Assembly (NCBI RefSeq): GCF_900143515.1
Contig: NZ_FSQT01000001.1
Coordinates: 2,542,001 to 2,606,000 of the forward strand
DNA: 64,000 nucleotides
Direction: 5' to 3'
DNA from: Micromonospora cremea
Lineage (GTDB): Bacteria > Actinomycetota > Actinomycetes > Mycobacteriales > Micromonosporaceae
This document shows, one piece after another, positions 1 to 64,000 of this stretch; the first letter of the stretch is position 1; the number at the start of each line of letters is the position of its first letter. The translations under genes were made by a program, and so were the position numbers. A model generated the notes under the pieces. The model saw only the letters and a list, made by a program, of their open reading frames with translations. It was not told where the DNA came from and made no database searches.

Positions 1-1
1 C

Positions 2-1420
2 TGGCTCACGATCAGCGCACGCCACGAAACCTTCGAGGTCAACGACGTCGAGGTCGGCGGGTGCATCATCCGTGACACTCCCGGATTCGCGGTCGGTGCG
101 TCCGACATTCGTGCACAGAACAATTCGCGCCGAGCGATGGCGGCGGTCGGACTCACGGACGTTGGCATCGCGGTACTGACTCCGCAGTTGGCGACCGCCG
201 AACGTGACGTGCTTCAGAAGCTGTTCACGCAGGGATGGCCGGTGGGGACGATGTGGTTCGTCATCTCGCGGTTCGACGAGGCGGGTGTGGACCCAGAGTA
301 CGACCTCGCGGAGTACCGGGAACTGAGTGATCGCAAGGTTCGCGAGTTGCGGGAACTGTTCGAATTGGACGACAGGACACCGGTATTCGTCGTCTCGCAG
401 GACCCGTTCCAGACGGCAGGGCAGGACACAGATCTCAGCCGAGAGACCTGGGATGACTTCCGTGGCTGGGACGGCATGAGAGACCTTGCGGATGCTTTCG
501 AGGCGGTGTCCCCCGCGGCACTGCCCGGATGGCGACATACGGCCGGGCAGCGGTACTGGACAGCGGTCCTGGACGAAACCGTGACCGAACTGCGGAGGCA
601 ACTGGCGGACTACACGGCACGTGCCGAAGTAGCTGCCGGTGGCGTCGCTCGCCGCGACGTATGGGAGAGCGAACTCGACACCTTCGATCGCGCCGCCCAC
701 GCGAGCCTTGACGGTCTCGTCGCGGAGGTGATACGCCGGTCGTGGGAGCCGAGTTCCGCCGCCGACGAACTTCAGGCCGAGATTCAGCGCACGCTCGACG
801 AGTGGTTCACCAAGCATGCGGCCCGCCTCCAACGGCTGCGGCAGTCGATCCGCAAGACCAAGGAGCGAGAGCGCGCGCGACCCTCCTGGGCCGGCTTTGC
901 TTCGCTGGTCGCGACCCTCGGGTCCGGGGAGGATGCCGCCACGACCCCGGCAGCACCCGGCGGTGTCGGAGAACATCTCGAGAAGGTCGGGACCATGTTG
1001 ATCGGTGCATTGAAGGCCGCGAACAATGCAGCCAATCCGATCGGCGGCGGGAAGGCCGGTTCGGCGAAGACGGCTGAGGGTTGGGGACGGCACATCGGCA
1101 CCGCCGAAGCCGTGCTTCCCCTTGTCGTCTACCTGGCGAAAGTCGTCGACGAGCAGAGAACGGATCGCGTGCGCCTGAACCAGGACAAGGCGGCGGCCGA
1201 CAAGCAACAACACATCGTCGCTGAGTGCACGCAGCGCGCTCGCGACACCTGGCAGCCGTTCGTCGACGACGTGCGTGAAGCGATCGTCGCGGAGACGAGA
1301 GACCAGGTCGACCTCGACGCGAGCCTGCGCCAACTCGTCGGGCAACTGCAAGAAGCTGTGGCGGAAGGCGAGGGTCTTTTTCGAGCGGGTACCGGGCCGC
1401 TGCTCGAGACAAAGGCGTAA
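2..1420 (+). CDS. Dynamin-like/GTPase-domain protein, 5' end outside window
   Basis: The reading frame is open to the left edge (codons start at base 2), so the true start lies upstream. An in-frame ATG at 137 is probably internal. The visible N-terminus holds RDTPGF, matching the G3 (DxxG) switch of P-loop GTPases, and a later stretch WFVISRFDEAG sits where the G4 base-recognition segment would be. The Walker A motif would be off the window. The remaining roughly 350 residues look helical and charged, with a Gly/Ala-rich hydrophobic stretch around bases 960-1060, as in dynamin-like or GIMAP-type proteins. No partner gene is visible on this side. Role unknown; GTPase assignment is an inference from motif order. 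Confidence 0.6.
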   Translation, partial: WLTISARHETFEVNDVEVGGCIIRDTPGFAVGASDIRAQNNSRRAMAAVGLTDVGIAVLTPQLATAERDVLQKLFTQGWPVGTMWFVISRFDEAGVDPEYDLAEYRELSDRKVRELRELFELDDRTPVFVVSQDPFQTAGQDTDLSRETWDDFRGWDGMRDLADAFEAVSPAALPGWRHTAGQRYWTAVLDETVTELRRQLADYTARAEVAAGGVARRDVWESELDTFDRAAHASLDGLVAEVIRRSWEPSSAADELQAEIQRTLDEWFTKHAARLQRLRQSIRKTKERERARPSWAGFASLVATLGSGEDAATTPAAPGGVGEHLEKVGTMLIGALKAANNAANPIGGGKAGSAKTAEGWGRHIGTAEAVLPLVVYLAKVVDEQRTDRVRLNQDKAAADKQQHIVAECTQRARDTWQPFVDDVREAIVAETRDQVDLDASLRQLVGQLQEAVAEGEGLFRAGTGPLLETKA

Positions 1421-1424
1421 GCGA

Positions 1425-1900
1425 GTGGGCCACTGCAACCCGACCTTGGCGTAGTGACGGTTGACGGACTTCTGTCGGCGGGACGGGCGGGTGCGGCGGC
1501 GTTTGAACGGGGTCCAGACGGCGCCGCAGGCGCCCTGGTAGCCCTTATCCACGAAGGTCTACACATTCGCGCTGGCCAGCGCGTCGATCAGGCCGTCAGT
1601 GCGGTCGCGGTCAGATCATGGTGCGAGCGGGCAGTGCGGCGCACGCCGAGACCAGCCGCCCGGCGGCGTCGGCGAGGACCTGCACGTTCACGCTGCAGCG
1701 CTTGTGCTTACCGGAGTCGTACGGCGTAGGTAGCGCCAGACGGTGGTAACCGACACCTCGATGCCGGCCGCGAGGCGGGTGAGGGTATCGCCGTTGCGAA
1801 GGTGGGCCGGGGTCATCAATGCCTGCTGCCGCGCGGGCAGCCTGCGCCAATGCCCGCCGAACGCGAACGCGGCCGTTGTTGACGAGGGAAAACGTACCGA
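1425..1900 (-). pseudogene. IS5-family (DDE) transposase remnant
   Basis: Reading the minus strand gives pieces of one transposase in several frames. About 1770-1860 encodes HLRNGDTLTRLAAG and TTVWRYLR (the N-terminal HTH region). About 1645-1725 encodes SGKHKR followed by VNVQVLADAAGRL. About 1437-1570 encodes VDKGYQGACGAVWTPFKRRR, the block around the last catalytic positions, then QKSVNRHYAKV. A segment normally lying between WRYLR and SGKHKR, including the first catalytic Asp, is deleted, and a TAG interrupts the frame before VDKGYQG. The element is dead. No terminal repeats were recognised. Confidence 0.75.
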
Positions 1901-1957
1901 GAACGATGCCAGCTGCTGAATGTGCCGCTGCTCGTGAAGCTGCCGGGCGCCATGTCG

Positions 1958-2356
1958 TCAGTGTCGGGGCGGACCGTCGCCGAGGCAGATGCCGCCGTGG
2001 ATGTCCCGCGCCTGCACCACCGGCCCGTGCACGTCACCAGAGACCGAGTTCGCGACACCGCCGGCGCCTTCGGCAAGGGTGACCTCGACCTGCGACCACC
2101 GCGCACGCAGCTCCGCACCGAAGGCCCTGTCGCGGCGCGATTCGCTGTCGAGGAGCTCGGCGAGGCGACCCACGGCCTCCGGTGACGGCTGTCGCAGAGC
2201 ACCCTCAATGACGGCATGCGAGGACGAATCGTGCTGAAACCGGGTGCGTAGAAATGCGATCAGGGAGGACACCGCCGCCCGCCCACTCTGGGCCAGCTCG
2301 GTTGTCGCCCACGCGATGAGCGTCGTCGCCGCGGTGACCATGATCGGGTCTGTCAT
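1958..2356 (-). CDS. Small helical protein with C-terminal RHIM-like amyloid motif (putative effector)
   Basis: 132 residues from the ATG at 2356, preceded by GGAAGGCGG. An upstream in-frame ATG at 2401 lacks a clear ribosome site. Residues 1-95 are predicted helical with hydrophobic faces (VTAATTLIAWATTELA near the N-terminus). Residues 103-123 hold SGDVHGPVVQARDIHGG. The same SG-x-VQARD-x-x-GG pattern occurs at the N-terminus of the NB-ARC receptor starting at 3353. In actinobacteria, BASS/RHIM-type motifs link an effector (often a membrane-active helical Bell-like domain) to an NLR receptor. It is transcribed divergently from the 2473-5752 cluster. Effector identity is inferred. Confidence 0.6.
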   Translation of the reverse strand: MTDPIMVTAATTLIAWATTELAQSGRAAVSSLIAFLRTRFQHDSSSHAVIEGALRQPSPEAVGRLAELLDSESRRDRAFGAELRARWSQVEVTLAEGAGGVANSVSGDVHGPVVQARDIHGGICLGDGPPRH

Positions 2357-2472
2357 GCGTCCGCCTTCCGCCATCGCACCCGGCTCGCGGAGATGCAACA
2401 CGGGCGACAGTCATCAAGAGAGTTCGATGTTACCGTGAGTGCTCGCACGAACACCTAATTCCGGAGGTCGCG

Positions 2473-2745
2473 ATGAGCGGACAGCGTTGGGAAGCGGACC
2501 CTACCGCCGACCTCACGCGCCGTTGGGGTAAGTCCTCCCACGAACTGGGCAACACTTCCGGCGACGGCAGCTGCCCCGACGTCTGGGAGTTGAGCAACGG
2601 CGACATCGCGGTGATCGGGCAGGACCTCACCGAGACCTACCAGGAACGACTTCCGGCCGGTGTCTCAGTGGATCCGGGCGAGCGGCTTATCATCATTCCC
2701 CGATCGACAATGATCGCGGCGAAGGTGAATATACCTGATGCATGA
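2473..2745 (+). CDS. Small conserved hypothetical protein paired with DUF6879 gene
   Basis: 90 residues, ATG preceded by CCGGAGG. No catalytic motif is visible. It contains GDGSCPDVWELSNGDIAVIGQDLT, a pattern I associate with short actinobacterial proteins encoded next to DUF6879 genes. Its stop codon overlaps the start of the next gene by 8 bases, so the two are probably translated together. Confidence 0.65.
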   Translation: MSGQRWEADPTADLTRRWGKSSHELGNTSGDGSCPDVWELSNGDIAVIGQDLTETYQERLPAGVSVDPGERLIIIPRSTMIAAKVNIPDA

Positions 2746-3349
2746 CCTGTTCCGCGGGGATCCTGGCGAGCAACTCCGCCTGGAGGACTACTGGGCGGAC
2801 TTTGAGGATCGATTCTGGCAGACCGGCGATCCGGGCTTCTGGAAGCTGGAACGCCAGCAGACCTTCAAGGAGCCCGGGGACGAGGGTTGGCAGGCGTTTG
2901 CCGACGGGCGGTGGGAGGATTCGCTGCGAATCCTCGACACGCGCCGCCCTGAATTCCAGAGCTACTACCGGCGGATCGCCCAGAACGGGTTCGCCACCCG
3001 CCGGGTACGGGTCGTCGAACAGCCCCTCACGCCTTACCTTCGATGGGAGCTGCACGTGCTGCGACTGCGGCACGAGTACGGCGGTATGACCCATGTGGTC
3101 GGCGCGGACGCGGTGGCGGCAGCCGAGTCGGGCGGTGTGGCGCCGGAGATCTACACCCTCGGCACCGAGGTGATGTACGAGGCCGTCTACGACGCCGACG
3201 GTGTGCTGACGCCCGCCCGCCGCTGGCGTGACCCCGACTTGGTGGCAAGCTGCCAATCCTTCATCGAGTCGCTCTACCAGGGCGGTGAGCCGCTGGACGA
3301 GTTCTTCGCCCGTGTGGTGGCGCCGATGGGGCCTCCCCGCGCGGGGTGA
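2738..3349 (+). CDS. DUF6879 family protein
   Basis: 203 residues starting at ATG 2738, overlapping the end of the preceding gene. The sequence matches the DUF6879 pattern by eye: DYWADFEDRFW near the N-terminus, then FKEPGDEGWQAFADGRWEDSL and YLRWELHVLRLRHEYGG in the centre, with an acidic Trp-rich end. Members commonly sit beside HTH regulators or NLR-type genes in actinobacteria; biochemical function is unknown. The next gene begins 3 bases after its stop, so it is in one transcription unit with the receptor. Confidence 0.75.
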   Translation: MHDLFRGDPGEQLRLEDYWADFEDRFWQTGDPGFWKLERQQTFKEPGDEGWQAFADGRWEDSLRILDTRRPEFQSYYRRIAQNGFATRRVRVVEQPLTPYLRWELHVLRLRHEYGGMTHVVGADAVAAAESGGVAPEIYTLGTEVMYEAVYDADGVLTPARRWRDPDLVASCQSFIESLYQGGEPLDEFFARVVAPMGPPRAG

Positions 3350-3352
3350 GAG

Positions 3353-5752
3353 ATGGAAGGCGCCGGGTCGGACGGAGCCGGGCAGCGGCCCGCTCAGGTG
3401 AACCGGTCCGCGCTGTCCGGACCGGCGGAGCTGGTCCAGGCCCGCGACGTGTACGGCGGTGTGCACTTCCACGGCGAGGCTGCTTCCCCGAAGCGACCGC
3501 AACAACTCCCCGGTGACGTCCGCAGTTTCGTCAACAGGGTGGAGGAGCTACAAACGCTCAACCGACTGCTGGCCGACGGGGACCGGAGCGTCGATGTCAG
3601 CCTGTCGGTGATCACCGGGACGGCCGGCGTCGGTAAGACCTCAGTCGCCCTGCGCTGGGCGCACAGCGTCCGGAGCAGGTTTCCTGACGGGCAGCTCTAC
3701 GCCAACCCGCGTGGTTACGATCCGGGCGAGCCGGCGCAGCCGGATCAGATCCTCGACCGCTTCCTGCGGGCCCTTGGCGTTCCATCTTCGGCGGTGCCAG
3801 CAGATCTGGATGAACGGGCGGCGCTGTACCGCTCCCGACTGGCCGGCCGGCGCGTACTGGTGGTGTTGGACAACGCCGCCACCGCGCGTCAGGTGCGCCC
3901 GCTGCTGCCTGGCACGGATCATTGCCTGGTCGTGGTCACCAGCCGGAACATGCTCTCTGGGCTGGCCACCCGCGATGGCGGTCGACGGCTGACGCTGCGC
4001 ATGTTGACCGAGGACGACGCCGTCACCCTGCTGCGCGGCATCACCTCGCCCTACCGCAGCGGCGACGACCCCGCCGAGCTGGGCGAGCTGGCCCGACTCT
4101 GCGCTCGGCTGCCCCTCGCACTGCGCATCGCCGCCGAACGGGCGACGAGCCGGCCATTCATGCCCCTCGGCGAGCTGATCGAGGATCTACGAGACGAGTC
4201 GGCCCTGTGGGACGCACTCACCGCCGAGGAAGACGAGGAGTCCGACGCGGTACGCGCGGTGTTTGCCTGGTCCTACCGCGCCCTGAACCCGACGGCCGCC
4301 CGACTGTTTCGACTTCTCGGGCTGCACCCTGGCCCCGACCTCAGTGCCCCGGCCGCCGCCGCGCTCACCGGCATGGCAGTGTCCCGGGTACGGCAGCCGC
4401 TCGACGCTCTGGTCAGCGCTCACCTGTTGGAGCAGAGCGCTCCGGGACGCTACCAACTCCACGACCTGCTGCGCGCCTACGCGGTCGACCAGGTCCGGCA
4501 CCTGGAGAGCGCAGAGGATCGGCAGGCGGCACTGCGCCGTGGGCTGGACTGGTATCTACACACCGCCGACGCCGCGCTGGCCCGCACTTTGCCCTTCTAC
4601 CGGACCGTAGCGTTGGATCCGCCGACCGACGTCACGCCGCTCGCCTTCGCGAGCAGCACCGAGGCGGACGCCTGGTTCGACGCCGAACGGGACAACCTGG
4701 TAGCCGCCACACGAGTGGCGGCCGACGCCGGCCTACCGCGGACCGCCTGGCAGCTGGCGGTGCTGCTGCGCAGCGTCTTCATGCATCAGAACGTCTTCGA
4801 GGGTTGGTTCGCGACGGCGCGGATCGGGGTGGCGGCAGCCCGCACGCTCGGCGACCGGCGCGGCGAGGCGGAGGCACTGGAAAGCCGCGGCAAGGCCCAC
4901 TTCCAAGCCCGCCAGCTCACCGAGGCCGCCGAACACCACCGGGCCGCACTGGTCATCCGGCGGGAGATCGGCGACGAGTACGGCACAGCAGTGTCAATCA
5001 ACGCGCTCGGGTTGCTGGGCCTGCGCAGTCGTCGTCTCACCGACTCACTCACCCACTTCGGCGAGAGTCTGGCGATCTTCGAGCGGCTCGGCAACCGCCG
5101 GTGGCAGGCCCTGCTGCTGAGCAACCTCGCCGAGACTCGCTACGAGCTGGGTGAGCTGACCGATGCTGCTGAGCTGCTGGATCGGGCACTCGTGGTGCAG
5201 CGGGAGATCGACGACCGGGGGCAGGAGGGCAATTCGCTCTTCTTCCTGAGCATGACCCTGCGGGAACTCGGCCGCACCGACGAGGCGCTCGCCGCGATCG
5301 AGTCGGCCATCGCCATCGCCGAGAGCGCGAGCCAGCTGTGGCTGGGGCACTGGCTGGTGGAGTACGCGCGGGTGCTGCGCGCCTTCGGTCGGCAAGCCGA
5401 GGCGCTGGAGGCCGTGCACCGGGCGGCCACAATTCAGCGCCAGCTCGGGGACCGCAGCCGCGAGGCGGTGGCCGTCGATGGTGCCGGTGAGGCTTACCGG
5501 GGGCTGGGGCAGGCGGACGAGGCGATCGCCTTCCACCTTCGCGCGGCGGCAGTCCACCGGCAGCTCGGCGACAATTGGCAACTCGCCCTGACGCTGGACC
5601 ACCTGGCCGCCGCGCTGACGGCGGCCGGCCGCTCCGAGGAAGCCGGACAGCACTGGAGGGAGGCTCACTCCCTGCTGGCCGGGTTCGACGACGTACGTGC
5701 TGCCGCGCTTTGCGAAGACATCGCGGCGTCGATATCAGGGAACACCGGATAA
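3353..5752 (+). CDS. NB-ARC/TPR receptor (NLR-like STAND ATPase) with N-terminal RHIM-like motif
   Basis: 799 residues. Residues 17-41 contain LSGPAELVQARDVYGGVHF, a RHIM/BASS-like motif matching the protein at 1958-2356. The NB-ARC follows: Walker A GTAGVGKTS at about 89-97, Walker B RRVLVVLDN near 165-175, the ARC helix RLPLALRIAAERA near 250, and the winged-helix HDLLRAYA near 370. From about 455 to the end come TPR-type repeats (repeated GEAEAL, ALxIxRxxGD and LGRxDEAL units), the sensor part. There is no SARP DNA-binding domain, so this is an NLR-like signalling protein and not an AfsR-type activator. It follows the DUF6879 gene by 3 bases. Confidence 0.85.
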   Translation: MEGAGSDGAGQRPAQVNRSALSGPAELVQARDVYGGVHFHGEAASPKRPQQLPGDVRSFVNRVEELQTLNRLLADGDRSVDVSLSVITGTAGVGKTSVALRWAHSVRSRFPDGQLYANPRGYDPGEPAQPDQILDRFLRALGVPSSAVPADLDERAALYRSRLAGRRVLVVLDNAATARQVRPLLPGTDHCLVVVTSRNMLSGLATRDGGRRLTLRMLTEDDAVTLLRGITSPYRSGDDPAELGELARLCARLPLALRIAAERATSRPFMPLGELIEDLRDESALWDALTAEEDEESDAVRAVFAWSYRALNPTAARLFRLLGLHPGPDLSAPAAAALTGMAVSRVRQPLDALVSAHLLEQSAPGRYQLHDLLRAYAVDQVRHLESAEDRQAALRRGLDWYLHTADAALARTLPFYRTVALDPPTDVTPLAFASSTEADAWFDAERDNLVAATRVAADAGLPRTAWQLAVLLRSVFMHQNVFEGWFATARIGVAAARTLGDRRGEAEALESRGKAHFQARQLTEAAEHHRAALVIRREIGDEYGTAVSINALGLLGLRSRRLTDSLTHFGESLAIFERLGNRRWQALLLSNLAETRYELGELTDAAELLDRALVVQREIDDRGQEGNSLFFLSMTLRELGRTDEALAAIESAIAIAESASQLWLGHWLVEYARVLRAFGRQAEALEAVHRAATIQRQLGDRSREAVAVDGAGEAYRGLGQADEAIAFHLRAAAVHRQLGDNWQLALTLDHLAAALTAAGRSEEAGQHWREAHSLLAGFDDVRAAALCEDIAASISGNTG

Positions 5753-5761
5753 GTCCACCCA

Positions 5762-6415
5762 ATGGGGCGTGCGCCAGTCGGGGGCGCAGCCAAGCCTCCA
5801 GGGCAGACAATCGCGATCTTCCATGTTCTACTGCCTTCCGTGACCACTGAGATCACGACGGGCCTCTTCGGCTTACTGGGCGCGCTCGTTGGTGGCGGCG
5901 CCACGTTCGCCGTCGGTTACCTGAGCACCCGCACCCAACGTGCTCAAGCCGAACAGGCTCGCGGCAATGAGCTCGCGGACGCCGAGCGGGCCCGGAGCAG
6001 CCAGCTCGCTGACGCGCGTAGCGGGGCCTACGTCGTGCTTTTGACCCGAGTGGACAGCTTCCTTGATCAAGCCCGAGAGCTCAGCGACCTACTGAACCTG
6101 CATCCCGAGGGTGAGCAGCCAACAGACCAGCACCGGCAGTACACGGCCGAATGGAACCAACTCGTCGCCGCCAACGCCGTCGTCCAGGTAGCCGGACCTG
6201 ATTCACTGGCGCAGCGCGCTCAGGCTCTGCTCGACGCGGTCGGCTCGCTCTCAGAAATCATCGACAAGCGGTACCGCGGCCGTCGTTGGCCGCCTGGGCT
6301 TGAGGCCGGCTGGGACCGTGCGCGCAAGGAGCGGCTGGAATTCCTACAGGCTGCCCGCCAGACGTACGTCGAGGGCTTCGTGATGGCTTCGCCCGCCACG
6401 GTCCACCCAAGCTAG
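5762..6415 (+). CDS. Membrane-anchored coiled-coil hypothetical protein
   Basis: Up to 217 residues from ATG 5762. GTG 5840 (VTTEITTGLFGLL) would give a cleaner N-terminus that begins just before the membrane segment; no strong ribosome site settles this. One transmembrane segment (GLFGLLGALVGGGATFAVGYL) is followed by a charged, Ala/Gln/Glu-rich helix (RTQRAQAEQARGNELADAERA) predicted as coiled coil, then a helical cytoplasmic domain. Common in actinobacteria; function unknown. It starts 9 bases after the NLR stop and could be co-transcribed with it. Confidence 0.6.
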   Translation: MGRAPVGGAAKPPGQTIAIFHVLLPSVTTEITTGLFGLLGALVGGGATFAVGYLSTRTQRAQAEQARGNELADAERARSSQLADARSGAYVVLLTRVDSFLDQARELSDLLNLHPEGEQPTDQHRQYTAEWNQLVAANAVVQVAGPDSLAQRAQALLDAVGSLSEIIDKRYRGRRWPPGLEAGWDRARKERLEFLQAARQTYVEGFVMASPATVHPS

Positions 6416-6438
6416 CCGCCCCCACCCGGGTGCGCCAC

Positions 6439-7218
6439 TCAAGGCCTTCCGGCGCTCCCGTACATGCCTCGTTCGGCCACCAAGGGTGAGGCCGGGAATC
6501 GCGCCAGAGCGGCCCAGTCCTCCATCGCGGCGACGAGGATCTTCTTAACCTGAGCCTTCGTTTCCTCAAGAGCAAGATCAATAAAGCACTGGCATCTCCT
6601 GATGTCATCACCGTTGAACAGACACAACAGCACTCCGGCCACCTGCAGCCCCCGCGCTGTAGCCACCATCTTGGCGTCGGAGGGCAGCGGGATGTTCGAC
6701 GCGAGTTGACGGGCGAAGGACTGCACGACCCTGTCACCGCCGAGGAGGCTGGCCAGCCAGGCCGCTATGACTCCGACCAGATCGTGCAGCATCTGCTTGC
6801 CGGCCAATACTGCCCCGGCCGTCTGCGCCAACAGCTTGCACCTCCTGCGGCGCCGCCGCCTGAAGAGCCTCTTCCAGGTCTCCTCGGCCACGTATTCCGT
6901 CACACGGTCGGACACAACATCAGCCCACCCGCCGTCGATAACCCCGACACAGAATTCGGCAGCCTTCTCGACGCGCTCTTGGCGGTGGCGTTCCTGGACT
7001 CCCCAACCCCATCCGCTCCCCCCGCGCGAAACGCTCCCGCCAGCGCCCCGCCGACCTGGGCTGGTCGATGCCCGAGACCGTCGTCTTGCCGATCTCTGCT
7101 TCGGATGTCGCGGCCCCGCCTCCGGCATTCCCACATGGCGGCCGCACCGTGCCCCTGGCACGCCCACCGGGTTCTTGCAGAGAGTGTTGTCCTTGCACCG
7201 GGCACGGCATCGAGGCAT
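6439..7218 (-). CDS. Hypothetical protein with N-terminal CCxxH zinc-finger-like motif
   Basis: 259 residues from ATG 7218 (GAGG about 10 bases upstream); GTG 7236 is an alternative. The first residues read CRARCKDNTLCKNPV then CGRH, a Cys/His spacing like small zinc-binding motifs. A basic Ser/Arg-rich linker follows. In the middle is a run of eight arginines (FRRRRRRRRCK), then a hydrophobic stretch (VGVIAAWLASLLGG). Codon use resembles its neighbours, so I take it as real, but no family is recognised. Convergent with the preceding gene. Confidence 0.5.
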   Translation of the reverse strand: MPRCRARCKDNTLCKNPVGVPGARCGRHVGMPEAGPRHPKQRSARRRSRASTSPGRRGAGGSVSRGGSGWGWGVQERHRQERVEKAAEFCVGVIDGGWADVVSDRVTEYVAEETWKRLFRRRRRRRCKLLAQTAGAVLAGKQMLHDLVGVIAAWLASLLGGDRVVQSFARQLASNIPLPSDAKMVATARGLQVAGVLLCLFNGDDIRRCQCFIDLALEETKAQVKKILVAAMEDWAALARFPASPLVAERGMYGSAGRP

Positions 7219-7569
7219 GCCGCCATCCTCATCCACACCAGAATGGATTGCTGTCGATATACTTACTCGGCGACTGGCGGTCCAAGCCTGCCTCCCCGGC
7301 GGACAATCCTCGTTCTGGGGCGGGTCCCGCCGATGCCGCTACTCCGGCCGACGAGACACTGCGCGATGCGCCGAGTTCCCCGGCAGGCAGGCGCCACCGA
7401 CGGCCGACGGCGTCGTGTACTCATTCTCCCGGGATGGCGCCGTCTTGGCCGTCCGGGTCCTCGATGGGCGGCGCCGGAAAAGGTCGTCGTCCAGTGCTCA
7501 ACTTGCCGCCAACTCCAGGCACCACGGACTCGGTTCCGGTTGGCAGAATTGGGCGGATGGGCGTTCCGA
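7219..7569. other. 351-bp interval without a recognised gene
   Basis: No reading frame here on either strand resembles a protein I know. The interval separates the zinc-finger gene (transcribed left) from a decayed lipoprotein gene (transcribed right) and should hold their promoters. I see no convincing -35/-10 pair. Confidence 0.4.
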
Positions 7570-8067
7570 TGGCTGACCTCCGCGCCGGGCTGCTGGCGAT
7601 GGCACTGGTTCTGACCCTTGTCGGCTGCTCCGACAGTGCCCCTGATGACGAGCCGACAGGGAGGGCCACCAGCGTGAGCCCGGCACCGGTACGGACCGAC
7701 CGAGACCCGGTCGCCACACGGTTCCGCGCCTCGGTGACTTCGTAAAGTTTCACTGGCAAGCGTCGATGGCCAGGGCTGACACCCGCGGCGTCCCCGGGCC
7801 GACCGACACACGCATCGAGGCCGTGGGCGTGCTGCGACCTGACACCCTGGCCACAACCATCAAAGGGTACGAATGGCAGCCCGCGCCGCCCAAGTGGGAC
7901 GCGCCGCTGAGCGCCAAGCTGCGCCCGTTCCTGCCGACCGACGGCACCTGGCAGGTCAGCGAGCAGTACGCCGCGGACGTGCGGACGTGCGGACGCCACA
8001 GTACAACCGCAACGTCTACCTCGATGCCGGCAGCGGCACGGTCCTCCTGCCGGTCATCGACAGTTGA
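7570..8067 (+). pseudogene. Lipoprotein gene broken by frameshifts, one from an 8-bp tandem duplication
   Basis: The ATG at 7570 begins a lipoprotein signal (ALVLTLVGCSD, Cys lipobox) and an acidic linker, but the frame stops at TAA 7743. The downstream protein resumes in the +1 frame (FVKFHWQASMARADTRG, then AVGVLRPDTLATTIKGYEW and DGTWQVSEQYAADV). It shifts again at a perfect tandem repeat of GTGCGGAC (7979-7986 and 7987-7994). Removing one copy restores ADVRTPQYNRNVYLDAGSG through to the TGA at 8065-8067. The original was a lipoprotein of about 165 residues, family not recognised. Confidence 0.7.
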
Positions 8068-8372
8068 CCCGACAGGCATCGCGCCCGGCCGGGAGCACTC
8101 TGCTGCGGTGGAAGCCCGCCACGCCGCTGATCGGGCTGAGCCTGCTGATGGCCGTCCCTGCCGCGTTCGGCACGGTGACCTGGTGATCCTTCCACGGGGT
8201 CGGATACCGGGTGCTGAGCGTCGTCATCTGTCTCGTCCTCACCGCACAACTGGCGGTGGCGGTCTCCATCGGCGTCCGGCCGAGCACAGACGTGTCCTGT
8301 ACGAGGGTCGGGCTGGTCGTTCTCGGCATCCTGCTCACCTGCGGCCTGGCCCGGATTCGCCACGAACTCTAA
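8064..8372 (+). pseudogene. Small membrane protein gene with in-frame stop
   Basis: A TTG at 8064 overlaps the stop of the lipoprotein gene, so the two were probably coupled. The frame encodes a first membrane segment (TPLIGLSLLMAVPAAFGTV), then TGA at 8184-8186. It continues in the same frame with two more hydrophobic segments (LSVVICLVLTAQLAVAVSI and VGLVVLGILLTCGLA), ending RIRHEL-TAA. The intact gene would make about 102 residues with three membrane segments. The stop, together with the broken upstream partner, indicates decay. Confidence 0.55.
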
Positions 8373-8391
8373 ACCGCACCCCACACCATTC

Positions 8392-8456
8392 CACCCCCGA
8401 CAGTACGCCGATTAAGCGCGCGTGGGAATTGCCGTGCTTAGCTGCTGTCGGGGGTG
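8392..8456. repeat. 12-bp perfect inverted repeat
   Basis: CACCCCCGACAG at 8392-8403 is repeated in inverted orientation (CTGTCGGGGGTG) at 8445-8456, 41 bases apart. It lies after the decayed membrane gene and about 130 bases before the XRE regulator. The spacer is long for a simple terminator. A transcript stem or a pair of protein-binding sites are both possible. Confidence 0.5.
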
Positions 8457-8588
8457 TCTTGTATGGTCAGAGACGTAGTTACTTGGCGTGGTAGCGCCCA
8501 ATGGAATTGATTCCCGGGTGCAACGGCCGCGCGTTTCACCGATGGCGTCCGGATGTAACAGAATGCAACATGGAGAGGGCGGGAGCCG

Positions 8589-9470
8589 ATGGCCGACGAC
8601 ATGGGATCGACAGTGCCGCGACGTCAGCTCGGGCGAGCACTACGCGAGCTGCGCACCGAGGCCCGGATGACCCTGGACGGCGCGGCCGAGGCGATGCAGT
8701 GCAGCCGCCAGAAGATGTGGCGCATCGAAACCGGCCTCGGCCCGGTCCGCGCCCTCGACGTCAAGGCCCTGTGCGAGCTGTACGGGGCGACGCCCGACCT
8801 GGCCGGCGCCCTCACCGCCCTGGCCGCCGAGACCGAGGCCAAGGGCTGGTGGCACTCGTACGGCGACGCCGTCCCCGACTGGTTCGAGCTGTACGTCGGC
8901 CTGGAATCCGCTGCCTCCCGGCTCCGGGAGCACGACGACACCTTGGTCCCTGGGCTGCTGCAAACTCCTGGCTACACGCGCGGCGTCTACCAAAACCGCC
9001 CCAACATGGCGACTGACGAGTTGGAAGAGGTTTTGGAAGTTCGCCGCCGCCGACAGGAGATCCTTGTCCGCCGGCTCCCGAAGGCACCCAAGCTGGAGTG
9101 GGTCTTATCGGAGGCCGTCTTGCTGCGACGCGTCGGCGGCCCGGCGGTCATGGCCGAGCAACTGGACCGCCTTCTTGAACGGACCGAGCTACCCAACGTA
9201 TCGATCCGTGTGCTGCCGCTGTCGGCTGGCGCGCACTACGGCGCGCTGGCGGGGGCCTTCGTCATGCTCGACTTCCCACGCGTCAACCGAGTCGTCCCTG
9301 ATCAGTCCGTCGTCTACAGCGAGTCGGTGACCGGTGCCCTCTACCTCGACAAGCCGGATGAGTTCGCGGTCTACGAGAAGGTCTGGGCGAGCCTCCTCGA
9401 CCTCGCACTTGATGAGGAACAATCAAAGGGGATGATCGGCAAGATCAAGGAAGAGGTCCACCATGGCTGA
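8589..9470 (+). CDS. XRE-family regulator, HTH plus DUF5753
   Basis: 293 residues, ATG preceded by GGGAG. The N-terminal HTH_XRE runs from QLGRALRELRTEARMTLDGAAEAM to SRQKMWRIETG (about residues 12-50). The rest is DUF5753, with the family landmarks DWFELYVGLE, LVPGLLQTPGYTRGVY, RRRRQEIL and VVYSESVTGALYLD. In Streptomyces-type genomes this class pairs with a DUF397 partner, as here, where the next gene overlaps it by 8 bases. The pairs are linked to developmental control or toxin-antitoxin-like pairs; the target here is unknown. An imperfect palindrome just upstream (ATGTAACAGAATGCAACAT, about 8555-8573) may be an operator. Confidence 0.9.
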   Translation: MADDMGSTVPRRQLGRALRELRTEARMTLDGAAEAMQCSRQKMWRIETGLGPVRALDVKALCELYGATPDLAGALTALAAETEAKGWWHSYGDAVPDWFELYVGLESAASRLREHDDTLVPGLLQTPGYTRGVYQNRPNMATDELEEVLEVRRRRQEILVRRLPKAPKLEWVLSEAVLLRRVGGPAVMAEQLDRLLERTELPNVSIRVLPLSAGAHYGALAGAFVMLDFPRVNRVVPDQSVVYSESVTGALYLDKPDEFAVYEKVWASLLDLALDEEQSKGMIGKIKEEVHHG

Positions 9471-9660
9471 CGACCTGCTCGGTGCCCAGTGGCGAAAGTG
9501 CACCCGTAGCGGCGACAACAACGGCAACTGCGTGGAGGTCGCCGACAATTTGCCCGGCCTCGTCGCCGTCCGCGACAGCAAGGATCCGGCGGGACCGGCC
9601 CTCACCTTCTCCCCCGCCGCCTGGGCCAGCTTCGTCCGGGTCACCAAGTCTGGGCACTGA
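9463..9660 (+). CDS. DUF397 domain protein
   Basis: 65 residues. The start overlaps the end of the XRE regulator by 8 bases, so translation is coupled. It has the hallmarks WRKCTRSGDNNGNCVEVA, then VAVRDSKDP and LTFSPAAWASFV, with family-typical length. It is the usual small partner of XRE-DUF5753 regulators. Confidence 0.92.
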   Translation: MADDLLGAQWRKCTRSGDNNGNCVEVADNLPGLVAVRDSKDPAGPALTFSPAAWASFVRVTKSGH

Positions 9661-9723
9661 GCCGGACATCAGACGGGAGCGCAGCCGGCGATCACGCTGG
9701 AGGCGCTCCCGTGGCGCAATCGG

Positions 9724-10167
9724 TCAGGAAGCGGCGTCCCCGATCGCGGGCTGGGCCACGTCCTCGAACAACGACCACCGGTTCCGCCATGCCTCCACGT
9801 TCGCTGGGTAGATCGCCGCGTGCCGGCTGTCCGGGTTACGCGGGCGAACACCGCCAACGCTCGCCATGAACTCATCGTGCCGCTGGCGCACCCCGGCACG
9901 CAGGTCGTCGCCGGGCACGACATAGAAGTCCCGGCGTCCGTCGGTCACGTCCACGAGGACGTAGAGGTCGACCGACATCGCCGTCATCCTGTCGATGTCC
10001 GCGACCATCCAGCCGCCCTGCGCGGCGACCTGCACAGCCGCCGTCCTACCGTTGATCGTCACGAAGGTCTGCGCACCGTGCAGGCTTGCCGAATGGCCGT
10101 GCAACAGAGCCTCAGCCACCGCAAGGTGCCGCCCAGCCTGGTGCTTCTGGTGGTTGCTTGGAGCCAT
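9724..10167 (-). CDS. Small protein, last gene of kinase-helicase-methylase operon
   Basis: 147 residues; start fixed by GAAGGAGAACAG ahead of ATG 10167, 35 bases after the methylase stop. The core HLAVAEALLHGHSASLHGA, then VTINGRTAAVQVAAQ and later DLYVLVDV and DFYVVPGDDLR, resembles the helix-strand-strand layout of PD-(D/E)XK-like proteins. The expected D and the K of a QVK signature are absent (QVA), so any such domain would be catalytically dead. The C-terminal GGVRPRNPDSRH looks conserved. Position makes it a likely fourth component of the operon. Function unknown; fold is inference. Confidence 0.65.
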   Translation of the reverse strand: MAPSNHQKHQAGRHLAVAEALLHGHSASLHGAQTFVTINGRTAAVQVAAQGGWMVADIDRMTAMSVDLYVLVDVTDGRRDFYVVPGDDLRAGVRQRHDEFMASVGGVRPRNPDSRHAAIYPANVEAWRNRWSLFEDVAQPAIGDAAS

Positions 10168-10202
10168 CTGTTCTCCTTCGGGGGTGGAAGAGGGGTAGCA
10201 GG

Positions 10203-13200
10203 CTACGACGGCTGCCAGCCCGCGTCGATCGCATCCTGAAGCCGCTTACTGAACACGGCATGCGCCTGCCGATACTCATTCTCCCGATCGGCCTTGTAGA
10301 ACGGCGCCACATAGCCGTTCGGCGGAAGTTCCATCTCTGGGGATTCCAGATATCTCACTAACCTAAGATGGTCTTCTTTCGACTGACCCACACCGAAAGC
10401 GTGGTGATTCGCCGCAATCTTTCGACCCGCATCATCAAACCAGGTTTCCGCTTCATAATCAGCCAAGATTGGAAATCTGGACCGATAGATGGATACCAGT
10501 TCCTGGGGAGCGATACCGAGCCACACCGCCACCAAGGCATCAATCTCTACGAGCGCCGCTCTACGCTCTTGCTCAGTACGCAGGGCAGAACTCCACACCC
10601 ATGAGGGTCCAACATCAGCTAGAGGGCGAGCGGGCCGTTGGCTAATCGACCAGTTTTCGTTGGAAGGCCATGCAGGATCGTAAACCTCCGACCACAGCGT
10701 CGAATAAGCGCGGGTCATGCAATTTAGTCGCAGGGTTCGGATTGCCAACGCGGCCGCGAGCGGATGATCAGACTGGGGAGCAGGAAAGTTGCGAGCCTCC
10801 GTCATCCGCAAATGGTTCTTACCCCAAACTCGGAGCAGATAGTCCAGCGGAAGTGACGCCCAGAAACCCGCGACAAGAACGGTTCCCAACGACTCCGAGA
10901 GCCTCATCGTATTTACTGCATCAACGTGAGTCGGCCCAGGCGGGATAAGAGCAGCATGTAAGCTACGCTCAGTATCGAAAGGGACCATCTCTCGCCAAGC
11001 TAGTCGATAAAAGCGAGAGTACCTCTGACCATTCCAGTTGTCTTGTGCCGACTGGAATTTATCAAGAGTGGTGGAGCGACGGTAGTTGGCCCGAGGAACG
11101 GTATCCGCATCCATGCTGCTTGGGTCAAATGCCTGCCAGTCACGATTTGACTTGCAGGGAACGTTGGGCTGTTTCGCCAATGGCGTAGCTATGCCGATAT
11201 GAGTGCCTTGGAGAACGATCGAATCCCAATCCTCGCGAGATCCCGTGTCCCAAACGATTAGCCCGTCCTTCTTGGCCTTTCCTTCATCGAATCCGAGGCT
11301 TGTCACTGGATGGAGATGATGTAGGCGGCGGCTGGCCTGGGCGAGCGCAAGCATTGCTCCATCCTCTACTGACGTAACCGGGAACAGCAACCTCGTCTGT
11401 TCTACCGACTCCTGGCCGCCCAGCAACTTTCGCCAGTGTTTTAGCCGATCTTGGTCTACCGTCACAAGGCGAGCGCGATGAGGGCGCAGTTCCCATCGCC
11501 CATCATGCTTGATACCCGGCGCTTCTCCGCTCCCATCATGAGTTAGGGAGGCGGTGAGCGAGCCAGGCGCGAAAAGCCAACTAACGTGTGTGAAATTGAT
11601 GGAACCGGTAGCGCCATAGAGGTGGACGCCGAACTGCCGCGTCCCTGCAACCTCATCAAACAGCTGTAGGCGATTCGAGAAGTGCGCATGGAATCTAAGA
11701 TGCCTGTAGGCAGCCGCTCTAAGCTTACCTTCGCGAGATCCCGCGAAATGCGTGTCCGGATGGATTAGGCCAGCGATTCCGGATTGCCCGAGGTTCTCCC
11801 ATGCCCGGCACATAAATGCGCGGTACAGGTCGGGCCGGGTGCCATCAAGAAGTGGGTATGTAACGGCACCACCAAGGACTTGCACCACTCCAACGTTCAT
11901 TGCCAACTCCGAAAGGAAATACTGGAGCCAGCGGTCATGCTTACTGAATTGCTCCGCTTTCCGCTTCCGCCACTCCTCCGTCGTCGGCCTCTCCACGAGC
12001 CGAAACCAAGGGTCGCTCTCCGCGAGCACTACATCTTCAACCCAATCGGGCCGCACCCACGGCGGGTTGCCTACCTGGAGGTCGAAGCCGCCCTCGGCGA
12101 AGGCTTGGGCGAAGGTTAGTTCCCAGTGAAAAAAGCCTTGCTGCTCGGCGATCTGGTCGGCAGCGAGAAGCCAGGGGAACCGATCGGAGAGGGTCCAGGG
12201 TGAATCGACACCGATGACCCCGTCGAGCTTCCGCTCGAACTCGCTCATCTCGCTCAGGCTCGTGAGCTTTCGGCCAAAGAACCGTTCGGTATTCTCATCC
12301 GCGTCACTTCGCCCGATGAGCGCCTCGGCGAAGGTCAACCAGTCGTCGAGGCTAGACAGCGGCACCTGCTGACGGAGTTGTTCCGCCACCGTCATCCGCC
12401 GGGTGCCGCCGGTCAGCTTGGTCGGGAGCTTCATCTGCTGCGGTTGCACGTTGCCGAAGATGTCCGCGGTTTCGTAGACGGCCGGTTCCTCGTACGCCGG
12501 CTCGTCCTTGATGTGCGAGACCTGGACGGGCGCGGCCGGGTAGACCGGGTCGGAGCCGTCGAGCAGCCCGACCTTGTCCAGCGGCCAGAACCACAGCGCG
12601 CACCAGACGTCCATCAGCGTCTTGAGCCGCCAGTACGGCGTGCCCGGCGCGGTCAGGTCGGCGAGGATCTCCTCCCGGGGCACCGCCTCCGTGACCTTCG
12701 GCAGATCCTCGGCGCCCCAGACTGCGATGTCGCGGCGGATCTCCCGCTCGGAGATGTCGAGCCGCTGCTGCACCAGCCCCCACAGGAACTCGACCCGCCG
12801 AGCGAGAGCCTGCAAGCGCTGGACCTGCGAGTTCTTCCCCTTGGCTGACGGCGTGCGCTTCATCGCCGTACGCCACGCCTTTAGTCGGGCGGTCTCAGCC
12901 GGCGCCAGCTCGCGGGCCTCCTTCTCCCCCGCGACCGCGCCCCAGCCGTCGGCGGGGAGCAGGAAATGGTGGATGGTGCCCTCGTCGATCGGCCCGTCCC
13001 GGAAGGGCTGCTCCTTCGGCGTGGTGGTGAGCCATGACTTGTCGGCGAGCTGCTTCGGGCCGTAGGTCTTGCGTCCGGCGCCGATGAGGGAGTTGCCGCG
13101 TTGCAGGTGCAGGCCGAACCAGGGTGCTTGGAGGCCGGCGTGCATGACGTTGAGCCAGAGCGACACCTCGGCCAGTTCGACGGCGGTTCGGTTGAGGTCG

Positions 13201-15119
13201 ACGCCGTAGCTGTTGTGCAGGGCGATGTACGCCTTCACCCGCTGGAGTTCGAGGTGGTAGTCCTCCGGGTCGAGGGTGACCTCCAGCTCCTTCTGGCGGC
13301 GCCGCAGGTATTCGGCGGCGACCTGGTTGATCGCCTCGTTGAGGAACGCGCCGGAGCCGAGTGCCGGCTCACAGATCGTCCAGTCCAGCAGCTCACGGGC
13401 CGGGGTGATCGTGTCGTCCTGGTCGAGCCGGTACTTGAGGGCGAGCTGGACGGTGACCTCGGTGAGCGACTGTGGGGTGTAGTAGGAGGCGCTGGTCTGC
13501 CGGTCGCGGCCGGCGAGCCGGTAGACGAACTCACCGGGTTGGTGACTGACCCGGCTGCGAACGCCGGTGTACGGGTCTTCCTTGTAGACGAAGACACCGT
13601 CGTCGTACTCGTCGACCTTGGAGGCCGGAATCATCCACGAGCCATCCTTCGGGTCGCCGTCTTTGGCGACCTCGTATAGCTGCTCGGTGGCGACGAACCC
13701 GGTGTACGACATCAGGCCCTCGTAGACCGCGCCGAGCTGGTTGATGCCAAGCTGGGCGTACGAGATGAAGCCGCCGCGGCGCTTCTTGCCACCCTTGGTG
13801 AGCATCAGCCGGCGCAGCACCTCGTAGAGGACCTTGTTACGCAGCCGCGTGTCGATCTTCGGTGCGTGCTCGTCGTCGGGGTCGCTGCCCGGCTCGGCGA
13901 TCAGCCGGCCGATGAGCTTGGTTTTCTCCGGCAGGAACAGGTCGGAGCGCATCGGCTCGAAGCGCAGCCCCTCCCCCTCGCTGGCCTTGTCGTCGACGTC
14001 CGCGCCGCCGCGCGGCCGGTGCCCCTCGTTGACCATGCGGAAGAGCAGGTCGAGGGATTCGTACAGGTGGGTGCCGTCCTCGGCGGAGGGAGCGAGGCGG
14101 CGGGAGACGAGGTCGCCGAGGCGGGCAAGGCTGTAGCCCTCGACGTACTGGGGGTCGTTGACCGGCAGCACACCCAGTTCGGGGCGCGCCTCGGCGTAGA
14201 GCAGGAACAGGATCCGATAGAGGTAGCGCAGCGACTCCCGGCCCAGCTCCTTGGCCAGCTCATCGAGGTCCATCACCTGCTGCGGGTGGAAGCCGGCCCG
14301 GCGGATCTGGTCGAGGACCTCGTTGGCGATGAGCTCCACGGAGACCTTCAGGCCCTCGCGGAGTTCGCTGGAGACCCCGACGGCGTGCTGGCGGGAGCCG
14401 GCGACCAGTTCGGCGAGGGGTTCGGTGCCGCCCTCGGCAGGCGGACGCAGCGAGTCGGCGCCGAAGAGCGCGGCGACGACGTCGAGTTCCTTGTCGTCGT
14501 TGCGGGCGTACGCGGTATCGAGGCTGACGGCCAGGTAGCGGCCCTCGCCCCAGACAGTGCGGTCGGCGAGAGTGATCACGCCACCGCTGAGGATCAGCAC
14601 GTAACGGGGCTTCGGGCTGTCGGCGGCGAAGAGCAGCGAGGCGAGCTTGGCGCCCGTCTCGATGGTCTCGGTGCTCGACAGGGTGAGCGGGTCGAGCAGG
14701 CGGCCGGCGTCCTCCGGGTCCTGTGCTGCCTCGGTGTCGACCGCCCAACCGCAGTCCAACGCGACAATGCCGTGTGCGGTGGTCAACTCGGCGTGGGCGA
14801 CGCTGACCTCGTACTCCTGGCCGTTGCGCTCGACGGTGATGGTCTGCGGCTGCGGGTCGAAGTCGAGCGCCCGCAGCACGTCCTGGTGCTGCTTGCGCAG
14901 CCGCTCCGGGTCGAAGAAGTCGACGTCGGTCAGCTCGGTCTTGGCGTCGAAGTACTGCCGGCGCATGCCGCGCAGGTTCGTGCGTGGCGTGCCCTCCCCG
15001 GCTTTCTCCTGCTCGGCCCACTGCTTGAGCAGACCGCCCTTGAGGGTGGTGGGCAGGATCTCGGCGAGGTAGTGCGCGGAGAGGTACTCGCCGCGGTTGG
15101 TCAGCGACTCGAAACTCAT
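10203..15119 (-). CDS. Large Eco57I-type N6-adenine DNA methyltransferase (restriction-modification or defence)
   Basis: 1638 residues, start ATG overlapping the helicase stop (ATGA). Layout: N-terminal region to about 560; SAM-binding motif I EPALGSGAFLNEAI near 585; a long helical insert; catalytic motif IV GNPPWVRPDW with Asn at 1018; then a roughly 600-residue C-terminal part expected to carry target recognition, ending in FYKADRENEYRQAH and SKRLQDAID. Size and motif spacing resemble the methylases of DISARM class 1 (DrmMI) and Hma-type systems more than a stand-alone enzyme. There is no obvious PD-(D/E)XK nuclease N-terminus, so DNA cleavage is not supported. From about 12,120 down to 10,350 the GC content falls to about 53-57% in samples I counted, against about 65% upstream. 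Confidence 0.85.
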   Translation of the reverse strand: MSFESLTNRGEYLSAHYLAEILPTTLKGGLLKQWAEQEKAGEGTPRTNLRGMRRQYFDAKTELTDVDFFDPERLRKQHQDVLRALDFDPQPQTITVERNGQEYEVSVAHAELTTAHGIVALDCGWAVDTEAAQDPEDAGRLLDPLTLSSTETIETGAKLASLLFAADSPKPRYVLILSGGVITLADRTVWGEGRYLAVSLDTAYARNDDKELDVVAALFGADSLRPPAEGGTEPLAELVAGSRQHAVGVSSELREGLKVSVELIANEVLDQIRRAGFHPQQVMDLDELAKELGRESLRYLYRILFLLYAEARPELGVLPVNDPQYVEGYSLARLGDLVSRRLAPSAEDGTHLYESLDLLFRMVNEGHRPRGGADVDDKASEGEGLRFEPMRSDLFLPEKTKLIGRLIAEPGSDPDDEHAPKIDTRLRNKVLYEVLRRLMLTKGGKKRRGGFISYAQLGINQLGAVYEGLMSYTGFVATEQLYEVAKDGDPKDGSWMIPASKVDEYDDGVFVYKEDPYTGVRSRVSHQPGEFVYRLAGRDRQTSASYYTPQSLTEVTVQLALKYRLDQDDTITPARELLDWTICEPALGSGAFLNEAINQVAAEYLRRRQKELEVTLDPEDYHLELQRVKAYIALHNSYGVDLNRTAVELAEVSLWLNVMHAGLQAPWFGLHLQRGNSLIGAGRKTYGPKQLADKSWLTTTPKEQPFRDGPIDEGTIHHFLLPADGWGAVAGEKEARELAPAETARLKAWRTAMKRTPSAKGKNSQVQRLQALARRVEFLWGLVQQRLDISEREIRRDIAVWGAEDLPKVTEAVPREEILADLTAPGTPYWRLKTLMDVWCALWFWPLDKVGLLDGSDPVYPAAPVQVSHIKDEPAYEEPAVYETADIFGNVQPQQMKLPTKLTGGTRRMTVAEQLRQQVPLSSLDDWLTFAEALIGRSDADENTERFFGRKLTSLSEMSEFERKLDGVIGVDSPWTLSDRFPWLLAADQIAEQQGFFHWELTFAQAFAEGGFDLQVGNPPWVRPDWVEDVVLAESDPWFRLVERPTTEEWRKRKAEQFSKHDRWLQYFLSELAMNVGVVQVLGGAVTYPLLDGTRPDLYRAFMCRAWENLGQSGIAGLIHPDTHFAGSREGKLRAAAYRHLRFHAHFSNRLQLFDEVAGTRQFGVHLYGATGSINFTHVSWLFAPGSLTASLTHDGSGEAPGIKHDGRWELRPHRARLVTVDQDRLKHWRKLLGGQESVEQTRLLFPVTSVEDGAMLALAQASRRLHHLHPVTSLGFDEGKAKKDGLIVWDTGSREDWDSIVLQGTHIGIATPLAKQPNVPCKSNRDWQAFDPSSMDADTVPRANYRRSTTLDKFQSAQDNWNGQRYSRFYRLAWREMVPFDTERSLHAALIPPGPTHVDAVNTMRLSESLGTVLVAGFWASLPLDYLLRVWGKNHLRMTEARNFPAPQSDHPLAAALAIRTLRLNCMTRAYSTLWSEVYDPAWPSNENWSISQRPARPLADVGPSWVWSSALRTEQERRAALVEIDALVAVWLGIAPQELVSIYRSRFPILADYEAETWFDDAGRKIAANHHAFGVGQSKEDHLRLVRYLESPEMELPPNGYVAPFYKADRENEYRQAHAVFSKRLQDAIDAGWQPS

Positions 15120-17917
15120 GCGGCACTCTCCGAGGACGGTACGAGGACGGCGAGCACCCGCAGCAGCGGGTCGCCGGCGGTTTCCAAGCGGTCGAGCAGG
15201 TCGTGCTGCTCCTGGACGGTGGTGTCGACGCGTTGGCGTCGCTTCTCCCGGTGCGCACCGGGCAGCTCATCGAAGAGGCTGGCCTGTTGGAAACTCTTCA
15301 GCTGCTGGCGGTGCTTCTGCAGCGGCTCGGCGTTGGCCTCGGCCCACTCGGCGCGCTTGCCCTCCAGGTACTGGCGGGCGACGTCGACGGCCTCCGGCAG
15401 CAGTGCCTTCAGCGGTTCGATCGCGATGGCCTCGGCGCGGTTGACCATCGTCGGGCCGACGTTGGCTTCACGCAGCACCTCGTCCATCGGCCGGATCGTC
15501 GGCGACGCGGGCAGGTCGGAGACGGCCATCCACTGGACGACGGTGGGTTGGCCGAGACGGTTGGCGTAGACGCCCTGGATCAGGAACGTCGGCGCGGCCA
15601 CGTCGGCGGTGAGCACCGGGGCCTGTTGGCGGCCGAGCCGGATCAGGACCTTGTCGACCAACCAGTCGACCATCGGGTGCACGTCACTGAGGAAAGCGAT
15701 GTCCGGCCACATCGGAGTCTTGCTCTGCCGGGCCTGGTCGAGCTTGCGCTGCGCGAGGGCGCGATCGAAGGTGACCTTGAGCCGCAGGTCCTCGCCCTCG
15801 CGGTGGGCGCGCAGGTAGGTGCGGGGCAGGTCGGTGAGCCGGTGCACCAGGTCGTCTGGGGCGAGGAAGGTCATCAGTTCGTCCTCGCGGCGCAGGTCGA
15901 TGTGGTCCTCGGGCCGGTCCTCGTAGATCTCGTAGAGGGCGGCGTCGACGAAGTCCTGCGTGGAGGCGAAGAGCTTCGGCACCCGGGCCAGGGGCACGTC
16001 CGCCGCCACGGGCGCTGTGCCCACCTCCGCAAAGAGGTCGGCCATCACGTCGACCTCGGCGTGGGCAGCCTCGTAGGACTGGTCCACCGACTTGCCGGCG
16101 AGCAGGTCCCGGACCAGCCGGTCCTCCTCGGCCTTGGCGTCGTACTGGCCCGTCACGGCCTCGACGCTGCCGAGGCTGCGGTGCGCGGTCTCCTCCCGGT
16201 TGAGGAGCTTCTCGGCGACCGTCCGGTCGTCCTTGGCGTCCTCGCGGTCGGAGGTGAGGATCAGCGCGCGGAACTGCGGCTGGTGCTTCTGCCCGTAACG
16301 GTCGATACGGCCGTTGCGCTGCTCGATCCGGATCAGACTCCACGGGATGTCGTAGTGGATCAAGTGGTGGCACTGCTGGTGCAGGTTGACGCCTTCAGAG
16401 GCGACGTCGCCGGTGAAGAGCAACCGGACGTCGCTGCCGGCCAGCTCGAACTCCTGCAGGATCGTCTGCTCGTCCTTGTCGGCCACACCGCCGTGCAGCA
16501 CCCGGATCGCGTTCGGCTTGAGGCCGAGCAGCCCGGGGACGACCTCGGCGAGCCACTTGATGGTCGGCACTCGCTCGGAGAAGACCACGGCCCGCGTGTC
16601 GCTGCCCCTGCCGACACCGATTTTCCTCAGCTCGTCGACCAGTCCCTTGAGCTTGCTGGAGCCCCGGTCGGTCATCGCGGAGGTCAGCTCCGCGAGCCGG
16701 TCCAGCGCTGCCCGCTCAGTGCCGGTGGTCTTGTCGCGCCGATTCTTCACCGTCTCGTGCAGCGCCCGGTGCGAGGACAGAAAGGACTTCAAGAGGGTGT
16801 ACGGGAAGAGCCGGTGCTGCCCGGTGATCGCCTCGTCGGTCCACTTGCCGGCCAGCCACACGTCGGTCAGCTCGTCGAAGATCTGCTCCTCGATGGGCGT
16901 CGCTGTGCAGTGCAATGCCTGAGAGGGGCCACGGTCAGCCCAGCGGTCACCGATCTGGTCGCGTACCTCCGGGCTGATCTTCGTGCGGCGCAGGTAGAGG
17001 TGGGCGATGTCACTGGCCTGGTAGTCCTTCTCGTTGGCGATGGCCGCCGGGTCGAGCAGCGAGATCAGCTGTGCGAAGGACTCCTTGTCGCCGTTGTGCG
17101 GGGTCGCGCTGGCCAGCAGCAACGCGTCGGTCTTCGCAGCCAGGCGGCGGGCCAGCTCGTTGCGCTGCGTGCCCTTGTTGATGAGGTTGTGCGACTCGTC
17201 GATGACCACGGCGTCCCAGGTCGTCGCGTCCAGGTGATGGCCGAACTGGCCCGCGTCCTTGAGGGTGTCGACCGAGATGATGGCCCGCTTGAAATAGGTG
17301 AACGGGTTCCGCCCAGCCGGGATCTCCTGCTGGATGCGTTGAATACCGGTCGAGTCGAGCCGGACCAGCGGGATCGCGAACCTGGTCCACAGTTCTCGTT
17401 GGAACTGTTCGAGGACCTGCTGCGGCGAGACAACCAGGATGCGCTCACCTCGGCCCCGTCGGATCAGCTCAGCGAGGATCAGCCCGATCTCCAGGGTCTT
17501 GCCCAGGCCCACCACGTCAGCGAGCAGGATCCGCGGCCGCAACCCGGACAGCGCCAACTCGACGGGCCGCTGCTGGTAGGTCAGCGCGTCGAGCAGGAAC
17601 CGGTCGGCGAGGGCCAACCCACGCTCGGTGCGCGGCAGCGGAGTACGCCGCAGCACCGCCTCTAGGAAGAGGCGGCTCTGCCGGAACCGCGACGACGTGT
17701 CCTGAACGAGCTCCGTCTCCTCGGGCACCAGCGGCGTGATGTCCTCAAGCGCGGTGAAGAAGGTCGCCTCGACATCCTGGACGAACTCGGAGACGCCGAC
17801 CGCCTTCACCATCGTGCCGTCCGCGGTGCCGGTCTTGACGCTGCGGATCAGCCATTCCTCGTCGCGTACGACGATGCGGGAGCCCGGGGCGAAGGTCGCG
17901 GCCTGGGAGGTGGTCAT
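15116..17917 (-). CDS. SNF2/DEAD-like superfamily 2 helicase (DrmD-like)
   Basis: 933 residues from ATG 17917, with GGAAGG ahead; a longer frame to 18223 overlaps the kinase and is rejected. Walker A VVGLGKTLEIG lies near 133, motif Ia ILVVSPQQVLEQF follows, motif II is DESH near 237, and motif III reads ASATPH. The C-terminal helicase lobe has VLHGG, LLFTGDVASEGVNLHQ and IEQRNGRIDRYGQ, the SNF2/Rad54-type motif V-VI pair. This matches the large SNF2-like helicases that accompany Eco57I-type methylases in DISARM class 1 and Hma systems. It starts 14 bases after the kinase stop, and its stop overlaps the methylase start. It is likely a DNA translocase of the operon. Confidence 0.85.
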   Translation of the reverse strand: MTTSQAATFAPGSRIVVRDEEWLIRSVKTGTADGTMVKAVGVSEFVQDVEATFFTALEDITPLVPEETELVQDTSSRFRQSRLFLEAVLRRTPLPRTERGLALADRFLLDALTYQQRPVELALSGLRPRILLADVVGLGKTLEIGLILAELIRRGRGERILVVSPQQVLEQFQRELWTRFAIPLVRLDSTGIQRIQQEIPAGRNPFTYFKRAIISVDTLKDAGQFGHHLDATTWDAVVIDESHNLINKGTQRNELARRLAAKTDALLLASATPHNGDKESFAQLISLLDPAAIANEKDYQASDIAHLYLRRTKISPEVRDQIGDRWADRGPSQALHCTATPIEEQIFDELTDVWLAGKWTDEAITGQHRLFPYTLLKSFLSSHRALHETVKNRRDKTTGTERAALDRLAELTSAMTDRGSSKLKGLVDELRKIGVGRGSDTRAVVFSERVPTIKWLAEVVPGLLGLKPNAIRVLHGGVADKDEQTILQEFELAGSDVRLLFTGDVASEGVNLHQQCHHLIHYDIPWSLIRIEQRNGRIDRYGQKHQPQFRALILTSDREDAKDDRTVAEKLLNREETAHRSLGSVEAVTGQYDAKAEEDRLVRDLLAGKSVDQSYEAAHAEVDVMADLFAEVGTAPVAADVPLARVPKLFASTQDFVDAALYEIYEDRPEDHIDLRREDELMTFLAPDDLVHRLTDLPRTYLRAHREGEDLRLKVTFDRALAQRKLDQARQSKTPMWPDIAFLSDVHPMVDWLVDKVLIRLGRQQAPVLTADVAAPTFLIQGVYANRLGQPTVVQWMAVSDLPASPTIRPMDEVLREANVGPTMVNRAEAIAIEPLKALLPEAVDVARQYLEGKRAEWAEANAEPLQKHRQQLKSFQQASLFDELPGAHREKRRQRVDTTVQEQHDLLDRLETAGDPLLRVLAVLVPSSESAA

Positions 17918-17930
17918 CGGTGGTGCCTTC

Positions 17931-18995
17931 CTACAGGGTCGAGCGGCGGGCGTACTGGCGGCGCATCTTGTCGACCAGCCAGGTGACGTCAGCACGTGGG
18001 TTGGCGGGCCGCTCGGGGTCGACCTTCGTGGGTGTCGTCTCCGGCACCGGGACGGTGTCCGCCTCGATGACCGGTGTGCCCTCCGGGTCCTGTCGCGGAT
18101 CATCCAGGTCCGGCGGAACCAGCAGCTCGGTGTCGCCGTCGTAGGTGAGCGCCGCCACCTCCTGGCGCAGGGCGTGGACGCTCTTGCCGCTGACGGCGGT
18201 GGCGACCGCGAGCAGCCGAGCACGAACGTCGGTCAGGCCGGGTCGGGCGGTGGGGTCGAAGGCGAGCATCGTGCCGAGCAACTGCACCAGCTCGGCCGGC
18301 ACCTCGGAGAGATCAGGAAGATCGGCCGGCTCGCTGATGCGCAGCAACAGGTTCCACGAGTTGGTCGCCGGGTAGAGCCCGTGGCCGGTGAGAGCGAAGA
18401 CCAACGTCGCGGCGAGGGCATAGATGTCGACCGCCGGGGTGAGGTCCCGTTCACCCTTGACCTGCTCGGGTGACATGTACGCGGGAGTGCCGACCAGGGC
18501 ACCCGGCTCGGTCAGGTAGTCGTCCCGCTCGATCAGCACCGCAAGACCGAAGTCGATGAGCTTGGGGCCGTCGGGGCCGAGGATGATGTTCTGCGGCTTG
18601 AGATCGCGGTGCAACAGCTTGACCTGGTGCACCTTGGCGAGGCCTTCGGCGAGCATCGCGCCGGACATCGCGGCCAATGGCAGCGGAAGCGGCCCTCGCG
18701 CGTCGACATGCTGGCGCAGCGTGGCGCCGGGGACGTACTCCACGGCGAGCCAGGCCGGGTTCGCGTAGGGGTCGGCACCCTCCAGGCGGGCAACCCGGGA
18801 TCCGAAGACCAGCTTGAGGCTGTCGACCTCGGCGGCGAACCGCTCGCGCACCGTGGGCGCCTCGATGAGGTGCTGCTTGATCACCTTGACGGCGACCCGC
18901 TCGGCGGTCGGCGACACCGCGAAGAAGACATCGCCCATACCACCTGAGCCGAGCGGCCTGACCAGGTCATAGCCGCCGATTTTGCCCAGCGTCAT
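17931..18995 (-). CDS. Soluble Ser/Thr protein kinase, first gene of the operon
   Basis: 354 residues, ATG preceded by GAGGGGGACGA. All kinase landmarks are present: Gly loop LGSGGMGDVFFA, catalytic Lys in VAVKVIK, HRDLKPQNIILG, DFGLA and the activation-segment end MSPEQ. The kinase domain fills about residues 8-270. A short acidic, Pro-rich tail follows with no transmembrane or PASTA segment, so it is cytosolic. It may gate the helicase/methylase by phosphorylation, as kinases do in other defence systems, but that is inferred from operon position only. Confidence 0.9.
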   Translation of the reverse strand: MTLGKIGGYDLVRPLGSGGMGDVFFAVSPTAERVAVKVIKQHLIEAPTVRERFAAEVDSLKLVFGSRVARLEGADPYANPAWLAVEYVPGATLRQHVDARGPLPLPLAAMSGAMLAEGLAKVHQVKLLHRDLKPQNIILGPDGPKLIDFGLAVLIERDDYLTEPGALVGTPAYMSPEQVKGERDLTPAVDIYALAATLVFALTGHGLYPATNSWNLLLRISEPADLPDLSEVPAELVQLLGTMLAFDPTARPGLTDVRARLLAVATAVSGKSVHALRQEVAALTYDGDTELLVPPDLDDPRQDPEGTPVIEADTVPVPETTPTKVDPERPANPRADVTWLVDKMRRQYARRSTL

Positions 18996-19077
18996 TCGTC
19001 CCCCTCACGATGACACCCGCCCGAACCGCTGATCCGCACTGTCGGACCCGCGCCTGACGGACGCATGACCGTACAAC

Positions 19078-19091
19078 GTTGAACATTCAAC
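19078..19091. promoter_or_regulatory. Candidate operator palindrome upstream of the kinase operon
   Basis: GTTGAACATTCAAC is a perfect 6-2-6 inverted repeat, 83 bases upstream of the kinase start in an otherwise non-coding 144-base gap. It could bind a dimeric regulator controlling the leftward operon. No regulator is encoded next to it, apart from the HTH of the methylase-like gene that ends at 19140. Confidence 0.35.
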
Positions 19092-19139
19092 GAGGTACCG
19101 TCCGAATGGCGGTTCCTGCGGTTGCTGACCAGTCTGACC

Positions 19140-21062
19140 TCACCGCGGGCTGTCCGGTCGGATCGACCCGCGCGCCAGGCCGTCGGCCGTGAGTTGGGCC
19201 AGTTCCGCCCCCAGCGAAGCGGCCTGTCGGATCGCTGACTCGAAGGCGTCGAGGCGCCGGAACGCGTCCCCGTGCGCCCGTTGCTCGTCGAGCGGCAGCC
19301 GCCGCACCTGCGCCCGTCGAATGTCGAACCGCATGGTTCCGGAGAGACTCGACGCCTGCTTCTCGTTCGCCGACGTCCGCAGCTGCCCGGCCAGGAACCA
19401 CGGGTCCAGCGCCGCCGGGTTGGGTCGCAGCAGGTAGAGGTTGCGCCCCAACAGCGCGCCGTCGGCGGTGACCACCCGCGGGATGAGTTGCCGCGCGATC
19501 ATCGGCACCACCACGTCCCCCACAGCGAGGGGGATCTCCTGCCCGAACCGGTCGTCGACCCGCCCGGACGCCTCCACCCCGGCGAGCACGTCCGGCACGG
19601 TGAGCACCGGCGGCCCGTCGGGTGCGGGTGTGGACGTGCCGGCGCGGACCGGGCCGATCAGTTGAAGCGCCCCCGTCTTTGCCAGCTCCCCCACCGTGAG
19701 GAAGAGGCCGTCTGGCCCGTCGGGCGCGGGTGTGACCTGCGGCAGCAGCGCCGGCAGCTCGCCGACGATGGCGGCCAAGCGTTCTCTGGTGCGTACCAGA
19801 TGCTCTCCTGAAGCCTCGCCCGCGACGGCCGGTTGCCGGCGCGCGGGGGTGAGGTCGACCTCCTCGTCGAGCAGCTCGATGACCGGGACCGCGCGGGCGA
19901 AGCCGGCCTCTTCGACGTCGGCGTCCGGGGCAGTGGCGAAGGCCCGCCACGCGGCCAGCACGCGCGGTGCGGTGTCGGCCAGGTCGCCGCCTGCGGCGTC
20001 GATCAGCAGCGCCCGCGCCGGCGGCGGTGCGTCGGCCGCGGCGCGCCGCAGCACCCACAGGTGCAGGGGTACGCCGTGCGGCGCTGCCACCCCCGGCGGG
20101 AGCGCGATGACGGCGCGCAAATGGCCTCGGCGCAGCAGCTCGCTGCGGATCCGCTTGCCGGCGCGCCGGCTGGCCACCGTGGGGGGCATCAGCAGTACGG
20201 CGTGCCCGCCCACGCGTAGGTGCGCCAGGGCGTGCTGCGCCCAGGCCAGCTCCGGCTCAGTACGGGGTGTGGTGCCGACGATCCAGCGGGGGTCGTGCCC
20301 GAGCTCCTCGTCGCCCCAGTTGGTGGCGCCGAACGGTGGGTGGCAGACGACGGCGACGACGGCGCGGCCGGCGAAGGCGTCGGCGCGCAGTGAGTCACCG
20401 GGGCACACCTCCCCGGGTACGTCGTGCAGGGCCAGCCACAGGCCGGCGAGCCGGGCCAGGTCCTCGTCGAGTTCCTGCCCGTACACCGAGGTGCTGCCGG
20501 CGCGGACTGCGGCTCGCAGGATGGCGCCGGAGCCGGCGGCCGGGTCGAGCACTGAGCCGCCGCCGACACTGGCGAGCCCGATCATCAGGTCGGCGAGGTC
20601 GTCGGGGGTGGCGAAGGGGCGGCCGGGCCCCGGTGCGGAGAACCGCTGCCACAGCTCGTCGAACGCACCCTGCGGGCGCAGCTCGTCCGCGAGCGCGTCG
20701 ACGTCGGGCAGCAGCGGCGCGAGCTGCGCGTCGGGGTGGCCGCTTCGGGAGCCGCGCTGACGGGCCAACAGCAGCGCGCCGACGGCCGCGAGCCCGGCGG
20801 CTGGGGAGTCGCTGGCCGCGGCGAGGTGTCGCCAGAGCCGGTCGGCGGTGGCGAGCTCGGGGAGCTTGCCCTGGGTGCGTAGCCACTGCTCGACCTGGAT
20901 CAGGTCGAACTCGGGGCTCGCCGTCGTCCCGCCCACTGGGGCGGGGAAGTCGGCGTGCCGTTTGCGCCAGTTGCTGACTGCAGCGCGACCGACGCCGGCG
21001 AGCCGGGCGATCTCCGCTGCCGTGATGGTCGGGTTCTCCTGCACGTCGAAAGTCTCGCACAT
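19140..21062 (-). CDS. HTH-containing N6-DNA-methylase-like protein with altered motif IV
   Basis: 640 residues. Residues 12-65 form an HTH (ITAAEIARLAGVGRAAVSNWRKRH). The methylase core has motif I VLDPAAGSGAIL near 172 and motif IV VCHPPFG near 240. The usual (N/D/S)PP(F/Y) is replaced by HPPF, which would remove the catalytic Asn/Asp. The C-terminal half, with two repeats of a recognition-like region (VGELPALLPQV, VPDVLAGVEASGRVDDRF and DIRRAQVRRLPLDEQ), resembles HsdS-type target recognition. Such HTH-M-S fusions are widespread in actinobacteria. Either a diverged methylase or a DNA-binding regulator. It ends 144 bases before the kinase operon. Confidence 0.75.
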   Translation of the reverse strand: MCETFDVQENPTITAAEIARLAGVGRAAVSNWRKRHADFPAPVGGTTASPEFDLIQVEQWLRTQGKLPELATADRLWRHLAAASDSPAAGLAAVGALLLARQRGSRSGHPDAQLAPLLPDVDALADELRPQGAFDELWQRFSAPGPGRPFATPDDLADLMIGLASVGGGSVLDPAAGSGAILRAAVRAGSTSVYGQELDEDLARLAGLWLALHDVPGEVCPGDSLRADAFAGRAVVAVVCHPPFGATNWGDEELGHDPRWIVGTTPRTEPELAWAQHALAHLRVGGHAVLLMPPTVASRRAGKRIRSELLRRGHLRAVIALPPGVAAPHGVPLHLWVLRRAAADAPPPARALLIDAAGGDLADTAPRVLAAWRAFATAPDADVEEAGFARAVPVIELLDEEVDLTPARRQPAVAGEASGEHLVRTRERLAAIVGELPALLPQVTPAPDGPDGLFLTVGELAKTGALQLIGPVRAGTSTPAPDGPPVLTVPDVLAGVEASGRVDDRFGQEIPLAVGDVVVPMIARQLIPRVVTADGALLGRNLYLLRPNPAALDPWFLAGQLRTSANEKQASSLSGTMRFDIRRAQVRRLPLDEQRAHGDAFRRLDAFESAIRQAASLGAELAQLTADGLARGSIRPDSPR

Positions 21063-21063
21063 C

Positions 21064-21090
21064 TGTCAAGCACGAGATTGTCTGTTGACA
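21064..21090. promoter_or_regulatory. Inverted repeat in the divergent promoter gap
   Basis: TGTCAA at 21064 and TTGACA at 21085 form an inverted repeat separated by 15 bases. It lies immediately upstream of the methylase-like gene and opposite the lipoprotein gene at 21147. This is a plausible shared operator or -35 region; evidence is weak. Confidence 0.25.
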
Positions 21091-21146
21091 CCGCTCTCGG
21101 ACGATGCTCTTATTGACGCCGCAACGTTCACATCAGGAGGACAACG

Positions 21147-21671
21147 ATGCGCAAGACCACCACTCTCGCTCTGATCGCCACCGGCCTCATCGCCCTGGGC
21201 TGCGGCTCCGGCGCCGCCGACACGTCCACGAGCTCCGGCGGTAGCGGCAAGGGCGAGGACGCCCCGGCGAAGACCGCCAAGGTGGGCGAGGCGGCGCGCG
21301 ACGGCAAGTTCGAGTTCAAGGTGAAGTCCGCCAAGTGTGGCGTGGCCAAGGTCGGCAGCGACATGCTCGGCCAGAAGGCGCAGGGCCAGTTCTGCCTGGT
21401 CACGGTCAACGTGAAGAACATCGGCAAGGAAGCGCAGATGTTCGACGGCAGCAGCCAGAAGGCGTACGCGGCCGACGGCACCGAGTACTCCGCCGACGGC
21501 GGCGCGGCGATCTACGCCAACAAGAACGCCGAGACGTTCCTCAACGACGTCAACCCCGGCAACCAGGTCAGCGGCGTCGTCGTCTTCGACATCCCGAAGA
21601 ACGTCAAGCTCGCCAAGCTCGAGCTGCACGACTCGCCGTTCTCCGGCGGCGTCGACGTCTCCCTCGGCTGA
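21147..21671 (+). CDS. DUF4352 lipoprotein
   Basis: 174 residues; ATG preceded by AGGAGG. Signal peptide with lipobox (TGLIALGCGSG), then a Ser/Gly-rich linker. The DUF4352 (immunoglobulin-like) fold follows, with GKFEFKVKSAKCG, the family motif CLVTVNVKNIGKEAQ, and DVNPGNQVSGVVVFDIPKN. These extracytoplasmic proteins often accompany membrane sensors or Mpr-type proteins; substrate unknown. A terminator hairpin follows. Confidence 0.85.
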   Translation: MRKTTTLALIATGLIALGCGSGAADTSTSSGGSGKGEDAPAKTAKVGEAARDGKFEFKVKSAKCGVAKVGSDMLGQKAQGQFCLVTVNVKNIGKEAQMFDGSSQKAYAADGTEYSADGGAAIYANKNAETFLNDVNPGNQVSGVVVFDIPKNVKLAKLELHDSPFSGGVDVSLG

Positions 21672-21687
21672 CCACTCCCCCGTAGCA

Positions 21688-21716
21688 CCGGGGCGGGTCT
21701 GAACGATCCGCCCCGG
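21688..21716 (+). terminator. Hairpin terminator after the DUF4352 gene
   Basis: CCGGGGCGG pairs with CCGCCCCGG over an 11-base loop, 16 bases after the stop codon. There is no U-tract, as is usual in actinomycetes. Confidence 0.6.
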
Positions 21717-21754
21717 CTGTTCACAGCCCACCTGTTCACACGAGGAGCTCCGTC

Positions 21755-22498
21755 ATGACTGATCCGACCGCCCCGAATCCGCCCGACCAGCCGACCGGAC
21801 TGCCGCAGCCCTCGGTGCCGCCGGTCGGCGGTCCGACGTCCGCCGCGACTGCGGACACCATGCTCGTCGGCGAGCTCGGCCCTGCCACCAGCGAGAAGCG
21901 GTCCCACGTGCGGGCTTGGGCTGTCGGTGGCATCGCCCTGGCCATCGCCCTCTGCTGCGGCGGCGTTGTCATCGGCACGGTCGCCGGCGACGAACCGGAG
22001 GCGACCGCCGGTGCCAGCAGCTCGCCTGCGATCAGTCCCACGAGCGTGTCGCCGACGACAGCGGCTCCCACCACTGCCGCTCCGACCAGCGCGGCCCCTA
22101 CCAGCGCCAGCCCCAGCCCGACGAAGACGGCCCCGCCGCCCAAGCCGAAGCCGCCGTCGTACAAGACGCTCACTGAGCGGCAGTGGAAGCTGATCGCGAA
22201 GGACCCGGACGGTTACCTGGGGAAGACCTACGTGGTCTACGGGCGGGTCACCCAGTTCGACGCGGCCACTGGCGTCGACAGTTTCCGGGCGGACGTCGCT
22301 CACCGCCGCATGGCCGACGAGTACGACTACGAGACCAACACCATCTTCAACGGGTCCCAGTCGGACCTCGACAACCTCGTCGAGGACGACATCTTCCGCG
22401 CCAACGTCACGGTGCTCGGCTCCTACAGCTACGACACCCAGAGCGGCGGCGAGACCACCGTTCCGCTGCTCCAGGTCGACTCCATCAAGGTCCTCTGA
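21755..22498 (+). CDS. Single-pass membrane protein with Pro/Thr/Ser stalk, hypothetical
   Basis: 247 residues; ATG with CGAGGAG upstream. A Pro-rich cytoplasmic N-terminus is followed by one membrane segment (AVGGIALAIALCCGGVVIGTVAG), then a low-complexity stalk rich in Ala/Pro/Ser/Thr (about 90-140). A folded domain begins at YKTLTERQWKLIAKDPDGYLGKTYVVYGRVTQF, an OB-like domain seen in Gram-positive surface proteins. Function unknown. Confidence 0.75.
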   Translation: MTDPTAPNPPDQPTGLPQPSVPPVGGPTSAATADTMLVGELGPATSEKRSHVRAWAVGGIALAIALCCGGVVIGTVAGDEPEATAGASSSPAISPTSVSPTTAAPTTAAPTSAAPTSASPSPTKTAPPPKPKPPSYKTLTERQWKLIAKDPDGYLGKTYVVYGRVTQFDAATGVDSFRADVAHRRMADEYDYETNTIFNGSQSDLDNLVEDDIFRANVTVLGSYSYDTQSGGETTVPLLQVDSIKVL

Positions 22499-22525
22499 AA
22501 CTCCCCTGAGACGTCAGGAGGCGTC

Positions 22526-23344
22526 GTGCGGCCCGATGAATTCCTCCGTGCCCTGGCCGAACTCCCCCCACCATTGCACGGCCGGGCACTCACCCTCCGT
22601 CCCTACGCCCGCTCCACCCGCTGCGACGACTGCCAGCGGATCGGTGACGCCGTCCGCCTCGCTCTCACCGCCGCCCACTACGCGGAGCTGACCTCCGCCG
22701 GCGAACTGCTCGCTACCGCCGAGCGCCTCGCTGTCGAGCACACCGAGCACGTCGCGCCGCGCTTGGACCAGCAGCGCGGGCGCGGCCGGGTGATCCGCTG
22801 GGCGGGGGCGTCCGCGCCGCTGGTGGCTGCGACCGACGCCAGCTGGAAGGGCCGCGCCGGGGGCATCGGGTACGTGGTCAGCGACGGCCATTACGGCCTG
22901 CTCGGTCGGGGCACCGGCCGGCTCGACCCGACCGGCGCCTCCCGGGTGCTCGTCGATGAACTGCGCGCGGTCGACTACCTGCTGACCGGGTACGACGAGG
23001 TGCCGACCGGCATGACCGTGCTGCTGGACAGCCTGACGGCTCTGCGATACCTGCACCGCTGGCAGGCCGGCGATACCGATGCGATGCCCGCCGGCTACAG
23101 CCTGCGCGAGCGCCGCTGGTCCGATCAGCCAACCCTGGTCCGGCTCGCCGAGCAGGTGGCCCACCGCCCCGGCCTGACCTTCGCGCACGTCAAGGGTCAC
23201 AGCGGCCACCCGCTCAACGAGGCTGCCGACGGCCTGTCGCACATGGCCCGCCGCCGGCGGGAGGAGTCCTTCGACCTGCGCCCCCGGGCGTATGCCCTGG
23301 TTGATGCGTTCCTGCGCGACTGGCACGCGAACGCCACGGTCTGA
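22526..23344 (+). CDS. RNase H-fold protein
   Basis: 272 residues from GTG 22526, with AGGAGG ahead. The N-terminal 90 residues are unassigned and carry one CDDC. An RNase H domain follows with all four acidic positions in order: D104 in ATDASWKG, E145 in VDELRAVD, D168 in LLDSLTAL and D235 in NEAADG. A HVKGHSGH motif contributes the His flap. It likely degrades RNA in RNA/DNA hybrids or acts as a related nuclease. It precedes the Rad50-like ATPase by 93 bases, which include a small GC hairpin (23389-23411). Confidence 0.85.
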   Translation: MRPDEFLRALAELPPPLHGRALTLRPYARSTRCDDCQRIGDAVRLALTAAHYAELTSAGELLATAERLAVEHTEHVAPRLDQQRGRGRVIRWAGASAPLVAATDASWKGRAGGIGYVVSDGHYGLLGRGTGRLDPTGASRVLVDELRAVDYLLTGYDEVPTGMTVLLDSLTALRYLHRWQAGDTDAMPAGYSLRERRWSDQPTLVRLAEQVAHRPGLTFAHVKGHSGHPLNEAADGLSHMARRRREESFDLRPRAYALVDAFLRDWHANATV

Positions 23345-23437
23345 CCCGCGCGACCGTCACCACCCCCTACATCCACCGCTCACCCGGGCGGGCCGGCGAG
23401 TCGTCGGCCCGCGGACACCACACGCCTGGAGACGACC

Positions 23438-25891
23438 ATGACCCAGCCTCCGCAGCCGACCGCGCCGCTGATCGAGCTGATCTTCGACCGACTTGCCGCC
23501 GCTGACGACGTACCGACCGAGACCGCCGAGCTGGTCCTCGCCGCGCTGACCAGCGAGGACGACCTGACCGCGGCGCTCGCCGGCACCCCCACCCGACTCG
23601 ACCCGCGCTCCCCCACCGGCGACGGTCCAGCGGACCGGATCTGGCTGAAGTCGGTGACCGTCGCCGGCTTCCGCGGCGTCGGTCCGGAACGGACCCTCCG
23701 GATCGACCCCGGTCCGGGCCTCACCCTGGTCATTGGCCGCAACGGCTCCGGCAAGTCCAGCTTCGCCGAGGCCGTCGAACTCGCCCTCACCGGCGACAGC
23801 GCCCGGTGGGCCGACAAGACGAGCATCTGGCGTACCGGGTGGCGAAACCTGCACAACCCGGATCCGTGCTGGGTCGGCGTGGAGCTGCGGGTCGACGGGG
23901 TGGCCACGCCGACCCGGGTGCACCGCGCCTGGCCGGTCGGGGCCGAGCTGGCCGACGCCGAGGTGACCGTCACCAGCGCCCGGGGCCGGCACACCGGCCT
24001 CACCGAGTTGGGTCTGGCCCGCCCGCTGGAGCTGTACCGGCCATTCCTCACCGCCGCCGAGCTGGGCAAGCTCGCCGCCGGCACGCAGAGCCAGCTCTTC
24101 GACGCGCTGTTCGCGATCCTCGGCCTGGACGCGCTCACCGACGCCGACCAGCGTCTGCTGCGCGCCGCCCGGCCGCACGACACCACCATCAAAGAGGTAC
24201 GCGCACAGCGCGCCGCCCTGGCCGACGCGCTCGCCGGAATCGCTGACGACCGGGCCCGACGGACCGCATCGCTGCTACGCGGCCGGGGCGCGGTCGACCT
24301 CGCGGCGGTGACGGCGATCCTCGACGAGCCCGACGAGCCGACCACCGAAGAGGCCGTGCTGCTCTGCCGGGAACTCGCCGCCCTCGACCCGCCGCCGGTC
24401 GACGAGGTGACCCGGCTGGCGGGTCAGCTGCGGGAGGCGGCGGTCGAGGCCCTGCGGTACGACGGCGGCCGGTCCCGCGCCGCGCTGCGCAGCGCCGAAC
24501 TGCTCCGCCTCGCCCTCGAACATCACGAGGACCAGGGCGACGCGTCGTGCCCGGTCTGCGCCACCGGCACCCTCGACGGCGGATGGCGTACCGCCGCCGC
24601 GCAGTCGCTGACCGACCTCCGGCAGCGCAGTGTCGCCGCCCAGACGGCGACGACCCGGCTCACGACTCTGCTGCGGCAGACCCACCACCTGATCGACGAT
24701 CTCGCGGTGCTCGAGGGTCCCGGGTCGGAGCCGCCGGTCGGCGCGCTGCGCGACGCCGTGGCCGCGCTACGTCGCGTACCCGGGAAGCCGGCCGACCTGG
24801 CCGACCACCTGGCCGCGCGGTACCCGGCGGTGGTGGCGGCGGCGGACGCGGCCCGCGCGTACGCGGAGGCGTTTCTGCGGCAGCGCGACACCGGCTGGCG
24901 GGCGGCGGCGGCCGAGGTGCGCGAGTGGGTGACCGCCGCCGGCGGGTTGCCGGCGCGGGAGGCGACACTGGCCCGGTTGAAGGCCGCGCGCGGCTGGCTG
25001 AAGGACGCCGGTACGGAGATCCGCAACGAGCGGGTCGCGCCGTTCGCCGGGCACTCCCAGCGGATCTGGGCGCAGCTGCGGCAGGAGAGCAACGTCGAGC
25101 TGGGAGCGATGACGCTCGAAGGCGCGAACACCCGGCGGCGGGTGGTCTTCCCGGTCAACGTCGACGGCGCCGACAACGGCACCGCCCTCGGCGTGATGAG
25201 CCAGGGTGAGATGCAGGCGCTCGGGCTGGCCACCTTCCTGCCGCGCAGCTGCGCCCCCGAGAGCCCGTTCCGATTCATCGTGGTCGACGACCCGGTGCAG
25301 AGCATGGACCCGTCGAAGGTGGACGGTCTCGCACGAGTGCTCGCCGAGCTGGCCGAGCAGCGGCAGGTCGTGGTCTTCACCCACGACACCCGCCTGCCCG
25401 ACGCGGTCACCCGGCTCGGCCTCGGTGACGCCCGCATTGTCGAGGTGCACCGGGCGGAGAAGTCGGTGGTGACGCTGCGGCCGAGCTCCGATCCGGTGAC
25501 CCGATACCTGGACGACGCGTACGCGCTGTCGCGCAACGAGGACATCCCCGCCGAGGTGCGCGGGCCGGTGGTGGCGGAGCTGTGCCGTTCGGCGCTGGAG
25601 GCGGCCTGCCACCGGGTGGTCTGGCGGATACGGGTCGCACGGGGTATCCCGCACGACGACATCGAGGCGGCCATCGAGGCCGCGTCGCGTCGGCTGGCCA
25701 CCATCGTCGCGTTGGCGCTGTTCGACGACGCCGATCGGGGCGGTGACGTCCTCGGCCAGCTGAGCCGTCGGCACGGACGGCGAGCGGTGGACGCGTACCA
25801 GGCGTGCCGGGAAGGCGTGCACGGCGCGTACCTGGCGGACCTGCCGGGCCTGGTCGCGGACGCCCGCTTCCTGGCCGAGGCGCTGCGGTGA
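23438..25891 (+). CDS. Rad50/RecF-like AAA ATPase with CxxC
   Basis: 817 residues. After a 65-residue N-terminal helical extension comes SVTVAGFRGVGPER. Walker A GRNGSGKSS is at 100-108, and a single zinc-hook-type CPVC lies near 371 within a predicted helical insert. The signature MSQGEMQAL is near 585, Walker B FRFIVVDDPVQSMDPSK near 615, and the H-loop FTHDTRLPDAV follows. This layout is that of Rad50/SbcC-type ATPases with a short arm, as found in many defence ATPases. The C-terminal 150 residues are helical. The stop overlaps the start of the next gene (GTGA), so the two products probably act together. Confidence 0.85.
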   Translation: MTQPPQPTAPLIELIFDRLAAADDVPTETAELVLAALTSEDDLTAALAGTPTRLDPRSPTGDGPADRIWLKSVTVAGFRGVGPERTLRIDPGPGLTLVIGRNGSGKSSFAEAVELALTGDSARWADKTSIWRTGWRNLHNPDPCWVGVELRVDGVATPTRVHRAWPVGAELADAEVTVTSARGRHTGLTELGLARPLELYRPFLTAAELGKLAAGTQSQLFDALFAILGLDALTDADQRLLRAARPHDTTIKEVRAQRAALADALAGIADDRARRTASLLRGRGAVDLAAVTAILDEPDEPTTEEAVLLCRELAALDPPPVDEVTRLAGQLREAAVEALRYDGGRSRAALRSAELLRLALEHHEDQGDASCPVCATGTLDGGWRTAAAQSLTDLRQRSVAAQTATTRLTTLLRQTHHLIDDLAVLEGPGSEPPVGALRDAVAALRRVPGKPADLADHLAARYPAVVAAADAARAYAEAFLRQRDTGWRAAAAEVREWVTAAGGLPAREATLARLKAARGWLKDAGTEIRNERVAPFAGHSQRIWAQLRQESNVELGAMTLEGANTRRRVVFPVNVDGADNGTALGVMSQGEMQALGLATFLPRSCAPESPFRFIVVDDPVQSMDPSKVDGLARVLAELAEQRQVVVFTHDTRLPDAVTRLGLGDARIVEVHRAEKSVVTLRPSSDPVTRYLDDAYALSRNEDIPAEVRGPVVAELCRSALEAACHRVVWRIRVARGIPHDDIEAAIEAASRRLATIVALALFDDADRGGDVLGQLSRRHGRRAVDAYQACREGVHGAYLADLPGLVADARFLAEALR

Positions 25892-26277
25892 CCGCGCCGA
25901 CGCCGCAGCGCTGCCTGGCGGCGGCCGACCAGTTGCTGCGCGGCTCCGGCCGGCTGGGGGCCGTCGCCGTTCCCGGCGGCTGGTGGCCTCGGGCCTGCGC
26001 CTGCCTGATCCGGCTCGCCCTGGAAGGCGGCATCGACGCCTACTGGCGGCGGGTCAAGCCGACCGTCGCGGCCTGCCGGCAGGGCCGCGCCAAGCAGCTG
26101 ATGCTGCGCGGACGGCTCGGGCCGGGCACGGAGACCGCCCGGCGGGTGGCGTACGCGTGGGCCACGCTCTCGACCGCCGCGCACCACCACTGCTACGAGC
26201 TGGCGCCGACGGCCGCGGAGCTGCGCCGGCTGCACACCGAGGTGAACGCGCTGCTCGCCCGACTCGACCAGCGATGA
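25888..26277 (+). CDS. Small helical protein coupled to the Rad50-like ATPase (HEPN-like?)
   Basis: 129 residues from GTG 25888, whose GTGA overlaps the ATPase stop. All-helical in prediction, with conserved-looking GGWWPRACACLIRLALEGG, then RVAYAWATLSTAAHHHCYELAPTA and LHTEVNALLARL. The alternation of Arg and His-rich helices is reminiscent of HEPN domains, but I do not see a certain RxxxxH pair. Translation coupling to the ATPase is the strongest evidence for its role. Confidence 0.65.
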   Translation: MTAPTPQRCLAAADQLLRGSGRLGAVAVPGGWWPRACACLIRLALEGGIDAYWRRVKPTVAACRQGRAKQLMLRGRLGPGTETARRVAYAWATLSTAAHHHCYELAPTAAELRRLHTEVNALLARLDQR

Positions 26278-26307
26278 CCGGACCTACCCACTTGTACGGG
26301 AGTGACC

Positions 26308-26331
26308 ATGAGCTACCAAGATGCGGGCCAG
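26308..26331 (+). pseudogene. 5' fragment of DUF4190 gene, cut by IS200/IS605 insertion
   Basis: ATG 26308 with GGGAG upstream encodes MSYQDAGQ, then the sequence runs into the IS element. The frame resumes in phase at 28082 (QHPGYDPHRAA). Joining base 26331 to 28082 rebuilds a continuous N-terminus with whole codons. This is the start of the interrupted gene. Confidence 0.6.
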
Positions 26332-26394
26332 TGCTCCGCCCTTTAGGGCGGGGGTCAGGGCCCGCGCGGGAGGGCCGCCAGGCCCGAGCGTGCG

Positions 26395-26812
26395 CTAACC
26401 GGGACGGTGTTGCTGCTCGATGTACTGGCGCAGGAGGTCAAGGGTGCGCCGCTGACCGAGCCGGCGAAGTACGAGGCTAACCACAGCTTGTTGGCTCGGT
26501 AGCAGTGGCGGATCAGGTCGGGGAACTCTTGTCGCATCCGCCGCGAGGACACGTTCTTAAAGGCTGTTGACCAGCTTCGCCAGGGCTACCTTGGGCGGAA
26601 AGTTGACCAGCAGGTGTAGGTGCTCGCCTTCGCCGTTGAACTCGACCAGGTCGGTGTCGAAGTCGGCGCACACCGCCCGCGTGATCTCCTGCAGGCGGGT
26701 CAGGTGCCGGTCACCGAACACTGTGTGCCGAAATTTTGGTCACGAAGACCACATGAGCGTGCAGGGTGAACACGCAGTGTCTGCCGGTGCGAACGTTCGA
26801 TAATCCGGCCAT
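26395..26812 (-). pseudogene. tnpA: IS200-type TnpA (Y1 transposase), three frameshifts
   Basis: Starts at ATG 26812 (MAGLSNVRTGRHCVFTLHAHVVFVTK). Three single-base shifts follow: one at an AAAATTT tract near 26731-26738 (original reads KFRHTVFGDRHL), one at CTTTAAG near 26556-26562 (original NSLKNVSSRRM), and one near 26440-26446 (original LDLLRQYIEQQHRPG then TAG). The HUH block GEGEHLHLLVNF is present between shifts, but the protein cannot be made intact. Identification is secure from the order of these blocks. Confidence 0.85.
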
Positions 26813-26834
26813 GGGCCATTGATAGATTGTCCCT

Positions 26835-28067
26835 GTGCAGCTTCGGTACAACTACCGCGTCTACCCGACGCCGGCTCAGCAGGTTCTGCTGGCGCGGGCG
26901 TTCGGGTGCGCGCGGGTGGTGTTCAACGACGGGCTGCGCGCACGCCAGCAGGCGCGCGAGGCGGGCGAGGCGTACCTGTCCGATGGTGACCTGTCGAAGC
27001 GGGTCATCACCCAGGCCAAGCAGACGCCTGAGCGGGAGTGGCTGGGCGAGGTGTCGGCGGTGGTACTCCAGCAGGCCCTCGCGGATCTTAACGTCGCGTA
27101 CCGGAACTTCTTCACCTCGATCAGCGGCAAGCGCCAGGGCCGCACGGTCGCCCCGCCGAGGTTCCGGTCCCGCAAGGACAACCGGCAGGCGATCCGGTTC
27201 ACCGCGAACGCCCGGTTCAAGGTGCTCGACAACGGCCGGCTCAGGTTGCCGAAGATCGGCGACCTTGCGGTGCGTTGGTCCCGGCATCTGCCGGCCGCAC
27301 CAACCTCGGTCACGGTCATCCGGGACGCGGCTGGTCGGTACTTCGCCTCGTTCGTTGTGGTCGCCACCGACGACCCGCTGCCGCCGGTCGACACCGAGGT
27401 GGGCATCGACCTCGGGTTGACCCACTTCGCCGTGCTGTCCAACGGCAAGAAGGTCGCCGCCCCGAAGTTTTTGCGTCGGGCGGCCCGCAAACTGCGCCGG
27501 TTGCAGCAGGACCTGTCCCGAAAGCAGCGGGGCAGCAACAATCGCAAGAAGGCCGTCGTCAAGGTCGCCCGCGCGCACGCTCGGGTGGCCGACAGCCGGC
27601 GGGACTGGCAGCACCAGCTCTCGACACGGATCATCCGCGACAACCAAGCGGTGTACGTCGAGGACCTATGCGTCGTCGGTCTCGGCCGGACCCGGCTGGC
27701 CAAATCGGTGCACGACGCGGGCTGGGCGCAGTTCGTGCAGATGGTGAAGTACAAGGCCGCCCGGCGCGGGCGGACGTTTGCAAAAATCAACCGGTTCCTG
27801 CCCACGTCGCAGACATGCTCGACGTGCGGCCGGATCGACGGACCCAAGTCGCTGTCCGTCCGGTCGTGGACCTGCCCGTGCGGGGCCGTGCACGACCGGG
27901 ACGTCAACGCGGCCAGAAACATACTCGCGGTGGGACGCGCCGAGAGCCTAAACGCCTGTGGAGCGCAGGTAAGACCGGCACCCGTGCCGGCACCGCGCCG
28001 AGAAGCAGGAATCCGCCCAGACGCTGTGCGGTACACGCGCAGCGTGGAGGGAATCTCTGCCCTTTAG
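26835..28067 (+). CDS. tnpB: TnpB RNA-guided nuclease (IS605 OrfB), intact
   Basis: 410 residues from GTG. It has the N-terminal helix-turn-helix region FGCARVVFNDGL and the full RuvC triad: D in VGIDLGLTHF, E in VYVEDLCVVGL and D in VHDRDVNAARN. A zinc ribbon CSTCG then CPCG lies between the last two. No frameshift or stop is visible, unlike tnpA. The protein's 3' end and the terminal hairpin at 28054-28077 would form the omega-RNA scaffold, with the guide read from the bases after about 28081. Confidence 0.92.
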   Translation: MQLRYNYRVYPTPAQQVLLARAFGCARVVFNDGLRARQQAREAGEAYLSDGDLSKRVITQAKQTPEREWLGEVSAVVLQQALADLNVAYRNFFTSISGKRQGRTVAPPRFRSRKDNRQAIRFTANARFKVLDNGRLRLPKIGDLAVRWSRHLPAAPTSVTVIRDAAGRYFASFVVVATDDPLPPVDTEVGIDLGLTHFAVLSNGKKVAAPKFLRRAARKLRRLQQDLSRKQRGSNNRKKAVVKVARAHARVADSRRDWQHQLSTRIIRDNQAVYVEDLCVVGLGRTRLAKSVHDAGWAQFVQMVKYKAARRGRTFAKINRFLPTSQTCSTCGRIDGPKSLSVRSWTCPCGAVHDRDVNAARNILAVGRAESLNACGAQVRPAPVPAPRREAGIRPDAVRYTRSVEGISAL

Positions 28068-28077
28068 GGCGGAGAGA
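28054..28077 (+). ncRNA. Probable omega-RNA 3' hairpin at the IS right end
   Basis: A hairpin with TCTCT and CCCT arms pairing to AGGG and AGAGA, with a 2-base GG bulge, spans the tnpB stop codon. In IS200/IS605 elements the omega-RNA ends at the right end, with its guide just downstream. The 5' limit of the RNA cannot be set from sequence alone. Confidence 0.45.
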
Positions 28078-28081
28078 ACGT

Positions 28082-28472
28082 CAACACCCCGGCTATGACC
28101 CGCACCGGGCGGCGTTGCCGGCACCGGCCACGCCGGCCAGCCCCGGCCCGTACCCGCCGATCGGTTACCCGCCGGCGCACATCGTCGTGCACGGCCCGCC
28201 CACGTCCGGCCTGGCCGTGGCGTCGCTGGTGTTGGGGATTCTCGGCGTGCTCGGCGGGTGGTGCCTGTTCGGGGTGCCGTGCCTGCTCGCCGTCGTCCTC
28301 GGCCACGTCGGCCAGCGCGACACCCGTCACAACATGAAGTCCGGCGAGGCATGGCGATCGCCGGCCTGGTCCTCGGGTACGTCTTCGTCGCCCCCATGGT
28401 CATCCTCACGATGATGTCTTCTTCGGCGGGCTGATCGGTGCGGCGACGCCCTCGACCACGCCCAGCCCGTGA
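28082..28472 (+). pseudogene. 3' part of the DUF4190 gene, with frameshifts
   Basis: Continues the interrupted protein: a Pro/Tyr-rich cytoplasmic part (PYPPIGYPP), then TSGLAVASLVLGILGVLGGWC, the DUF4190 first membrane segment. GHVGQRDTRHNMKSG follows. A frame slip near 28345-28351 leads to MAIAGLVLGYVFVAPMVILTMM, and a further slip near 28416 to FFGGLIGAATPS ending TGA 28470-28472. The IS insertion plus two slips mark an inactive gene. Confidence 0.65.
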
Positions 28473-28512
28473 ACCGCGGCTGCACGCCCAGCGCGACCTC
28501 GCGCCCGCCATC

Positions 28513-29046
28513 TCACTCGGCGTCGCCGATCATCCGGCGGATGGTGAGCAGACGGTCGCTGTCGAGAGGCGCCGTGATCCGGCCAGCGTTGTCCCACCGC
28601 TCCAACAACCATCGGCCCTTGTCCCGCCGCAGGGTTACCTGGGCATGCGGCCCCACCCCGTGCCATGCCGCACCGCGCAGCGACACTCCGAATCGGCCAC
28701 GATCCAGCAACTTCACCTTGCGCAGCTGAACGCAGGCGGGGCAGCGGCCGTCGGTCGAGGCGACGCACCGGCCGCAGAGCCGACCACCGCAGAGGACACA
28801 CGGCTTGACGGGGTCGGGGCAGGCGGGGCAGGTGGCGCACGTCTCCACCTGCCGCACCAGGTGGTGCAGCCGACAGACGCTCGCCTGGTGCAGCGGCTCG
28901 CCGGTTACGGCGTCGCGGAGGTACCCGACTGTCTCCCCGGCCACGAGCTGGTACGCGACGGCCATGGTGTCGCCGTTGGCGAGGCGCCATTCCTCCTCCA
29001 CGTTCAGGCCCACGGTCAGGTCCACTTCGCTGACCCGGCGGCTCAT
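28513..29046 (-). CDS. Cys-rich zinc-binding hypothetical protein
   Basis: 177 residues from ATG 29046 (AGCAGG upstream). A central Cys cluster reads ETCATCPACPDPVKPCVLCGGRL then CGRCV and GRCPAC, probably two zinc sites. The flanks are beta-rich (LTVGLNVEEEWRLANGD; WHGVGPHAQVTLRRDKGRW). No family is recognised. It begins right after a truncated NIPSNAP gene that shares its direction. Confidence 0.6.
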   Translation of the reverse strand: MSRRVSEVDLTVGLNVEEEWRLANGDTMAVAYQLVAGETVGYLRDAVTGEPLHQASVCRLHHLVRQVETCATCPACPDPVKPCVLCGGRLCGRCVASTDGRCPACVQLRKVKLLDRGRFGVSLRGAAWHGVGPHAQVTLRRDKGRWLLERWDNAGRITAPLDSDRLLTIRRMIGDAE

Positions 29047-29104
29047 TGCCTGCTGACGTAGATCGGTCAGCAACGTGGCCGGTATCTGTGCCCTCGGCCT
29101 GGTC

Positions 29105-29242
29105 GCTCGCGCCCTCGGCCGGCAGGAAGTAACCGTGGTGCACACCACCGTGCTTGCCCACCAACCGCATCCACTCCCGGGCGAAGCGTTCAAACACTTC
29201 GATCTGTTCGGGATTGATGGTGTGCACCACGCAGGTGATCAC
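29105..29242 (-). pseudogene. 5' fragment of a NIPSNAP-family gene
   Basis: GTG 29242 starts MITCVVHTINPEQIEVFERFAREWMR and HGGVHHGYFLPAEGASD, the typical N-terminus of NIPSNAP (dimeric alpha-beta barrel) proteins, which are normally about 100-110 residues. After GASDQAEG the similarity ends and the frame runs into the following gene, so the gene is truncated. Confidence 0.65.
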
Positions 29243-29259
29243 GCATTCACCATACGCGC

Positions 29260-29294
29260 GTGGTGGCCGAGCGCAGAGCGCGCTCGGCCACCAC
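29260..29294 (-). terminator. Strong hairpin terminator for the M14 peptidase gene
   Basis: A 15-bp perfect stem (GTGGTGGCCGAGCGC with GCGCTCGGCCACCAC) and a 5-base loop lie just beyond the stop codon of the leftward gene ending at 29308. Confidence 0.75.
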
Positions 29295-29307
29295 GACTGA
29301 CGTCAGG

Positions 29308-31896
29308 TCAGCGCTGACCCCCCAGGTACATCGCGTTGAACAGCAGCCGGTACGTACCGTGCGACTGAGCCCGGTGCTGCGGCTTGAAGCCGATCATCAC
29401 CACCTGCCCGTCGCCCACCTTCGCCGTCACCACGGCCGCCTTGCCACCGATAACGTCCTCACCGAGGAGGAAGCCGCTCTTCAGCAGGTTGGTCTTCGGC
29501 CAGGTGGCCGCCACCGTGACACCCTGCGCGCCGTCCTCGACCTCGAACGCCGGCCCGTCGGCGACGAACGCCGACGCGGTCGATCCGAACCCGGCGGCGA
29601 CCGGGTCACTGGCGTCGACGTTGAGGTTCAGCACCGAGCCCGGAATGTTGTAGCTGGTGTCCGGCACCCCCTCGGTGACGTCCTTGACCGGCACGTCGAA
29701 CGCCTTGATCGGCAACTCTGCGGCCTTGTTGAGGGTGACCACCGTGCCGCCCGCCTCGACGAACGCCTTCAGGTTGGCCACGCCAGCGTCGGTCATCCCG
29801 CCGGTGTACTCCGGCGGCAGCGAGCCAGCCGCCCGGCCGTTGCGCATCGAGTTGTACGTGGCGTCGGGCAGCACGATCGTGTCGAACTTCGCCCGCAGAT
29901 CGCCGGCCCGGACCGACGCGTTCGTCAGCTTCTGGTAACCGAAGCCGAACTGGTCCAGGGCCAGCCGGGTCCAGCCCTCGTCGTAGTTGTTGAAGCCGTC
30001 GTACAGTCCGATCCGAGGCGCGACGAGCTCCCGCACCTTGGCCGGCTTCGCGTCCACCGCGGCGATGCTGAGCCCGTACCGGGCGGCGAGCGCCGTCACC
30101 CGAGCCTCGGTGCCCGGACCGGGCGTCACCAGGAACGTGCCAGCCGGCAGCTTGCCAGTGCGAGTGGTCACCTCAGCGCTGCTGTGGAAGACCTTGTCCC
30201 CCGCCGCCAGCAGGGAGTTCACGGCGGCGGAGCTGTCGTTGACCCGGGGGTCGAGGGCGTACGCGTACTTCGGCGCGCCGGCCACCACACCCGCCGGCAC
30301 CTTCGGCGAGTCGACCCGGACAGTGCTGGCCTGCACCGCCTGGCCGAGCTTGTCGACGGCGACGCCCATCTGGAACGACAGGGTGTAGCCGGTGATGTCG
30401 TACGGCGGCTCCAGCGGGCCACCCGGGTAGAGCCGCCGGTCCGGATAGACCTGCGGGTTCAGCAGGTCCAACACGGCTGCCCGGTACGGCTGGGCCTCTC
30501 GCACGAGGTAGCTCCCGGCTGGGTATGTGCGCTTGCCGACGGTGAAGGAGTTCACCGCACGCTCGACCTGGATGTTGTTCCAGCGCAGCTTGTCCACCAG
30601 CTTGGTGGCGGTCGGGAAGTCCGCCTGATCCGCGGGGATCACGTAGGTGGTGCCGGCACCATTGCGGGCACCGTCCCGGGCCATCTGTGCCGCGCCGTAG
30701 AGCAGGCCCTCGCGGTCGTCGCTGGCCACCCGCAGCATCGCCCAGGAGGCCGTCTTGATGTAGTCGCAGCTCTGCGACAGGTGCCACTCGCCGCCCTTCC
30801 AGGGGCTGGGGTAGAAGACCGACGGTTCGCTCGTCGAGGTGCCGTCCGCGAAGGTCTTCGGGAAGGTCGCCGGGTCGTACACCCTGGGGGTCGCCGAGGC
30901 GTGCGCGGTCTCGGTCAGGATGCCGATCTGGTTGTGGTAGTACGGCGCGGTCCGCGCGCCGCCGTTCCACCAGATGTCGTACGACTGGCGGGCCAGCGCG
31001 CCGACCTTGCCCTCGCGATCCAGCCGCTGCCCCATCGCGTCGCCGACGAGGTTGACGCCCCGGACCACCTGGGGGTTGATGTTCGGGTTCAGCGGGTCCT
31101 CGTACGGCGGGATGCTGATCCGGGCGGGGAAGACCGCGGTCTGGTGCACGTTGTGCATGACCTGCGGAATCCACTCGTGGAACAGTTGACGCCCGACGTT
31201 CTGCGTCTCCTGCAGGTTGAACATGTACCAGTCCCGGTTGTTGTCGTGCCCGGCGTACTTCTGGTACAGCTCGGGGTAGCCGGCATCCTGGTAGGGCCCA
31301 CCCAGGTTCTTCTTGTACCACTCGGCGACCTTCGTGCCGCCGTCCGGGTTCACGTTCGGCACCAACAGGGTGATGACGTTGTCCCGGATCGCTCGCGCCT
31401 CGGGCGTCTCGCTGGTCACCAGGTCAAACGCGAACTGCGGGGCGGTCTGGTGGCCGGCCACCTCGGTGGAGTGGATGCCGAAGTCGACCCAGGCGATGGC
31501 CTTACCGTTCTTCGCCAGGTCACGCGCCTGAGACTCGGACAGCGAGTCGCCCTGAGAGAGCCGCACCGAGGTTTCCCGGTAGCGCTTGAGGTTCGCGTCC
31601 TTGAGATTCTTCTCGGAGGAGACGATCGCCATCAACTGCGGCCGTCCCTCGCTGGTCTTGCCGATCTCGACCAGCTTCATCCGGTCGCTGGCCTTGTCGA
31701 TTGCCCGGTAGTACTCGGCGATCTGCTCGTAGGTGGCGAGCTTGTAGTCGGCACACGGCGCCCAGCCGATCACCGACTCCGGCTTCGGTACGCGGTTCGA
31801 GGCGGTAGCGGTGGTCGCCGACGTCAACACCGGCGTACCGACCAGAGTCAGCGCGCAAGCAACCGACACCGTTGTCCGAGACAGTCTTCGTTTCAC
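29308..31896 (-). CDS. Secreted M14-family zinc carboxypeptidase, large form
   Basis: 862 residues with a Sec signal peptide (RRLSRTTVSVACALTLVGTPVL, cleavage near TATAS). The peptidase domain has HSTEVAGH (Zn-binding H-x-x-E), LVPNVNPDGG, GHDNNRDWYMFN, a third ligand in VMHNVHQ and the catalytic Glu in ILTETAHA. After about 560 residues a GATase-like C-terminal domain appears (PRIGLYDGFNNYDEGWTRLALDQFG, DTIVLPDATY). It likely digests proteins outside the cell. A paralogue of the same layout lies at 38133. Confidence 0.88.
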   Translation of the reverse strand: MKRRLSRTTVSVACALTLVGTPVLTSATTATASNRVPKPESVIGWAPCADYKLATYEQIAEYYRAIDKASDRMKLVEIGKTSEGRPQLMAIVSSEKNLKDANLKRYRETSVRLSQGDSLSESQARDLAKNGKAIAWVDFGIHSTEVAGHQTAPQFAFDLVTSETPEARAIRDNVITLLVPNVNPDGGTKVAEWYKKNLGGPYQDAGYPELYQKYAGHDNNRDWYMFNLQETQNVGRQLFHEWIPQVMHNVHQTAVFPARISIPPYEDPLNPNINPQVVRGVNLVGDAMGQRLDREGKVGALARQSYDIWWNGGARTAPYYHNQIGILTETAHASATPRVYDPATFPKTFADGTSTSEPSVFYPSPWKGGEWHLSQSCDYIKTASWAMLRVASDDREGLLYGAAQMARDGARNGAGTTYVIPADQADFPTATKLVDKLRWNNIQVERAVNSFTVGKRTYPAGSYLVREAQPYRAAVLDLLNPQVYPDRRLYPGGPLEPPYDITGYTLSFQMGVAVDKLGQAVQASTVRVDSPKVPAGVVAGAPKYAYALDPRVNDSSAAVNSLLAAGDKVFHSSAEVTTRTGKLPAGTFLVTPGPGTEARVTALAARYGLSIAAVDAKPAKVRELVAPRIGLYDGFNNYDEGWTRLALDQFGFGYQKLTNASVRAGDLRAKFDTIVLPDATYNSMRNGRAAGSLPPEYTGGMTDAGVANLKAFVEAGGTVVTLNKAAELPIKAFDVPVKDVTEGVPDTSYNIPGSVLNLNVDASDPVAAGFGSTASAFVADGPAFEVEDGAQGVTVAATWPKTNLLKSGFLLGEDVIGGKAAVVTAKVGDGQVVMIGFKPQHRAQSHGTYRLLFNAMYLGGQR

Positions 31897-32126
31897 CTGA
31901 TACCCCTTCGCAGTACGTACACGACGGAAAAGGGTCCGGTAGGGGCGGCCGCGCCCATCGGATAGCTTGATTCAACAGGTTTCGATCGAGGTCCGGAATG
32001 CTCAGGATGGCAGTTGAGGAAATCTTGAGACTCACCACTGTGCCGGATCGGACCAGGACCAATTTTGTTTAGGAACGACAATTCCACCAAGGATGTAATG
32101 GACAGCCCTTGGCGTTGGCGTGGCCA

Positions 32127-32157
32127 CAAAGGGCGGGCATTGAATGCCCGCCCTTTG
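32127..32157 (-). terminator. Hairpin terminator after the amidase gene
   Basis: CAAAGGGCGGGCA and TGCCCGCCCTTTG form a perfect 13-bp stem with a 5-base loop, five bases beyond the amidase stop codon. Confidence 0.75.
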
Positions 32158-32161
32158 CACG

Positions 32162-33799
32162 TCACTGGCTGAGCTCGGCGACCTCCTCGGCCGTCAGGCG
32201 GAGCGCTTCGGCGGGAGCTGCGCCCCGCGCGGCGGCGGTGGGCGGGTCGGCCGGCCGCCGCAGATGCCAGTCCGTCACCGCCTGGTAGGCGGCCACCACC
32301 GACAACAGCCGGTCCTCGGCGTACGGGAGGCCACCCAGGATGGTGCCGACCGGTAGCCCCGCGGTGGTGAACCCGATCGGGAAGGCGATCTCCGGCAGGC
32401 CCAGGATGTCGAAGGGCACCGGGTCGGTCTGCACCACGACGTCGCAGCCGTCGAAGAGGTCGTTGAGAACCCGGTCCATCAGCAGCAGCTTGGCCCGCTG
32501 ACCGGTGATGAACTCGTTGCCACCCATCAGCGCTCCTTGCAGCCAACTGGTCACCGACACACCGAAGCCGCGCAGGTCTGTGCGCAGGTACGGCATGAAC
32601 GGCTCGGCTCGCTCGGGCAACCGGATGTTGTTGAAGGTGCTGCCGGTCAGCTGACTCCACTCGGCGGGCAGCTGCACGTCCACCAGGGTGACGCCCGGGA
32701 TCGCGGCGAGCTGTGCCAGGTACGCCGTACGGGCCAGCGCACCGGGCGAGGTGCCGTTGGCGAAGCCCGGCAGCACGCCGATCCGGGTTTTCCAGCGAAG
32801 CTTGACGCGGCGTCCCTGATAGACCGGGCTCGCCGCGTCGATCAGGTTGGGTACGTGGGGCAGGCCCTGGCTGCGCGGGTCCATGGGATCCTCGCCTGCC
32901 ATCGCGGTCAGCATGATCGCAGCGTCCTTGGCATCGCGCGCCAACGGGCCCGGATGGTCGCGGCTGTACGTGAGCGGAATGATGCCGGCCGCCGAGACCC
33001 GACCCATGGTCGGCTTGAGGCCGGTGAGGTTCTGCGCGTTGGACGGGGCGGTGATCGAGCCGCCGGTCTGCGTGCCGATGCCCGAGGTGGCCATCCGGCC
33101 GGCAACCGCGGTGGCGGTGCCGGTGGACGACCCGCCCGGGTCGACGCCGCGGTCGGTCGGCGTCCAGGCGTTCACCGTGGTGATCACACCAGCCGGCGTG
33201 GTGGCACGGGTGGTCGCCAGCGGGCCCATCTGAGTCTTGCCGAGCACGATCGCGCCGCTTGCCTTCAACCGGGCCACCGCAGTCGCGTCGTACGGAGGCA
33301 CGAAGTCCTCGAACAGGAACGAGTTCGCGGTGGTGGGGACCCCTTCCGTGTAGTAATTGTCCTTGATGGCCAGTGGGATGCCGTGCAGCGCACCGTGTCG
33401 GGGCCTGCGTCCGGCATCTCTCGCGGCCGCAATGGCCGCATCGGCGAGCACCCGGTTGAACGCCTGGTAGCTGCCGTCGTACCGGGAGATGCGATCCAGG
33501 TACGCCTCGACCAGGTGCTCGGGGGTGAGTTTGCCGGCGCGGATGAGCCAGGCTGCCTCGGCGACGGTGAGCTCGGACGGATCGGCGAGCGCCTCCGGCC
33601 GGGGCTTGGTGTAGGCATTCGGCTGGTCCAGCGGCCGTCCCCCCGCTCCCGGCTTGGCGTTGGTGGACAGGCCGCTACTCGCCAGCGCAACCGAGGGCAG
33701 TCCGACGTTGACGCCCACGGCTGAGACGGTGGCCAGAGCGGCGGCGCGGGCCAGAAACGCGCGGCGGTCGACCGTACGGTCGAGTGGTTCGGACGTCAT
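32162..33799 (-). CDS. Amidase-signature hydrolase with Tat signal
   Basis: 545 residues from ATG 33799; an in-frame ATG at 33811 is less likely, since 33799 forms an ATGA overlap with the preceding gene. Twin-arginine-type start (DRRAFLARAAALATVSA). Amidase signature catalytic set: Lys in AIKDNYY, and the Ser pair in DPGGSSTGTATAVAGRMATSG with GTQTGGSI. The region near the C-terminus (DPVPFDILGLPEIAFPIGFT) is also typical. Probably hydrolyses an amide substrate at the cell surface; substrate unknown. Confidence 0.9.
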   Translation of the reverse strand: MTSEPLDRTVDRRAFLARAAALATVSAVGVNVGLPSVALASSGLSTNAKPGAGGRPLDQPNAYTKPRPEALADPSELTVAEAAWLIRAGKLTPEHLVEAYLDRISRYDGSYQAFNRVLADAAIAAARDAGRRPRHGALHGIPLAIKDNYYTEGVPTTANSFLFEDFVPPYDATAVARLKASGAIVLGKTQMGPLATTRATTPAGVITTVNAWTPTDRGVDPGGSSTGTATAVAGRMATSGIGTQTGGSITAPSNAQNLTGLKPTMGRVSAAGIIPLTYSRDHPGPLARDAKDAAIMLTAMAGEDPMDPRSQGLPHVPNLIDAASPVYQGRRVKLRWKTRIGVLPGFANGTSPGALARTAYLAQLAAIPGVTLVDVQLPAEWSQLTGSTFNNIRLPERAEPFMPYLRTDLRGFGVSVTSWLQGALMGGNEFITGQRAKLLLMDRVLNDLFDGCDVVVQTDPVPFDILGLPEIAFPIGFTTAGLPVGTILGGLPYAEDRLLSVVAAYQAVTDWHLRRPADPPTAAARGAAPAEALRLTAEEVAELSQ

Positions 33800-34098
33800 G
33801 CCTTCCGCCATTCAGTGCTGTTCGAGGGGTAGAGGACCGGCACGTGCTGCTGCGACAGCGCCTTCGCGGTGTCCGGATCGGTGCCATCGGGAGCGGGCAA
33901 CTGGTAGGCGGCGAGCGTCGCCACGGTGCCCCGCATGAAGGAGCGCAGCGAGGCGAGAACGGAGTCCCGTCCGGGCGAGCCGGTCTCCGGGTCGGGGCTG
34001 GTCCCTGGCGGAAGTTGGTCGAGGTCGATGCCGAGGGCGGCGAGCCGGGCACGGATCAGAACGTTCAGCTCAGCATCCGTGGGCGGAGTAGGTGCCAT
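33796..34098 (-). CDS. Small protein co-transcribed with the amidase
   Basis: 100 residues from ATG 34098. The stop overlaps the amidase start by four bases. Sequence MAPTPPTDAELNVLIRARL, then DPETGSPGRDSVLASLRSFMRGTVATLAAYQLP. No signal peptide and no known motif. The arrangement suggests an accessory to the amidase, but nothing shows how. Confidence 0.55.
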   Translation of the reverse strand: MAPTPPTDAELNVLIRARLAALGIDLDQLPPGTSPDPETGSPGRDSVLASLRSFMRGTVATLAAYQLPAPDGTDPDTAKALSQQHVPVLYPSNSTEWRKA

Positions 34099-34283
34099 GA
34101 TGCTCCCAAGTCGTGCGACAGGGGGTGTCGCGGGTCCCGGTCGAAGTGACCTTGACCGTAGGCCGGTAGCAACTCGCGGCGGCGGGGCGCGCGTACAAGT
34201 TGAGCAATATTTGAGTTTGCCGATCATGTTGCAGCCGGCACCCGTCGGAAACGGGTCGGCAGGGCGACCCTGCGCCGGTCACA

Positions 34284-34470
34284 ATGAGCGCCGTGCAGAG
34301 ATCAACGCAGCGCCTGCTCGACGAACTGGACGTCCTGCCGTACCGGGAGCGGATGGCCACGCTCGCGCGCCGGGCCTTCGATCTCAGCACCACCGGCGAG
34401 CTGCCGGGAGTGCTGACGGACCTGCGTGGCGGGACGACGTACCACCGGTTCCTCGCGGTCACCGTGCGAC
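34284..34470 (+). pseudogene. 5' fragment of a HEAT-repeat-like gene
   Basis: The frame opening at 34284 encodes RSTQRLLDELDVLPYRERMATLARRAFDLS and LPGVLTDLRGGTTYHRFLAV, resembling the N-terminus of actinobacterial HEAT-repeat proteins. After that the frame reads as unrelated Pro/Arg-rich sequence. Probably a truncated remnant; assignment is tentative. Confidence 0.4.
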
Positions 34471-34618
34471 TACCCGGTCCCCCGTCGCGCGCAGCTCCCC
34501 GCGATGTACATCGACAATCGCCGACGACCTCAGCGTGCTATGCCCCCCATTCGAACAGGAGCGGACCGGCAGGTGCGTAACGTGCAGGGGTAACCCCCTG
34601 ACGCGAAGAGGAGACTTC

Positions 34619-35038
34619 ATGTCCAAGCCACCGCTTCCCGAGGCCGCGGTCGCCATGCTTCAGAAGCCGAACCCGGCCGTCATGACCACGCTTCGCAACG
34701 GTGGTCAGCCGGTGTCCGCGGCCACCTGGTACCTGTGGGCGGACGGCCGGATCCTGGTGAACATGGACGAGAGCCGCCGCCGGCTGGACCACGTCCGAAA
34801 CGACCCCCGGGTCTCGCTCACCGTGCTGGATGAGGCCGGCTGGTACACGCACGTCAGCATCATCGGGCACGTCGCCGAACTGCGCGCGGACGAGGGCCTC
34901 GCGGACATCGACCGGTTGTCCGAGCACTACACGGGAAGTACGTACCCACGGCGGGAGCGCGCTCGGGTCAGCGCCCTGATCGAGATCGACCGCTGGCACG
35001 GCTGGGGCGCGCTCAAGGACAACAACCAGGTCGGCTGA
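34619..35038 (+). CDS. PPOX-class F420-dependent oxidoreductase
   Basis: 139 residues from ATG 34619 (GAAGAGGAG upstream). Split-barrel flavin/F420 fold: KPNPAVMTTLRNGGQPVSAATWYLW, NMDESRRRLDHVRNDPRVSLTVLD and VSIIGHVAEL, then EIDRWHGWG. Family-typical length. Likely uses coenzyme F420 or FMN in a redox reaction. A terminator hairpin follows. Confidence 0.88.
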   Translation: MSKPPLPEAAVAMLQKPNPAVMTTLRNGGQPVSAATWYLWADGRILVNMDESRRRLDHVRNDPRVSLTVLDEAGWYTHVSIIGHVAELRADEGLADIDRLSEHYTGSTYPRRERARVSALIEIDRWHGWGALKDNNQVG

Positions 35039-35045
35039 CCAACGC

Positions 35046-35075
35046 GGCCCGGCCGGCGGCACCGGCGGCCGGGCC
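35046..35075. terminator. Bidirectional terminator
   Basis: GGCCCGGCCG pairs with CGGCCGGGCC (10 bp, 10-base loop) between the oxidoreductase and the convergent transporter gene. Confidence 0.65.
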
Positions 35076-35088
35076 AGCGACACCACGG

Positions 35089-35973
35089 TCAGGGCTGCAC
35101 GGTGGTGGCGGCCGGGGCGCCGACGCGGGTCACCAGGTAGCCGAAGGCTGCCGCGGTGAAGAACATGACGATGCCGTAGACCGCCCCGGGGATCGCCATC
35201 TGGGTGCTGTCGAGCAGCGCCGGGCTGAGCGCGATCGTGATGGCCAGGGTGCTGTTGTGGATGCCGATCTCGAACCCGGCCGCGGTGGCGGCGCTCCGGT
35301 CGACCCCAGCCATCCGGGGTACGCCGTACCCGATGGCGAGGCTCAGCAGGTTGAAGGCGAGCACGGCCAGGCCGACCGAGACGAAGTAGTCGGCGATGTT
35401 CTCGCGTTCGCCGAGCACGGCGCCGGCGATCACCGCGACGAGCACGACGACGGACAGGATCCGGACCGGGCGGTTCAGGCGTTCGGCGATCCGGGGCACC
35501 CGGGCGCGGATCAGCATGCCGATCGCGACCGGTACGAGCACGATGGCGAAGACCTGCAACACCTTGACGAACTGCAGGCCGATACTCCTGCCCTCGGGCA
35601 GGAAGTACGCCGCCGACAGGTTGACCAGGATCGGCAGGGTGAACACGGCGAGCACCGAGTTGATGGCGGTCAGGGTGATGTTCAGGGCCACGTGTCCGCC
35701 GAAGAGGTGGCTGTAGAGGTTGGCCGTGGTGCCGCCGGGGGAAGCGGCCAGCAGCATCATCCCGACGGCCAGCTCCGGTGCCAGGTCGAAGGCGACGACC
35801 AGGCCGAAGCAGAGTGCCGGCAGCACCAGCACCTGACACACCAGGGCGATGACGGCGGCCCTTGGATGCTGGGCCACCCGCCGGAAGTCCGCAATGGTCA
35901 GTCCGAGACCCAGGCCGAGCATGATAATCCCGAGGGCGATGGGCAGGCCGATCAGAGTCAGGGCTGAGTCCAT
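35089..35973 (-). CDS. Bile acid:sodium symporter-family (BASS) transporter
   Basis: 294 residues with about nine hydrophobic segments. Landmarks: IIMLGLGLGLTIADFRRV, LVVAFDLAPELAVGMMLLAASPGGTTANLYSHL and FEIGIHNSTLAITIAL. These match the bacterial BASS family (the conserved SPGG and GIHN segments line the sodium/substrate path). It sits in the membrane; substrate not predictable here. Confidence 0.88.
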   Translation of the reverse strand: MDSALTLIGLPIALGIIMLGLGLGLTIADFRRVAQHPRAAVIALVCQVLVLPALCFGLVVAFDLAPELAVGMMLLAASPGGTTANLYSHLFGGHVALNITLTAINSVLAVFTLPILVNLSAAYFLPEGRSIGLQFVKVLQVFAIVLVPVAIGMLIRARVPRIAERLNRPVRILSVVVLVAVIAGAVLGERENIADYFVSVGLAVLAFNLLSLAIGYGVPRMAGVDRSAATAAGFEIGIHNSTLAITIALSPALLDSTQMAIPGAVYGIVMFFTAAAFGYLVTRVGAPAATTVQP

Positions 35974-36117
35974 GACACAACATCGTTACCACCCGGTAAC
36001 GGCTCCACCATCCCCCATGTGGCCGGACGGCTCTTGACCGTTGACCGTGATCGGCTTAACTTCATCAATCAGACAAGACTCTTTACTAATTCCGCTCCAT
36101 TCCTCGTGGGAGTGCCG

Positions 36118-37461
36118 ATGCGACCATTCCGCCACCGCCGCCTGACCGCCGTCGTCGCCCTGGCGACCATGCTGCTCACCGCTGCCCCGCCAACCGCTGC
36201 GAGCGCGGGTGACAAGCCCGACCGTCGGGCCGGCTACCACCGGGTCGGCTACTTCACCCAGTGGGGCATCTACGGCCGGGCCTTCCCGGTCAAGAAGCTC
36301 GACACCTCCGGGGCGGCGAGCCGCCTCACCCACGTCAACTACGCCTTCGGCAACGTCAGCGAGGACGGACGCTGCTATGTGGACGGCGGGCCGGGCGAGG
36401 GCGACGCGTGGGCCGACTACCAGCGTCCGGTCCCATCCGAGGAGAGCGTCGACGGCGTCGCCGACGCCCCGGGCCAGGCGCTCAACGGGAACTTCGGCCA
36501 ACTGGCCAAGCTGAAGGCCAAGCACCGCGACCTGAAGGTGCTGATCTCCCTGGGTGGCTGGAGCTGGTCGACGTACTTCTCGAACGCCGCCCGCACCGAC
36601 GCCTCCCGCAAGGCGTTCGTCGCCTCCTGCATCGACCTCTACCTCAAGGGCAACCTGCCCGGCGGGGACGGCGCCGCGGGCGGACCGGGTGCCGCCGCCG
36701 GCGTCTTCGACGGCATCGACCTGGACTGGGAGTGGCCGAACTGGGCCGGTGAGCCGGGCAACGTCATCCGCCCGCAGGACCGGGAGAACTTCACCAAGCT
36801 GCTCGCCGAGTTCCGCCGGCAACTAGACGCGTACGGGCGCACGACCCGCGCGCACTACGCGCTGACCGCCTTCCTGCCGGCCAACCCCGCCACCATGGAC
36901 GCCGGCTACGAGGGTCGCAAGATCTTCAAGTACCTGGACTTCGCCACCGTGCAGGGGTACGACTTCCACGGCGGCTGGGACGCGGTCACCAACCAGCAGT
37001 CCGCGCTGCGCGTACCGGCCGGCGCCCCGGACAACCCGGACTTCTCCGCCGAGGTGGCCATCGACGGCTGGATCGCCCGCGGCGCGCCACGCGACAAGCT
37101 GGTCCTGGGCATCCCGTACTACGGTCGCGGCTGGACCGGCGTCACCGGCGGCGGCAACGGCCTCTTCCAGCCGGCCACCGGGCCCGCGCCGGCCACCTTC
37201 GAGCCCGGGTACGAGGACTACAAGCAGCTCAAGACCCTGGCCGGCAACGGCTACACCGTGCACCGCGACCTGCGCTCCGGGCACGCCTGGCTGTTCGACG
37301 GTACGACCTTCTGGACGTACGACGACCCGGCGGTCGTGCTGCAGAAGACGCTCTACATCCGGCGGGCCGGCCTGGCCGGGGCGATGATCTGGTCGCTGGA
37401 CGGCGACGACGACAACGCCACGTTGACCAAGACGATCGGCGCCGGGCTGACGACCTGGTAG
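36118..37461 (+). CDS. Secreted GH18 chitinase
   Basis: 447 residues from ATG 36118 (GGGAG upstream), with Sec signal RRLTAVVALATMLLTAAPPTAASA. One GH18 domain fills the rest: GYHRVGYFTQWGIYGRAF, LISLGGWSWS and the catalytic DGIDLDWEW (D-x-x-D-x-D-x-E complete). The tail GLAGAMIWSLDGDD is typical. No chitin-binding or FnIII domain is present. It probably hydrolyses chitin or related polymers outside the cell. Confidence 0.92.
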   Translation: MRPFRHRRLTAVVALATMLLTAAPPTAASAGDKPDRRAGYHRVGYFTQWGIYGRAFPVKKLDTSGAASRLTHVNYAFGNVSEDGRCYVDGGPGEGDAWADYQRPVPSEESVDGVADAPGQALNGNFGQLAKLKAKHRDLKVLISLGGWSWSTYFSNAARTDASRKAFVASCIDLYLKGNLPGGDGAAGGPGAAAGVFDGIDLDWEWPNWAGEPGNVIRPQDRENFTKLLAEFRRQLDAYGRTTRAHYALTAFLPANPATMDAGYEGRKIFKYLDFATVQGYDFHGGWDAVTNQQSALRVPAGAPDNPDFSAEVAIDGWIARGAPRDKLVLGIPYYGRGWTGVTGGGNGLFQPATGPAPATFEPGYEDYKQLKTLAGNGYTVHRDLRSGHAWLFDGTTFWTYDDPAVVLQKTLYIRRAGLAGAMIWSLDGDDDNATLTKTIGAGLTTW

Positions 37462-37486
37462 CCGTACCTCACACGCCGCAGTTTCC

Positions 37487-37526
37487 CGGCCCGTCGCCGA
37501 CCGATCCTTCGGCCGGCGGCGGGCCG
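37487..37526. terminator. Bidirectional terminator hairpin
   Basis: A 13-bp stem with one mismatch (CGGCCCGTCGCCG against CGGCGGCGGGCCG) between the chitinase and the convergent EACC1 gene. Confidence 0.6.
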
Positions 37527-37569
37527 GCAGGCCATTCGACGGAGGATCAGCGCCCGGCGTCTCGGTGTC

Positions 37570-37965
37570 TCACGGCTCGCTCGTCTCGGGTTGCACCGCG
37601 CGCACCGCCGCCTCGATCAGCGCGGTGACCTGGTCCATGTCCCGGGCCTGGCGCACGTCCAGCTCGGCCGACCAACCGTCGGGACGGGCGAGCCGCACCG
37701 TCACGTCCTCGCGGCGGTGGGCCAGCCAGCCGGCGATCGCCTGGACCAGCACCATGACGGCGCCTCCGCTGTCGACAGTCACCACCAGCACGTCCGGGAC
37801 CCCCGCCGACCCCTGCTCGGCCGGCGTCGGACCGGCGGGCGCGGTGGTCACCTGTCCGCGAAGGCGCTCCTCGGATCGCAGCCAGGACGCCAGAGAACGT
37901 CGGGCATCGGCAGACGGAAGATCGGGATAGACCGAGAGCGTGATCGTGTCCTGAGACGTCGGCAC
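37570..37965 (-). CDS. EACC1-type (effector-associated constant component) protein, orphan
   Basis: 131 residues from GTG 37965 (AAGGAG upstream). Pattern: LASWLRSEERLRGQV, then PDVLVVTVDSGGAVMVLVQAIAGWLAHRREDVTVRLARPDG. This is the signature I associate with EACC1 proteins encoded beside trypsin-, TIR- or caspase-type effectors of actinobacterial conflict systems. No such effector lies next to it: the neighbours are a chitinase and an M14 peptidase. Confidence 0.75.
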   Translation of the reverse strand: MPTSQDTITLSVYPDLPSADARRSLASWLRSEERLRGQVTTAPAGPTPAEQGSAGVPDVLVVTVDSGGAVMVLVQAIAGWLAHRREDVTVRLARPDGWSAELDVRQARDMDQVTALIEAAVRAVQPETSEP

Positions 37966-38132
37966 CGTCTTCTCCTTCCGGGCGAGGCCACCCGCACACC
38001 CTCATCCTGCCAGCCGATCCCCCGCCGGGCATCCCACGCAGTTACCGAAGTCGATCAGACCTTGACCCGGGTACCGGCGGTTCATAGGCTCCGGCCACTG
38101 CGAGGCTTTTCCCGAGAAGGGAAACACGAGAC

Positions 38133-40946
38133 ATGGCCCCATCGATGCGTCCGTCCTGGACGGCTCCCACGAGGCGGCTGGCGAGTGCCGCCGCGATCAC
38201 CCTCCTGCTCGGCACGATTCCCCTGCTCAGCGGCACATCCGCCGCGAGCGCCGCCCAATCCTCCGCCCCCTGCAGCACCGACCCGACGGCACGTCTGAGC
38301 ACCGTGCCCGCCCCGGAGACCGTGCTCGGCTTCCCGCTCGGGGTGGGTCAGGAGCGGGTCGTCACCAACGACGAGGTCCGGACCTACCTGGGAGCGGTGG
38401 ACGGCGCCTCCGACCGGGTCGTCACCGGAGTGATGGCCACCAGCGTGCTCGGTCAGCCGCTGCCGTACGCGGTGGTGTCCAACGAGCGCAACGTCCGGCC
38501 CGCCGCGCTGCGCGAGATCGCCGACGACGTGCGGGACCTGCGCGATCCCCGCCGCACCAGCGCGAGGACGGCCGCCCGGACCGCCAACGACAGCCCGGCC
38601 ATCGTCTGGGTCACCGCGAACGTGCACGGCGGCGAGAAGAGCGGCACCGACGCGGCGCTCAAGACGCTGTACGAGCTGGCCGCCGGCCTGTCCTGCGCGG
38701 TCGAGAAGCGCAACGACAACCTGGTCACCATCATCGTCCCGACGCAGAACCCGGACGGCCGCGACGCGACCCGGCGGCAGAACGAGTTCGGCTTCGACAT
38801 GAACCGGGACTGGTTCGCCCGCACCCAGCAGGAGACCGACGGCAAGCTCGAACTCCTGCGCCGCTACCCGCCGCAGGTCTTCATCGACGCCCACGAGATG
38901 ACTGGCCGCCAGTACTTCTTCCCGCCCAACGCGGACCCGATCCACCACGAGATCGCCGGCGAGGCAGTCGACTGGATCAACCGGATCGGCGAGGCAAACA
39001 AGGCCGGATTCGGCTACAACGGCGCCTGCGAAAACGACGACGACGCCGAGTGCTACTTCAACTACTCGACCTACGACATGTTCTTCATGGGCTACGGCGA
39101 CACCGTGCCGACCACCGGCTTCGGCGCGGCCGGCATGACGTACGAGAAGGGCAGCGCCTCGGCGGTGGCCGACCGGGTCCAGCAGCAGTTCAACACCCAG
39201 TGGGCGACGCTCGGTTGGGCCGCCGCGAATAAGCACGAGGTGCTGAGCGACTACTTCGACATCTGGACCGACGCGCTCGCCCAGGGCAGGGCGGGCACGC
39301 TGGAGCCGAACGAGGTGGTCCAGCCCACCAACGAGGTCCAGTTCCCGGTGCCCGATATCAAGATCCGCTCGTACTTCCTGCTGCCCGACCGGCAGCTCGC
39401 CGACGTCCGCCAGCTCGTCGAGCGGCTGCGCCGGATGGACGTCGAGGTGTACGAGGTGCAGAAGCCGACCCGGGTACCCACCGCGCGGGTCTTCGGCGGC
39501 CGGACGGCCACCAACGTGACCGTGCCCAAGGGCGCGTACTGGATCCCGATGGACCAGCCGCAGAAGCACTGGATCCAGGCGATCATGGGCGAGGACCCGT
39601 ACGTCCCCTTCCCCTACTTCTACGACGTGTCCTCCTGGAGCAACCCGCTGCTGATGGGTGTCTCCACCATCTACACCGGCGACAACGTCCGGCCGAAGGC
39701 GCAGCTGGTCCGCACGATCTCCGGCGGCCGCAGCGGGTTGGCGTGGCCGTGGGGCTCGTACACGTACCCGCTGGACTCCGCGGCAGCCGCGGAGTTCACC
39801 TTCACCCTGCTCGGTCGCGACGTGCCGCTCGTGCGCAACCTGGAGACCAGCACGGTCGCCCTCCCGGCGAGCAGGCTGAGCCGTACGGTCGACGAGCTGG
39901 CCGAATCGTTCGGGGTGACCCTCACCCCGGGCGGACGGGCCAGCGGGACCCGACTCGCCCTGCCGGACGTGGGGCTGTTCCAGGGCACCGGTATCTCCAC
40001 CACGTCCGGCTCACACGGCGAGGCCCGGTACGTGCTCGGCAAGCGGTGGGGGCTCGACCTCACACCGGTGATCACGGCCGACATCAACGACAACACCGAG
40101 GCGTTCACCGGACGCACGGTCCTGCTGGTGCCGGACGGCAGCAGCCCGACCGGCGGCCTCACCGCCGCCGGGCAGGCCAACCTGCGCGACTGGATCGCCC
40201 AGGGCCACACCTACATCGGGCTGCGCAACGAGGGCACCCGGGTGGCTCGGGCAGCCGGGCTCACCTCCACCACCGAGAAGACCAAACCGGCCGGGTACCA
40301 GGTGATCGGCTCGCACCTGCGGGTCGACGTCGACCACGACAGCCCGGTCGCGCTGGGCCGCCCGGCGGAGGACTTCGAGTTCAACAACAGCGACCCGATC
40401 CTCAACCCGAGCACCACCGGGACCAACGTGCTCCGCTACCCGGCGGGCGACACCTTCTGGGCCAACGGCTACACCGTCGGCGACGACGCGCTGAAGGGCA
40501 CGGCGGCACTGGTCGACGAGCCGACCGGCGCCGGCCGGGCGGTGCTGTTCGCGTTCAACCCGCTCTTTCGGGCGTACAACGAGAACGGTCTGCACCTGGT
40601 GGCCAACGCGCTGCTCTACCCGGCGCGCGCGACCACCGCGCCGGACGCCCGGCGCACGCCGGGCATCGACCCGGCGCGCGCCAGCGCCGCCGCCGCGCCG
40701 GTGGCGGCGGACCTGGGTGGCGGGTGGCGGCCGATCACCATCGAGGTGGCGGCGGGCGACCTCCCGCGCACCCGGGCCATCGTCGAACGCTTCACCTCCG
40801 GCGCCCAGGCGTCCGCAAAGGGCGGTTCGGCGTACGTGGTGATCCCGAACCCGCAGGGACTCCAAGTGGACGAACACCCGTTCGCGAGTGATCTGGTGCG
40901 CGCCCTGCGCGACGCCAGGGTGCCGCTGCGGTCGGTGGTGGGCTGA
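38133..40946 (+). CDS. Secreted M14-family zinc carboxypeptidase, large form (paralogue)
   Basis: 937 residues with a long signal peptide (RRLASAAAITLLLGTIPLLSG, cleavage near ASAAQ). Zinc site NVHGGEKSG (H-x-x-E), then IVPTQNPDGRDATRRQ, DMNRDWFARTQQE and third ligand IDAHEM. The catalytic Glu candidate is in MTYEKGSAS. A C-terminal GATase-like region (LTAAGQANLRDWIAQGHTYIGL) mirrors that of the gene at 29308. Probably an extracellular peptidase. Confidence 0.88.
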   Translation: MAPSMRPSWTAPTRRLASAAAITLLLGTIPLLSGTSAASAAQSSAPCSTDPTARLSTVPAPETVLGFPLGVGQERVVTNDEVRTYLGAVDGASDRVVTGVMATSVLGQPLPYAVVSNERNVRPAALREIADDVRDLRDPRRTSARTAARTANDSPAIVWVTANVHGGEKSGTDAALKTLYELAAGLSCAVEKRNDNLVTIIVPTQNPDGRDATRRQNEFGFDMNRDWFARTQQETDGKLELLRRYPPQVFIDAHEMTGRQYFFPPNADPIHHEIAGEAVDWINRIGEANKAGFGYNGACENDDDAECYFNYSTYDMFFMGYGDTVPTTGFGAAGMTYEKGSASAVADRVQQQFNTQWATLGWAAANKHEVLSDYFDIWTDALAQGRAGTLEPNEVVQPTNEVQFPVPDIKIRSYFLLPDRQLADVRQLVERLRRMDVEVYEVQKPTRVPTARVFGGRTATNVTVPKGAYWIPMDQPQKHWIQAIMGEDPYVPFPYFYDVSSWSNPLLMGVSTIYTGDNVRPKAQLVRTISGGRSGLAWPWGSYTYPLDSAAAAEFTFTLLGRDVPLVRNLETSTVALPASRLSRTVDELAESFGVTLTPGGRASGTRLALPDVGLFQGTGISTTSGSHGEARYVLGKRWGLDLTPVITADINDNTEAFTGRTVLLVPDGSSPTGGLTAAGQANLRDWIAQGHTYIGLRNEGTRVARAAGLTSTTEKTKPAGYQVIGSHLRVDVDHDSPVALGRPAEDFEFNNSDPILNPSTTGTNVLRYPAGDTFWANGYTVGDDALKGTAALVDEPTGAGRAVLFAFNPLFRAYNENGLHLVANALLYPARATTAPDARRTPGIDPARASAAAAPVAADLGGGWRPITIEVAAGDLPRTRAIVERFTSGAQASAKGGSAYVVIPNPQGLQVDEHPFASDLVRALRDARVPLRSVVG

Positions 40947-40961
40947 CAAATCGCTGCACAG

Positions 40962-41001
40962 CGAAGCGCCCGTCCCCTCGACCGGGGGGGCGGGCGCTTC
41001 G
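40962..41001 (+). terminator. Strong terminator after the second M14 gene
   Basis: CGAAGCGCCCG pairs perfectly with CGGGCGCTTCG (11 bp); further G/C pairing extends the stem toward an inner loop. Confidence 0.75.
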
Positions 41002-41261
41002 GCGCATTCTGGGCCGGTTCCGGATGTGCCGGCGCCCGCCCTTCCTCCGGTCGGTGGAGCTGACCTTCGGCAGTGACCCGCAGCCGAGGCCCGGCTGACG
41101 GCTAGGGGGTTGCCGTTGACGACCAGGCCGGCCGGGGGCCGGTGGTGGAGTCCGGAGCCTGTGGAGCTGATGTCGCCAACGATGCAGGCGGGCGGGGCGA
41201 TCGGGTGTCACGCGGCGTGTCAGCCTCGCCGGCCGCGTGACGCCCCACCTGGCCTGGGCCA

Positions 41262-42200
41262 TCAGGCTGTCCGCTCATTGACGCGGGGCGCGGTGTGGGC
41301 CGGAAACTCATCGTCGTGGTGGGTGTCGCTGTAGGGCAGGTCGATGAGGCGGTGGCGGTCGGCGCTGCCGCCGGTCAGTTGCCAGATCTGCTCGGCGGGG
41401 CTGGCGCCGAATGCGAGGCGCAGTTCGGTCGTAGCAGTGGCGATGACCGTGTCCAAATCGAGGCCAGCGAGGCGGTGGTGCAGGTTCGCTTCGCGGCGGG
41501 CGGAGGGTAGATGGAACAGCACTGGCCACGCCCAGTTGCTGAGGCAGACCAGCCGTTCGTACTTGGCAATCTTCTCGGTGAGGACGTCGAGGCGTTCGCG
41601 GCCGGTGTCGTACTCGAGGAAGAACGGCACGGACCGTCCGTGCTCGGTCCACACCCCGGCGCCGTCGGGGCGGGGCAGTTCAGTCGGTCCGTGGACCATC
41701 ATCTGCGGGTTGCCGCCTCGGCGGTAGAACACCCCGGGCTTGTGGAAGGCCGAGGCCGGCTGCCACCGGTCCAGGGCCGTGTCGGGGTGGGTGCGGGCGT
41801 GGGCGGCGAGGTCGATGAAGACCTGGTTGCCGCCGAGCAGGTGCGGCAGGTCCGGCCGGGCGGTCAGGGACTGCTTTCGGCGGCGGGCCTGGTCCCGGCG
41901 TGGTCGTCCGAGTCCGCGTTGGGCGTGGACGTGGTCGTAGCCGAGCTGGTCCAGGACGTAGTGGTACGGGTAGGAGCCGCCGTAGGCCCGGTTGGGTCGG
42001 AACCGGTCTGTCGCCCTCAGGACGGTGAGGCGACGTAGCCGGCGTTGGGCGAAGTCCAGGGACGGGAACAGGGCGGCGCCGATCTGGTCGGTGGTGAACA
42101 CACCGTGGTCGTAGAGCCAGCCGAGGAGCCGGTCGTCGCGGGCGGTGATGCTGGCCTGTAGACGCAGCAGCGGGTCCGGAGCCGGTAGCGGTTTACGCAT
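41262..42200 (-). CDS. Replication-relaxation family protein (AICE/plasmid)
   Basis: 312 residues from ATG 42200. Sequence landmarks: LQASITARDDRLLGWLYDHGVFTTDQIGAALFPSLDFAQRRLRRL (winged-helix start), then FFLEYDTGRERLDVLTEKIAKYERL and VLFHLPSARREANLHHRLAGLD. These match the PF13814 replication-relaxation family of actinomycete plasmids and integrative elements. It is near a DUF2637 gene, but no integrase, FtsK-like TraB or excisionase is present, so this is a remnant. Confidence 0.85.
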   Translation of the reverse strand: MRKPLPAPDPLLRLQASITARDDRLLGWLYDHGVFTTDQIGAALFPSLDFAQRRLRRLTVLRATDRFRPNRAYGGSYPYHYVLDQLGYDHVHAQRGLGRPRRDQARRRKQSLTARPDLPHLLGGNQVFIDLAAHARTHPDTALDRWQPASAFHKPGVFYRRGGNPQMMVHGPTELPRPDGAGVWTEHGRSVPFFLEYDTGRERLDVLTEKIAKYERLVCLSNWAWPVLFHLPSARREANLHHRLAGLDLDTVIATATTELRLAFGASPAEQIWQLTGGSADRHRLIDLPYSDTHHDDEFPAHTAPRVNERTA

Positions 42201-42461
42201 GGCCGGCCCCTGGGGGGACACCCCACACATGAGGGTGTGTCTGGAGCCGGCCCGCGCTCCTGAAAGGGAGCCTGACCTGGGCTGTGAGCGAGTACGGGGG
42301 GTCAGTTCGGGGGTCAGGATCAAGACGGACAGTAGAACGGGGACCGACATCGACACCGCAACGGCGAGTCACACCGCGTCCGGCGTAACGGTGCCGTGAG
42401 AGTCCGAATGAGCCCGGTCGGTGACGGCGTTGGCGGCGCAGGTGATGGTCGTTGTGCGGGG

Positions 42462-42665
42462 TCATGATGCGTGATGCTCCTCGATCAGGAATGCGGATGG
42501 GTTTTCGATGCGCGCCCGAGCTGCTGCGGCCGGACAGCCGGCGGCGGGCGACGTCGCGGTGACAGTTCTGTCAGGTTCTGTCAGGTCGCGGGCTCGCTGG
42601 CAGACGAAAGAGCTGGTCTGACAGCGGCGGTCCGGTCTGACAGAGGATGCTCGTGGTTCGGTCAC
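42462..42665 (-). CDS. Possible small gene in the element operon
   Basis: 67 residues from GTG 42665, forming GTGA with the stop of the DUF2637 gene; its stop overlaps an ATG at 42465 that opens a 90-codon frame to 42193. The composition (Arg/Ser/Ala-rich) is not protein-like. It contains the CTGTCAG/CTGACAG repeats listed separately. Coupling is the only support; it may be non-coding. Confidence 0.3.
   Translation of the reverse strand: MTEPRASSVRPDRRCQTSSFVCQRARDLTEPDRTVTATSPAAGCPAAAARARIENPSAFLIEEHHAS
42566..42643. repeat. Cluster of CTGTCAG/CTGACAG repeats
   Basis: TTCTGTCAGG occurs twice in perfect tandem (42566-42575 and 42576-42585). GGTCTGACAG, carrying the same 7-base core inverted, follows at 42615-42624 and 42634-42643. 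Two copies in each orientation sit between the DUF2637 and replication-relaxation genes. Compatible with iteron-like or operator sites. Confidence 0.5.
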
Positions 42666-43504
42666 GCGGCCTCCATTCGCGGCAGTTCCGGCGCAGTCGG
42701 AGCCGGTGGAGTGGTCTCGGCGCGCAGGACGCGCACGAGCGCGCAGGCGGTGGCGTTTGACAGCTGATGCCCGTCCAGGCGCAGCTGTCCGGCGAGGGCT
42801 TTGCGGGATAGCGGTGTCCCTGCGGCAGTAAGGGCGCGGGCGGCGGTCCGGGCGGCCGGGACCAGCGCCGCCACCTGCGGGCCGTCGTCGCCGATTGCTG
42901 CCTCGTGGTCCCGGCGGTCCGGGACCGTCCGGCCCTGGTCCGCAGCGGCGGGGACCGCGGCAGTGGGGTCCCGGACCGTCTCGCTGGTGTCCGAGACGAA
43001 CGTGTCAGCGACAAGCGTCGGTCGTGGCCCGGTCCGATCGGGCCGGGCGGTCCGGTGAGGGGTCGGGTCCATACGGCCGAGGGCGATCTTTACCATCGCC
43101 AGGAATCCGAGCGCCGGTAGCGCGGCGGCCATCCAGCCGATCACCGACGCCTCGGCCTCCACCACCTGCGCGGCCAGGGACAGCAACACCGCCAACGTCA
43201 GCACCGTGCTGGGGAAGGCGACGCTGGTGCCTAGGCGCCGGTGGCGGCGCAACTCCAAACCGGCGGCGATCGACGTCAACTCCAGCACGACCGCGTCGGC
43301 CCAGGCCAACCAGCCCGGCTGGCCATGCGCCGCCGCGACGTCATGCACATGCGTGAACGACGCCGCGCCCGCCGCGCAGCCGATCAACAGCATGATCGCC
43401 ACCTGGACCATGTCTTCGAGCCGCTGTCGCCTCGGCCTCGCCTCACCGGGCGGATGGTGGGGTCGATGCTCAGGTGTCGCCAACGGCCCACCGCCTGTCC
43501 ACAA
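42662..43504 (-). CDS. DUF2637 (Spd-like) membrane protein of an AICE/plasmid
   Basis: Up to 280 residues from TTG 43504; start uncertain, since ATG 43411 gives MVQVAIMLLIGCAAGAASF and would begin right at the first membrane segment. Four hydrophobic segments with HVHDVAAAHGQPGWLAWADAVVLELTSIAAGLELRRHRR, the DUF2637 hallmark found beside rep and tra genes in Streptomyces-type elements. The C-terminal part has a winged-helix-like stretch (PLSRKALAGQLRLDGHQLSNATACALVRVL). Probably a spread (spd)-type protein. Confidence 0.8.
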   Translation of the reverse strand: MWTGGGPLATPEHRPHHPPGEARPRRQRLEDMVQVAIMLLIGCAAGAASFTHVHDVAAAHGQPGWLAWADAVVLELTSIAAGLELRRHRRLGTSVAFPSTVLTLAVLLSLAAQVVEAEASVIGWMAAALPALGFLAMVKIALGRMDPTPHRTARPDRTGPRPTLVADTFVSDTSETVRDPTAAVPAAADQGRTVPDRRDHEAAIGDDGPQVAALVPAARTAARALTAAGTPLSRKALAGQLRLDGHQLSNATACALVRVLRAETTPPAPTAPELPRMEAA

Positions 43505-44442
43505 ACGCTCCGCGCGACGCCGCGGCTGGCGTCAAGGCGCGCAGACGAACCGGGACAGCAGCCGCCGTCTCGGCCGGATTGATGTGGTGTGTAGTCACAT
43601 TCTTCTCCAAGGGTGAGGTTGTAGCTTCGAGGTGCGGAACCAAGTGGAATCCGCCCCGGTCGCGTCTGCCCGCTCCGATACCTTCGGGCAGCCGCGACCC
43701 TGCCAGGTGACGCCCGGCCGGGCGGACCCCTCGTGCGTGCAGGGGCCAAGAAAAGTCACTGTGGTCGAGTCAACGGACACGCCAAACCCCGCGCAGGGGC
43801 AGGCACCAGGGCAGCAGGCATCGCCCGCAACCCGCATAGCAGGCCTCGGACAGCAGCATGGACACAGGGCAGACGGCCAAGCCGAGCCACAAAGGGTCAG
43901 GACTCACCACCGACAGCGCCACAAAAGCGCCTCCGTGGTGCGGCGGCTCAACTCGCCGACAGACGATCCCTCATGTGGGTCCTCCCATCACTCGACGCTC
44001 CCGCGCGTCGGCGCGAACAACAGCAGGCACCCACTGTGGGAATGCCTGCCCGCTGCCATCGGCCGACCGCGCCAGCCAGCGCCGCGGGAACGCCTATCCA
44101 GTACGCCCCGGAAACCCGATCGAGTCAACCCCCGATTTGCAACAGGTCGGTCACCGAGTCTTACCGGCAGTCCGACCGAGTGCTATACGTTCCGCCCGAG
44201 TACTCCCCAGTCCCCTGCGGCCGTACGGAATCGGCGGAAGTCCCTCGCTGCCGCTCAAGAGGTGGACGGCCGATCTCACCATGCAAACCAGGCCGTGACC
44301 CGAGCCGACCTCTCGACGTCTGCCGAAAAGCCATCGCGGGCCGCAATTCCTCGACGAAGCCCGTAATTCGCCGGAGCAACCAATACGTCCGCGCGGCGGG
44401 TGGCCAGTGCGCGCGAGAGCTGGCACGTTGCCCGTGGCTGGT
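43505..44442. other. About 0.94 kb without recognisable genes
   Basis: Several overlapping frames on both strands look like GC-bias artefacts (Arg/Pro/Ser-rich, no domain). No tRNA-like attachment sequence or terminal repeat was recognised, although this is where one might be expected beside an element remnant. Confidence 0.4.
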
Positions 44443-44595
44443 ATGACATTCAATGTGACCGTCATCGCGGCTCTCTTGCTCTTCTGCGTCATCGCCCTGA
44501 TGGTCGGCTGGATAGTTGTCGCGTCCGCGTTCGGTGGCATGTTGAGGTGGCCGCGTCGACTCCTCCGAGGAGGTGCGCAACTGCGCTGCCAATGA
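44443..44595 (+). CDS. Small single-pass membrane protein
   Basis: 50 residues from ATG 44443 (an in-frame upstream start at 44407 exists): MTFNVTVIAALLLFCVIALMVGWIVVASAFGG, then basic RWPRRLLRGG. One membrane helix with positive-inside end. No ribosome site is convincing. It lies just before the serine hydrolase. Confidence 0.4.
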   Translation: MTFNVTVIAALLLFCVIALMVGWIVVASAFGGMLRWPRRLLRGGAQLRCQ

Positions 44596-44672
44596 CTTCT
44601 ACAGCCGCTTCCAGGGCCCCGAGCGGACCGACGGGGTGGCGTGCGGGCGGGCCGGCTGCCACCATCACGGGC

Positions 44673-46037
44673 ATGCCCGTTGCCCGTCGCACGCTGCTCG
44701 GCGCCGGCCTGGCCGCCGCGACCTCCGCCCTCACCGGCTGCCGTGACACCGGCGCAGCGGCCCCGGGTTGGACCGCCGCCGACGATGCGGTGACCGCGAC
44801 CGACGTCGCCGGCAACAGGGCGGGGTTCGGCCCGGCCACGAAACCCGGGTACGGCACGGTGAACCCCGGCGGCGGCACCTCGCCGTGGCAGGCCCGCTAT
44901 GCCGCGGACGTGAGCGCGCTGCTGCGGCGACACCTGCCCGCCACGCCGCAGACCTTCCAGCACAGCGGCTTCCCCGGTGCCGTCGCCGTCGTCCTGGTCA
45001 ACGGCAAGACGACGGTGCACACCGCTCTCGGGGAGGCGCTCCGCTACGCGGCGGGCCCGAAACTCCTCGCAGCGGACAAACGCGTTCCGATGCGCGGCGA
45101 CTCCATCTTCGACCTCGCCTCGGTCACCAAGGTCTACACCGCCATCCTGCTCCTGCAGCAGGTCGACAAGGGGCGCGTCGACCTCGCCGCCCCCGTCCGC
45201 GACTACCTGCCCGCCTTCACCGGCACCGGCAAGGACCAGGTCACCGTCGAGATGCTGCTCACCCACACCAGCGGCCTCCCCGTCGGCGCCAAGGTCACCG
45301 GTCTGGCGGACAACGCGGCCCGGTGGAACGCCGTGCTCGCCACCCCCCTGGTCTCCGGCGCCGTGCCCGGCACGACGTTCCGCTACTCCAGCGTCGGGCT
45401 CATGGTCGCCGGCAAGATCGTGGAAAAGGTCACCGGTCAGGGCCTCGAGCAGGCTCTCACGACCAACCTCACCGGCCCCCTCGGCCTGCGCAGCACCGGC
45501 TTCAACCCCAACACCTGGCTGTCCAGCGACGCCAGGACCACCCGCCTGGTCGCCACCGACGCCCGCTCGTCCCGCGGCCTGCTTCGCGGCACTGTCCACG
45601 ACGACGTCGCCAACCACCTCGGCGGCATCGCCGGTCACGCCGGCATCTTCGCCAGCGCCACCGACCTGGCCGCCATCGGCCAACTCCTCCTCAACGGCGG
45701 CACATACCAGGGCAAGCGCATCCTCGCCGCCGCGACCGTTCGCCGGATGCTCACCAACCACAACGCCGGGAAACCCGCCATCGACCCCGAGCGCCCCAAC
45801 CGCACCTCCGCCCACGGCCTCGGTGTCGTCCTCAACCAACCCTGGTTCATGGGCAGGCTCGCCTCCCCCGAAACCTTCGGCCACACCGGCTTCGCCGGGC
45901 CCTCACTCCTGGTCGACCCGAACCGCAGACTCGTCCTGGCCCTGCTCACCAACCGGGCCCACCCCAACTGGAGCTGGGCGGACCCCGACCCCGTACGCGC
46001 CGCCGTCGGCGACGTCCTCGCCAAGGCCCTGCCCTGA
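44673..46037 (+). CDS. Serine hydrolase, beta-lactamase family (class C-like), secreted lipoprotein
   Basis: 454 residues from ATG 44673. N-terminal RRTLLGAGLAAATSALTGC has a Tat/lipobox pattern. Catalytic Ser-x-x-Lys in LASVTKVYTAIL, a Tyr in TFRYSSVGL and the third motif GHTGFAG are all present, as in beta-lactamase/D-Ala-D-Ala carboxypeptidase-related esterases. Role is either peptidoglycan or small-ester hydrolysis at the surface. Confidence 0.88.
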   Translation: MPVARRTLLGAGLAAATSALTGCRDTGAAAPGWTAADDAVTATDVAGNRAGFGPATKPGYGTVNPGGGTSPWQARYAADVSALLRRHLPATPQTFQHSGFPGAVAVVLVNGKTTVHTALGEALRYAAGPKLLAADKRVPMRGDSIFDLASVTKVYTAILLLQQVDKGRVDLAAPVRDYLPAFTGTGKDQVTVEMLLTHTSGLPVGAKVTGLADNAARWNAVLATPLVSGAVPGTTFRYSSVGLMVAGKIVEKVTGQGLEQALTTNLTGPLGLRSTGFNPNTWLSSDARTTRLVATDARSSRGLLRGTVHDDVANHLGGIAGHAGIFASATDLAAIGQLLLNGGTYQGKRILAAATVRRMLTNHNAGKPAIDPERPNRTSAHGLGVVLNQPWFMGRLASPETFGHTGFAGPSLLVDPNRRLVLALLTNRAHPNWSWADPDPVRAAVGDVLAKALP

Positions 46038-46087
46038 GTGGTGCCCGCAGCACCGGCGGGCCGGAGGAGCAGGAATAATCCCGCGGC

Positions 46088-46798
46088 ATGCGGGGACGAA
46101 TCGGTGCGGTCCGACGGTGGTACGCCGAGCACAGGCGGGTCGTCCGTCGTAGCCTGCTCGCGCTGGTCGCTGGTGTGGTGCTGCTGGGCGGCGGCGGCAC
46201 CCTGGCCAGCGTGGTGTGGATTCGCGGTGACGCGGATGACCACATCTACAGCGAGGCCCGTGTGCCGGACGCGCCGGTCGCCCTGGTCCTGGGCACCAAG
46301 GTGGACGCGGACGGCGAGCCGTCACCGTTCCTCGCCGCCCGGTTGGAGATCGCGCGGCGGCTGTTCGACGCCGGCAAGGTTCGGGCGATCCTGGTGTCCG
46401 GCGACAACATGAACGCCGACTACGACGAGCCCGGGGCGATGATGCGCTGGCTGGTCGACCGGGGCGTGCCGGCGCAGCAGGTGGTGCTGGACCACGCCGG
46501 CTTCGACACGTACGACTCGTGCGCGCGAGCCGAGCGGATCTTCGGGGTGAAGCGTGCGACCGTGGTGACCCAGTCCTTCCACCTGCCCCGCGCCGTGGCT
46601 CTGTGCCGGCGCCTGGGCATCGACGCCAGCGGCGTGGGCGACGAGACCGTGAAGCGGTACGGCCGACCGTGGCGGGTCAGCTCGACCCGCGAGTACGGTG
46701 CCTGCCTGAAGGCGGCTCTGGACCTGCTCTCGGGCCGGGACCCGGTCCATCTGGGCCGCCGCGAGACCGGCGTCGACGACGCTCTCCGGAAGGGCTGA
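46088..46798 (+). CDS. SanA/YdcF (DUF218) family membrane protein
   Basis: 236 residues. One N-terminal membrane segment (LLALVAGVVLLGGGGTLASVV), then the DUF218 fold: ALVLGTKVDADGEPSPFLAARLEIARRLFDAGKVRAILVSGDN, then DEPGAMMRWLVDRGV, DTYDSCARAERIFG and TQSFHLPRAVALCRRLGI. This family is linked to envelope and antibiotic phenotypes; enzyme activity unproven. Confidence 0.88.
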   Translation: MRGRIGAVRRWYAEHRRVVRRSLLALVAGVVLLGGGGTLASVVWIRGDADDHIYSEARVPDAPVALVLGTKVDADGEPSPFLAARLEIARRLFDAGKVRAILVSGDNMNADYDEPGAMMRWLVDRGVPAQQVVLDHAGFDTYDSCARAERIFGVKRATVVTQSFHLPRAVALCRRLGIDASGVGDETVKRYGRPWRVSSTREYGACLKAALDLLSGRDPVHLGRRETGVDDALRKG

Positions 46799-46860
46799 CA
46801 CGGTCGCGGTCCTGGCGCCCGGCCACCGACGCGGATCCGGCAGCCTCGGCCGGCGTCCCG

Positions 46861-47883
46861 TCAGGGGTGCCGGGGTGCTGCGGCGCTGTCGCGTTCGATG
46901 AGGTCGGTGGCGAGTTCGACGCGCGGGCTTTCGATCGTCTCGCCGCAGGCGAGCCGCAGCACGGTACGCGCGGCCAGCATGCCCATCTTGGCCAGGGGTT
47001 GGCGGACCTTGGTCAGCGGCGACGAGCACCACTGGACCTCCGGCAGGTCGTCGAAGCCGACCACGCTGATGTCGTCGGGCACCCGTAGGCCGCGTTTGCG
47101 GACCGCCTCGTAGACGCCGAGCGCCATCTGGTCGCTGGCGGCGAAGATGGCGGTCGGCGGGTCGGGCAGGCACAGCAGTTGCGTACCGGCGGTGTAGCCG
47201 GCCTCGTGGTAGAAGTTGCCGGGGCGGATCAGGGTGTCGTCGACAGCGATACCGGCGGCGGCGAGCGCCGCGCGGTAGCCGTCCAGACGGGCCCTGCTGC
47301 ACATCAGGTGCGGTGGACCGGCGATGAAGCCGATGCGGCGGTGGCCGAGTCCGAGCAGGTACTGGCTGGCGCTCAGGCTGCCCGCCCAGTTGGTGGCGCC
47401 GATGGTGGGTGCCGCCTGCGGGTCGATGCCGGCGGGGTCGACGATCACCACCGGGAGGTGGAGCCGGCTCAGCTCGGCCTGGAGCGGCGGATTCACCATC
47501 GAGGTCACGAAGATGACCCCGTCGGTAAAGCGGGCGCGCATGTTGTCGAGCCACTGCTTCGCCGAGAGGATGCGCCAGTGGATGGCCGAGACGACGGTGC
47601 CGACGCCGCTGCTCAGCGCGACGTCCTCCACCCCACGGATGATCTCCACTGCCCATGGGCTGTCCAGGTCGTTGAAGACCAGGTCGATCAGGGCGGCATC
47701 GGTCCCCCTGACGGACGAACGGCGGCGGTAACCGTGCAGGGTGAGAAGTTCCTCGACCCGTTCCCGGGTCTGGGGTGCGACGTCGGAGCGGCCGTTGATG
47801 ACCCGGGAGACCGTGGGTACGGAGACGCCGGCCAGCCGCGCGATCACCGCGATGGTGACGGTTCGGCGGTTGTCGGATCCCAT
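46861..47883 (-). CDS. LacI-family transcriptional regulator
   Basis: 340 residues. N-terminal HTH VTIAVIARLAGVSVPTVSRVINGRSDV (residues about 8-34), then the periplasmic-binding-like sensor with GASDQ-type region FAASDQMALGVYEAVRKRG, DDISVVGFDDLP and PLTKVRQPLAKMG near the end. Divergent from the GH43 gene with two palindromic operator candidates between them, so it likely represses that xylosidase gene in response to a sugar. Confidence 0.92.
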   Translation of the reverse strand: MGSDNRRTVTIAVIARLAGVSVPTVSRVINGRSDVAPQTRERVEELLTLHGYRRRSSVRGTDAALIDLVFNDLDSPWAVEIIRGVEDVALSSGVGTVVSAIHWRILSAKQWLDNMRARFTDGVIFVTSMVNPPLQAELSRLHLPVVIVDPAGIDPQAAPTIGATNWAGSLSASQYLLGLGHRRIGFIAGPPHLMCSRARLDGYRAALAAAGIAVDDTLIRPGNFYHEAGYTAGTQLLCLPDPPTAIFAASDQMALGVYEAVRKRGLRVPDDISVVGFDDLPEVQWCSSPLTKVRQPLAKMGMLAARTVLRLACGETIESPRVELATDLIERDSAAAPRHP

Positions 47884-47941
47884 GGTCGGCCCTTCGTCTG
47901 GCTGAAGTCTCAGGTCGGCTCGACGGTTCGAAGGTGCATGT

Positions 47942-47954
47942 CCGAAACTTTCGG
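47942..47954. promoter_or_regulatory. Palindromic operator candidate O1
   Basis: CCGAAACTTTCGG is a perfect 6-1-6 palindrome, 59 bases upstream of the LacI start codon. It resembles the second site at 48077. Confidence 0.5.
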
Positions 47955-48057
47955 TGCTTCACCGAATCGATTGCCGGGACGCTACGAGTTGTTTCCACAC
48001 TGGTCAAGGTCTCTGTCTTATTGCGAAAAGAGCGGCTAGCGTAGTCAGGGCTTCCAC

Positions 48058-48088
48058 AACTTCCGGTCCGCAGAGCCGGAAGTTTCCG
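48058..48088. promoter_or_regulatory. Palindromic operator candidate O2 upstream of GH43
   Basis: CGGAAGTTTCCG (48077-48088) is a perfect 5-2-5 palindrome with the same centre layout as the LacI-side site. It overlaps a longer inverted repeat AACTTCCGG to CCGGAAGTT (48058-48084). It ends 23 bases before the GH43 start codon, a good place for a repressor. Confidence 0.5.
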
Positions 48089-48111
48089 AAAAGCCGCACA
48101 GAGGAGCCCTC

Positions 48112-49737
48112 GTGTCGACCGACACCGCTGCCGCGGCGACCGCTGCCCGGTCGATCCGCAACCCTGTCCTCGCCGGGTTCCACCCGGACCCGTCGATCCT
48201 GCGCGTCGGCGACGACTACTACCTGGCCACCTCGACGTTCGAGTGGTACCCGGGGGTGCGCGTACACCATTCGCGCGACCTCGTGCACTGGCGGGCACTG
48301 GGCGGGATCATCACCGACCGTCGCCTGCTCGACCTTCGCGGCTGCGGGGATTCCAATGGGGTGTGGGCGCCCGACCTGACCTACCACGACGGCGAGTTCC
48401 ACCTCGTCTACAGCGATGTCGCCAGCTTCGCCAGCGGCTACTGGGATCCGCAGAACTACCTGGTCACCGCCCCTGACATCGCCGGCCCCTGGTCGGATCC
48501 GGTACAGCTGCACGGGCGCGGTTTCGATGCCGCGCTGTTCCACGACGACGACGGCACCACCTGGCTGTTGAGCATGAGCGCGGACTGGCGACCCGGCCGG
48601 GACCGCTTCGCCGGCATCGAGATCCAGCAGTACGACCGGGTGGCGCGCGCTCTCGTCGGCCGACCCCGCCTGCTGTTCACCGGAACCCCGGTCGGGATGA
48701 CCGAGGGCCCGCACCTCTACCGCCACGACGGCTGGTACTGGCTGATCACCGCCGAGGGTGGCACCAGTTGGGAGCACCAGGTCACCGTGGCGCGGTCACG
48801 GGAGCTGTTCGGGCCCTACGAGGTGGACCCGGACGGCTCGCTGCTCACCTCCGTCGGCCGACCCGACCTGCGCCTGCAGAAGGCCGGCCACGGCAGTCTG
48901 GTTCGCACTCCGGACGGCGGCTGGTACCTGGCGCACCTGGCCGGCCGCCCCTATTCGCCGCTGGGCAGCTGCGTGCTCGGCCGGGAGACCGCGATCCAGC
49001 GGGTCGACTGGCCGTCGGGGGGCTGGCCTCAGATCCCCGGCGGGGTGCCGGCGGAGGAGGTCGCCGCACCGGACCTGCCGGCGCACCCGTGGCCGGCGGA
49101 TCCCGCCACCGACCATTTCGACGGCCCGGAGCTGGCCCGCTGCTGGTCGACGTTGCGCCGCCCGGCCAGCGCGGACTGGCTCGACCTGCGCTCCCGCCCG
49201 TCGCACCTGCGGATCTACGGCGGGCAGTCGCCAGTGGGCCGGCAGAGCCCCAGTCTGGTCGCGCGGCGCGTCGGGGCGACGCACTGCTCGCTGGAGACCG
49301 TGGTCGAGTTCGACCCGGTCGACCACCGCCAGCTCGCCGGGATCACCGCCTACTACAACACCCTCAACTGGCACCACCTCTACCTGAGCCGCGCCGACGA
49401 TGGGCGGGTCGTCCTGGAGCTGCTCAGTTCCGACAACGGGCGGCGCACCCCGTACCCCGAACTGACCGTCGACGCCTGCGACGTCGCCCGCGTCGGCCTG
49501 CGGGCGACGTTCGACGGGCCTGTCGTGCGCTTCGAGTACGACCTTGGCGCCGGTTGGCGCCAGCTTCCGGTGGACCTGGACGCGACCATCCTGTCCGACG
49601 AGCACGCCGCGCTGATCATCGACGGGGAGCCGGCTGCGTGGGGTTTCACCGGAGCGTTCCTCGGCCTGTGGGTGCAGGACCTCGGCCGCGACGGCGCCTA
49701 CGCCGACTTCGACCTGGCCACTTACCGGGAGCACTGA
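48112..49737 (+). CDS. GH43-family beta-xylosidase/arabinofuranosidase-like protein
   Basis: 541 residues from GTG 48112 (GAGGAG upstream), no signal peptide, so intracellular. Five-bladed GH43 propeller: PDPSILRVGDDYYLATSTFEWYPGV (general base Asp), GVWAPDLTYH (pKa-modulating Asp) and GTPVGMTEGPHLY (acid Glu). A C-terminal beta-sandwich from about 330 (DHFDGPELARCWSTLR) is typical of XynB-type xylosidases. It probably cleaves xylo-oligosaccharides taken up by the cell. Confidence 0.9.
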   Translation: MSTDTAAAATAARSIRNPVLAGFHPDPSILRVGDDYYLATSTFEWYPGVRVHHSRDLVHWRALGGIITDRRLLDLRGCGDSNGVWAPDLTYHDGEFHLVYSDVASFASGYWDPQNYLVTAPDIAGPWSDPVQLHGRGFDAALFHDDDGTTWLLSMSADWRPGRDRFAGIEIQQYDRVARALVGRPRLLFTGTPVGMTEGPHLYRHDGWYWLITAEGGTSWEHQVTVARSRELFGPYEVDPDGSLLTSVGRPDLRLQKAGHGSLVRTPDGGWYLAHLAGRPYSPLGSCVLGRETAIQRVDWPSGGWPQIPGGVPAEEVAAPDLPAHPWPADPATDHFDGPELARCWSTLRRPASADWLDLRSRPSHLRIYGGQSPVGRQSPSLVARRVGATHCSLETVVEFDPVDHRQLAGITAYYNTLNWHHLYLSRADDGRVVLELLSSDNGRRTPYPELTVDACDVARVGLRATFDGPVVRFEYDLGAGWRQLPVDLDATILSDEHAALIIDGEPAAWGFTGAFLGLWVQDLGRDGAYADFDLATYREH

Positions 49738-49789
49738 CCGGCGTCCGTCCCCCACGGCCGACCGGAGATGGGGACCGCTTGATGAGCGG

Positions 49790-50617
49790 TCAGGGCTCCG
49801 CCCGGCTGGCCGGTTGTCGGGACAACCACGGCGCGACGCGGGTCCAGGCGCGATCCGCTCGCTGCGGCCCCGATCCGGCGCGCTGGAGCAGGCCACGGGC
49901 GACCAGGTCGACGGTGAGCACGACGGCGACGGCCTCGACGGCGAGGAGCCCGACGAGCACGACCAGCTGCGTCACACCGGCGGCGAGGGGGCTCGCCCCA
50001 CCGAGCAGCACCCCGACGAACGCACCCGGCAAGGTCACCAGGCCCACCGTCCGGGTCTGGTCCAGTGCCGGGACCAGTGCCTGTCCGGCCGCCGGACGGC
50101 ACACCAGCAGCACGGCGTCCCGTGGCAGCAGGCCCAGGGCCAGGCCGGCCTCCACCTCACCGCGCCGGCTGGTCAGCTCGTCCAGCGCGCGGCGACCGGC
50201 CAACGAGGTGGCGGTCATCGCCCCGCCGATCAGGATCCCCGCCACTGGAATGATCGCGATGCCACGCGGCGGCACCAGATTCGCCAGCAGCAATCCCAGC
50301 ACCACCAGCATGCTGCCCGCGACGATCGGCGCGCCGGCCCACCACCCCTGCCCGCCACCGGTGATGCGCCGGCCGGAGGTGCCCGCCGCCACCACGCACA
50401 TCAGGACGACGAACGCGGCCGTGGCCCAGAGCGACGACACGATGGCCGCGATCAGCAGCGACACGGCGCCCAGCTGGATCGCGGCACGGACGGCGGCGAC
50501 CATGACCTCTCGACCGTGACCCAGCTTCCCCACGGTCACGACGACCGCCGCCACGAGGGTCAGGACCATCAGCGCCACGGCGAGCTTCGGGCCGACCACC
50601 AACATCGTCGAGGACAT
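49790..50617 (-). CDS. FetB/YbbM-like (UPF0014) ABC permease
   Basis: 275 residues with about seven membrane segments: VRAAIQLGAVSLLIAAIV, TSGRRITGGGQGWW, LLLANLVPPRGIAIIPVAGILIGGAMTATSLAGRR and LPGAFVGVLLGGASP. These match UPF0014, whose known member FetB works with the ATPase FetA in metal export. No ATPase partner gene is visible beside it. Confidence 0.85.
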   Translation of the reverse strand: MSSTMLVVGPKLAVALMVLTLVAAVVVTVGKLGHGREVMVAAVRAAIQLGAVSLLIAAIVSSLWATAAFVVLMCVVAAGTSGRRITGGGQGWWAGAPIVAGSMLVVLGLLLANLVPPRGIAIIPVAGILIGGAMTATSLAGRRALDELTSRRGEVEAGLALGLLPRDAVLLVCRPAAGQALVPALDQTRTVGLVTLPGAFVGVLLGGASPLAAGVTQLVVLVGLLAVEAVAVVLTVDLVARGLLQRAGSGPQRADRAWTRVAPWLSRQPASRAEP

Positions 50618-50674
50618 GAGATCAGTCTCGCGCCGCGTTGATCCGGACGCGTGCCCACGTCCCCGCCGGGTGGG

Positions 50675-51901
50675 TCAGTGCGCGACGGCGACCGGCTCCG
50701 CCTCGCGCGAGCGTCGGTCGGCTGACAGGCTGACACCGGCCAGGACCAGCCCGAGGACCGCCAGGGCCAGGCCCACCCGGGCGGGTGCGAGATAACCGAG
50801 CCCGGCGGCGATGGCGACGCTGCCCAGCGCAGCGCCCAGACTGTTCGCGATGTTCATGGCCGACTGGTTGACCGCCGCACCCATCAGCTGCGCTCCGGGG
50901 GCGACGGTGATCAGGCGCGCCTGCAGGACCGGACCCAGATAGAGGCTGGTCGCGCCGACCAGGAACGCACCCACGAACAGGCCGGTGCGGGTCGACGCGA
51001 CGAGGCTGAACACGGCGATGCTCGCGATCATCGCGACGAAGCCGATGATCATGCTTCGGCGCAGGTCCCGGTCCGCGAGCCAGCCTCCCAGGGCATTGCC
51101 GACAGTCATGCCGAGACCGACCGCCACCAGCGCCCACGGCACGGTCGCGGCCGAGAGGCCGGCGACGTCGGTGGTGACCGGCGCGATGTAGGAGTCGACC
51201 GCGAAGAATCCGGCGAAGCCGACCGCCCCCGTCGCCGCGACCAGCCAGACCTGCGAGGTCCGCAGCGCCCTCAGCTCGGCGGCCGGCGAGCCGTCCGCCG
51301 CCGCGGCGACCTCCGGGACGACCGCCAGCACCGCCAGCAGGGTGAGCAGGAAGACGCCGGCGATGACCAGGTAGGCGATGCGCCAGCCGGCCGCCTGCCC
51401 GAGCCGGGTGATCAGCGGTACGCCCACCACGTTGGCCGCGGTCAGGCCGCTGAGCACGGTGGCGAAGCCGCGTGCCTCCCTGCCCGGACCCATCAGGGCC
51501 GCCGCGAGCAGGCCGGCGGCACCGAAGTACGCACCGTGCGGCAGCGCCGCGACGAACCGGGCCACCAGCACCAGGCCGAACGTCGGGGCGGTGGCGGACG
51601 CGATCGTGCCGACGGCGAAGAGGACGAGCAGCCCGAGGACGAGCTTCTTGCGGGGTACGCGCGCGCTCAGGGCGGCGATCAGGGGCGCTCCGACGACCAC
51701 GCCGAGCGCGTAGGCGGTGATCATCCAGCCCGCCCGGGCCACCGCGCCCGACGACGAGTGGGCGTACTGCTCGGGAAGCAGGCCGCGCGCGATCTCGGGC
51801 AGCAGGCCCATCGCCACGAACTCGGTCAGGCCGACCGCGACGCCACCCAGGGCCAGGGCGACGACGGCAGCCAGGCGTCGACCTCTGCTCAATCCATGCA
51901 C
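50675..51901 (-). CDS. MFS transporter (DHA1/AraJ-type)
   Basis: 408 residues, about 12 membrane segments. It carries the MFS motif between TM2 and TM3 (GAPLIAALSARVPRKKLVLGL) and a drug-efflux-like motif C region. Divergent from the ROK regulator with only 41 bases between starts, and a 20-base palindrome lies there, so the ROK protein probably controls it. Substrate unknown, possibly a sugar or drug. Confidence 0.88.
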   Translation of the reverse strand: MHGLSRGRRLAAVVALALGGVAVGLTEFVAMGLLPEIARGLLPEQYAHSSSGAVARAGWMITAYALGVVVGAPLIAALSARVPRKKLVLGLLVLFAVGTIASATAPTFGLVLVARFVAALPHGAYFGAAGLLAAALMGPGREARGFATVLSGLTAANVVGVPLITRLGQAAGWRIAYLVIAGVFLLTLLAVLAVVPEVAAAADGSPAAELRALRTSQVWLVAATGAVGFAGFFAVDSYIAPVTTDVAGLSAATVPWALVAVGLGMTVGNALGGWLADRDLRRSMIIGFVAMIASIAVFSLVASTRTGLFVGAFLVGATSLYLGPVLQARLITVAPGAQLMGAAVNQSAMNIANSLGAALGSVAIAAGLGYLAPARVGLALAVLGLVLAGVSLSADRRSREAEPVAVAH

Positions 51902-51910
51902 GGAGAGAAT

Positions 51911-51930
51911 TTAGCAACAGCGTTGCGTAA
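51911..51930. promoter_or_regulatory. Operator candidate shared by MFS and ROK genes
   Basis: TTAGCAACAGCGTTGCGTAA has a perfect GCAAC...GTTGC core (3-base spacer) with near-symmetrical TTA/TAA flanks, centred in the 41-base divergent gap. This is the position expected for an autoregulated repressor. Confidence 0.6.
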
Positions 51931-51942
51931 TATGGTGGTGAG

Positions 51943-53085
51943 ATGACTCGCACCACAGCCGACGTGACGTTCCTGCGCGGCTACAACCAGGCGCTCGTCA
52001 TGGCGGTGGGACGTACCGCGCGCACGTTCGAACGGTCCACCGTCGTCAACGCCACCGGCCTGACCCCGCAGGCTGTCTCCAAGGTCATCGCCCGCCTGGT
52101 CGCCGACGGCCTGATCCGGTCCGCCGGTGTCCGCCGCGCGTCCATCGGCAAGCCCGCGGTGGTCTACGAACTGGTCCCCGACAGCCGGTACGCCATCGGC
52201 GCCCACGTCGCCGGGCGCACTCTGCGGCTGGTCCTGGTCGACCTGGCCGGCACCGTGCAGCACTCGGCGGTCAGCCCGCTGCCCAGCGACTTCACCCCGG
52301 AGCAGCTTCTGCACACCCTGAAGTCGGGCATCGACGCCATCACCAGCGGCAACGACCTCCGCGGCCGACTGACCGGCGTGGGGCTCGGCATGATCGGCCC
52401 GCTGGACCACGAGCATGGCCTGGTGCGTGGCGCGCACGGTCTGCGGCACTGGCACGAGGTACCGCTGCGCGAGCTCGCCGAGGCGTACCTGGGCCTGCCG
52501 GTGCATCTCGACAAGGACGTCGCCGCGGGGATCACGGCCGAGGCGTGGCGCCATGGCGGAACGTTCGGCGACGCCGCGCTCATCATGGTCGAGTCGGGCA
52601 TCGGCGGCGGCTTCTGGCTCGGCGGCGGCGCACACCGCGGCGCACACACCAACGCCGGAGAGTTCGGCCACACGGTCGTCGATCTGGACGGGCCCCTCTG
52701 CGTCTGCGGACGCCACGGCTGCCTGGAGATCGTCCACAACCAGGCCGCCGACGCGGGAGACATCCCTCGCGCGGCCCACGTCCTGGCGATCGGCGTGGTC
52801 AACCTGCTCCAGACACTCGACCTCGCCCACGTGGTACTGGCGGGCGCGGATCTCCTGCGGCACGCGGACATCTACCTCGCCGCGGTCGAGCAGGCCGTCC
52901 GGGCGGACACGCGGCGCAGGGACTGGCTCACCACGGACGTGGGCCTGTCGAGCCTCGGCGCGGACGCGATCGCCGCGGGCGCCGCCATGCAGGTCCTCGA
53001 CGAGCAGTACGGCATCCCGGGTCTTGCCCCGCTCTCGGACTCCGCCCCGCCCCTCCCCCAGCGCGTGGCCACTGCCAGGCGCTAG
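51943..53085 (+). CDS. ROK-family transcriptional regulator (NagC/XylR-like)
   Basis: 380 residues. N-terminal winged helix (RTFERSTVVNATGLTPQAVSKVIARLVADGLI). The ROK part has GVGLGMIGPLDHEHG, HLDKDV, EFGHTVVD and the zinc motif CVCGRHGCLEIV (C-x-C-x4-C). It is probably a sugar-responsive repressor of the divergent MFS transporter. The stop overlaps the convergent TIGR03086 gene by 4 bases. Confidence 0.92.
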   Translation: MTRTTADVTFLRGYNQALVMAVGRTARTFERSTVVNATGLTPQAVSKVIARLVADGLIRSAGVRRASIGKPAVVYELVPDSRYAIGAHVAGRTLRLVLVDLAGTVQHSAVSPLPSDFTPEQLLHTLKSGIDAITSGNDLRGRLTGVGLGMIGPLDHEHGLVRGAHGLRHWHEVPLRELAEAYLGLPVHLDKDVAAGITAEAWRHGGTFGDAALIMVESGIGGGFWLGGGAHRGAHTNAGEFGHTVVDLDGPLCVCGRHGCLEIVHNQAADAGDIPRAAHVLAIGVVNLLQTLDLAHVVLAGADLLRHADIYLAAVEQAVRADTRRRDWLTTDVGLSSLGADAIAAGAAMQVLDEQYGIPGLAPLSDSAPPLPQRVATARR

Positions 53086-53687
53086 GAAGCCACCGCTGCA
53101 CTCCAGGCCGGGTCGCGGCCGGTGAGCCCGACGACCCGGTCGAGCAGCGCAGCCTCGTCCGGCACCGCGATCGACGGCCCGAACAGCCCCGGGGTGCCCT
53201 GGCTGCTCGCTTGTTGCGACACCAGACCATGGACCCACTCGAGGGTCCGCGGGTCGACGTCGTATGCCTGACCGGTCGCTCGGGCGAGATCCCAGCCGTG
53301 AACGAGCACCTCGTTCAGCGCGAACAGGCCCATGACCTCAGCCGGCAGCACGACGCCACCGGCCGCGGCTTCACCCGTCCAGGCGCTCGGTACGCGCCAC
53401 GCGGCGGCCAGTTGGTCGAGCTGCGCGGGCAGGACCGTGCGCCACCCAGGGTCCAGGTTGGCCATCGTGGAATCGCCGGGCCCGCCCGGCGCAGCGTCGG
53501 GAGCCTTCTCGGCGGCCATCCGGAACGCGATCGTGAGCCCGACGAGATGATCGAGCAGGTCACCGACGACCCATCCCGCGCACGGGGTGGGAGAGGTGAG
53601 CTGGTCATCGGTCACCCTCTGCACCAGCGACGTCAACGCGCGGGACGCCTGTGCGAAGTCCGGGGTGGCGGTGGTGATGTCGGGCAT
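53082..53687 (-). CDS. TIGR03086 family (DinB/maleylpyruvate isomerase-like) protein
   Basis: 201 residues. Pattern typical of the family: VTDDQLTSPTPCAGWVVGDLLDHLVGLT at the start, then LFALNEVLVHGWDLARATGQ. The His/Glu/His positions suggest metal binding, as in mycothiol-dependent enzymes. Substrate unknown. Confidence 0.88.
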   Translation of the reverse strand: MPDITTATPDFAQASRALTSLVQRVTDDQLTSPTPCAGWVVGDLLDHLVGLTIAFRMAAEKAPDAAPGGPGDSTMANLDPGWRTVLPAQLDQLAAAWRVPSAWTGEAAAGGVVLPAEVMGLFALNEVLVHGWDLARATGQAYDVDPRTLEWVHGLVSQQASSQGTPGLFGPSIAVPDEAALLDRVVGLTGRDPAWSAAVAS

Positions 53688-53806
53688 CTCGCTACTCCTT
53701 CGGGACGGATCGTCCGCACGCTAGTCGGGGGGTCCGACAAGGCGCCCTGGTCGGCCGGGGCGCTGGGCCGACCTGTGCGGTGGCGAGCGTCGCTCATGCT
53801 GGAAGG

Positions 53807-54187
53807 GTGATTCGCTTCGTGCTGAACGTGCTGTGGCTCATCTTCGGCGGTGGCATCGTGCTGGCGGTCAGTTACGGCATCGCCGCGCTGATCTGCTTCG
53901 TCCTGGTCATCACCATCCCGTTCGGCGTCGCGTCGCTGCGTCTCGCCGTCTACTCGTTGTGGCCGTTCGGCCGCACGCTGGTGCCCAAGCCGGGCGCCGG
54001 TGTCGCCTCCGGGCTGGCCAACGTCCTGTGGGTGGTGCTGGCGGGCTGGTGGCTCGCGCTGTCCCACATCGTCGCCGGCATCGCCCTCTGCGTCACGATC
54101 ATCGGGATTCCGTTCGGCATCGCCAACTTCAAGCTCGTCCCGGCCGCGTTCTGGCCCCTCGGCCGCGAGGTCGTCGGCACCCCGTGA
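53807..54187 (+). CDS. YccF-domain membrane protein
   Basis: 126 residues from GTG 53807; GTG 53780 is an alternative. Two YccF repeats: VLNVLWLIFGGG ... TIPFGVASLRLAVYSLWPFGR, and ANVLWVVLAGWWLALSHIVAGIALCVTIIGIPFGIANFKLVPAAFWPLGR. Inner-membrane protein of unknown function. Confidence 0.88.
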   Translation: MIRFVLNVLWLIFGGGIVLAVSYGIAALICFVLVITIPFGVASLRLAVYSLWPFGRTLVPKPGAGVASGLANVLWVVLAGWWLALSHIVAGIALCVTIIGIPFGIANFKLVPAAFWPLGREVVGTP

Positions 54188-54300
54188 CGTCAGCTCCGCC
54201 CGGCTTGGCCGGGCACCGTCGACAGTGGACGCCTGGGTACCATGCTGGTCGTACCGCAGCGGTGGCCTTGAGTCCGACGAACCTTCGATAGGAGCCTGGC

Positions 54301-55098
54301 ATGGCCGGCCCGGATGCCGAACTCGCAGCGAAGCTTGAGCCCGACGTGCCGCGCGCGGCACGGATCTGGAACTACTGGATGGGGGGCAAGGACAACTTCC
54401 AGGCCGACCGGGCGGCCGGCGACGCCGTGGCCGAGGTCTACCCGGAGATCGTCGTCATGGCGCAGCAGTCCCGCCGGTTCCTGGTGCGGGCCGTGCGCTA
54501 TCTGGCGGCCGAGGCGGGCATCCGGCAGTTCCTGGACATCGGCACCGGCCTGCCCACCATGCAGAACACCCACGCGGTCGCCCAGGGGATCGCGCCCGAG
54601 TCGCGGATCGTCTACGTCGACAACGACCCGATGGTCCTCGTGCACGCCCGGGCGCTGCTGGCCAGCACGACCTCGGAGGGCGTCACCACCTACGTGCCCG
54701 CCGACTACCACGACCCGGAGAAGATTCTCGCCGAGGCCGCGCAGACGCTGGACTTCGACCAGCCCATCGCCGTGATGTACATGGGCGTGATGGGCTACGA
54801 GCCCGACCTGGCCGTGGTGCGCTCCATCGTCGGGCGGACGATGGACGCGACCACGTCTGGCAGCCACCTGGTGCTGTGGGACGGCACCAACACCAGCCCG
54901 GCGGTGGTCTCCGGCGCCGAGCGGCTGGCGGTGAACGGCGGCGTCCCGTACATCCTGCGCAGCCCCGAGGAGCTCGCCAGCTGCTTCGCGGGGCTGACGA
55001 TGGTGGAGCCCGGCCTGGTGCCGATTCCGCTGTGGCGCCCGGACGGCGCCGACGCCACGGGGATCGACGCGTACGGCGCCGTGGCCCGCAAGCCCTGA
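54301..55098 (+). CDS. DUF574-type SAM-dependent methyltransferase
   Basis: 265 residues from ATG 54301 (ATAGGAG upstream). Landmarks: PRAARIWNYWMGGKDNFQADRAAGD, FLDIGTGLPTMQNTHAVAQG (SAM motif I) and VYVDNDPMVLVHARALL. Matches the Methyltransf_19/DUF574 family that is expanded in Streptomyces-type genomes. Substrate unknown. Confidence 0.92.
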   Translation: MAGPDAELAAKLEPDVPRAARIWNYWMGGKDNFQADRAAGDAVAEVYPEIVVMAQQSRRFLVRAVRYLAAEAGIRQFLDIGTGLPTMQNTHAVAQGIAPESRIVYVDNDPMVLVHARALLASTTSEGVTTYVPADYHDPEKILAEAAQTLDFDQPIAVMYMGVMGYEPDLAVVRSIVGRTMDATTSGSHLVLWDGTNTSPAVVSGAERLAVNGGVPYILRSPEELASCFAGLTMVEPGLVPIPLWRPDGADATGIDAYGAVARKP

Positions 55099-55136
55099 CC
55101 ATCGGGGCCGACGACCCGGCTCGTCAATGACCCAGG

Positions 55137-55168
55137 AACGCGGCCGGCCCGATCGGGCCGGTCGCGTT
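55137..55168 (+). terminator. Strong terminator after the DUF574 gene
   Basis: AACGCG-G-CCGGCCC pairs with GGGCCGG-T-CGCGTT across a GATC loop, one internal mismatch, followed by T residues. Confidence 0.75.
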
Positions 55169-55288
55169 TCGGTGTTGCGGTGGCGGTGCCCGGCGGCAGC
55201 CGATCTTGTCGGAGGGCGCGGTTAGCGTGTGGTCACTGTCGCCGCGCCGGCCACGTCGGGCCGGTCGCTGACCCCCTCGGAGGCCGCC

Positions 55289-56707
55289 ATGCCGCAGGAG
55301 ACGACCTACCTCGAACTGTCCGAAGTGGATGGTGCGCACAAGTTCTACGAGGTCGTTGTCGATGACGCCACGCTGACCGTGCGCTACGGCCGGATCGGCG
55401 ACCAGGGGCAGGTCAAGGCAAGCGCCTACCCGGACAACGCCCGGGCGCGGGCGGCCGCGGCGAAGAAGATCGGGGAGAAGGTCCGCAAGGGGTACGCTCC
55501 GGCGGTCCCCGGCGTCCGACAGAAGCGCAGTGTCTCGCGGCGGCAGATCGTTAGCACCCGCTCCACGGCCCGCACCGCCCCGGTGCTCTGGCGCTACGAC
55601 TCCGGCGCCCCCGCCTTCGGCATCTTCGTCGACGAGCAGCACTGCATGGTGGGCAACGAGCACGGCGTGATCACCACCCTCGGCCACGACGCCCGGGTGC
55701 GCGGTCAGGTCCGGCTCCCCGACGGGGTGAAGTGCATCGTCGCCGACGACGCCTGGGTCTACGCGGGCTGCGACGACGGCAACGTCTACGACCTGTGCGG
55801 CAAGGTGCCCCGGGTGGCGTACGCGATCGCCCCCGAGATCGACATCTACTGGCTGGACATCCACGACGGCGTCCTGGGCGTCTCGGACGCCGACGGTGGG
55901 ATCGCCGCCATCGACCACGAGGACGAGTTCCTCTGGCGTCGGCCCGGGCGGGGTCGCTCGGCATGGATGGTGCGCTGCGACACCGACGCGCTCTACCACG
56001 GCCATTCCCAGGGGGTGACCGGTTACGACTGGCGTACCGGCCGCGAGCTCTGGCACGCCAGGACCGGTTCGGTGCTCTTCGGGTGGCAGGAGCGCGGCAG
56101 CGTGTTCGCCGGGACGGGCACCCGCGAGGTGGTGCGGCTGGCCAAGGACGGCCGGGTCGAACGCAGCTACCGGTGCGACGCCCCGGTCTTCTCCTGTGCC
56201 ACCGCCGAGGGTGGCCGGTTCGTGTTCGCCGGCGACAGCCAGTCCTCGATCTACTGCTTCGACGCGGCGGGCACCCGGCTGTGGAAGCTCGGCACCGGCT
56301 GTGGCTCGGCGTACTCCATGCAGTACCACGGCGATCGGCTCTACGTCGTCACCACCGGCGGCCATCTGGCCTGCATCGACGCCAGTGAGCAGGCGATCCG
56401 GGCGGCCCAGGTCGGGGACGTGCCGGACGTGCTGGACGTCAAGGCGCCCCGGCAGGCACCGCGGACCGTGGAGCCGACGGTGGTCGAGGTGACCAGCGAC
56501 GCCGGCGCGGGCGTGGTGGTGCAGTGCCTGGACGATCGGGGCCGGATGCGGGTCCAGGTGGTGTCGGACGGCTACCGGCGCGACTGGTCGGTGCAGTTCC
56601 CCAAGGGCATCCGCGAGCCGGGTGCCCGCTACCTGGTGACCGAGGTCCGCGAGTCGGGCCGAGGGGGGTTCTACCGGGCGTACGGCGACATCCGCCGGCT
56701 GCGCTGA
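55289..56707 (+). CDS. WGR-domain protein fused to a PQQ-like beta-propeller
   Basis: 472 residues from ATG 55289 (GGAGG upstream). N-terminal WGR-type domain (YLELSEVDGAHKFYEVVVDDATLTVRYGRIGDQGQ), the domain of PARP/MolR proteins. From about 110 a beta-propeller follows with repeated blade units such as VYAGCDDGNVYDL, LYHGHSQGVTGYDWRTGRELWHA, FVFAGDSQSSIYCFDAAGTRLW and LYVVTTGGHLACIDA. No signal peptide, so cytosolic. The combination is unusual; function unknown. Confidence 0.85.
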   Translation: MPQETTYLELSEVDGAHKFYEVVVDDATLTVRYGRIGDQGQVKASAYPDNARARAAAAKKIGEKVRKGYAPAVPGVRQKRSVSRRQIVSTRSTARTAPVLWRYDSGAPAFGIFVDEQHCMVGNEHGVITTLGHDARVRGQVRLPDGVKCIVADDAWVYAGCDDGNVYDLCGKVPRVAYAIAPEIDIYWLDIHDGVLGVSDADGGIAAIDHEDEFLWRRPGRGRSAWMVRCDTDALYHGHSQGVTGYDWRTGRELWHARTGSVLFGWQERGSVFAGTGTREVVRLAKDGRVERSYRCDAPVFSCATAEGGRFVFAGDSQSSIYCFDAAGTRLWKLGTGCGSAYSMQYHGDRLYVVTTGGHLACIDASEQAIRAAQVGDVPDVLDVKAPRQAPRTVEPTVVEVTSDAGAGVVVQCLDDRGRMRVQVVSDGYRRDWSVQFPKGIREPGARYLVTEVRESGRGGFYRAYGDIRRLR

Positions 56708-56740
56708 GCGGCCATCGGGCCCGCCACCGTCCGTCACTGC

Positions 56741-57580
56741 TCAGGTCGTTCGCTGGTACTCCTCCCAGGACAGCTTGGGCGTGACGACCGGCCCGTCGTC
56801 GGCGGCCCGGTTGGCGAGTCCGTTGAGGCCCAGGTAGTAGTCCCCGGCCTGGTGCTGCGCGGCAGCCGACTGGTCGGTGTCCGCCAGCGCGATGGCGTGG
56901 ATGTGGTACGGCCAGTCGCCCTGCGACGGCGTGCGCAGCCACGCCGCGAAGCCCACCCGGCGCAACTGTGCGACCACGGTGGTGCGGTAGGTGGTGGTCA
57001 GGCCGCTCACCGAGAGGTCCAACGCGCCGCCGCCGTCGTGCGTGCCGGCGGAACTCGAGTTGTCGGAGCTGTACGAGCCCTGCGTGATGGCCAACTGCCT
57101 GCCGAGCAGCCGCTCCGCCTCCAGCAGCATGGCCCTGGTGCGCGTGTTCACGGTGACCCCGCGGAAGGACACCCTGCTGCCCGGCGAGAGCGGGAGGGTC
57201 ACCGTGTACCGCTGGTCGCCGAGCAGGCGCAGCGAGGTCATCCCGGGCAGGCCGGTGGCGTCGAGCCCCGAATACCCCAGCGACCGCTGGTACGCGGCGT
57301 ACGCCGCGACGGTGCTGGTGCCGAAGTGGCCGTCGACGTAGGTGGCGGACAGCAGGCCCCGGGCCTGCAACGCCCGCTCCACCTGGAGCACGCTGTCCTT
57401 GCTGCCCGCGGTGATCGTGGTGTCGGCGCGGCGCGGGTCGATCTGCGCGGCCTTGATGAGCGCCTCCATGTTGACCTGAGGCAGGGCGGCGGCCGGCGCG
57501 GCCTGGGCGGCCCGCCCCGCGGCAACCAGCGACGCCGTCGCGGCAGCGGCGGTGACCAGCAGATGTCTCCGAGTGGGCAC
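56741..57580 (-). CDS. Secreted peptidoglycan-binding, carboxypeptidase-like protein
   Basis: 279 residues from GTG 57580 (GGAGG upstream); the longer frame to 57754 lacks a ribosome site. Tat-like N-terminus (TRRHLLVTAAAATASLVAAGRAAQAA). A PG_binding_1-like domain (SVLQVERALQARGLLSATYVDGHFGTSTVAAYAAYQRSLG) is followed by a M15/VanY-like domain (SAGTHDGGGALDLSVSG, AWLRTPSQGDWPYHIHAI). It probably works on cell-wall peptides. Confidence 0.8.
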   Translation of the reverse strand: MPTRRHLLVTAAAATASLVAAGRAAQAAPAAALPQVNMEALIKAAQIDPRRADTTITAGSKDSVLQVERALQARGLLSATYVDGHFGTSTVAAYAAYQRSLGYSGLDATGLPGMTSLRLLGDQRYTVTLPLSPGSRVSFRGVTVNTRTRAMLLEAERLLGRQLAITQGSYSSDNSSSAGTHDGGGALDLSVSGLTTTYRTTVVAQLRRVGFAAWLRTPSQGDWPYHIHAIALADTDQSAAAQHQAGDYYLGLNGLANRAADDGPVVTPKLSWEEYQRTT

Positions 57581-57734
57581 TGATCCTCCAGGACGATGAC
57601 CGGGAACGAGCGCGTACGACGAAAAGTTTCTATACGTCGATGGATAGTGACAGAGATCTTCTCCAACCGAAAGCCTCCGGACCCCGGTGGGCGGTGGACC
57701 TGCCAACGAGGGCCAGCCCCGGCCGGGCGCTGCC

Positions 57735-58883
57735 ATGACGTATGGTGCCGGCATGGCGCACCCCGTCCGCGCCGACGGCGAGGCCGCCGAGGCGCTGCAC
57801 CCCCCCGCGGTGATCCCGGCCTGGTGGGCCGCCCCGCCACCGCGGTTGGTCAGCCACCTGCCGGACGTCGACCCGGAAGTGCTCCGGGTGGCGCTCGACC
57901 CGCTGCCACCGGCAGCTCCCGCGATCGTGCACTACCGGCCAGCGGTCGTGGGTTCGCTCGGCGACCTGGTGGATGCTCTGCTCGACCAGCTGGATTCCGT
58001 GGCGCTCGCAATGTTTCCCCGCTGGTTGCCGACGGCCGACCGCCTCGACGGGGAGGGGATGCTCGGCGTGGCTGCGGTCCGCGCCCTCGCAGCGCGCGCA
58101 GCGGCCCGCTCCCGGCACTTCGGCCCGTTCCTCGCGGATCTCGCCGAGCGCGGGCTGCGCTTTCCACGCCGGCCCGGTGGTCGGTCCCGCTTCCCGGCGG
58201 AGGTACGCGCCGCCGGGCTCGCCCGGGTGATCGCCGAGGCGTACGACCGGGAGGGTTGCGTACTTCTCGTCGCGCTGCCCGATCTGGGTCCGGACGCCGA
58301 ACGGACGCTCGTGGCCGCGGCCGAGTGGCTGGTGCGGCACAGCGGCTTCACGGTGTGGCTGACCGGCGCACCCCTGCGCCATGCGGACCGGATCCGCTCG
58401 GTGACCGTGACGGTGCCGGCACGGTTCGCCGACCTGGTCGTCCCGACCGGCCGAACGCCCGAGACAGCCACCCGACGGGAGTCGATGCTGCTGGCCTGGC
58501 CGCCGATTGCCGGCGTGCCGCGCGGTGACAGCGCCGCCGAGCAGGCGCTGGAACGCGCGCTCGCGCCGCATGCATGGGCGCGGGGCCGGCGCTGGAACCA
58601 GACGTACGAATGGCATGTGCTCGGCGAGGCGTACCGGCTTGACCTCTTCTGGCCCGCTGAGGGTCTTGCGGTCGAGGTGGACGGCCCGGAGCATCGGGGG
58701 CCGATAGCTTTCGCCAACGACCGGCGGAGGGACGTGCAGCTGCAACTTCTCGGGCTGGACGTGCTTCGCTTCACCAATGAGCAGGTGCTGTCCGACGCGC
58801 CGGCGGTGGTCGACGGGATCCGTCGACTGCTGGCCCGGCGACGCGCGGATGGCACGCACCCCCATGGAGATGAGACATCATGA
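57735..58883 (+). CDS. DUF559/Vsr-like PD-(D/E)XK nuclease, first gene of a three-gene operon
   Basis: 382 residues from ATG 57735; ATG 57753 is an alternative and neither has a good ribosome site. The N-terminal 280 residues are unassigned (helical, with VVVPTGRTPE). The C-terminal domain EWHVLGEAYRLDLFWPAEGLAVEVDGPEH, then DRRRDVQLQLLGLDVLRFTNEQV, matches DUF559/Vsr-type endonucleases: D and the E-V-D pair fit the active site. The stop overlaps the next start (ATGA), so this likely supplies DNA cleavage in the system. Confidence 0.8.
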   Translation: MTYGAGMAHPVRADGEAAEALHPPAVIPAWWAAPPPRLVSHLPDVDPEVLRVALDPLPPAAPAIVHYRPAVVGSLGDLVDALLDQLDSVALAMFPRWLPTADRLDGEGMLGVAAVRALAARAAARSRHFGPFLADLAERGLRFPRRPGGRSRFPAEVRAAGLARVIAEAYDREGCVLLVALPDLGPDAERTLVAAAEWLVRHSGFTVWLTGAPLRHADRIRSVTVTVPARFADLVVPTGRTPETATRRESMLLAWPPIAGVPRGDSAAEQALERALAPHAWARGRRWNQTYEWHVLGEAYRLDLFWPAEGLAVEVDGPEHRGPIAFANDRRRDVQLQLLGLDVLRFTNEQVLSDAPAVVDGIRRLLARRRADGTHPHGDETS

Positions 58884-59554
58884 CGAGCCCGGCGGACGTT
58901 CCGAGTCTGACGCCGAACCAGGTCAACGCCCTCGTGGTGCTGATGGCCGAGGCGCGCCGCCTCACCAATGTCGAGCTACGTGAGCTGGCCGGCTTCGCGC
59001 TGACCGGCAAGGACAATGAGAAGCTCGTCAAGCTGGGCCTGGTCGAGACCGACCGGACGCACCGGCCGTTCGCCCACGAGCTGACCGACGTGGGCTGGCG
59101 CGTGGTACGCCAGCTGCACACCACCGCGCCGCCGAAGCAGGGCGGCTCCGCCACCCGGTCCATGTTCACTGTCCTGTCCAACCTGCACCGCTCGCTGGAT
59201 CGGCTCCGGGTCAGCCACGGCGACTTCTTCAAGCAGAACGATGGGGCGACTCCGGCCGCCACCATGCCTGACTCCGCCGCCCCGGCGGCAGGGGACGTGG
59301 AGACGCTGGTTCGCGCGGCGTACCGGGACCTGGCCAATGCGCCGGGCGCCTGGGTCGGGCTCGCCGACGTCCGGGACCGCCTCGCCAACACCGACAGGAC
59401 GACCGTGGACGCGACGCTGCGGGCGATGGTCGGCCGCGAGGATGTCCGCATCATCCCGGTGGCGAACACCAAGTCGCTGACCGCACGCGACCGGGCCGCG
59501 GCCGTACGGATCGGGAACGAGGACAACCACGCCCTGGCGATCGGCCCGGCGTGA
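58880..59554 (+). CDS. Winged-helix-like protein, middle gene of the three-gene operon
   Basis: 224 residues, ATGA overlap with the nuclease stop and a GTGA overlap with the ATPase start. N-terminal half resembles a winged helix (QVNALVVLMAEARRLTNVELRELAGFAL, KLVKLGLVETDRTHRPFAHELTDVGWRVV). A second similar region occurs at VETLVRAAYRDLANAPGAWVGLADVRDRL. It probably binds DNA or the partner ATPase. No known family recognised. Confidence 0.7.
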   Translation: MTSPADVPSLTPNQVNALVVLMAEARRLTNVELRELAGFALTGKDNEKLVKLGLVETDRTHRPFAHELTDVGWRVVRQLHTTAPPKQGGSATRSMFTVLSNLHRSLDRLRVSHGDFFKQNDGATPAATMPDSAAPAAGDVETLVRAAYRDLANAPGAWVGLADVRDRLANTDRTTVDATLRAMVGREDVRIIPVANTKSLTARDRAAAVRIGNEDNHALAIGPA

Positions 59555-62500
59555 TCTCTGAAGAGCAGCGGGCCGCCCTGGAGGCGGTGAGCCTCAACCC
59601 GGCTGTCACCCCGGACGACGTCTGGCGGCCCAGCCGCCACAACGTGCCCGAGCTGCACGAGAAGGTGGTCGCGGAGATTCTCCGTGGGGTGGCGCGGGCG
59701 CGAACCGACGACACGACCGTGCCTCTCGGCGTGGCCATGCAAGGCCGCGCGGGCGCCGGCAAGACACACCTGCTCGGCGCGGTCCGGGAACGCATCCAGC
59801 ACGGCGGCGGCTACTTCTTCCTCGTCGAACTGGTGAGCGGTAAGACGTTCTGGGAGAGCGTCGCCCTGGCACTGGTGGAGGGCATGGGTCGCGACGCGAT
59901 CGGCTGGGGCACGCAGCTGCGAACCTTCCTGCGCCGGCTCACCGCGCAGCTCGGCCTGCCGGTCGACGTCCGTGACGCGGTCGCCGGCGCCCGCGAGGTG
60001 AACCGTGAGCATCTGGACGCGTTCATCCGGGCGCTGCGCACCCGCGATCGTGAGGTTGGACGGGACTGCCAGGACACCGCCCGGGCGCTCGTCCTGCACG
60101 GCGCCATCGACTTCGAGGCGCAGGACGTGGGTTACGGCCACCTGATCTCCGAACCGGGCGAGCCGGGCATGAGGGCCGCATGGGGGCTGAGCCCCGCGAT
60201 ACGCACCCCGCAGCAGATCGTGCAGGACATCTCCCGGCTGATGGCCCTCACGCTGGACCCGACGGTCATCGCCGTAGACCAGCTCGACACGCTCTTTGCC
60301 CAGACCAGCACGTCGCTGCTCGACCAGCACGCCGGGATCGAGGACGGCCAGGCCAAGATAATCGGCCCGATCGCCGACGGCCTGCTCAAGCTCCGTGACG
60401 TCACCCGCCGGACGCTGCTCGTCGTCTCCTGCCTGCCGGACACCTGGGAGCTGCTGACCCGCAGCGCACCGACCCCGGTCGGCGACCGGTTCCGCCAGGC
60501 GACCCTTCCGGACCGGATTCCCAGCCCGGAGATCGGCCGGGCGATCGTGGCAAAGCGGATGTCGGCCGCATTCGCGGACCCGCACTTCGTACCGCCCCAC
60601 CCCACCTGGCCCATCGACCCCGCTGCCTTCGCCGACGCGCCCACGCTGACTCCTCGCGCTCTGCTGCGGCGGGTGGACCGCCACGTCGCATGGTGCCGAG
60701 ACCGCGACGAGGTTGTGGAACTCGACCGACTCATCGACGGCGTCGACGTCACACCGACTCCGGCCACCGCTTTCGGCCTGCCCGGCGACGTGACAGCGGA
60801 CGAACGGCAGCTGGGCGAGTTGGACGTGCGGTTCGCTGAGCTGATCGCGGCGGCGGACGTGGGGGCCGCCCTCACCCCGACGACCGAGGACGAGCAGATG
60901 CCGCCGCTGCTCGCGGCCGGCCTGGCCGCCTGGATCGCCGAACAGGCCCCGACCGGCGCCACCTACAAGTACGACCCGCCGCCCGGGCGCAAGCCCGCCC
61001 TGCACGGACGGCTGATCGAGGTACTCGACGAGGCGACCGAGAATGAGGCGCACTGGTGCTTCCGGGCGATCGCGCACCCCAACGCGATCGCCGTCACCGC
61101 GCGGGTCAAGGCCGCCTGCACCATGGCTGGGTTGGACCGGGACCTGCCGCAACGACGATTGGTGCTGCTGCGCAACGGTGCGTGGCCGAGCGGGAAGCGT
61201 ACGACCGAGGTGTTGACCGCATTCGACGTGGCGGGCGGCGTCCGGTGCGGGGTGACGGAAGCGGACCTGCGGGTCTTCGCGGCGCTGCGGGTGATGGCGG
61301 CCGAGCCGTCCGCCGCGTTGCAGGAGTGGCTGGTCGCCCGTCGCCCGGCCAGCGGCACCGACCTGTTCCGGGCGGTCCTGCCCGGGCCCGACCCCACGTC
61401 CGGCGACACCGTAGCCGGCCCGGCAGGCGCGCCGCCCGCCGACGTGGCCGGTGGACCCTCGACCAGTCCCGGCGCCGCTCTCGTGCCTGCCGGCGCTGAC
61501 GCGGCCGACCTAGTGGCCGATGCCGCCGACCAGACCCCTGACATCGTCGCCGCGGCGGTCGACGGGCGGTCGATCGGGCTCGGACGGACCGTCGAGGAGG
61601 GCGAACCCTTCACGGTGGACCTGGAGTCGCTACGTCGGCACGCCGTCGTATTCGCCGGCTCTGGCTCGGGCAAGACGGTGCTCATCCGCCGGCTCGTCGA
61701 GGAGTGCGCCCGGCAGGGCGTCTCCGCCATCGTGCTCGACCCCAACAACGACCTGGCCCGACTCGGCGACCCGTGGCCGGACCCGCCGAGCGGCTGGACG
61801 CCCGGCGACGCCGAACGGGCCGCGGACTACCTCGCCCACACCGAGGTCGTGGTGTGGACGCCCCGGGTCACCGCCGGCCGTCCGCTGAGCTTCCAGCCGC
61901 TGCCCGACTTCACCTCGCTGCGGGACTGGCCGGACGAGTTCGACCAGGCGATCCGCTCCGCCGTGGAGGCACTCGCGCCGCGGGCCGGTGTCGACCGGTC
62001 GACCAGGCTGGCCCAGCAGGGCAAGGCCGTCCTCACCGAGGCCCTCCAGGCATATGCCAGGAGTGGCATGGTGGGCCTGTCCGGCTTCACCGAGTTCCTC
62101 GCCGATCTGCCCGACGGGGTCAGCCGGCTGGCCCGCGCCGACAAGCTCGCTCAGGACCTGGCCGAGACGCTGAAGGCGGCGATGGTCACCGACCCGCTCT
62201 TCGGTGGGGTCGGTGCGCCGGCCGACCCGGGGCTGCTACTAACGCCGTCGCCGGGACGGCGGGCGCGGGTGTCGGTGATCAGTTTCATCGGTCTCGCCTC
62301 CGACCAGGAACGGCAGAGCTTCGTCAATCAGTTGCAGATGGCACTCTTCGCCTGGATCAAGCGGCACCCCGCGGGCGATCGGCCACTGGGTGGGCTCTTC
62401 GTCATGGACGAGGCACAGACGCTCGCCCCGTCCACCGGGAACACGGCCTGTACGGCCAGCTCGATCGCCCTCGCCTCGCAGGCCCGCAAGTACGGGCTCG

Positions 62501-62805
62501 GGCTGGTTTTCGCCACCCAGGCGCCCAAGGGCCTGCACAACCAGATCTCCGGCAACGCGACGACGCAGTTCTTCGGGCTGCTCAACGCGCCCGCGCAAAT
62601 CGACGCGGCCCGTCAACTGGCCGAGGCCAAGGGTGGGCGGCTGCCCGACATCGGCCTGCTGAGCAGCGGCGAATTCTACGCGGCTGGGGAGGGGTTCTCG
62701 TTCGCCAAGGTCCGTACCCCGCTGTGCCTCACTCACCATCCCAAAGCACCGCTGAGTCCCGAGGAGGTCATCGCCCGCGCCCGCCCGGGCAGCGCCGACA
62801 GCTGA
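59551..62805 (+). CDS. Double P-loop ATPase: AAA/STAND-like N-terminus fused to HerA/FtsK-like helicase
   Basis: 1084 residues from GTG 59551. First P-loop GRAGAGKTHLL at 65-72, with a DQLDTLFAQ segment later as the likely Walker B. Second P-loop AGSGSGKTVLIRR near 705, followed by IVLDPNNDLARLGDP, Walker B GGLFVMDEAQTL near 950 and FATQAPKGLHNQISGNATTQFFG. These mark a HerA/DUF87-type DNA translocase core. Two unlike ATPase modules in one chain are unusual. Coupled to the nuclease and winged-helix genes, it could move DNA for cleavage in an anti-phage system. Confidence 0.85.
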   Translation: MISEEQRAALEAVSLNPAVTPDDVWRPSRHNVPELHEKVVAEILRGVARARTDDTTVPLGVAMQGRAGAGKTHLLGAVRERIQHGGGYFFLVELVSGKTFWESVALALVEGMGRDAIGWGTQLRTFLRRLTAQLGLPVDVRDAVAGAREVNREHLDAFIRALRTRDREVGRDCQDTARALVLHGAIDFEAQDVGYGHLISEPGEPGMRAAWGLSPAIRTPQQIVQDISRLMALTLDPTVIAVDQLDTLFAQTSTSLLDQHAGIEDGQAKIIGPIADGLLKLRDVTRRTLLVVSCLPDTWELLTRSAPTPVGDRFRQATLPDRIPSPEIGRAIVAKRMSAAFADPHFVPPHPTWPIDPAAFADAPTLTPRALLRRVDRHVAWCRDRDEVVELDRLIDGVDVTPTPATAFGLPGDVTADERQLGELDVRFAELIAAADVGAALTPTTEDEQMPPLLAAGLAAWIAEQAPTGATYKYDPPPGRKPALHGRLIEVLDEATENEAHWCFRAIAHPNAIAVTARVKAACTMAGLDRDLPQRRLVLLRNGAWPSGKRTTEVLTAFDVAGGVRCGVTEADLRVFAALRVMAAEPSAALQEWLVARRPASGTDLFRAVLPGPDPTSGDTVAGPAGAPPADVAGGPSTSPGAALVPAGADAADLVADAADQTPDIVAAAVDGRSIGLGRTVEEGEPFTVDLESLRRHAVVFAGSGSGKTVLIRRLVEECARQGVSAIVLDPNNDLARLGDPWPDPPSGWTPGDAERAADYLAHTEVVVWTPRVTAGRPLSFQPLPDFTSLRDWPDEFDQAIRSAVEALAPRAGVDRSTRLAQQGKAVLTEALQAYARSGMVGLSGFTEFLADLPDGVSRLARADKLAQDLAETLKAAMVTDPLFGGVGAPADPGLLLTPSPGRRARVSVISFIGLASDQERQSFVNQLQMALFAWIKRHPAGDRPLGGLFVMDEAQTLAPSTGNTACTASSIALASQARKYGLGLVFATQAPKGLHNQISGNATTQFFGLLNAPAQIDAARQLAEAKGGRLPDIGLLSSGEFYAAGEGFSFAKVRTPLCLTHHPKAPLSPEEVIARARPGSADS

Positions 62806-62876
62806 CCCGCCCGGGGTGACCGCTCGTGGGCATTGAGCATCTACCCTGCCCCGGCAGCAGCCACTAGCCTGCCCGG

Positions 62877-63803
62877 ATGCGACACACCCTCACACCGGGC
62901 GATGAAACCCTGCACGGTCACTTCTCCCCCGACTTCCCGCCGGTGCTGACCATCGACCCGGGTGACACCGTCACCTACCGCACCCTGGACTGCTGGTGGT
63001 CGGTCGGCCCGTACCCCGGCGGGCGCAACCGGGACCGGCCGCGGGTCCCGCAGCACCAGCCCGACCACGGACACGCGCTGATCGGTCCGGTTGCGGTGCG
63101 CGGCGCCCGCGCCGGCCAGACCCTCGAGGTGCACATCGACGCGATCGTCCCGGGGAACTGGGGAACCACCGTCGCGGGTGGCTGGCCGAGCGGCTTCAAC
63201 GAGCGGTACGGCGTCGAGCAGGACGGGGTGGTGCACGACTGGGCACTGGACCCGGTGGCGATGACCGGCCGCAACCAGCACGGCCACACGGTCACGCTGC
63301 GCCCCTTCATGGGGGTGCTCGGCATGCCGCCGGCCGAGCCGGGGCGGCACTCGACGGTTCCGCCCCGACCCTGCGGCGGCAACCTGGACTGCAAGGACCT
63401 GACCGCTGGCACCACCCTGCTGCTGCCGATCCCGGTCGACGGGGCCCTGTTCTCCGTCGGGGACGGGCACGCCGCGCAGGGCGACGGCGAGATCGGCGGC
63501 ACCGCGATCGAGTGCCCGATGGACGAGGTGACGCTGACCTTGGACGTCCGCGACGACTTCCCGGTCACCGGCCCGGTGGCCCGAACCGCGGACGCCTGGC
63601 TGACGCTCGGCGTCGGAGCGACCCTCGACGACGCCACCTTCATGGCGCTGGACTCGATGCTGACGCTGATGCAACGGCTGTACGGCGTCAGCCGTCCGGA
63701 CGCGGTGGCGCTGGCAAGCGTCGCGGTCGACGTGCGGGTGACGCAGATCGTCAACCAGACCGTCGGCGCGCACGCGGTACTCCGCAACGACGCGCTGCGA
63801 TGA
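62877..63803 (+). CDS. Acetamidase/formamidase
   Basis: 308 residues, no signal peptide. Matches FmdA/AmdA by pattern: PVLTIDPGDTVTYRTLDCWW, HALIGPVAVRGARAGQTLEVHID, PRPCGGNLDCKDLTAGTTLLLPIPVDGALFSVGDGHAAQGDGE. Probably hydrolyses formamide or acetamide to ammonia and acid. Confidence 0.93.
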   Translation: MRHTLTPGDETLHGHFSPDFPPVLTIDPGDTVTYRTLDCWWSVGPYPGGRNRDRPRVPQHQPDHGHALIGPVAVRGARAGQTLEVHIDAIVPGNWGTTVAGGWPSGFNERYGVEQDGVVHDWALDPVAMTGRNQHGHTVTLRPFMGVLGMPPAEPGRHSTVPPRPCGGNLDCKDLTAGTTLLLPIPVDGALFSVGDGHAAQGDGEIGGTAIECPMDEVTLTLDVRDDFPVTGPVARTADAWLTLGVGATLDDATFMALDSMLTLMQRLYGVSRPDAVALASVAVDVRVTQIVNQTVGAHAVLRNDALR

Positions 63804-63845
63804 GGGCTCCTGGTCAGACCGAACTGTCGACGGGGACTGCGGAGC

Positions 63846-64000
63846 TCAGCCGGTCTCGGTCAGGTCGGTCGTTGCCGCGAGTTCGGTGACCACGTCCAGC
63901 AGCCGGTGCAGGGCCGGTGGGGTGTTGCCGGCCAGCCACACCACCTCGGTACGCGCGGAGGCGCCGGTCAGCGGAACGAACACCACGCCGGTACGGCGAA
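63846..64000 (-). CDS. C-terminus of a LysR-family regulator (cut by window edge)
   Basis: The minus-strand frame is open to the right edge and reads VVFVPLTGASARTEVVWLAGNTPPALHRLLDVV, ending TDLTETG then TGA. This resembles the last strand and helix of a LysR substrate-binding domain. The gene starts beyond the window, so the HTH is not visible. Confidence 0.6.
   Translation of the reverse strand, partial: RRTGVVFVPLTGASARTEVVWLAGNTPPALHRLLDVVTELAATTDLTETG

Follow-up and report, generated by a model that had tools for sequence, protein, structure and literature searches.

The stretch of Micromonospora cremea DNA that was analysed (64,000 nucleotides, hereafter the window) contains at positions 57735-62805 three orfs of the + strand, each sharing four bases with its neighbour according to the orf list and the sequence, and the question they raise is whether this cassette is a defence system or serves the cell in some other way. 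Its features are as follows.

57735..58883, + strand: gene A, DUF559 nuclease, 382 aa (376 aa from an alternative ATG start at 57753)
58629..58829, + strand: DUF559 domain within gene A (Pfam PF04480, E 4.2e-9, residues 315-381 as counted from 57687)
58880..58883, + strand: ATGA, in which the stop codon of A and the start codon of B overlap, read in the sequence
58880..59554, + strand: gene B, small, probable winged-helix protein, 224 aa
59551..59554, + strand: GTGA, in which the stop codon of B and the start codon of C overlap, read in the sequence
59551..62805, + strand: gene C, double P-loop ATPase, 1084 aa
59725..60294, + strand: first ATPase module of C, AAA/STAND-like and faintly Orc-Cdc6-like, residues 59-248
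61579..62700, + strand: second ATPase module of C, HerA/FtsK-like, about residues 677-1050

The earlier note described these genes as an operon coupled translationally through the ATGA and GTGA overlaps; both overlaps are present in the sequence, and the coupling recurs elsewhere. Eighty loci were kept, all from records titled as actinobacteria, of which 77 are full (a full-length C being the selection rule) and three are cut by contig ends. Every one of the 77 full loci has B next to C, and 54 have A as well. Among 78 called B-C pairs the gap is -4 in 57, and 41 of the 51 called A-B pairs overlap. Because order and coupling recur across loci, the A-B-C arrangement is more than chance.

C was also said to carry two different P-loop modules, and the AAA-type module and the HerA module (DUF87) both have conserved motifs. 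In the first, the Walker A motif (G65xxGxGKT72) and a DQxD at 243-246 occupy columns that are invariant in 58 aligned sequences. Pfam matched residues 59-248 to AAA_16 below its curated cut-off (E 4.4e-6) and to AAA_30 above the cut-off (E 2.3e-6). At E values up to 0.5, aligned sequences of C matched AAA_16 (29 of 29), nSTAND_NTPase5 (20 of 29) and the ORC-CDC6-like family (12 of 29, best E 0.015); the module has STAND/NACHT-like matches, and no ORC/Cdc6 structure was matched in the PDB comparison. The second module has a DUF87 match at residues 677-739 (E 8.3e-9), from which matches to the HerA profile and PDB chains extend to about residue 1050, the best HerA-type chain at E 2e-7. Its Walker A (GSGSGKT, 703-709) and Walker B (DE, 953-954) are invariant in the 58 aligned sequences except at S704. 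In each of the 77 full loci, which were selected for a full-length C, the AAA module precedes HerA within a single protein. An iREase was sought in residues 425-625, where the pattern seen by eye is suggestive only; hhalign found no match of this region to the A-nuclease and Mrr profiles, and a control pair, Mrr and DUF559, was equally unmatched.

The identification of A as a DUF559-type nuclease has held up, the PF04480 match being accompanied by nuclease residues (D297, E308, D310, G311 and H314, numbered from 57753) that are at least 90% conserved in 51 aligned sequences; we take the fold of the domain to be PD-(D/E)XK/Vsr-like. No Pfam family matched the N-terminal ~230 residues. Outside its generic DUF559 domain, A was found in 15 of 61 related genomes, every time as a neighbour of C; the 41 genomes that lack a full C gave no such match.

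B probably consists of two winged-helix units with a variable linker between them, a reading made by eye from the consensus. The winged-helix assignment of the earlier note is weakly borne out, by low-scoring matches: the window protein matches HTH_27 at E 0.2, and at E values up to 0.5 the family matches HTH_27 in six of 66 aligned sequences, the DUF6293_C winged helix in six and MCM4_WHD in three. Judged from the alignments, B is the fastest-evolving part of the cassette, with a mean column identity of 28% (66 sequences) versus 54% for C, and residues 76-135 have a median identity to the window sequence of 23%. A calmodulin-like identity for B, indicated by PDB matches of its profile (best E 1.6e-5), was rejected; no calcium-binding pattern was seen to be kept, and the matches are taken, short of proof, as an artefact of helix pattern or composition. 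Comparison by hhalign of the N-terminal domain of A with B and C gave no internal homology, but the positive control failed as well.

Among the 23 full loci that have no A, other partners occur: a WD40 protein at ten loci, AIPR at five and an Mrr nuclease at one. The WD40-type partner is a Trypco1/trypsin-STAND-WD40 pair and belongs to one clade of ten in the C tree (SH-aLRT 100). In a clade of six rows (support 100), AIPR lies 12-31 nucleotides downstream in five cases and Mrr is the partner in one. Partner type follows the C tree, with different partners in different clades. At three of the 23 loci (L050, L052 and L054) no effector was recognised next to B-C. A appears to be exchangeable in some clades for AIPR, the Mrr nuclease or the Trypco1/trypsin-STAND-WD40 pair, and these alternative neighbours may work together with B-C.

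The cassette is accessory in the genus and class of the window. Within the genus, 27 of 61 genomes have C, in several diverged lineages; in the class sample (E 1e-60) it is present in 32 of 296 genomes and in 13 of 114 genera. The earlier note had named fixed housekeeping loci in most strains as a finding that would count against its reading; C is absent from 34 of the 61 genomes and 264 of the 296, and two relatives have empty sites. In eight genomes of the genus the cassette lies between WGR and ABM genes (in one case split over two contigs), and in the two relatives with the empty site, G638 and G640, the WGR and ABM matches are 19 and 56 bases apart with near-seamless flanks. In Tsukamurella, A-B-C is located inside a ribosomal-protein operon, together with vapBC and a DEAD/DEAH helicase. 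The order A-B-C is kept in another phylum, on a Methylobacterium plasmid whose three proteins match the family profiles with E values of 4.7e-34, 1.1e-26 and 5.7e-258, with no matches among 1135 control proteins. Searches of phage records and of viral contigs gave no C.

PADLOC enrichment near C is weak, and the surroundings do not amount to dense defence islands (117 near genes versus 87 far genes). Among the families listed, AbiU/AIPR was matched five times near versus at most once far, LmuC three times versus at most once and pPIWI twice versus at most once, a comparison that rests on the best 25 of 76 near and 25 of 41 far families; protein-kinase models match both sets. Both sets were drawn from 62 of the 80 loci, after redundant or partial ones (18) had been set aside, and exclude proteins of fewer than 100 or more than 1000 residues, because of which the large WD40 proteins are missing. 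A near gene is the first on each side to pass these rules, sometimes not the immediate neighbour, and the far set is what remained of 99 script-chosen genes after 12 near locus ends were removed by hand. Genes for pPIWI_RE are directly upstream in L069 and, by clustering, in L089; CATRA-TIR (L080) and PIN (L046) were each seen next to C once, encoded on the opposite strand.

Orc/CDC6-coupled HerA/FtsK capture systems are the subject of a 2024 paper in NAR, reportedly by Rakesh, Aravind and Krishnan. The earlier note had matched the cassette to no system known to it, yet its parts fit this predicted kind as far as the accessible text describes it: neighbourhoods with an Orc/CDC6 ATPase, inactive and active REases, HerA/FtsK and wHTH, in one or several polypeptides, predicted computationally to intercept foreign DNA at replication, conjugation or packaging (PMC10853773). 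Shared are an AAA ATPase, HerA/FtsK, a putative REase-fold nuclease and probable wHTH protein(s), and the rapidly evolving multi-wHTH protein present in a subset of the published systems resembles the fast-evolving B, whose wHTH matches are weak. In contrast, neither DUF559 nor Vsr appears in the main text as available, AAA and HerA form one protein in every full locus here, and exchange for AIPR, Mrr or WD40/Trypco1 was not found in that text. The active REases described there belong to two published families, one of which may include A, a DUF559 nuclease with conserved residues; the published inactive REase is inserted between the AAA core and its wHTH, for which C offers at most the suggestive pattern seen by eye. 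The HerA/FtsK ATPase itself is present in C, by its DUF87 and HerA-type PDB matches. The ORC-CDC6-like family PF24389 exceeds its cut-off in only five of 246 genomes, and in the two full-length loci among these, L143 and L144, no HerA-like or cassette-like neighbour was recognised by eye (first 60 residues of the called proteins; the L144 gene itself was uncalled).

DUF4297-HerA and SIR2-HerA/Nezha have a separate HerA and are not known to carry an AAA fusion or a B-like gene. Like the cassette, they combine a HerA motor with an enzymatic effector in the part of PMC12948488 available, and C reaches 19.4 bits with the curated NCBIfam anti-phage model HerA_antiphage (cut-off 800) and 9.5 with another (cut-off 850). 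BREX-related capture (BRC) resembles the cassette in its HerA/FtsK, AAA and wHTH proteins, the AAA protein there being of Orc/Cdc6 type, but has PglZ, DUF6079 and DUF4007 in the available text (PMC12839542), none of which was matched in A, B or C; PglZ and BrxC/DUF6079 were found neither in A, B and C (Pfam, PADLOC) nor in four scanned window neighbours (Pfam). DndFGH also joins nuclease and wHTH parts to a HerA/FtsK ATPase, as the available text has it (PMC10853773), but DndH, unlike C, has ~1700 residues with REase and other domains, and no Dnd model matches A, B or C. Membership in MADS was dropped: the PADLOC mad8 profile matches the HerA half of C at E 4.6e-21, but the match is generic because all 296 actinobacterial genomes and all 14 controls match this profile too. 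No other mads model matches A, B or C, and the four scanned neighbours are of other families (Pfam); at other loci mad6 was matched in two of 117 near and one of 87 far genes and mad3 in two far genes, beside protein-kinase model matches.

On this sequence evidence, A-B-C seems rather likely to be an accessory anti-invader HerA/FtsK capture system, probably directed against phages and/or plasmids. We infer that B would recognise something characteristic of foreign DNA or of a protein-DNA complex of the invader, and that the AAA/STAND-like module of C, in its ATP state, would either put the complex onto that DNA or free it from an off state. A ring formed by the HerA half would pump the DNA, which the DUF559 nuclease, docked on the ring, would cut; in some clades A would be swapped for the partners described above. 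A similar set of parts might instead process DNA ends in a housekeeping or semi-housekeeping role, HerA pumping, the nuclease resecting and the AAA module regulating, as archaeal HerA-NurA is a DNA end-processing machine. The site conserved in one Micromonospora subclade is consistent with this, and Methylobacterium or Methylorubrum names on 40 of the best 120 of 275 relatives mean that the role could be a core one there; the absences of C, the empty sites, the several diverged C lineages within one genus and the clade-specific partners make end processing improbable.

Two other explanations concern the target. The cassette might intercept incoming DNA and serve mainly as a barrier to plasmids or conjugation, phages not being the chief target. 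Actinobacterial conjugation can move double-stranded DNA, and all 80 kept loci are in records titled as actinobacteria. The parts would be the same, and the capture model in the available text covers conjugation along with replication and packaging (PMC10853773), but plasmid and phage targets are not separated by any evidence in this analysis, and a mainly plasmid-directed barrier is considered unlikely. A self-directed, abortive switch, in which the STAND-like module senses the invader and the partner (nuclease, AIPR or trypsin-STAND-WD40) kills the cell, draws on the STAND/NACHT-like matches of C and on conflict-type neighbours (AIPR, Trypco1/trypsin/NACHT/WD40, CATRA-TIR and PIN). The last two are isolated cases on the other strand, and the HerA DNA motor of every full locus and the DNA-nuclease-type partner of most point to DNA as the target, so that this switch is very doubtful.

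In the available text, capture by HerA/FtsK together with an AAA partner is so far a prediction (PMC10853773). A-B-C would be a compact three-gene form of it, present in two phyla, with motor and AAA module in one protein; it is short enough to be transferred as a unit and has natural empty sites as controls, so that the capture idea is directly testable. Its different partners are a natural experiment in the ways a single DNA motor might work with more than one kind of effector. It is possible, though only tentatively proposed, that B-C is a general sense-and-pump platform for interchangeable effectors, the DUF559 nuclease in most clades, AIPR or Mrr in others and trypsin/STAND/WD40-Trypco1 in one; if so, it would join HerA capture systems mechanically to NLR-like bacterial conflict systems.

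The three genes that the earlier note had read as a coupled operon were confirmed on the + strand of the window, where A shares four bases with B, and B four with C:

57735-58883, + strand: A, with a C-terminal DUF559 nuclease domain
58880-59554, + strand: B, without a confident family
59551-62805, + strand: C, an AAA-type P-loop module followed by a HerA/DUF87 module

The nuclease assignment of A held (Pfam DUF559 at the C-terminus, E 4.2e-9; no Pfam family covers the first ~230 residues), and so did the two P-loop modules of C, an AAA-type module close to the N-terminus and a HerA/DUF87 module starting at residue 677; the HAS-barrel family is absent from the Pfam matches. As a label for the AAA module, AAA_16/STAND-like fits best; its resemblance to Orc/Cdc6 is weak. 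The winged-helix reading of B stands only weakly, with weak matches to three models (6/66, 6/66 and 3/66 aligned sequences) and no confident family; calmodulin chains of the PDB also match the B alignment (best E 1.6e-5), probably as a helix-pattern artefact. Proteins of Micromonospora are the nearest named relatives of C, and the genus of the window is accordingly taken to be Micromonospora. The genes neighbouring A-B-C in the window (Pfam: a WGR/beta-propeller gene, a peptidoglycan-binding-domain gene and an acetamidase/formamidase gene) are not obvious defence genes. Elsewhere in the window, two large orfs of 1638 and 1035 residues on the - strand (10203-18223) likewise overlap by four bases.

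With one genome scanned for each species, 230 relatives of C were found, of which the best 80 were retained, all with actinobacterial record titles. C is full in 77 of these 80 loci and truncated at contig ends in the remaining three; B adjoins C in all 77 full loci, and A, scored as present when its match ends no more than 700 bases from the B match, lies beside B-C in 54. Of 78 called B-C pairs, 57 have a gap of -4, and 41 of 51 called A-B pairs overlap. In 58 aligned sequences of C, the Walker residues of the two modules do not vary, except for the nearly invariant S704, and D297, E308, D310 and H314 of A are at least 90% conserved in 51 aligned sequences; conservation of these residues makes it probable that the nuclease and the two ATPases are active. 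B is the fastest evolving, with a mean column identity of 28% versus 54% for C. Among 61 related genomes, 20 contain a full C (in two cases matched as two pieces) and 15 contain an A that extends beyond the generic DUF559 domain (one truncated at a contig end). These 15 fuller A matches all adjoin C; the 41 genomes that lack a full C have none, and weaker A matches extend little past the DUF559 domain. The five genomes in which C has no adjoining A (G003, G012, G018, G019 and G021) have no fuller A match elsewhere.

The A-B-C cassette is accessory. Of 61 genomes examined in the genus, 27 have C, with copies at least 78% identical to that of the window in 13 genomes, copies 52-54% identical in 13, and a further diverged type in genomes G001 and G621, the latter of which also has a 52-54% copy. 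A class-wide sample of 296 genomes from 114 genera yielded C in 32 genomes and 13 genera (E 1e-60). Eight genomes of the genus have the same ABM gene after C and WGR upstream (split over two contigs in G636), while the WGR and ABM matches are only 19 and 56 bases apart in genomes G638 and G640, respectively; G640 has a C copy elsewhere (53% identical) and G638 has none. When these empty sites were compared by BLAST with two occupied sites, the flanks of G638 joined gap-free against G002, and ~30 bases between the flanks of G640 were left unaligned. Therefore, ~5.1 kb, within which A, B and C are the only called genes, is present or absent as a unit, by gain or by loss. The site in the window genome is rearranged, because its ABM gene is far away. 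Searches of 50,697 phage records and of viral contigs found no C.

In Tsukamurella tyrosinosolvens (locus L146, 5541-14579), A-B-C, vapBC, a DEAD/DEAH helicase gene and small genes lie inside a ribosomal-protein operon, with rplN on one side and rpsQ on the other; the record, which thus contains ribosomal-protein genes, is labelled plasmid 22. A-B-C is also found on plasmid pMaq22A_1p of the alphaproteobacterium Methylobacterium aquaticum, with a C 36-38% identical to that of the window. BLAST with the window A and B found no counterparts on pMaq22A_1p; family profiles match its proteins (A, E 4.7e-34; B, 1.1e-26; C, 5.7e-258) and had zero matches among 1135 other called proteins used as controls. 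A search with the M. aquaticum C gave 275 relatives; among the best 120 of these, 40 are named Methylobacterium or Methylorubrum, and a single locus of this group was read.

In a tree built from 78 C proteins (by a quick method, with SH-aLRT support only and a midpoint root), possession of A requires 3 changes, versus 20.3 in shuffles. Ten A-less loci form one clade (support 100) in Micromonospora, Actinoplanes, Paractinoplanes, Asanoa, Pseudosporangium and Jidongwangia, in which a gene for a ~1340-residue protein is divergent from B. The representative protein, from locus L039, combines trypsin-like, AAA/NACHT and WD40 domains, the other nine being assigned by BLAST clustering only; the small gene beside it is Trypco1, described in PMC7159879 as a trypsin-co-occurring domain of conflict systems, and this small gene was called in 8 of the 10 loci. 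In another A-less clade of six rows (support 100), five loci have AIPR/AbiU 12-31 nt downstream of C (by Pfam in L067 and L069 and by BLAST in the rest, L079 being truncated at a contig end), and in L085 an Mrr nuclease lies 89 nt downstream. Two of the five AIPR loci, L069 and L089 (Lentzea and Saccharothrix), have pPIWI_RE genes immediately upstream of B-C; these islands, from 826 and 735, comprise PDDEXK, REase, DinG-like and PIWI genes, so that three conflict modules (pPIWI_RE island, B-C and AIPR) are adjacent.

Seven A-less loci fall outside both clades (L050, L052, L054, L083, L087, L091 and L092). Another protein gene overlaps B in L087 (weak HTH and TPR matches) and L092; L083 has a ParA-like protein that weakly matches TIR and CATASP, and L091 a DUF4365 gene plus a gene of no named family. 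Scanned neighbours in L050 and L052 encode IMP dehydrogenase, ATP-dependent DNA ligase, alcohol dehydrogenase and peptidase, the last two being shared by L054 according to clustering. The overlapping proteins of L087 and L092, together with one in L055 (weak AAA match) whose gene overlaps A, have 664-743 residues and are possible sensors. Dactylosporangium vinaceum has two diverged C copies (L029 and L092) that differ in upstream partner, A versus the protein labelled c53. Opposite-strand neighbours in two A-bearing loci are PIN (L046) and CATRA-TIR (L080).

The general neighbourhood of C is no dense defence island: among the PADLOC families listed, AbiU, LmuC and pPIWI account for 5, 3 and 2 of 117 near genes, respectively, versus at most 1 of 87 far genes each. 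For MADS, BREX/BRC, DndFGH and the two-gene HerA systems, either a tested feature is missing or no match supports membership. The opinion that A-B-C matches no familiar system was corrected, as its parts match the HerA/FtsK capture kind predicted in PMC10853773. That paper describes neighbourhoods in which one or more polypeptides carry an Orc/CDC6 ATPase, inactive and active REases, HerA/FtsK and wHTH, some with an added fast-evolving multi-wHTH protein, and proposes that such systems localise on invading DNA and intercept it; PMC12839542 takes up the same theme and adds BRC systems. A-B-C is likely a variant of this kind, with a predicted role in defence. The suggestion of a defence operon remains likely, though unproved.

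The capture model is likely the best account of A-B-C; anatomy and conservation are observed, and we infer each biochemical step. B would recognise the target, the AAA/STAND-like module of C would perform ATP-dependent loading or licensing, a HerA ring would pump DNA, and A would cleave it.

The literature searched, which covers a minority of subscription papers and no preprints, held no paper joining HerA, DUF559 and anti-phage, and none joining DUF559 with DUF87; DUF559 with defense system and phage led to one paper, on quorum sensing in Aliivibrio, and HerA with AIPR and phage led to two. Within this literature, three things are new: the fusion of AAA and HerA accompanied by DUF559, a compact cassette for which empty sites exist, and the differing partners of B-C.
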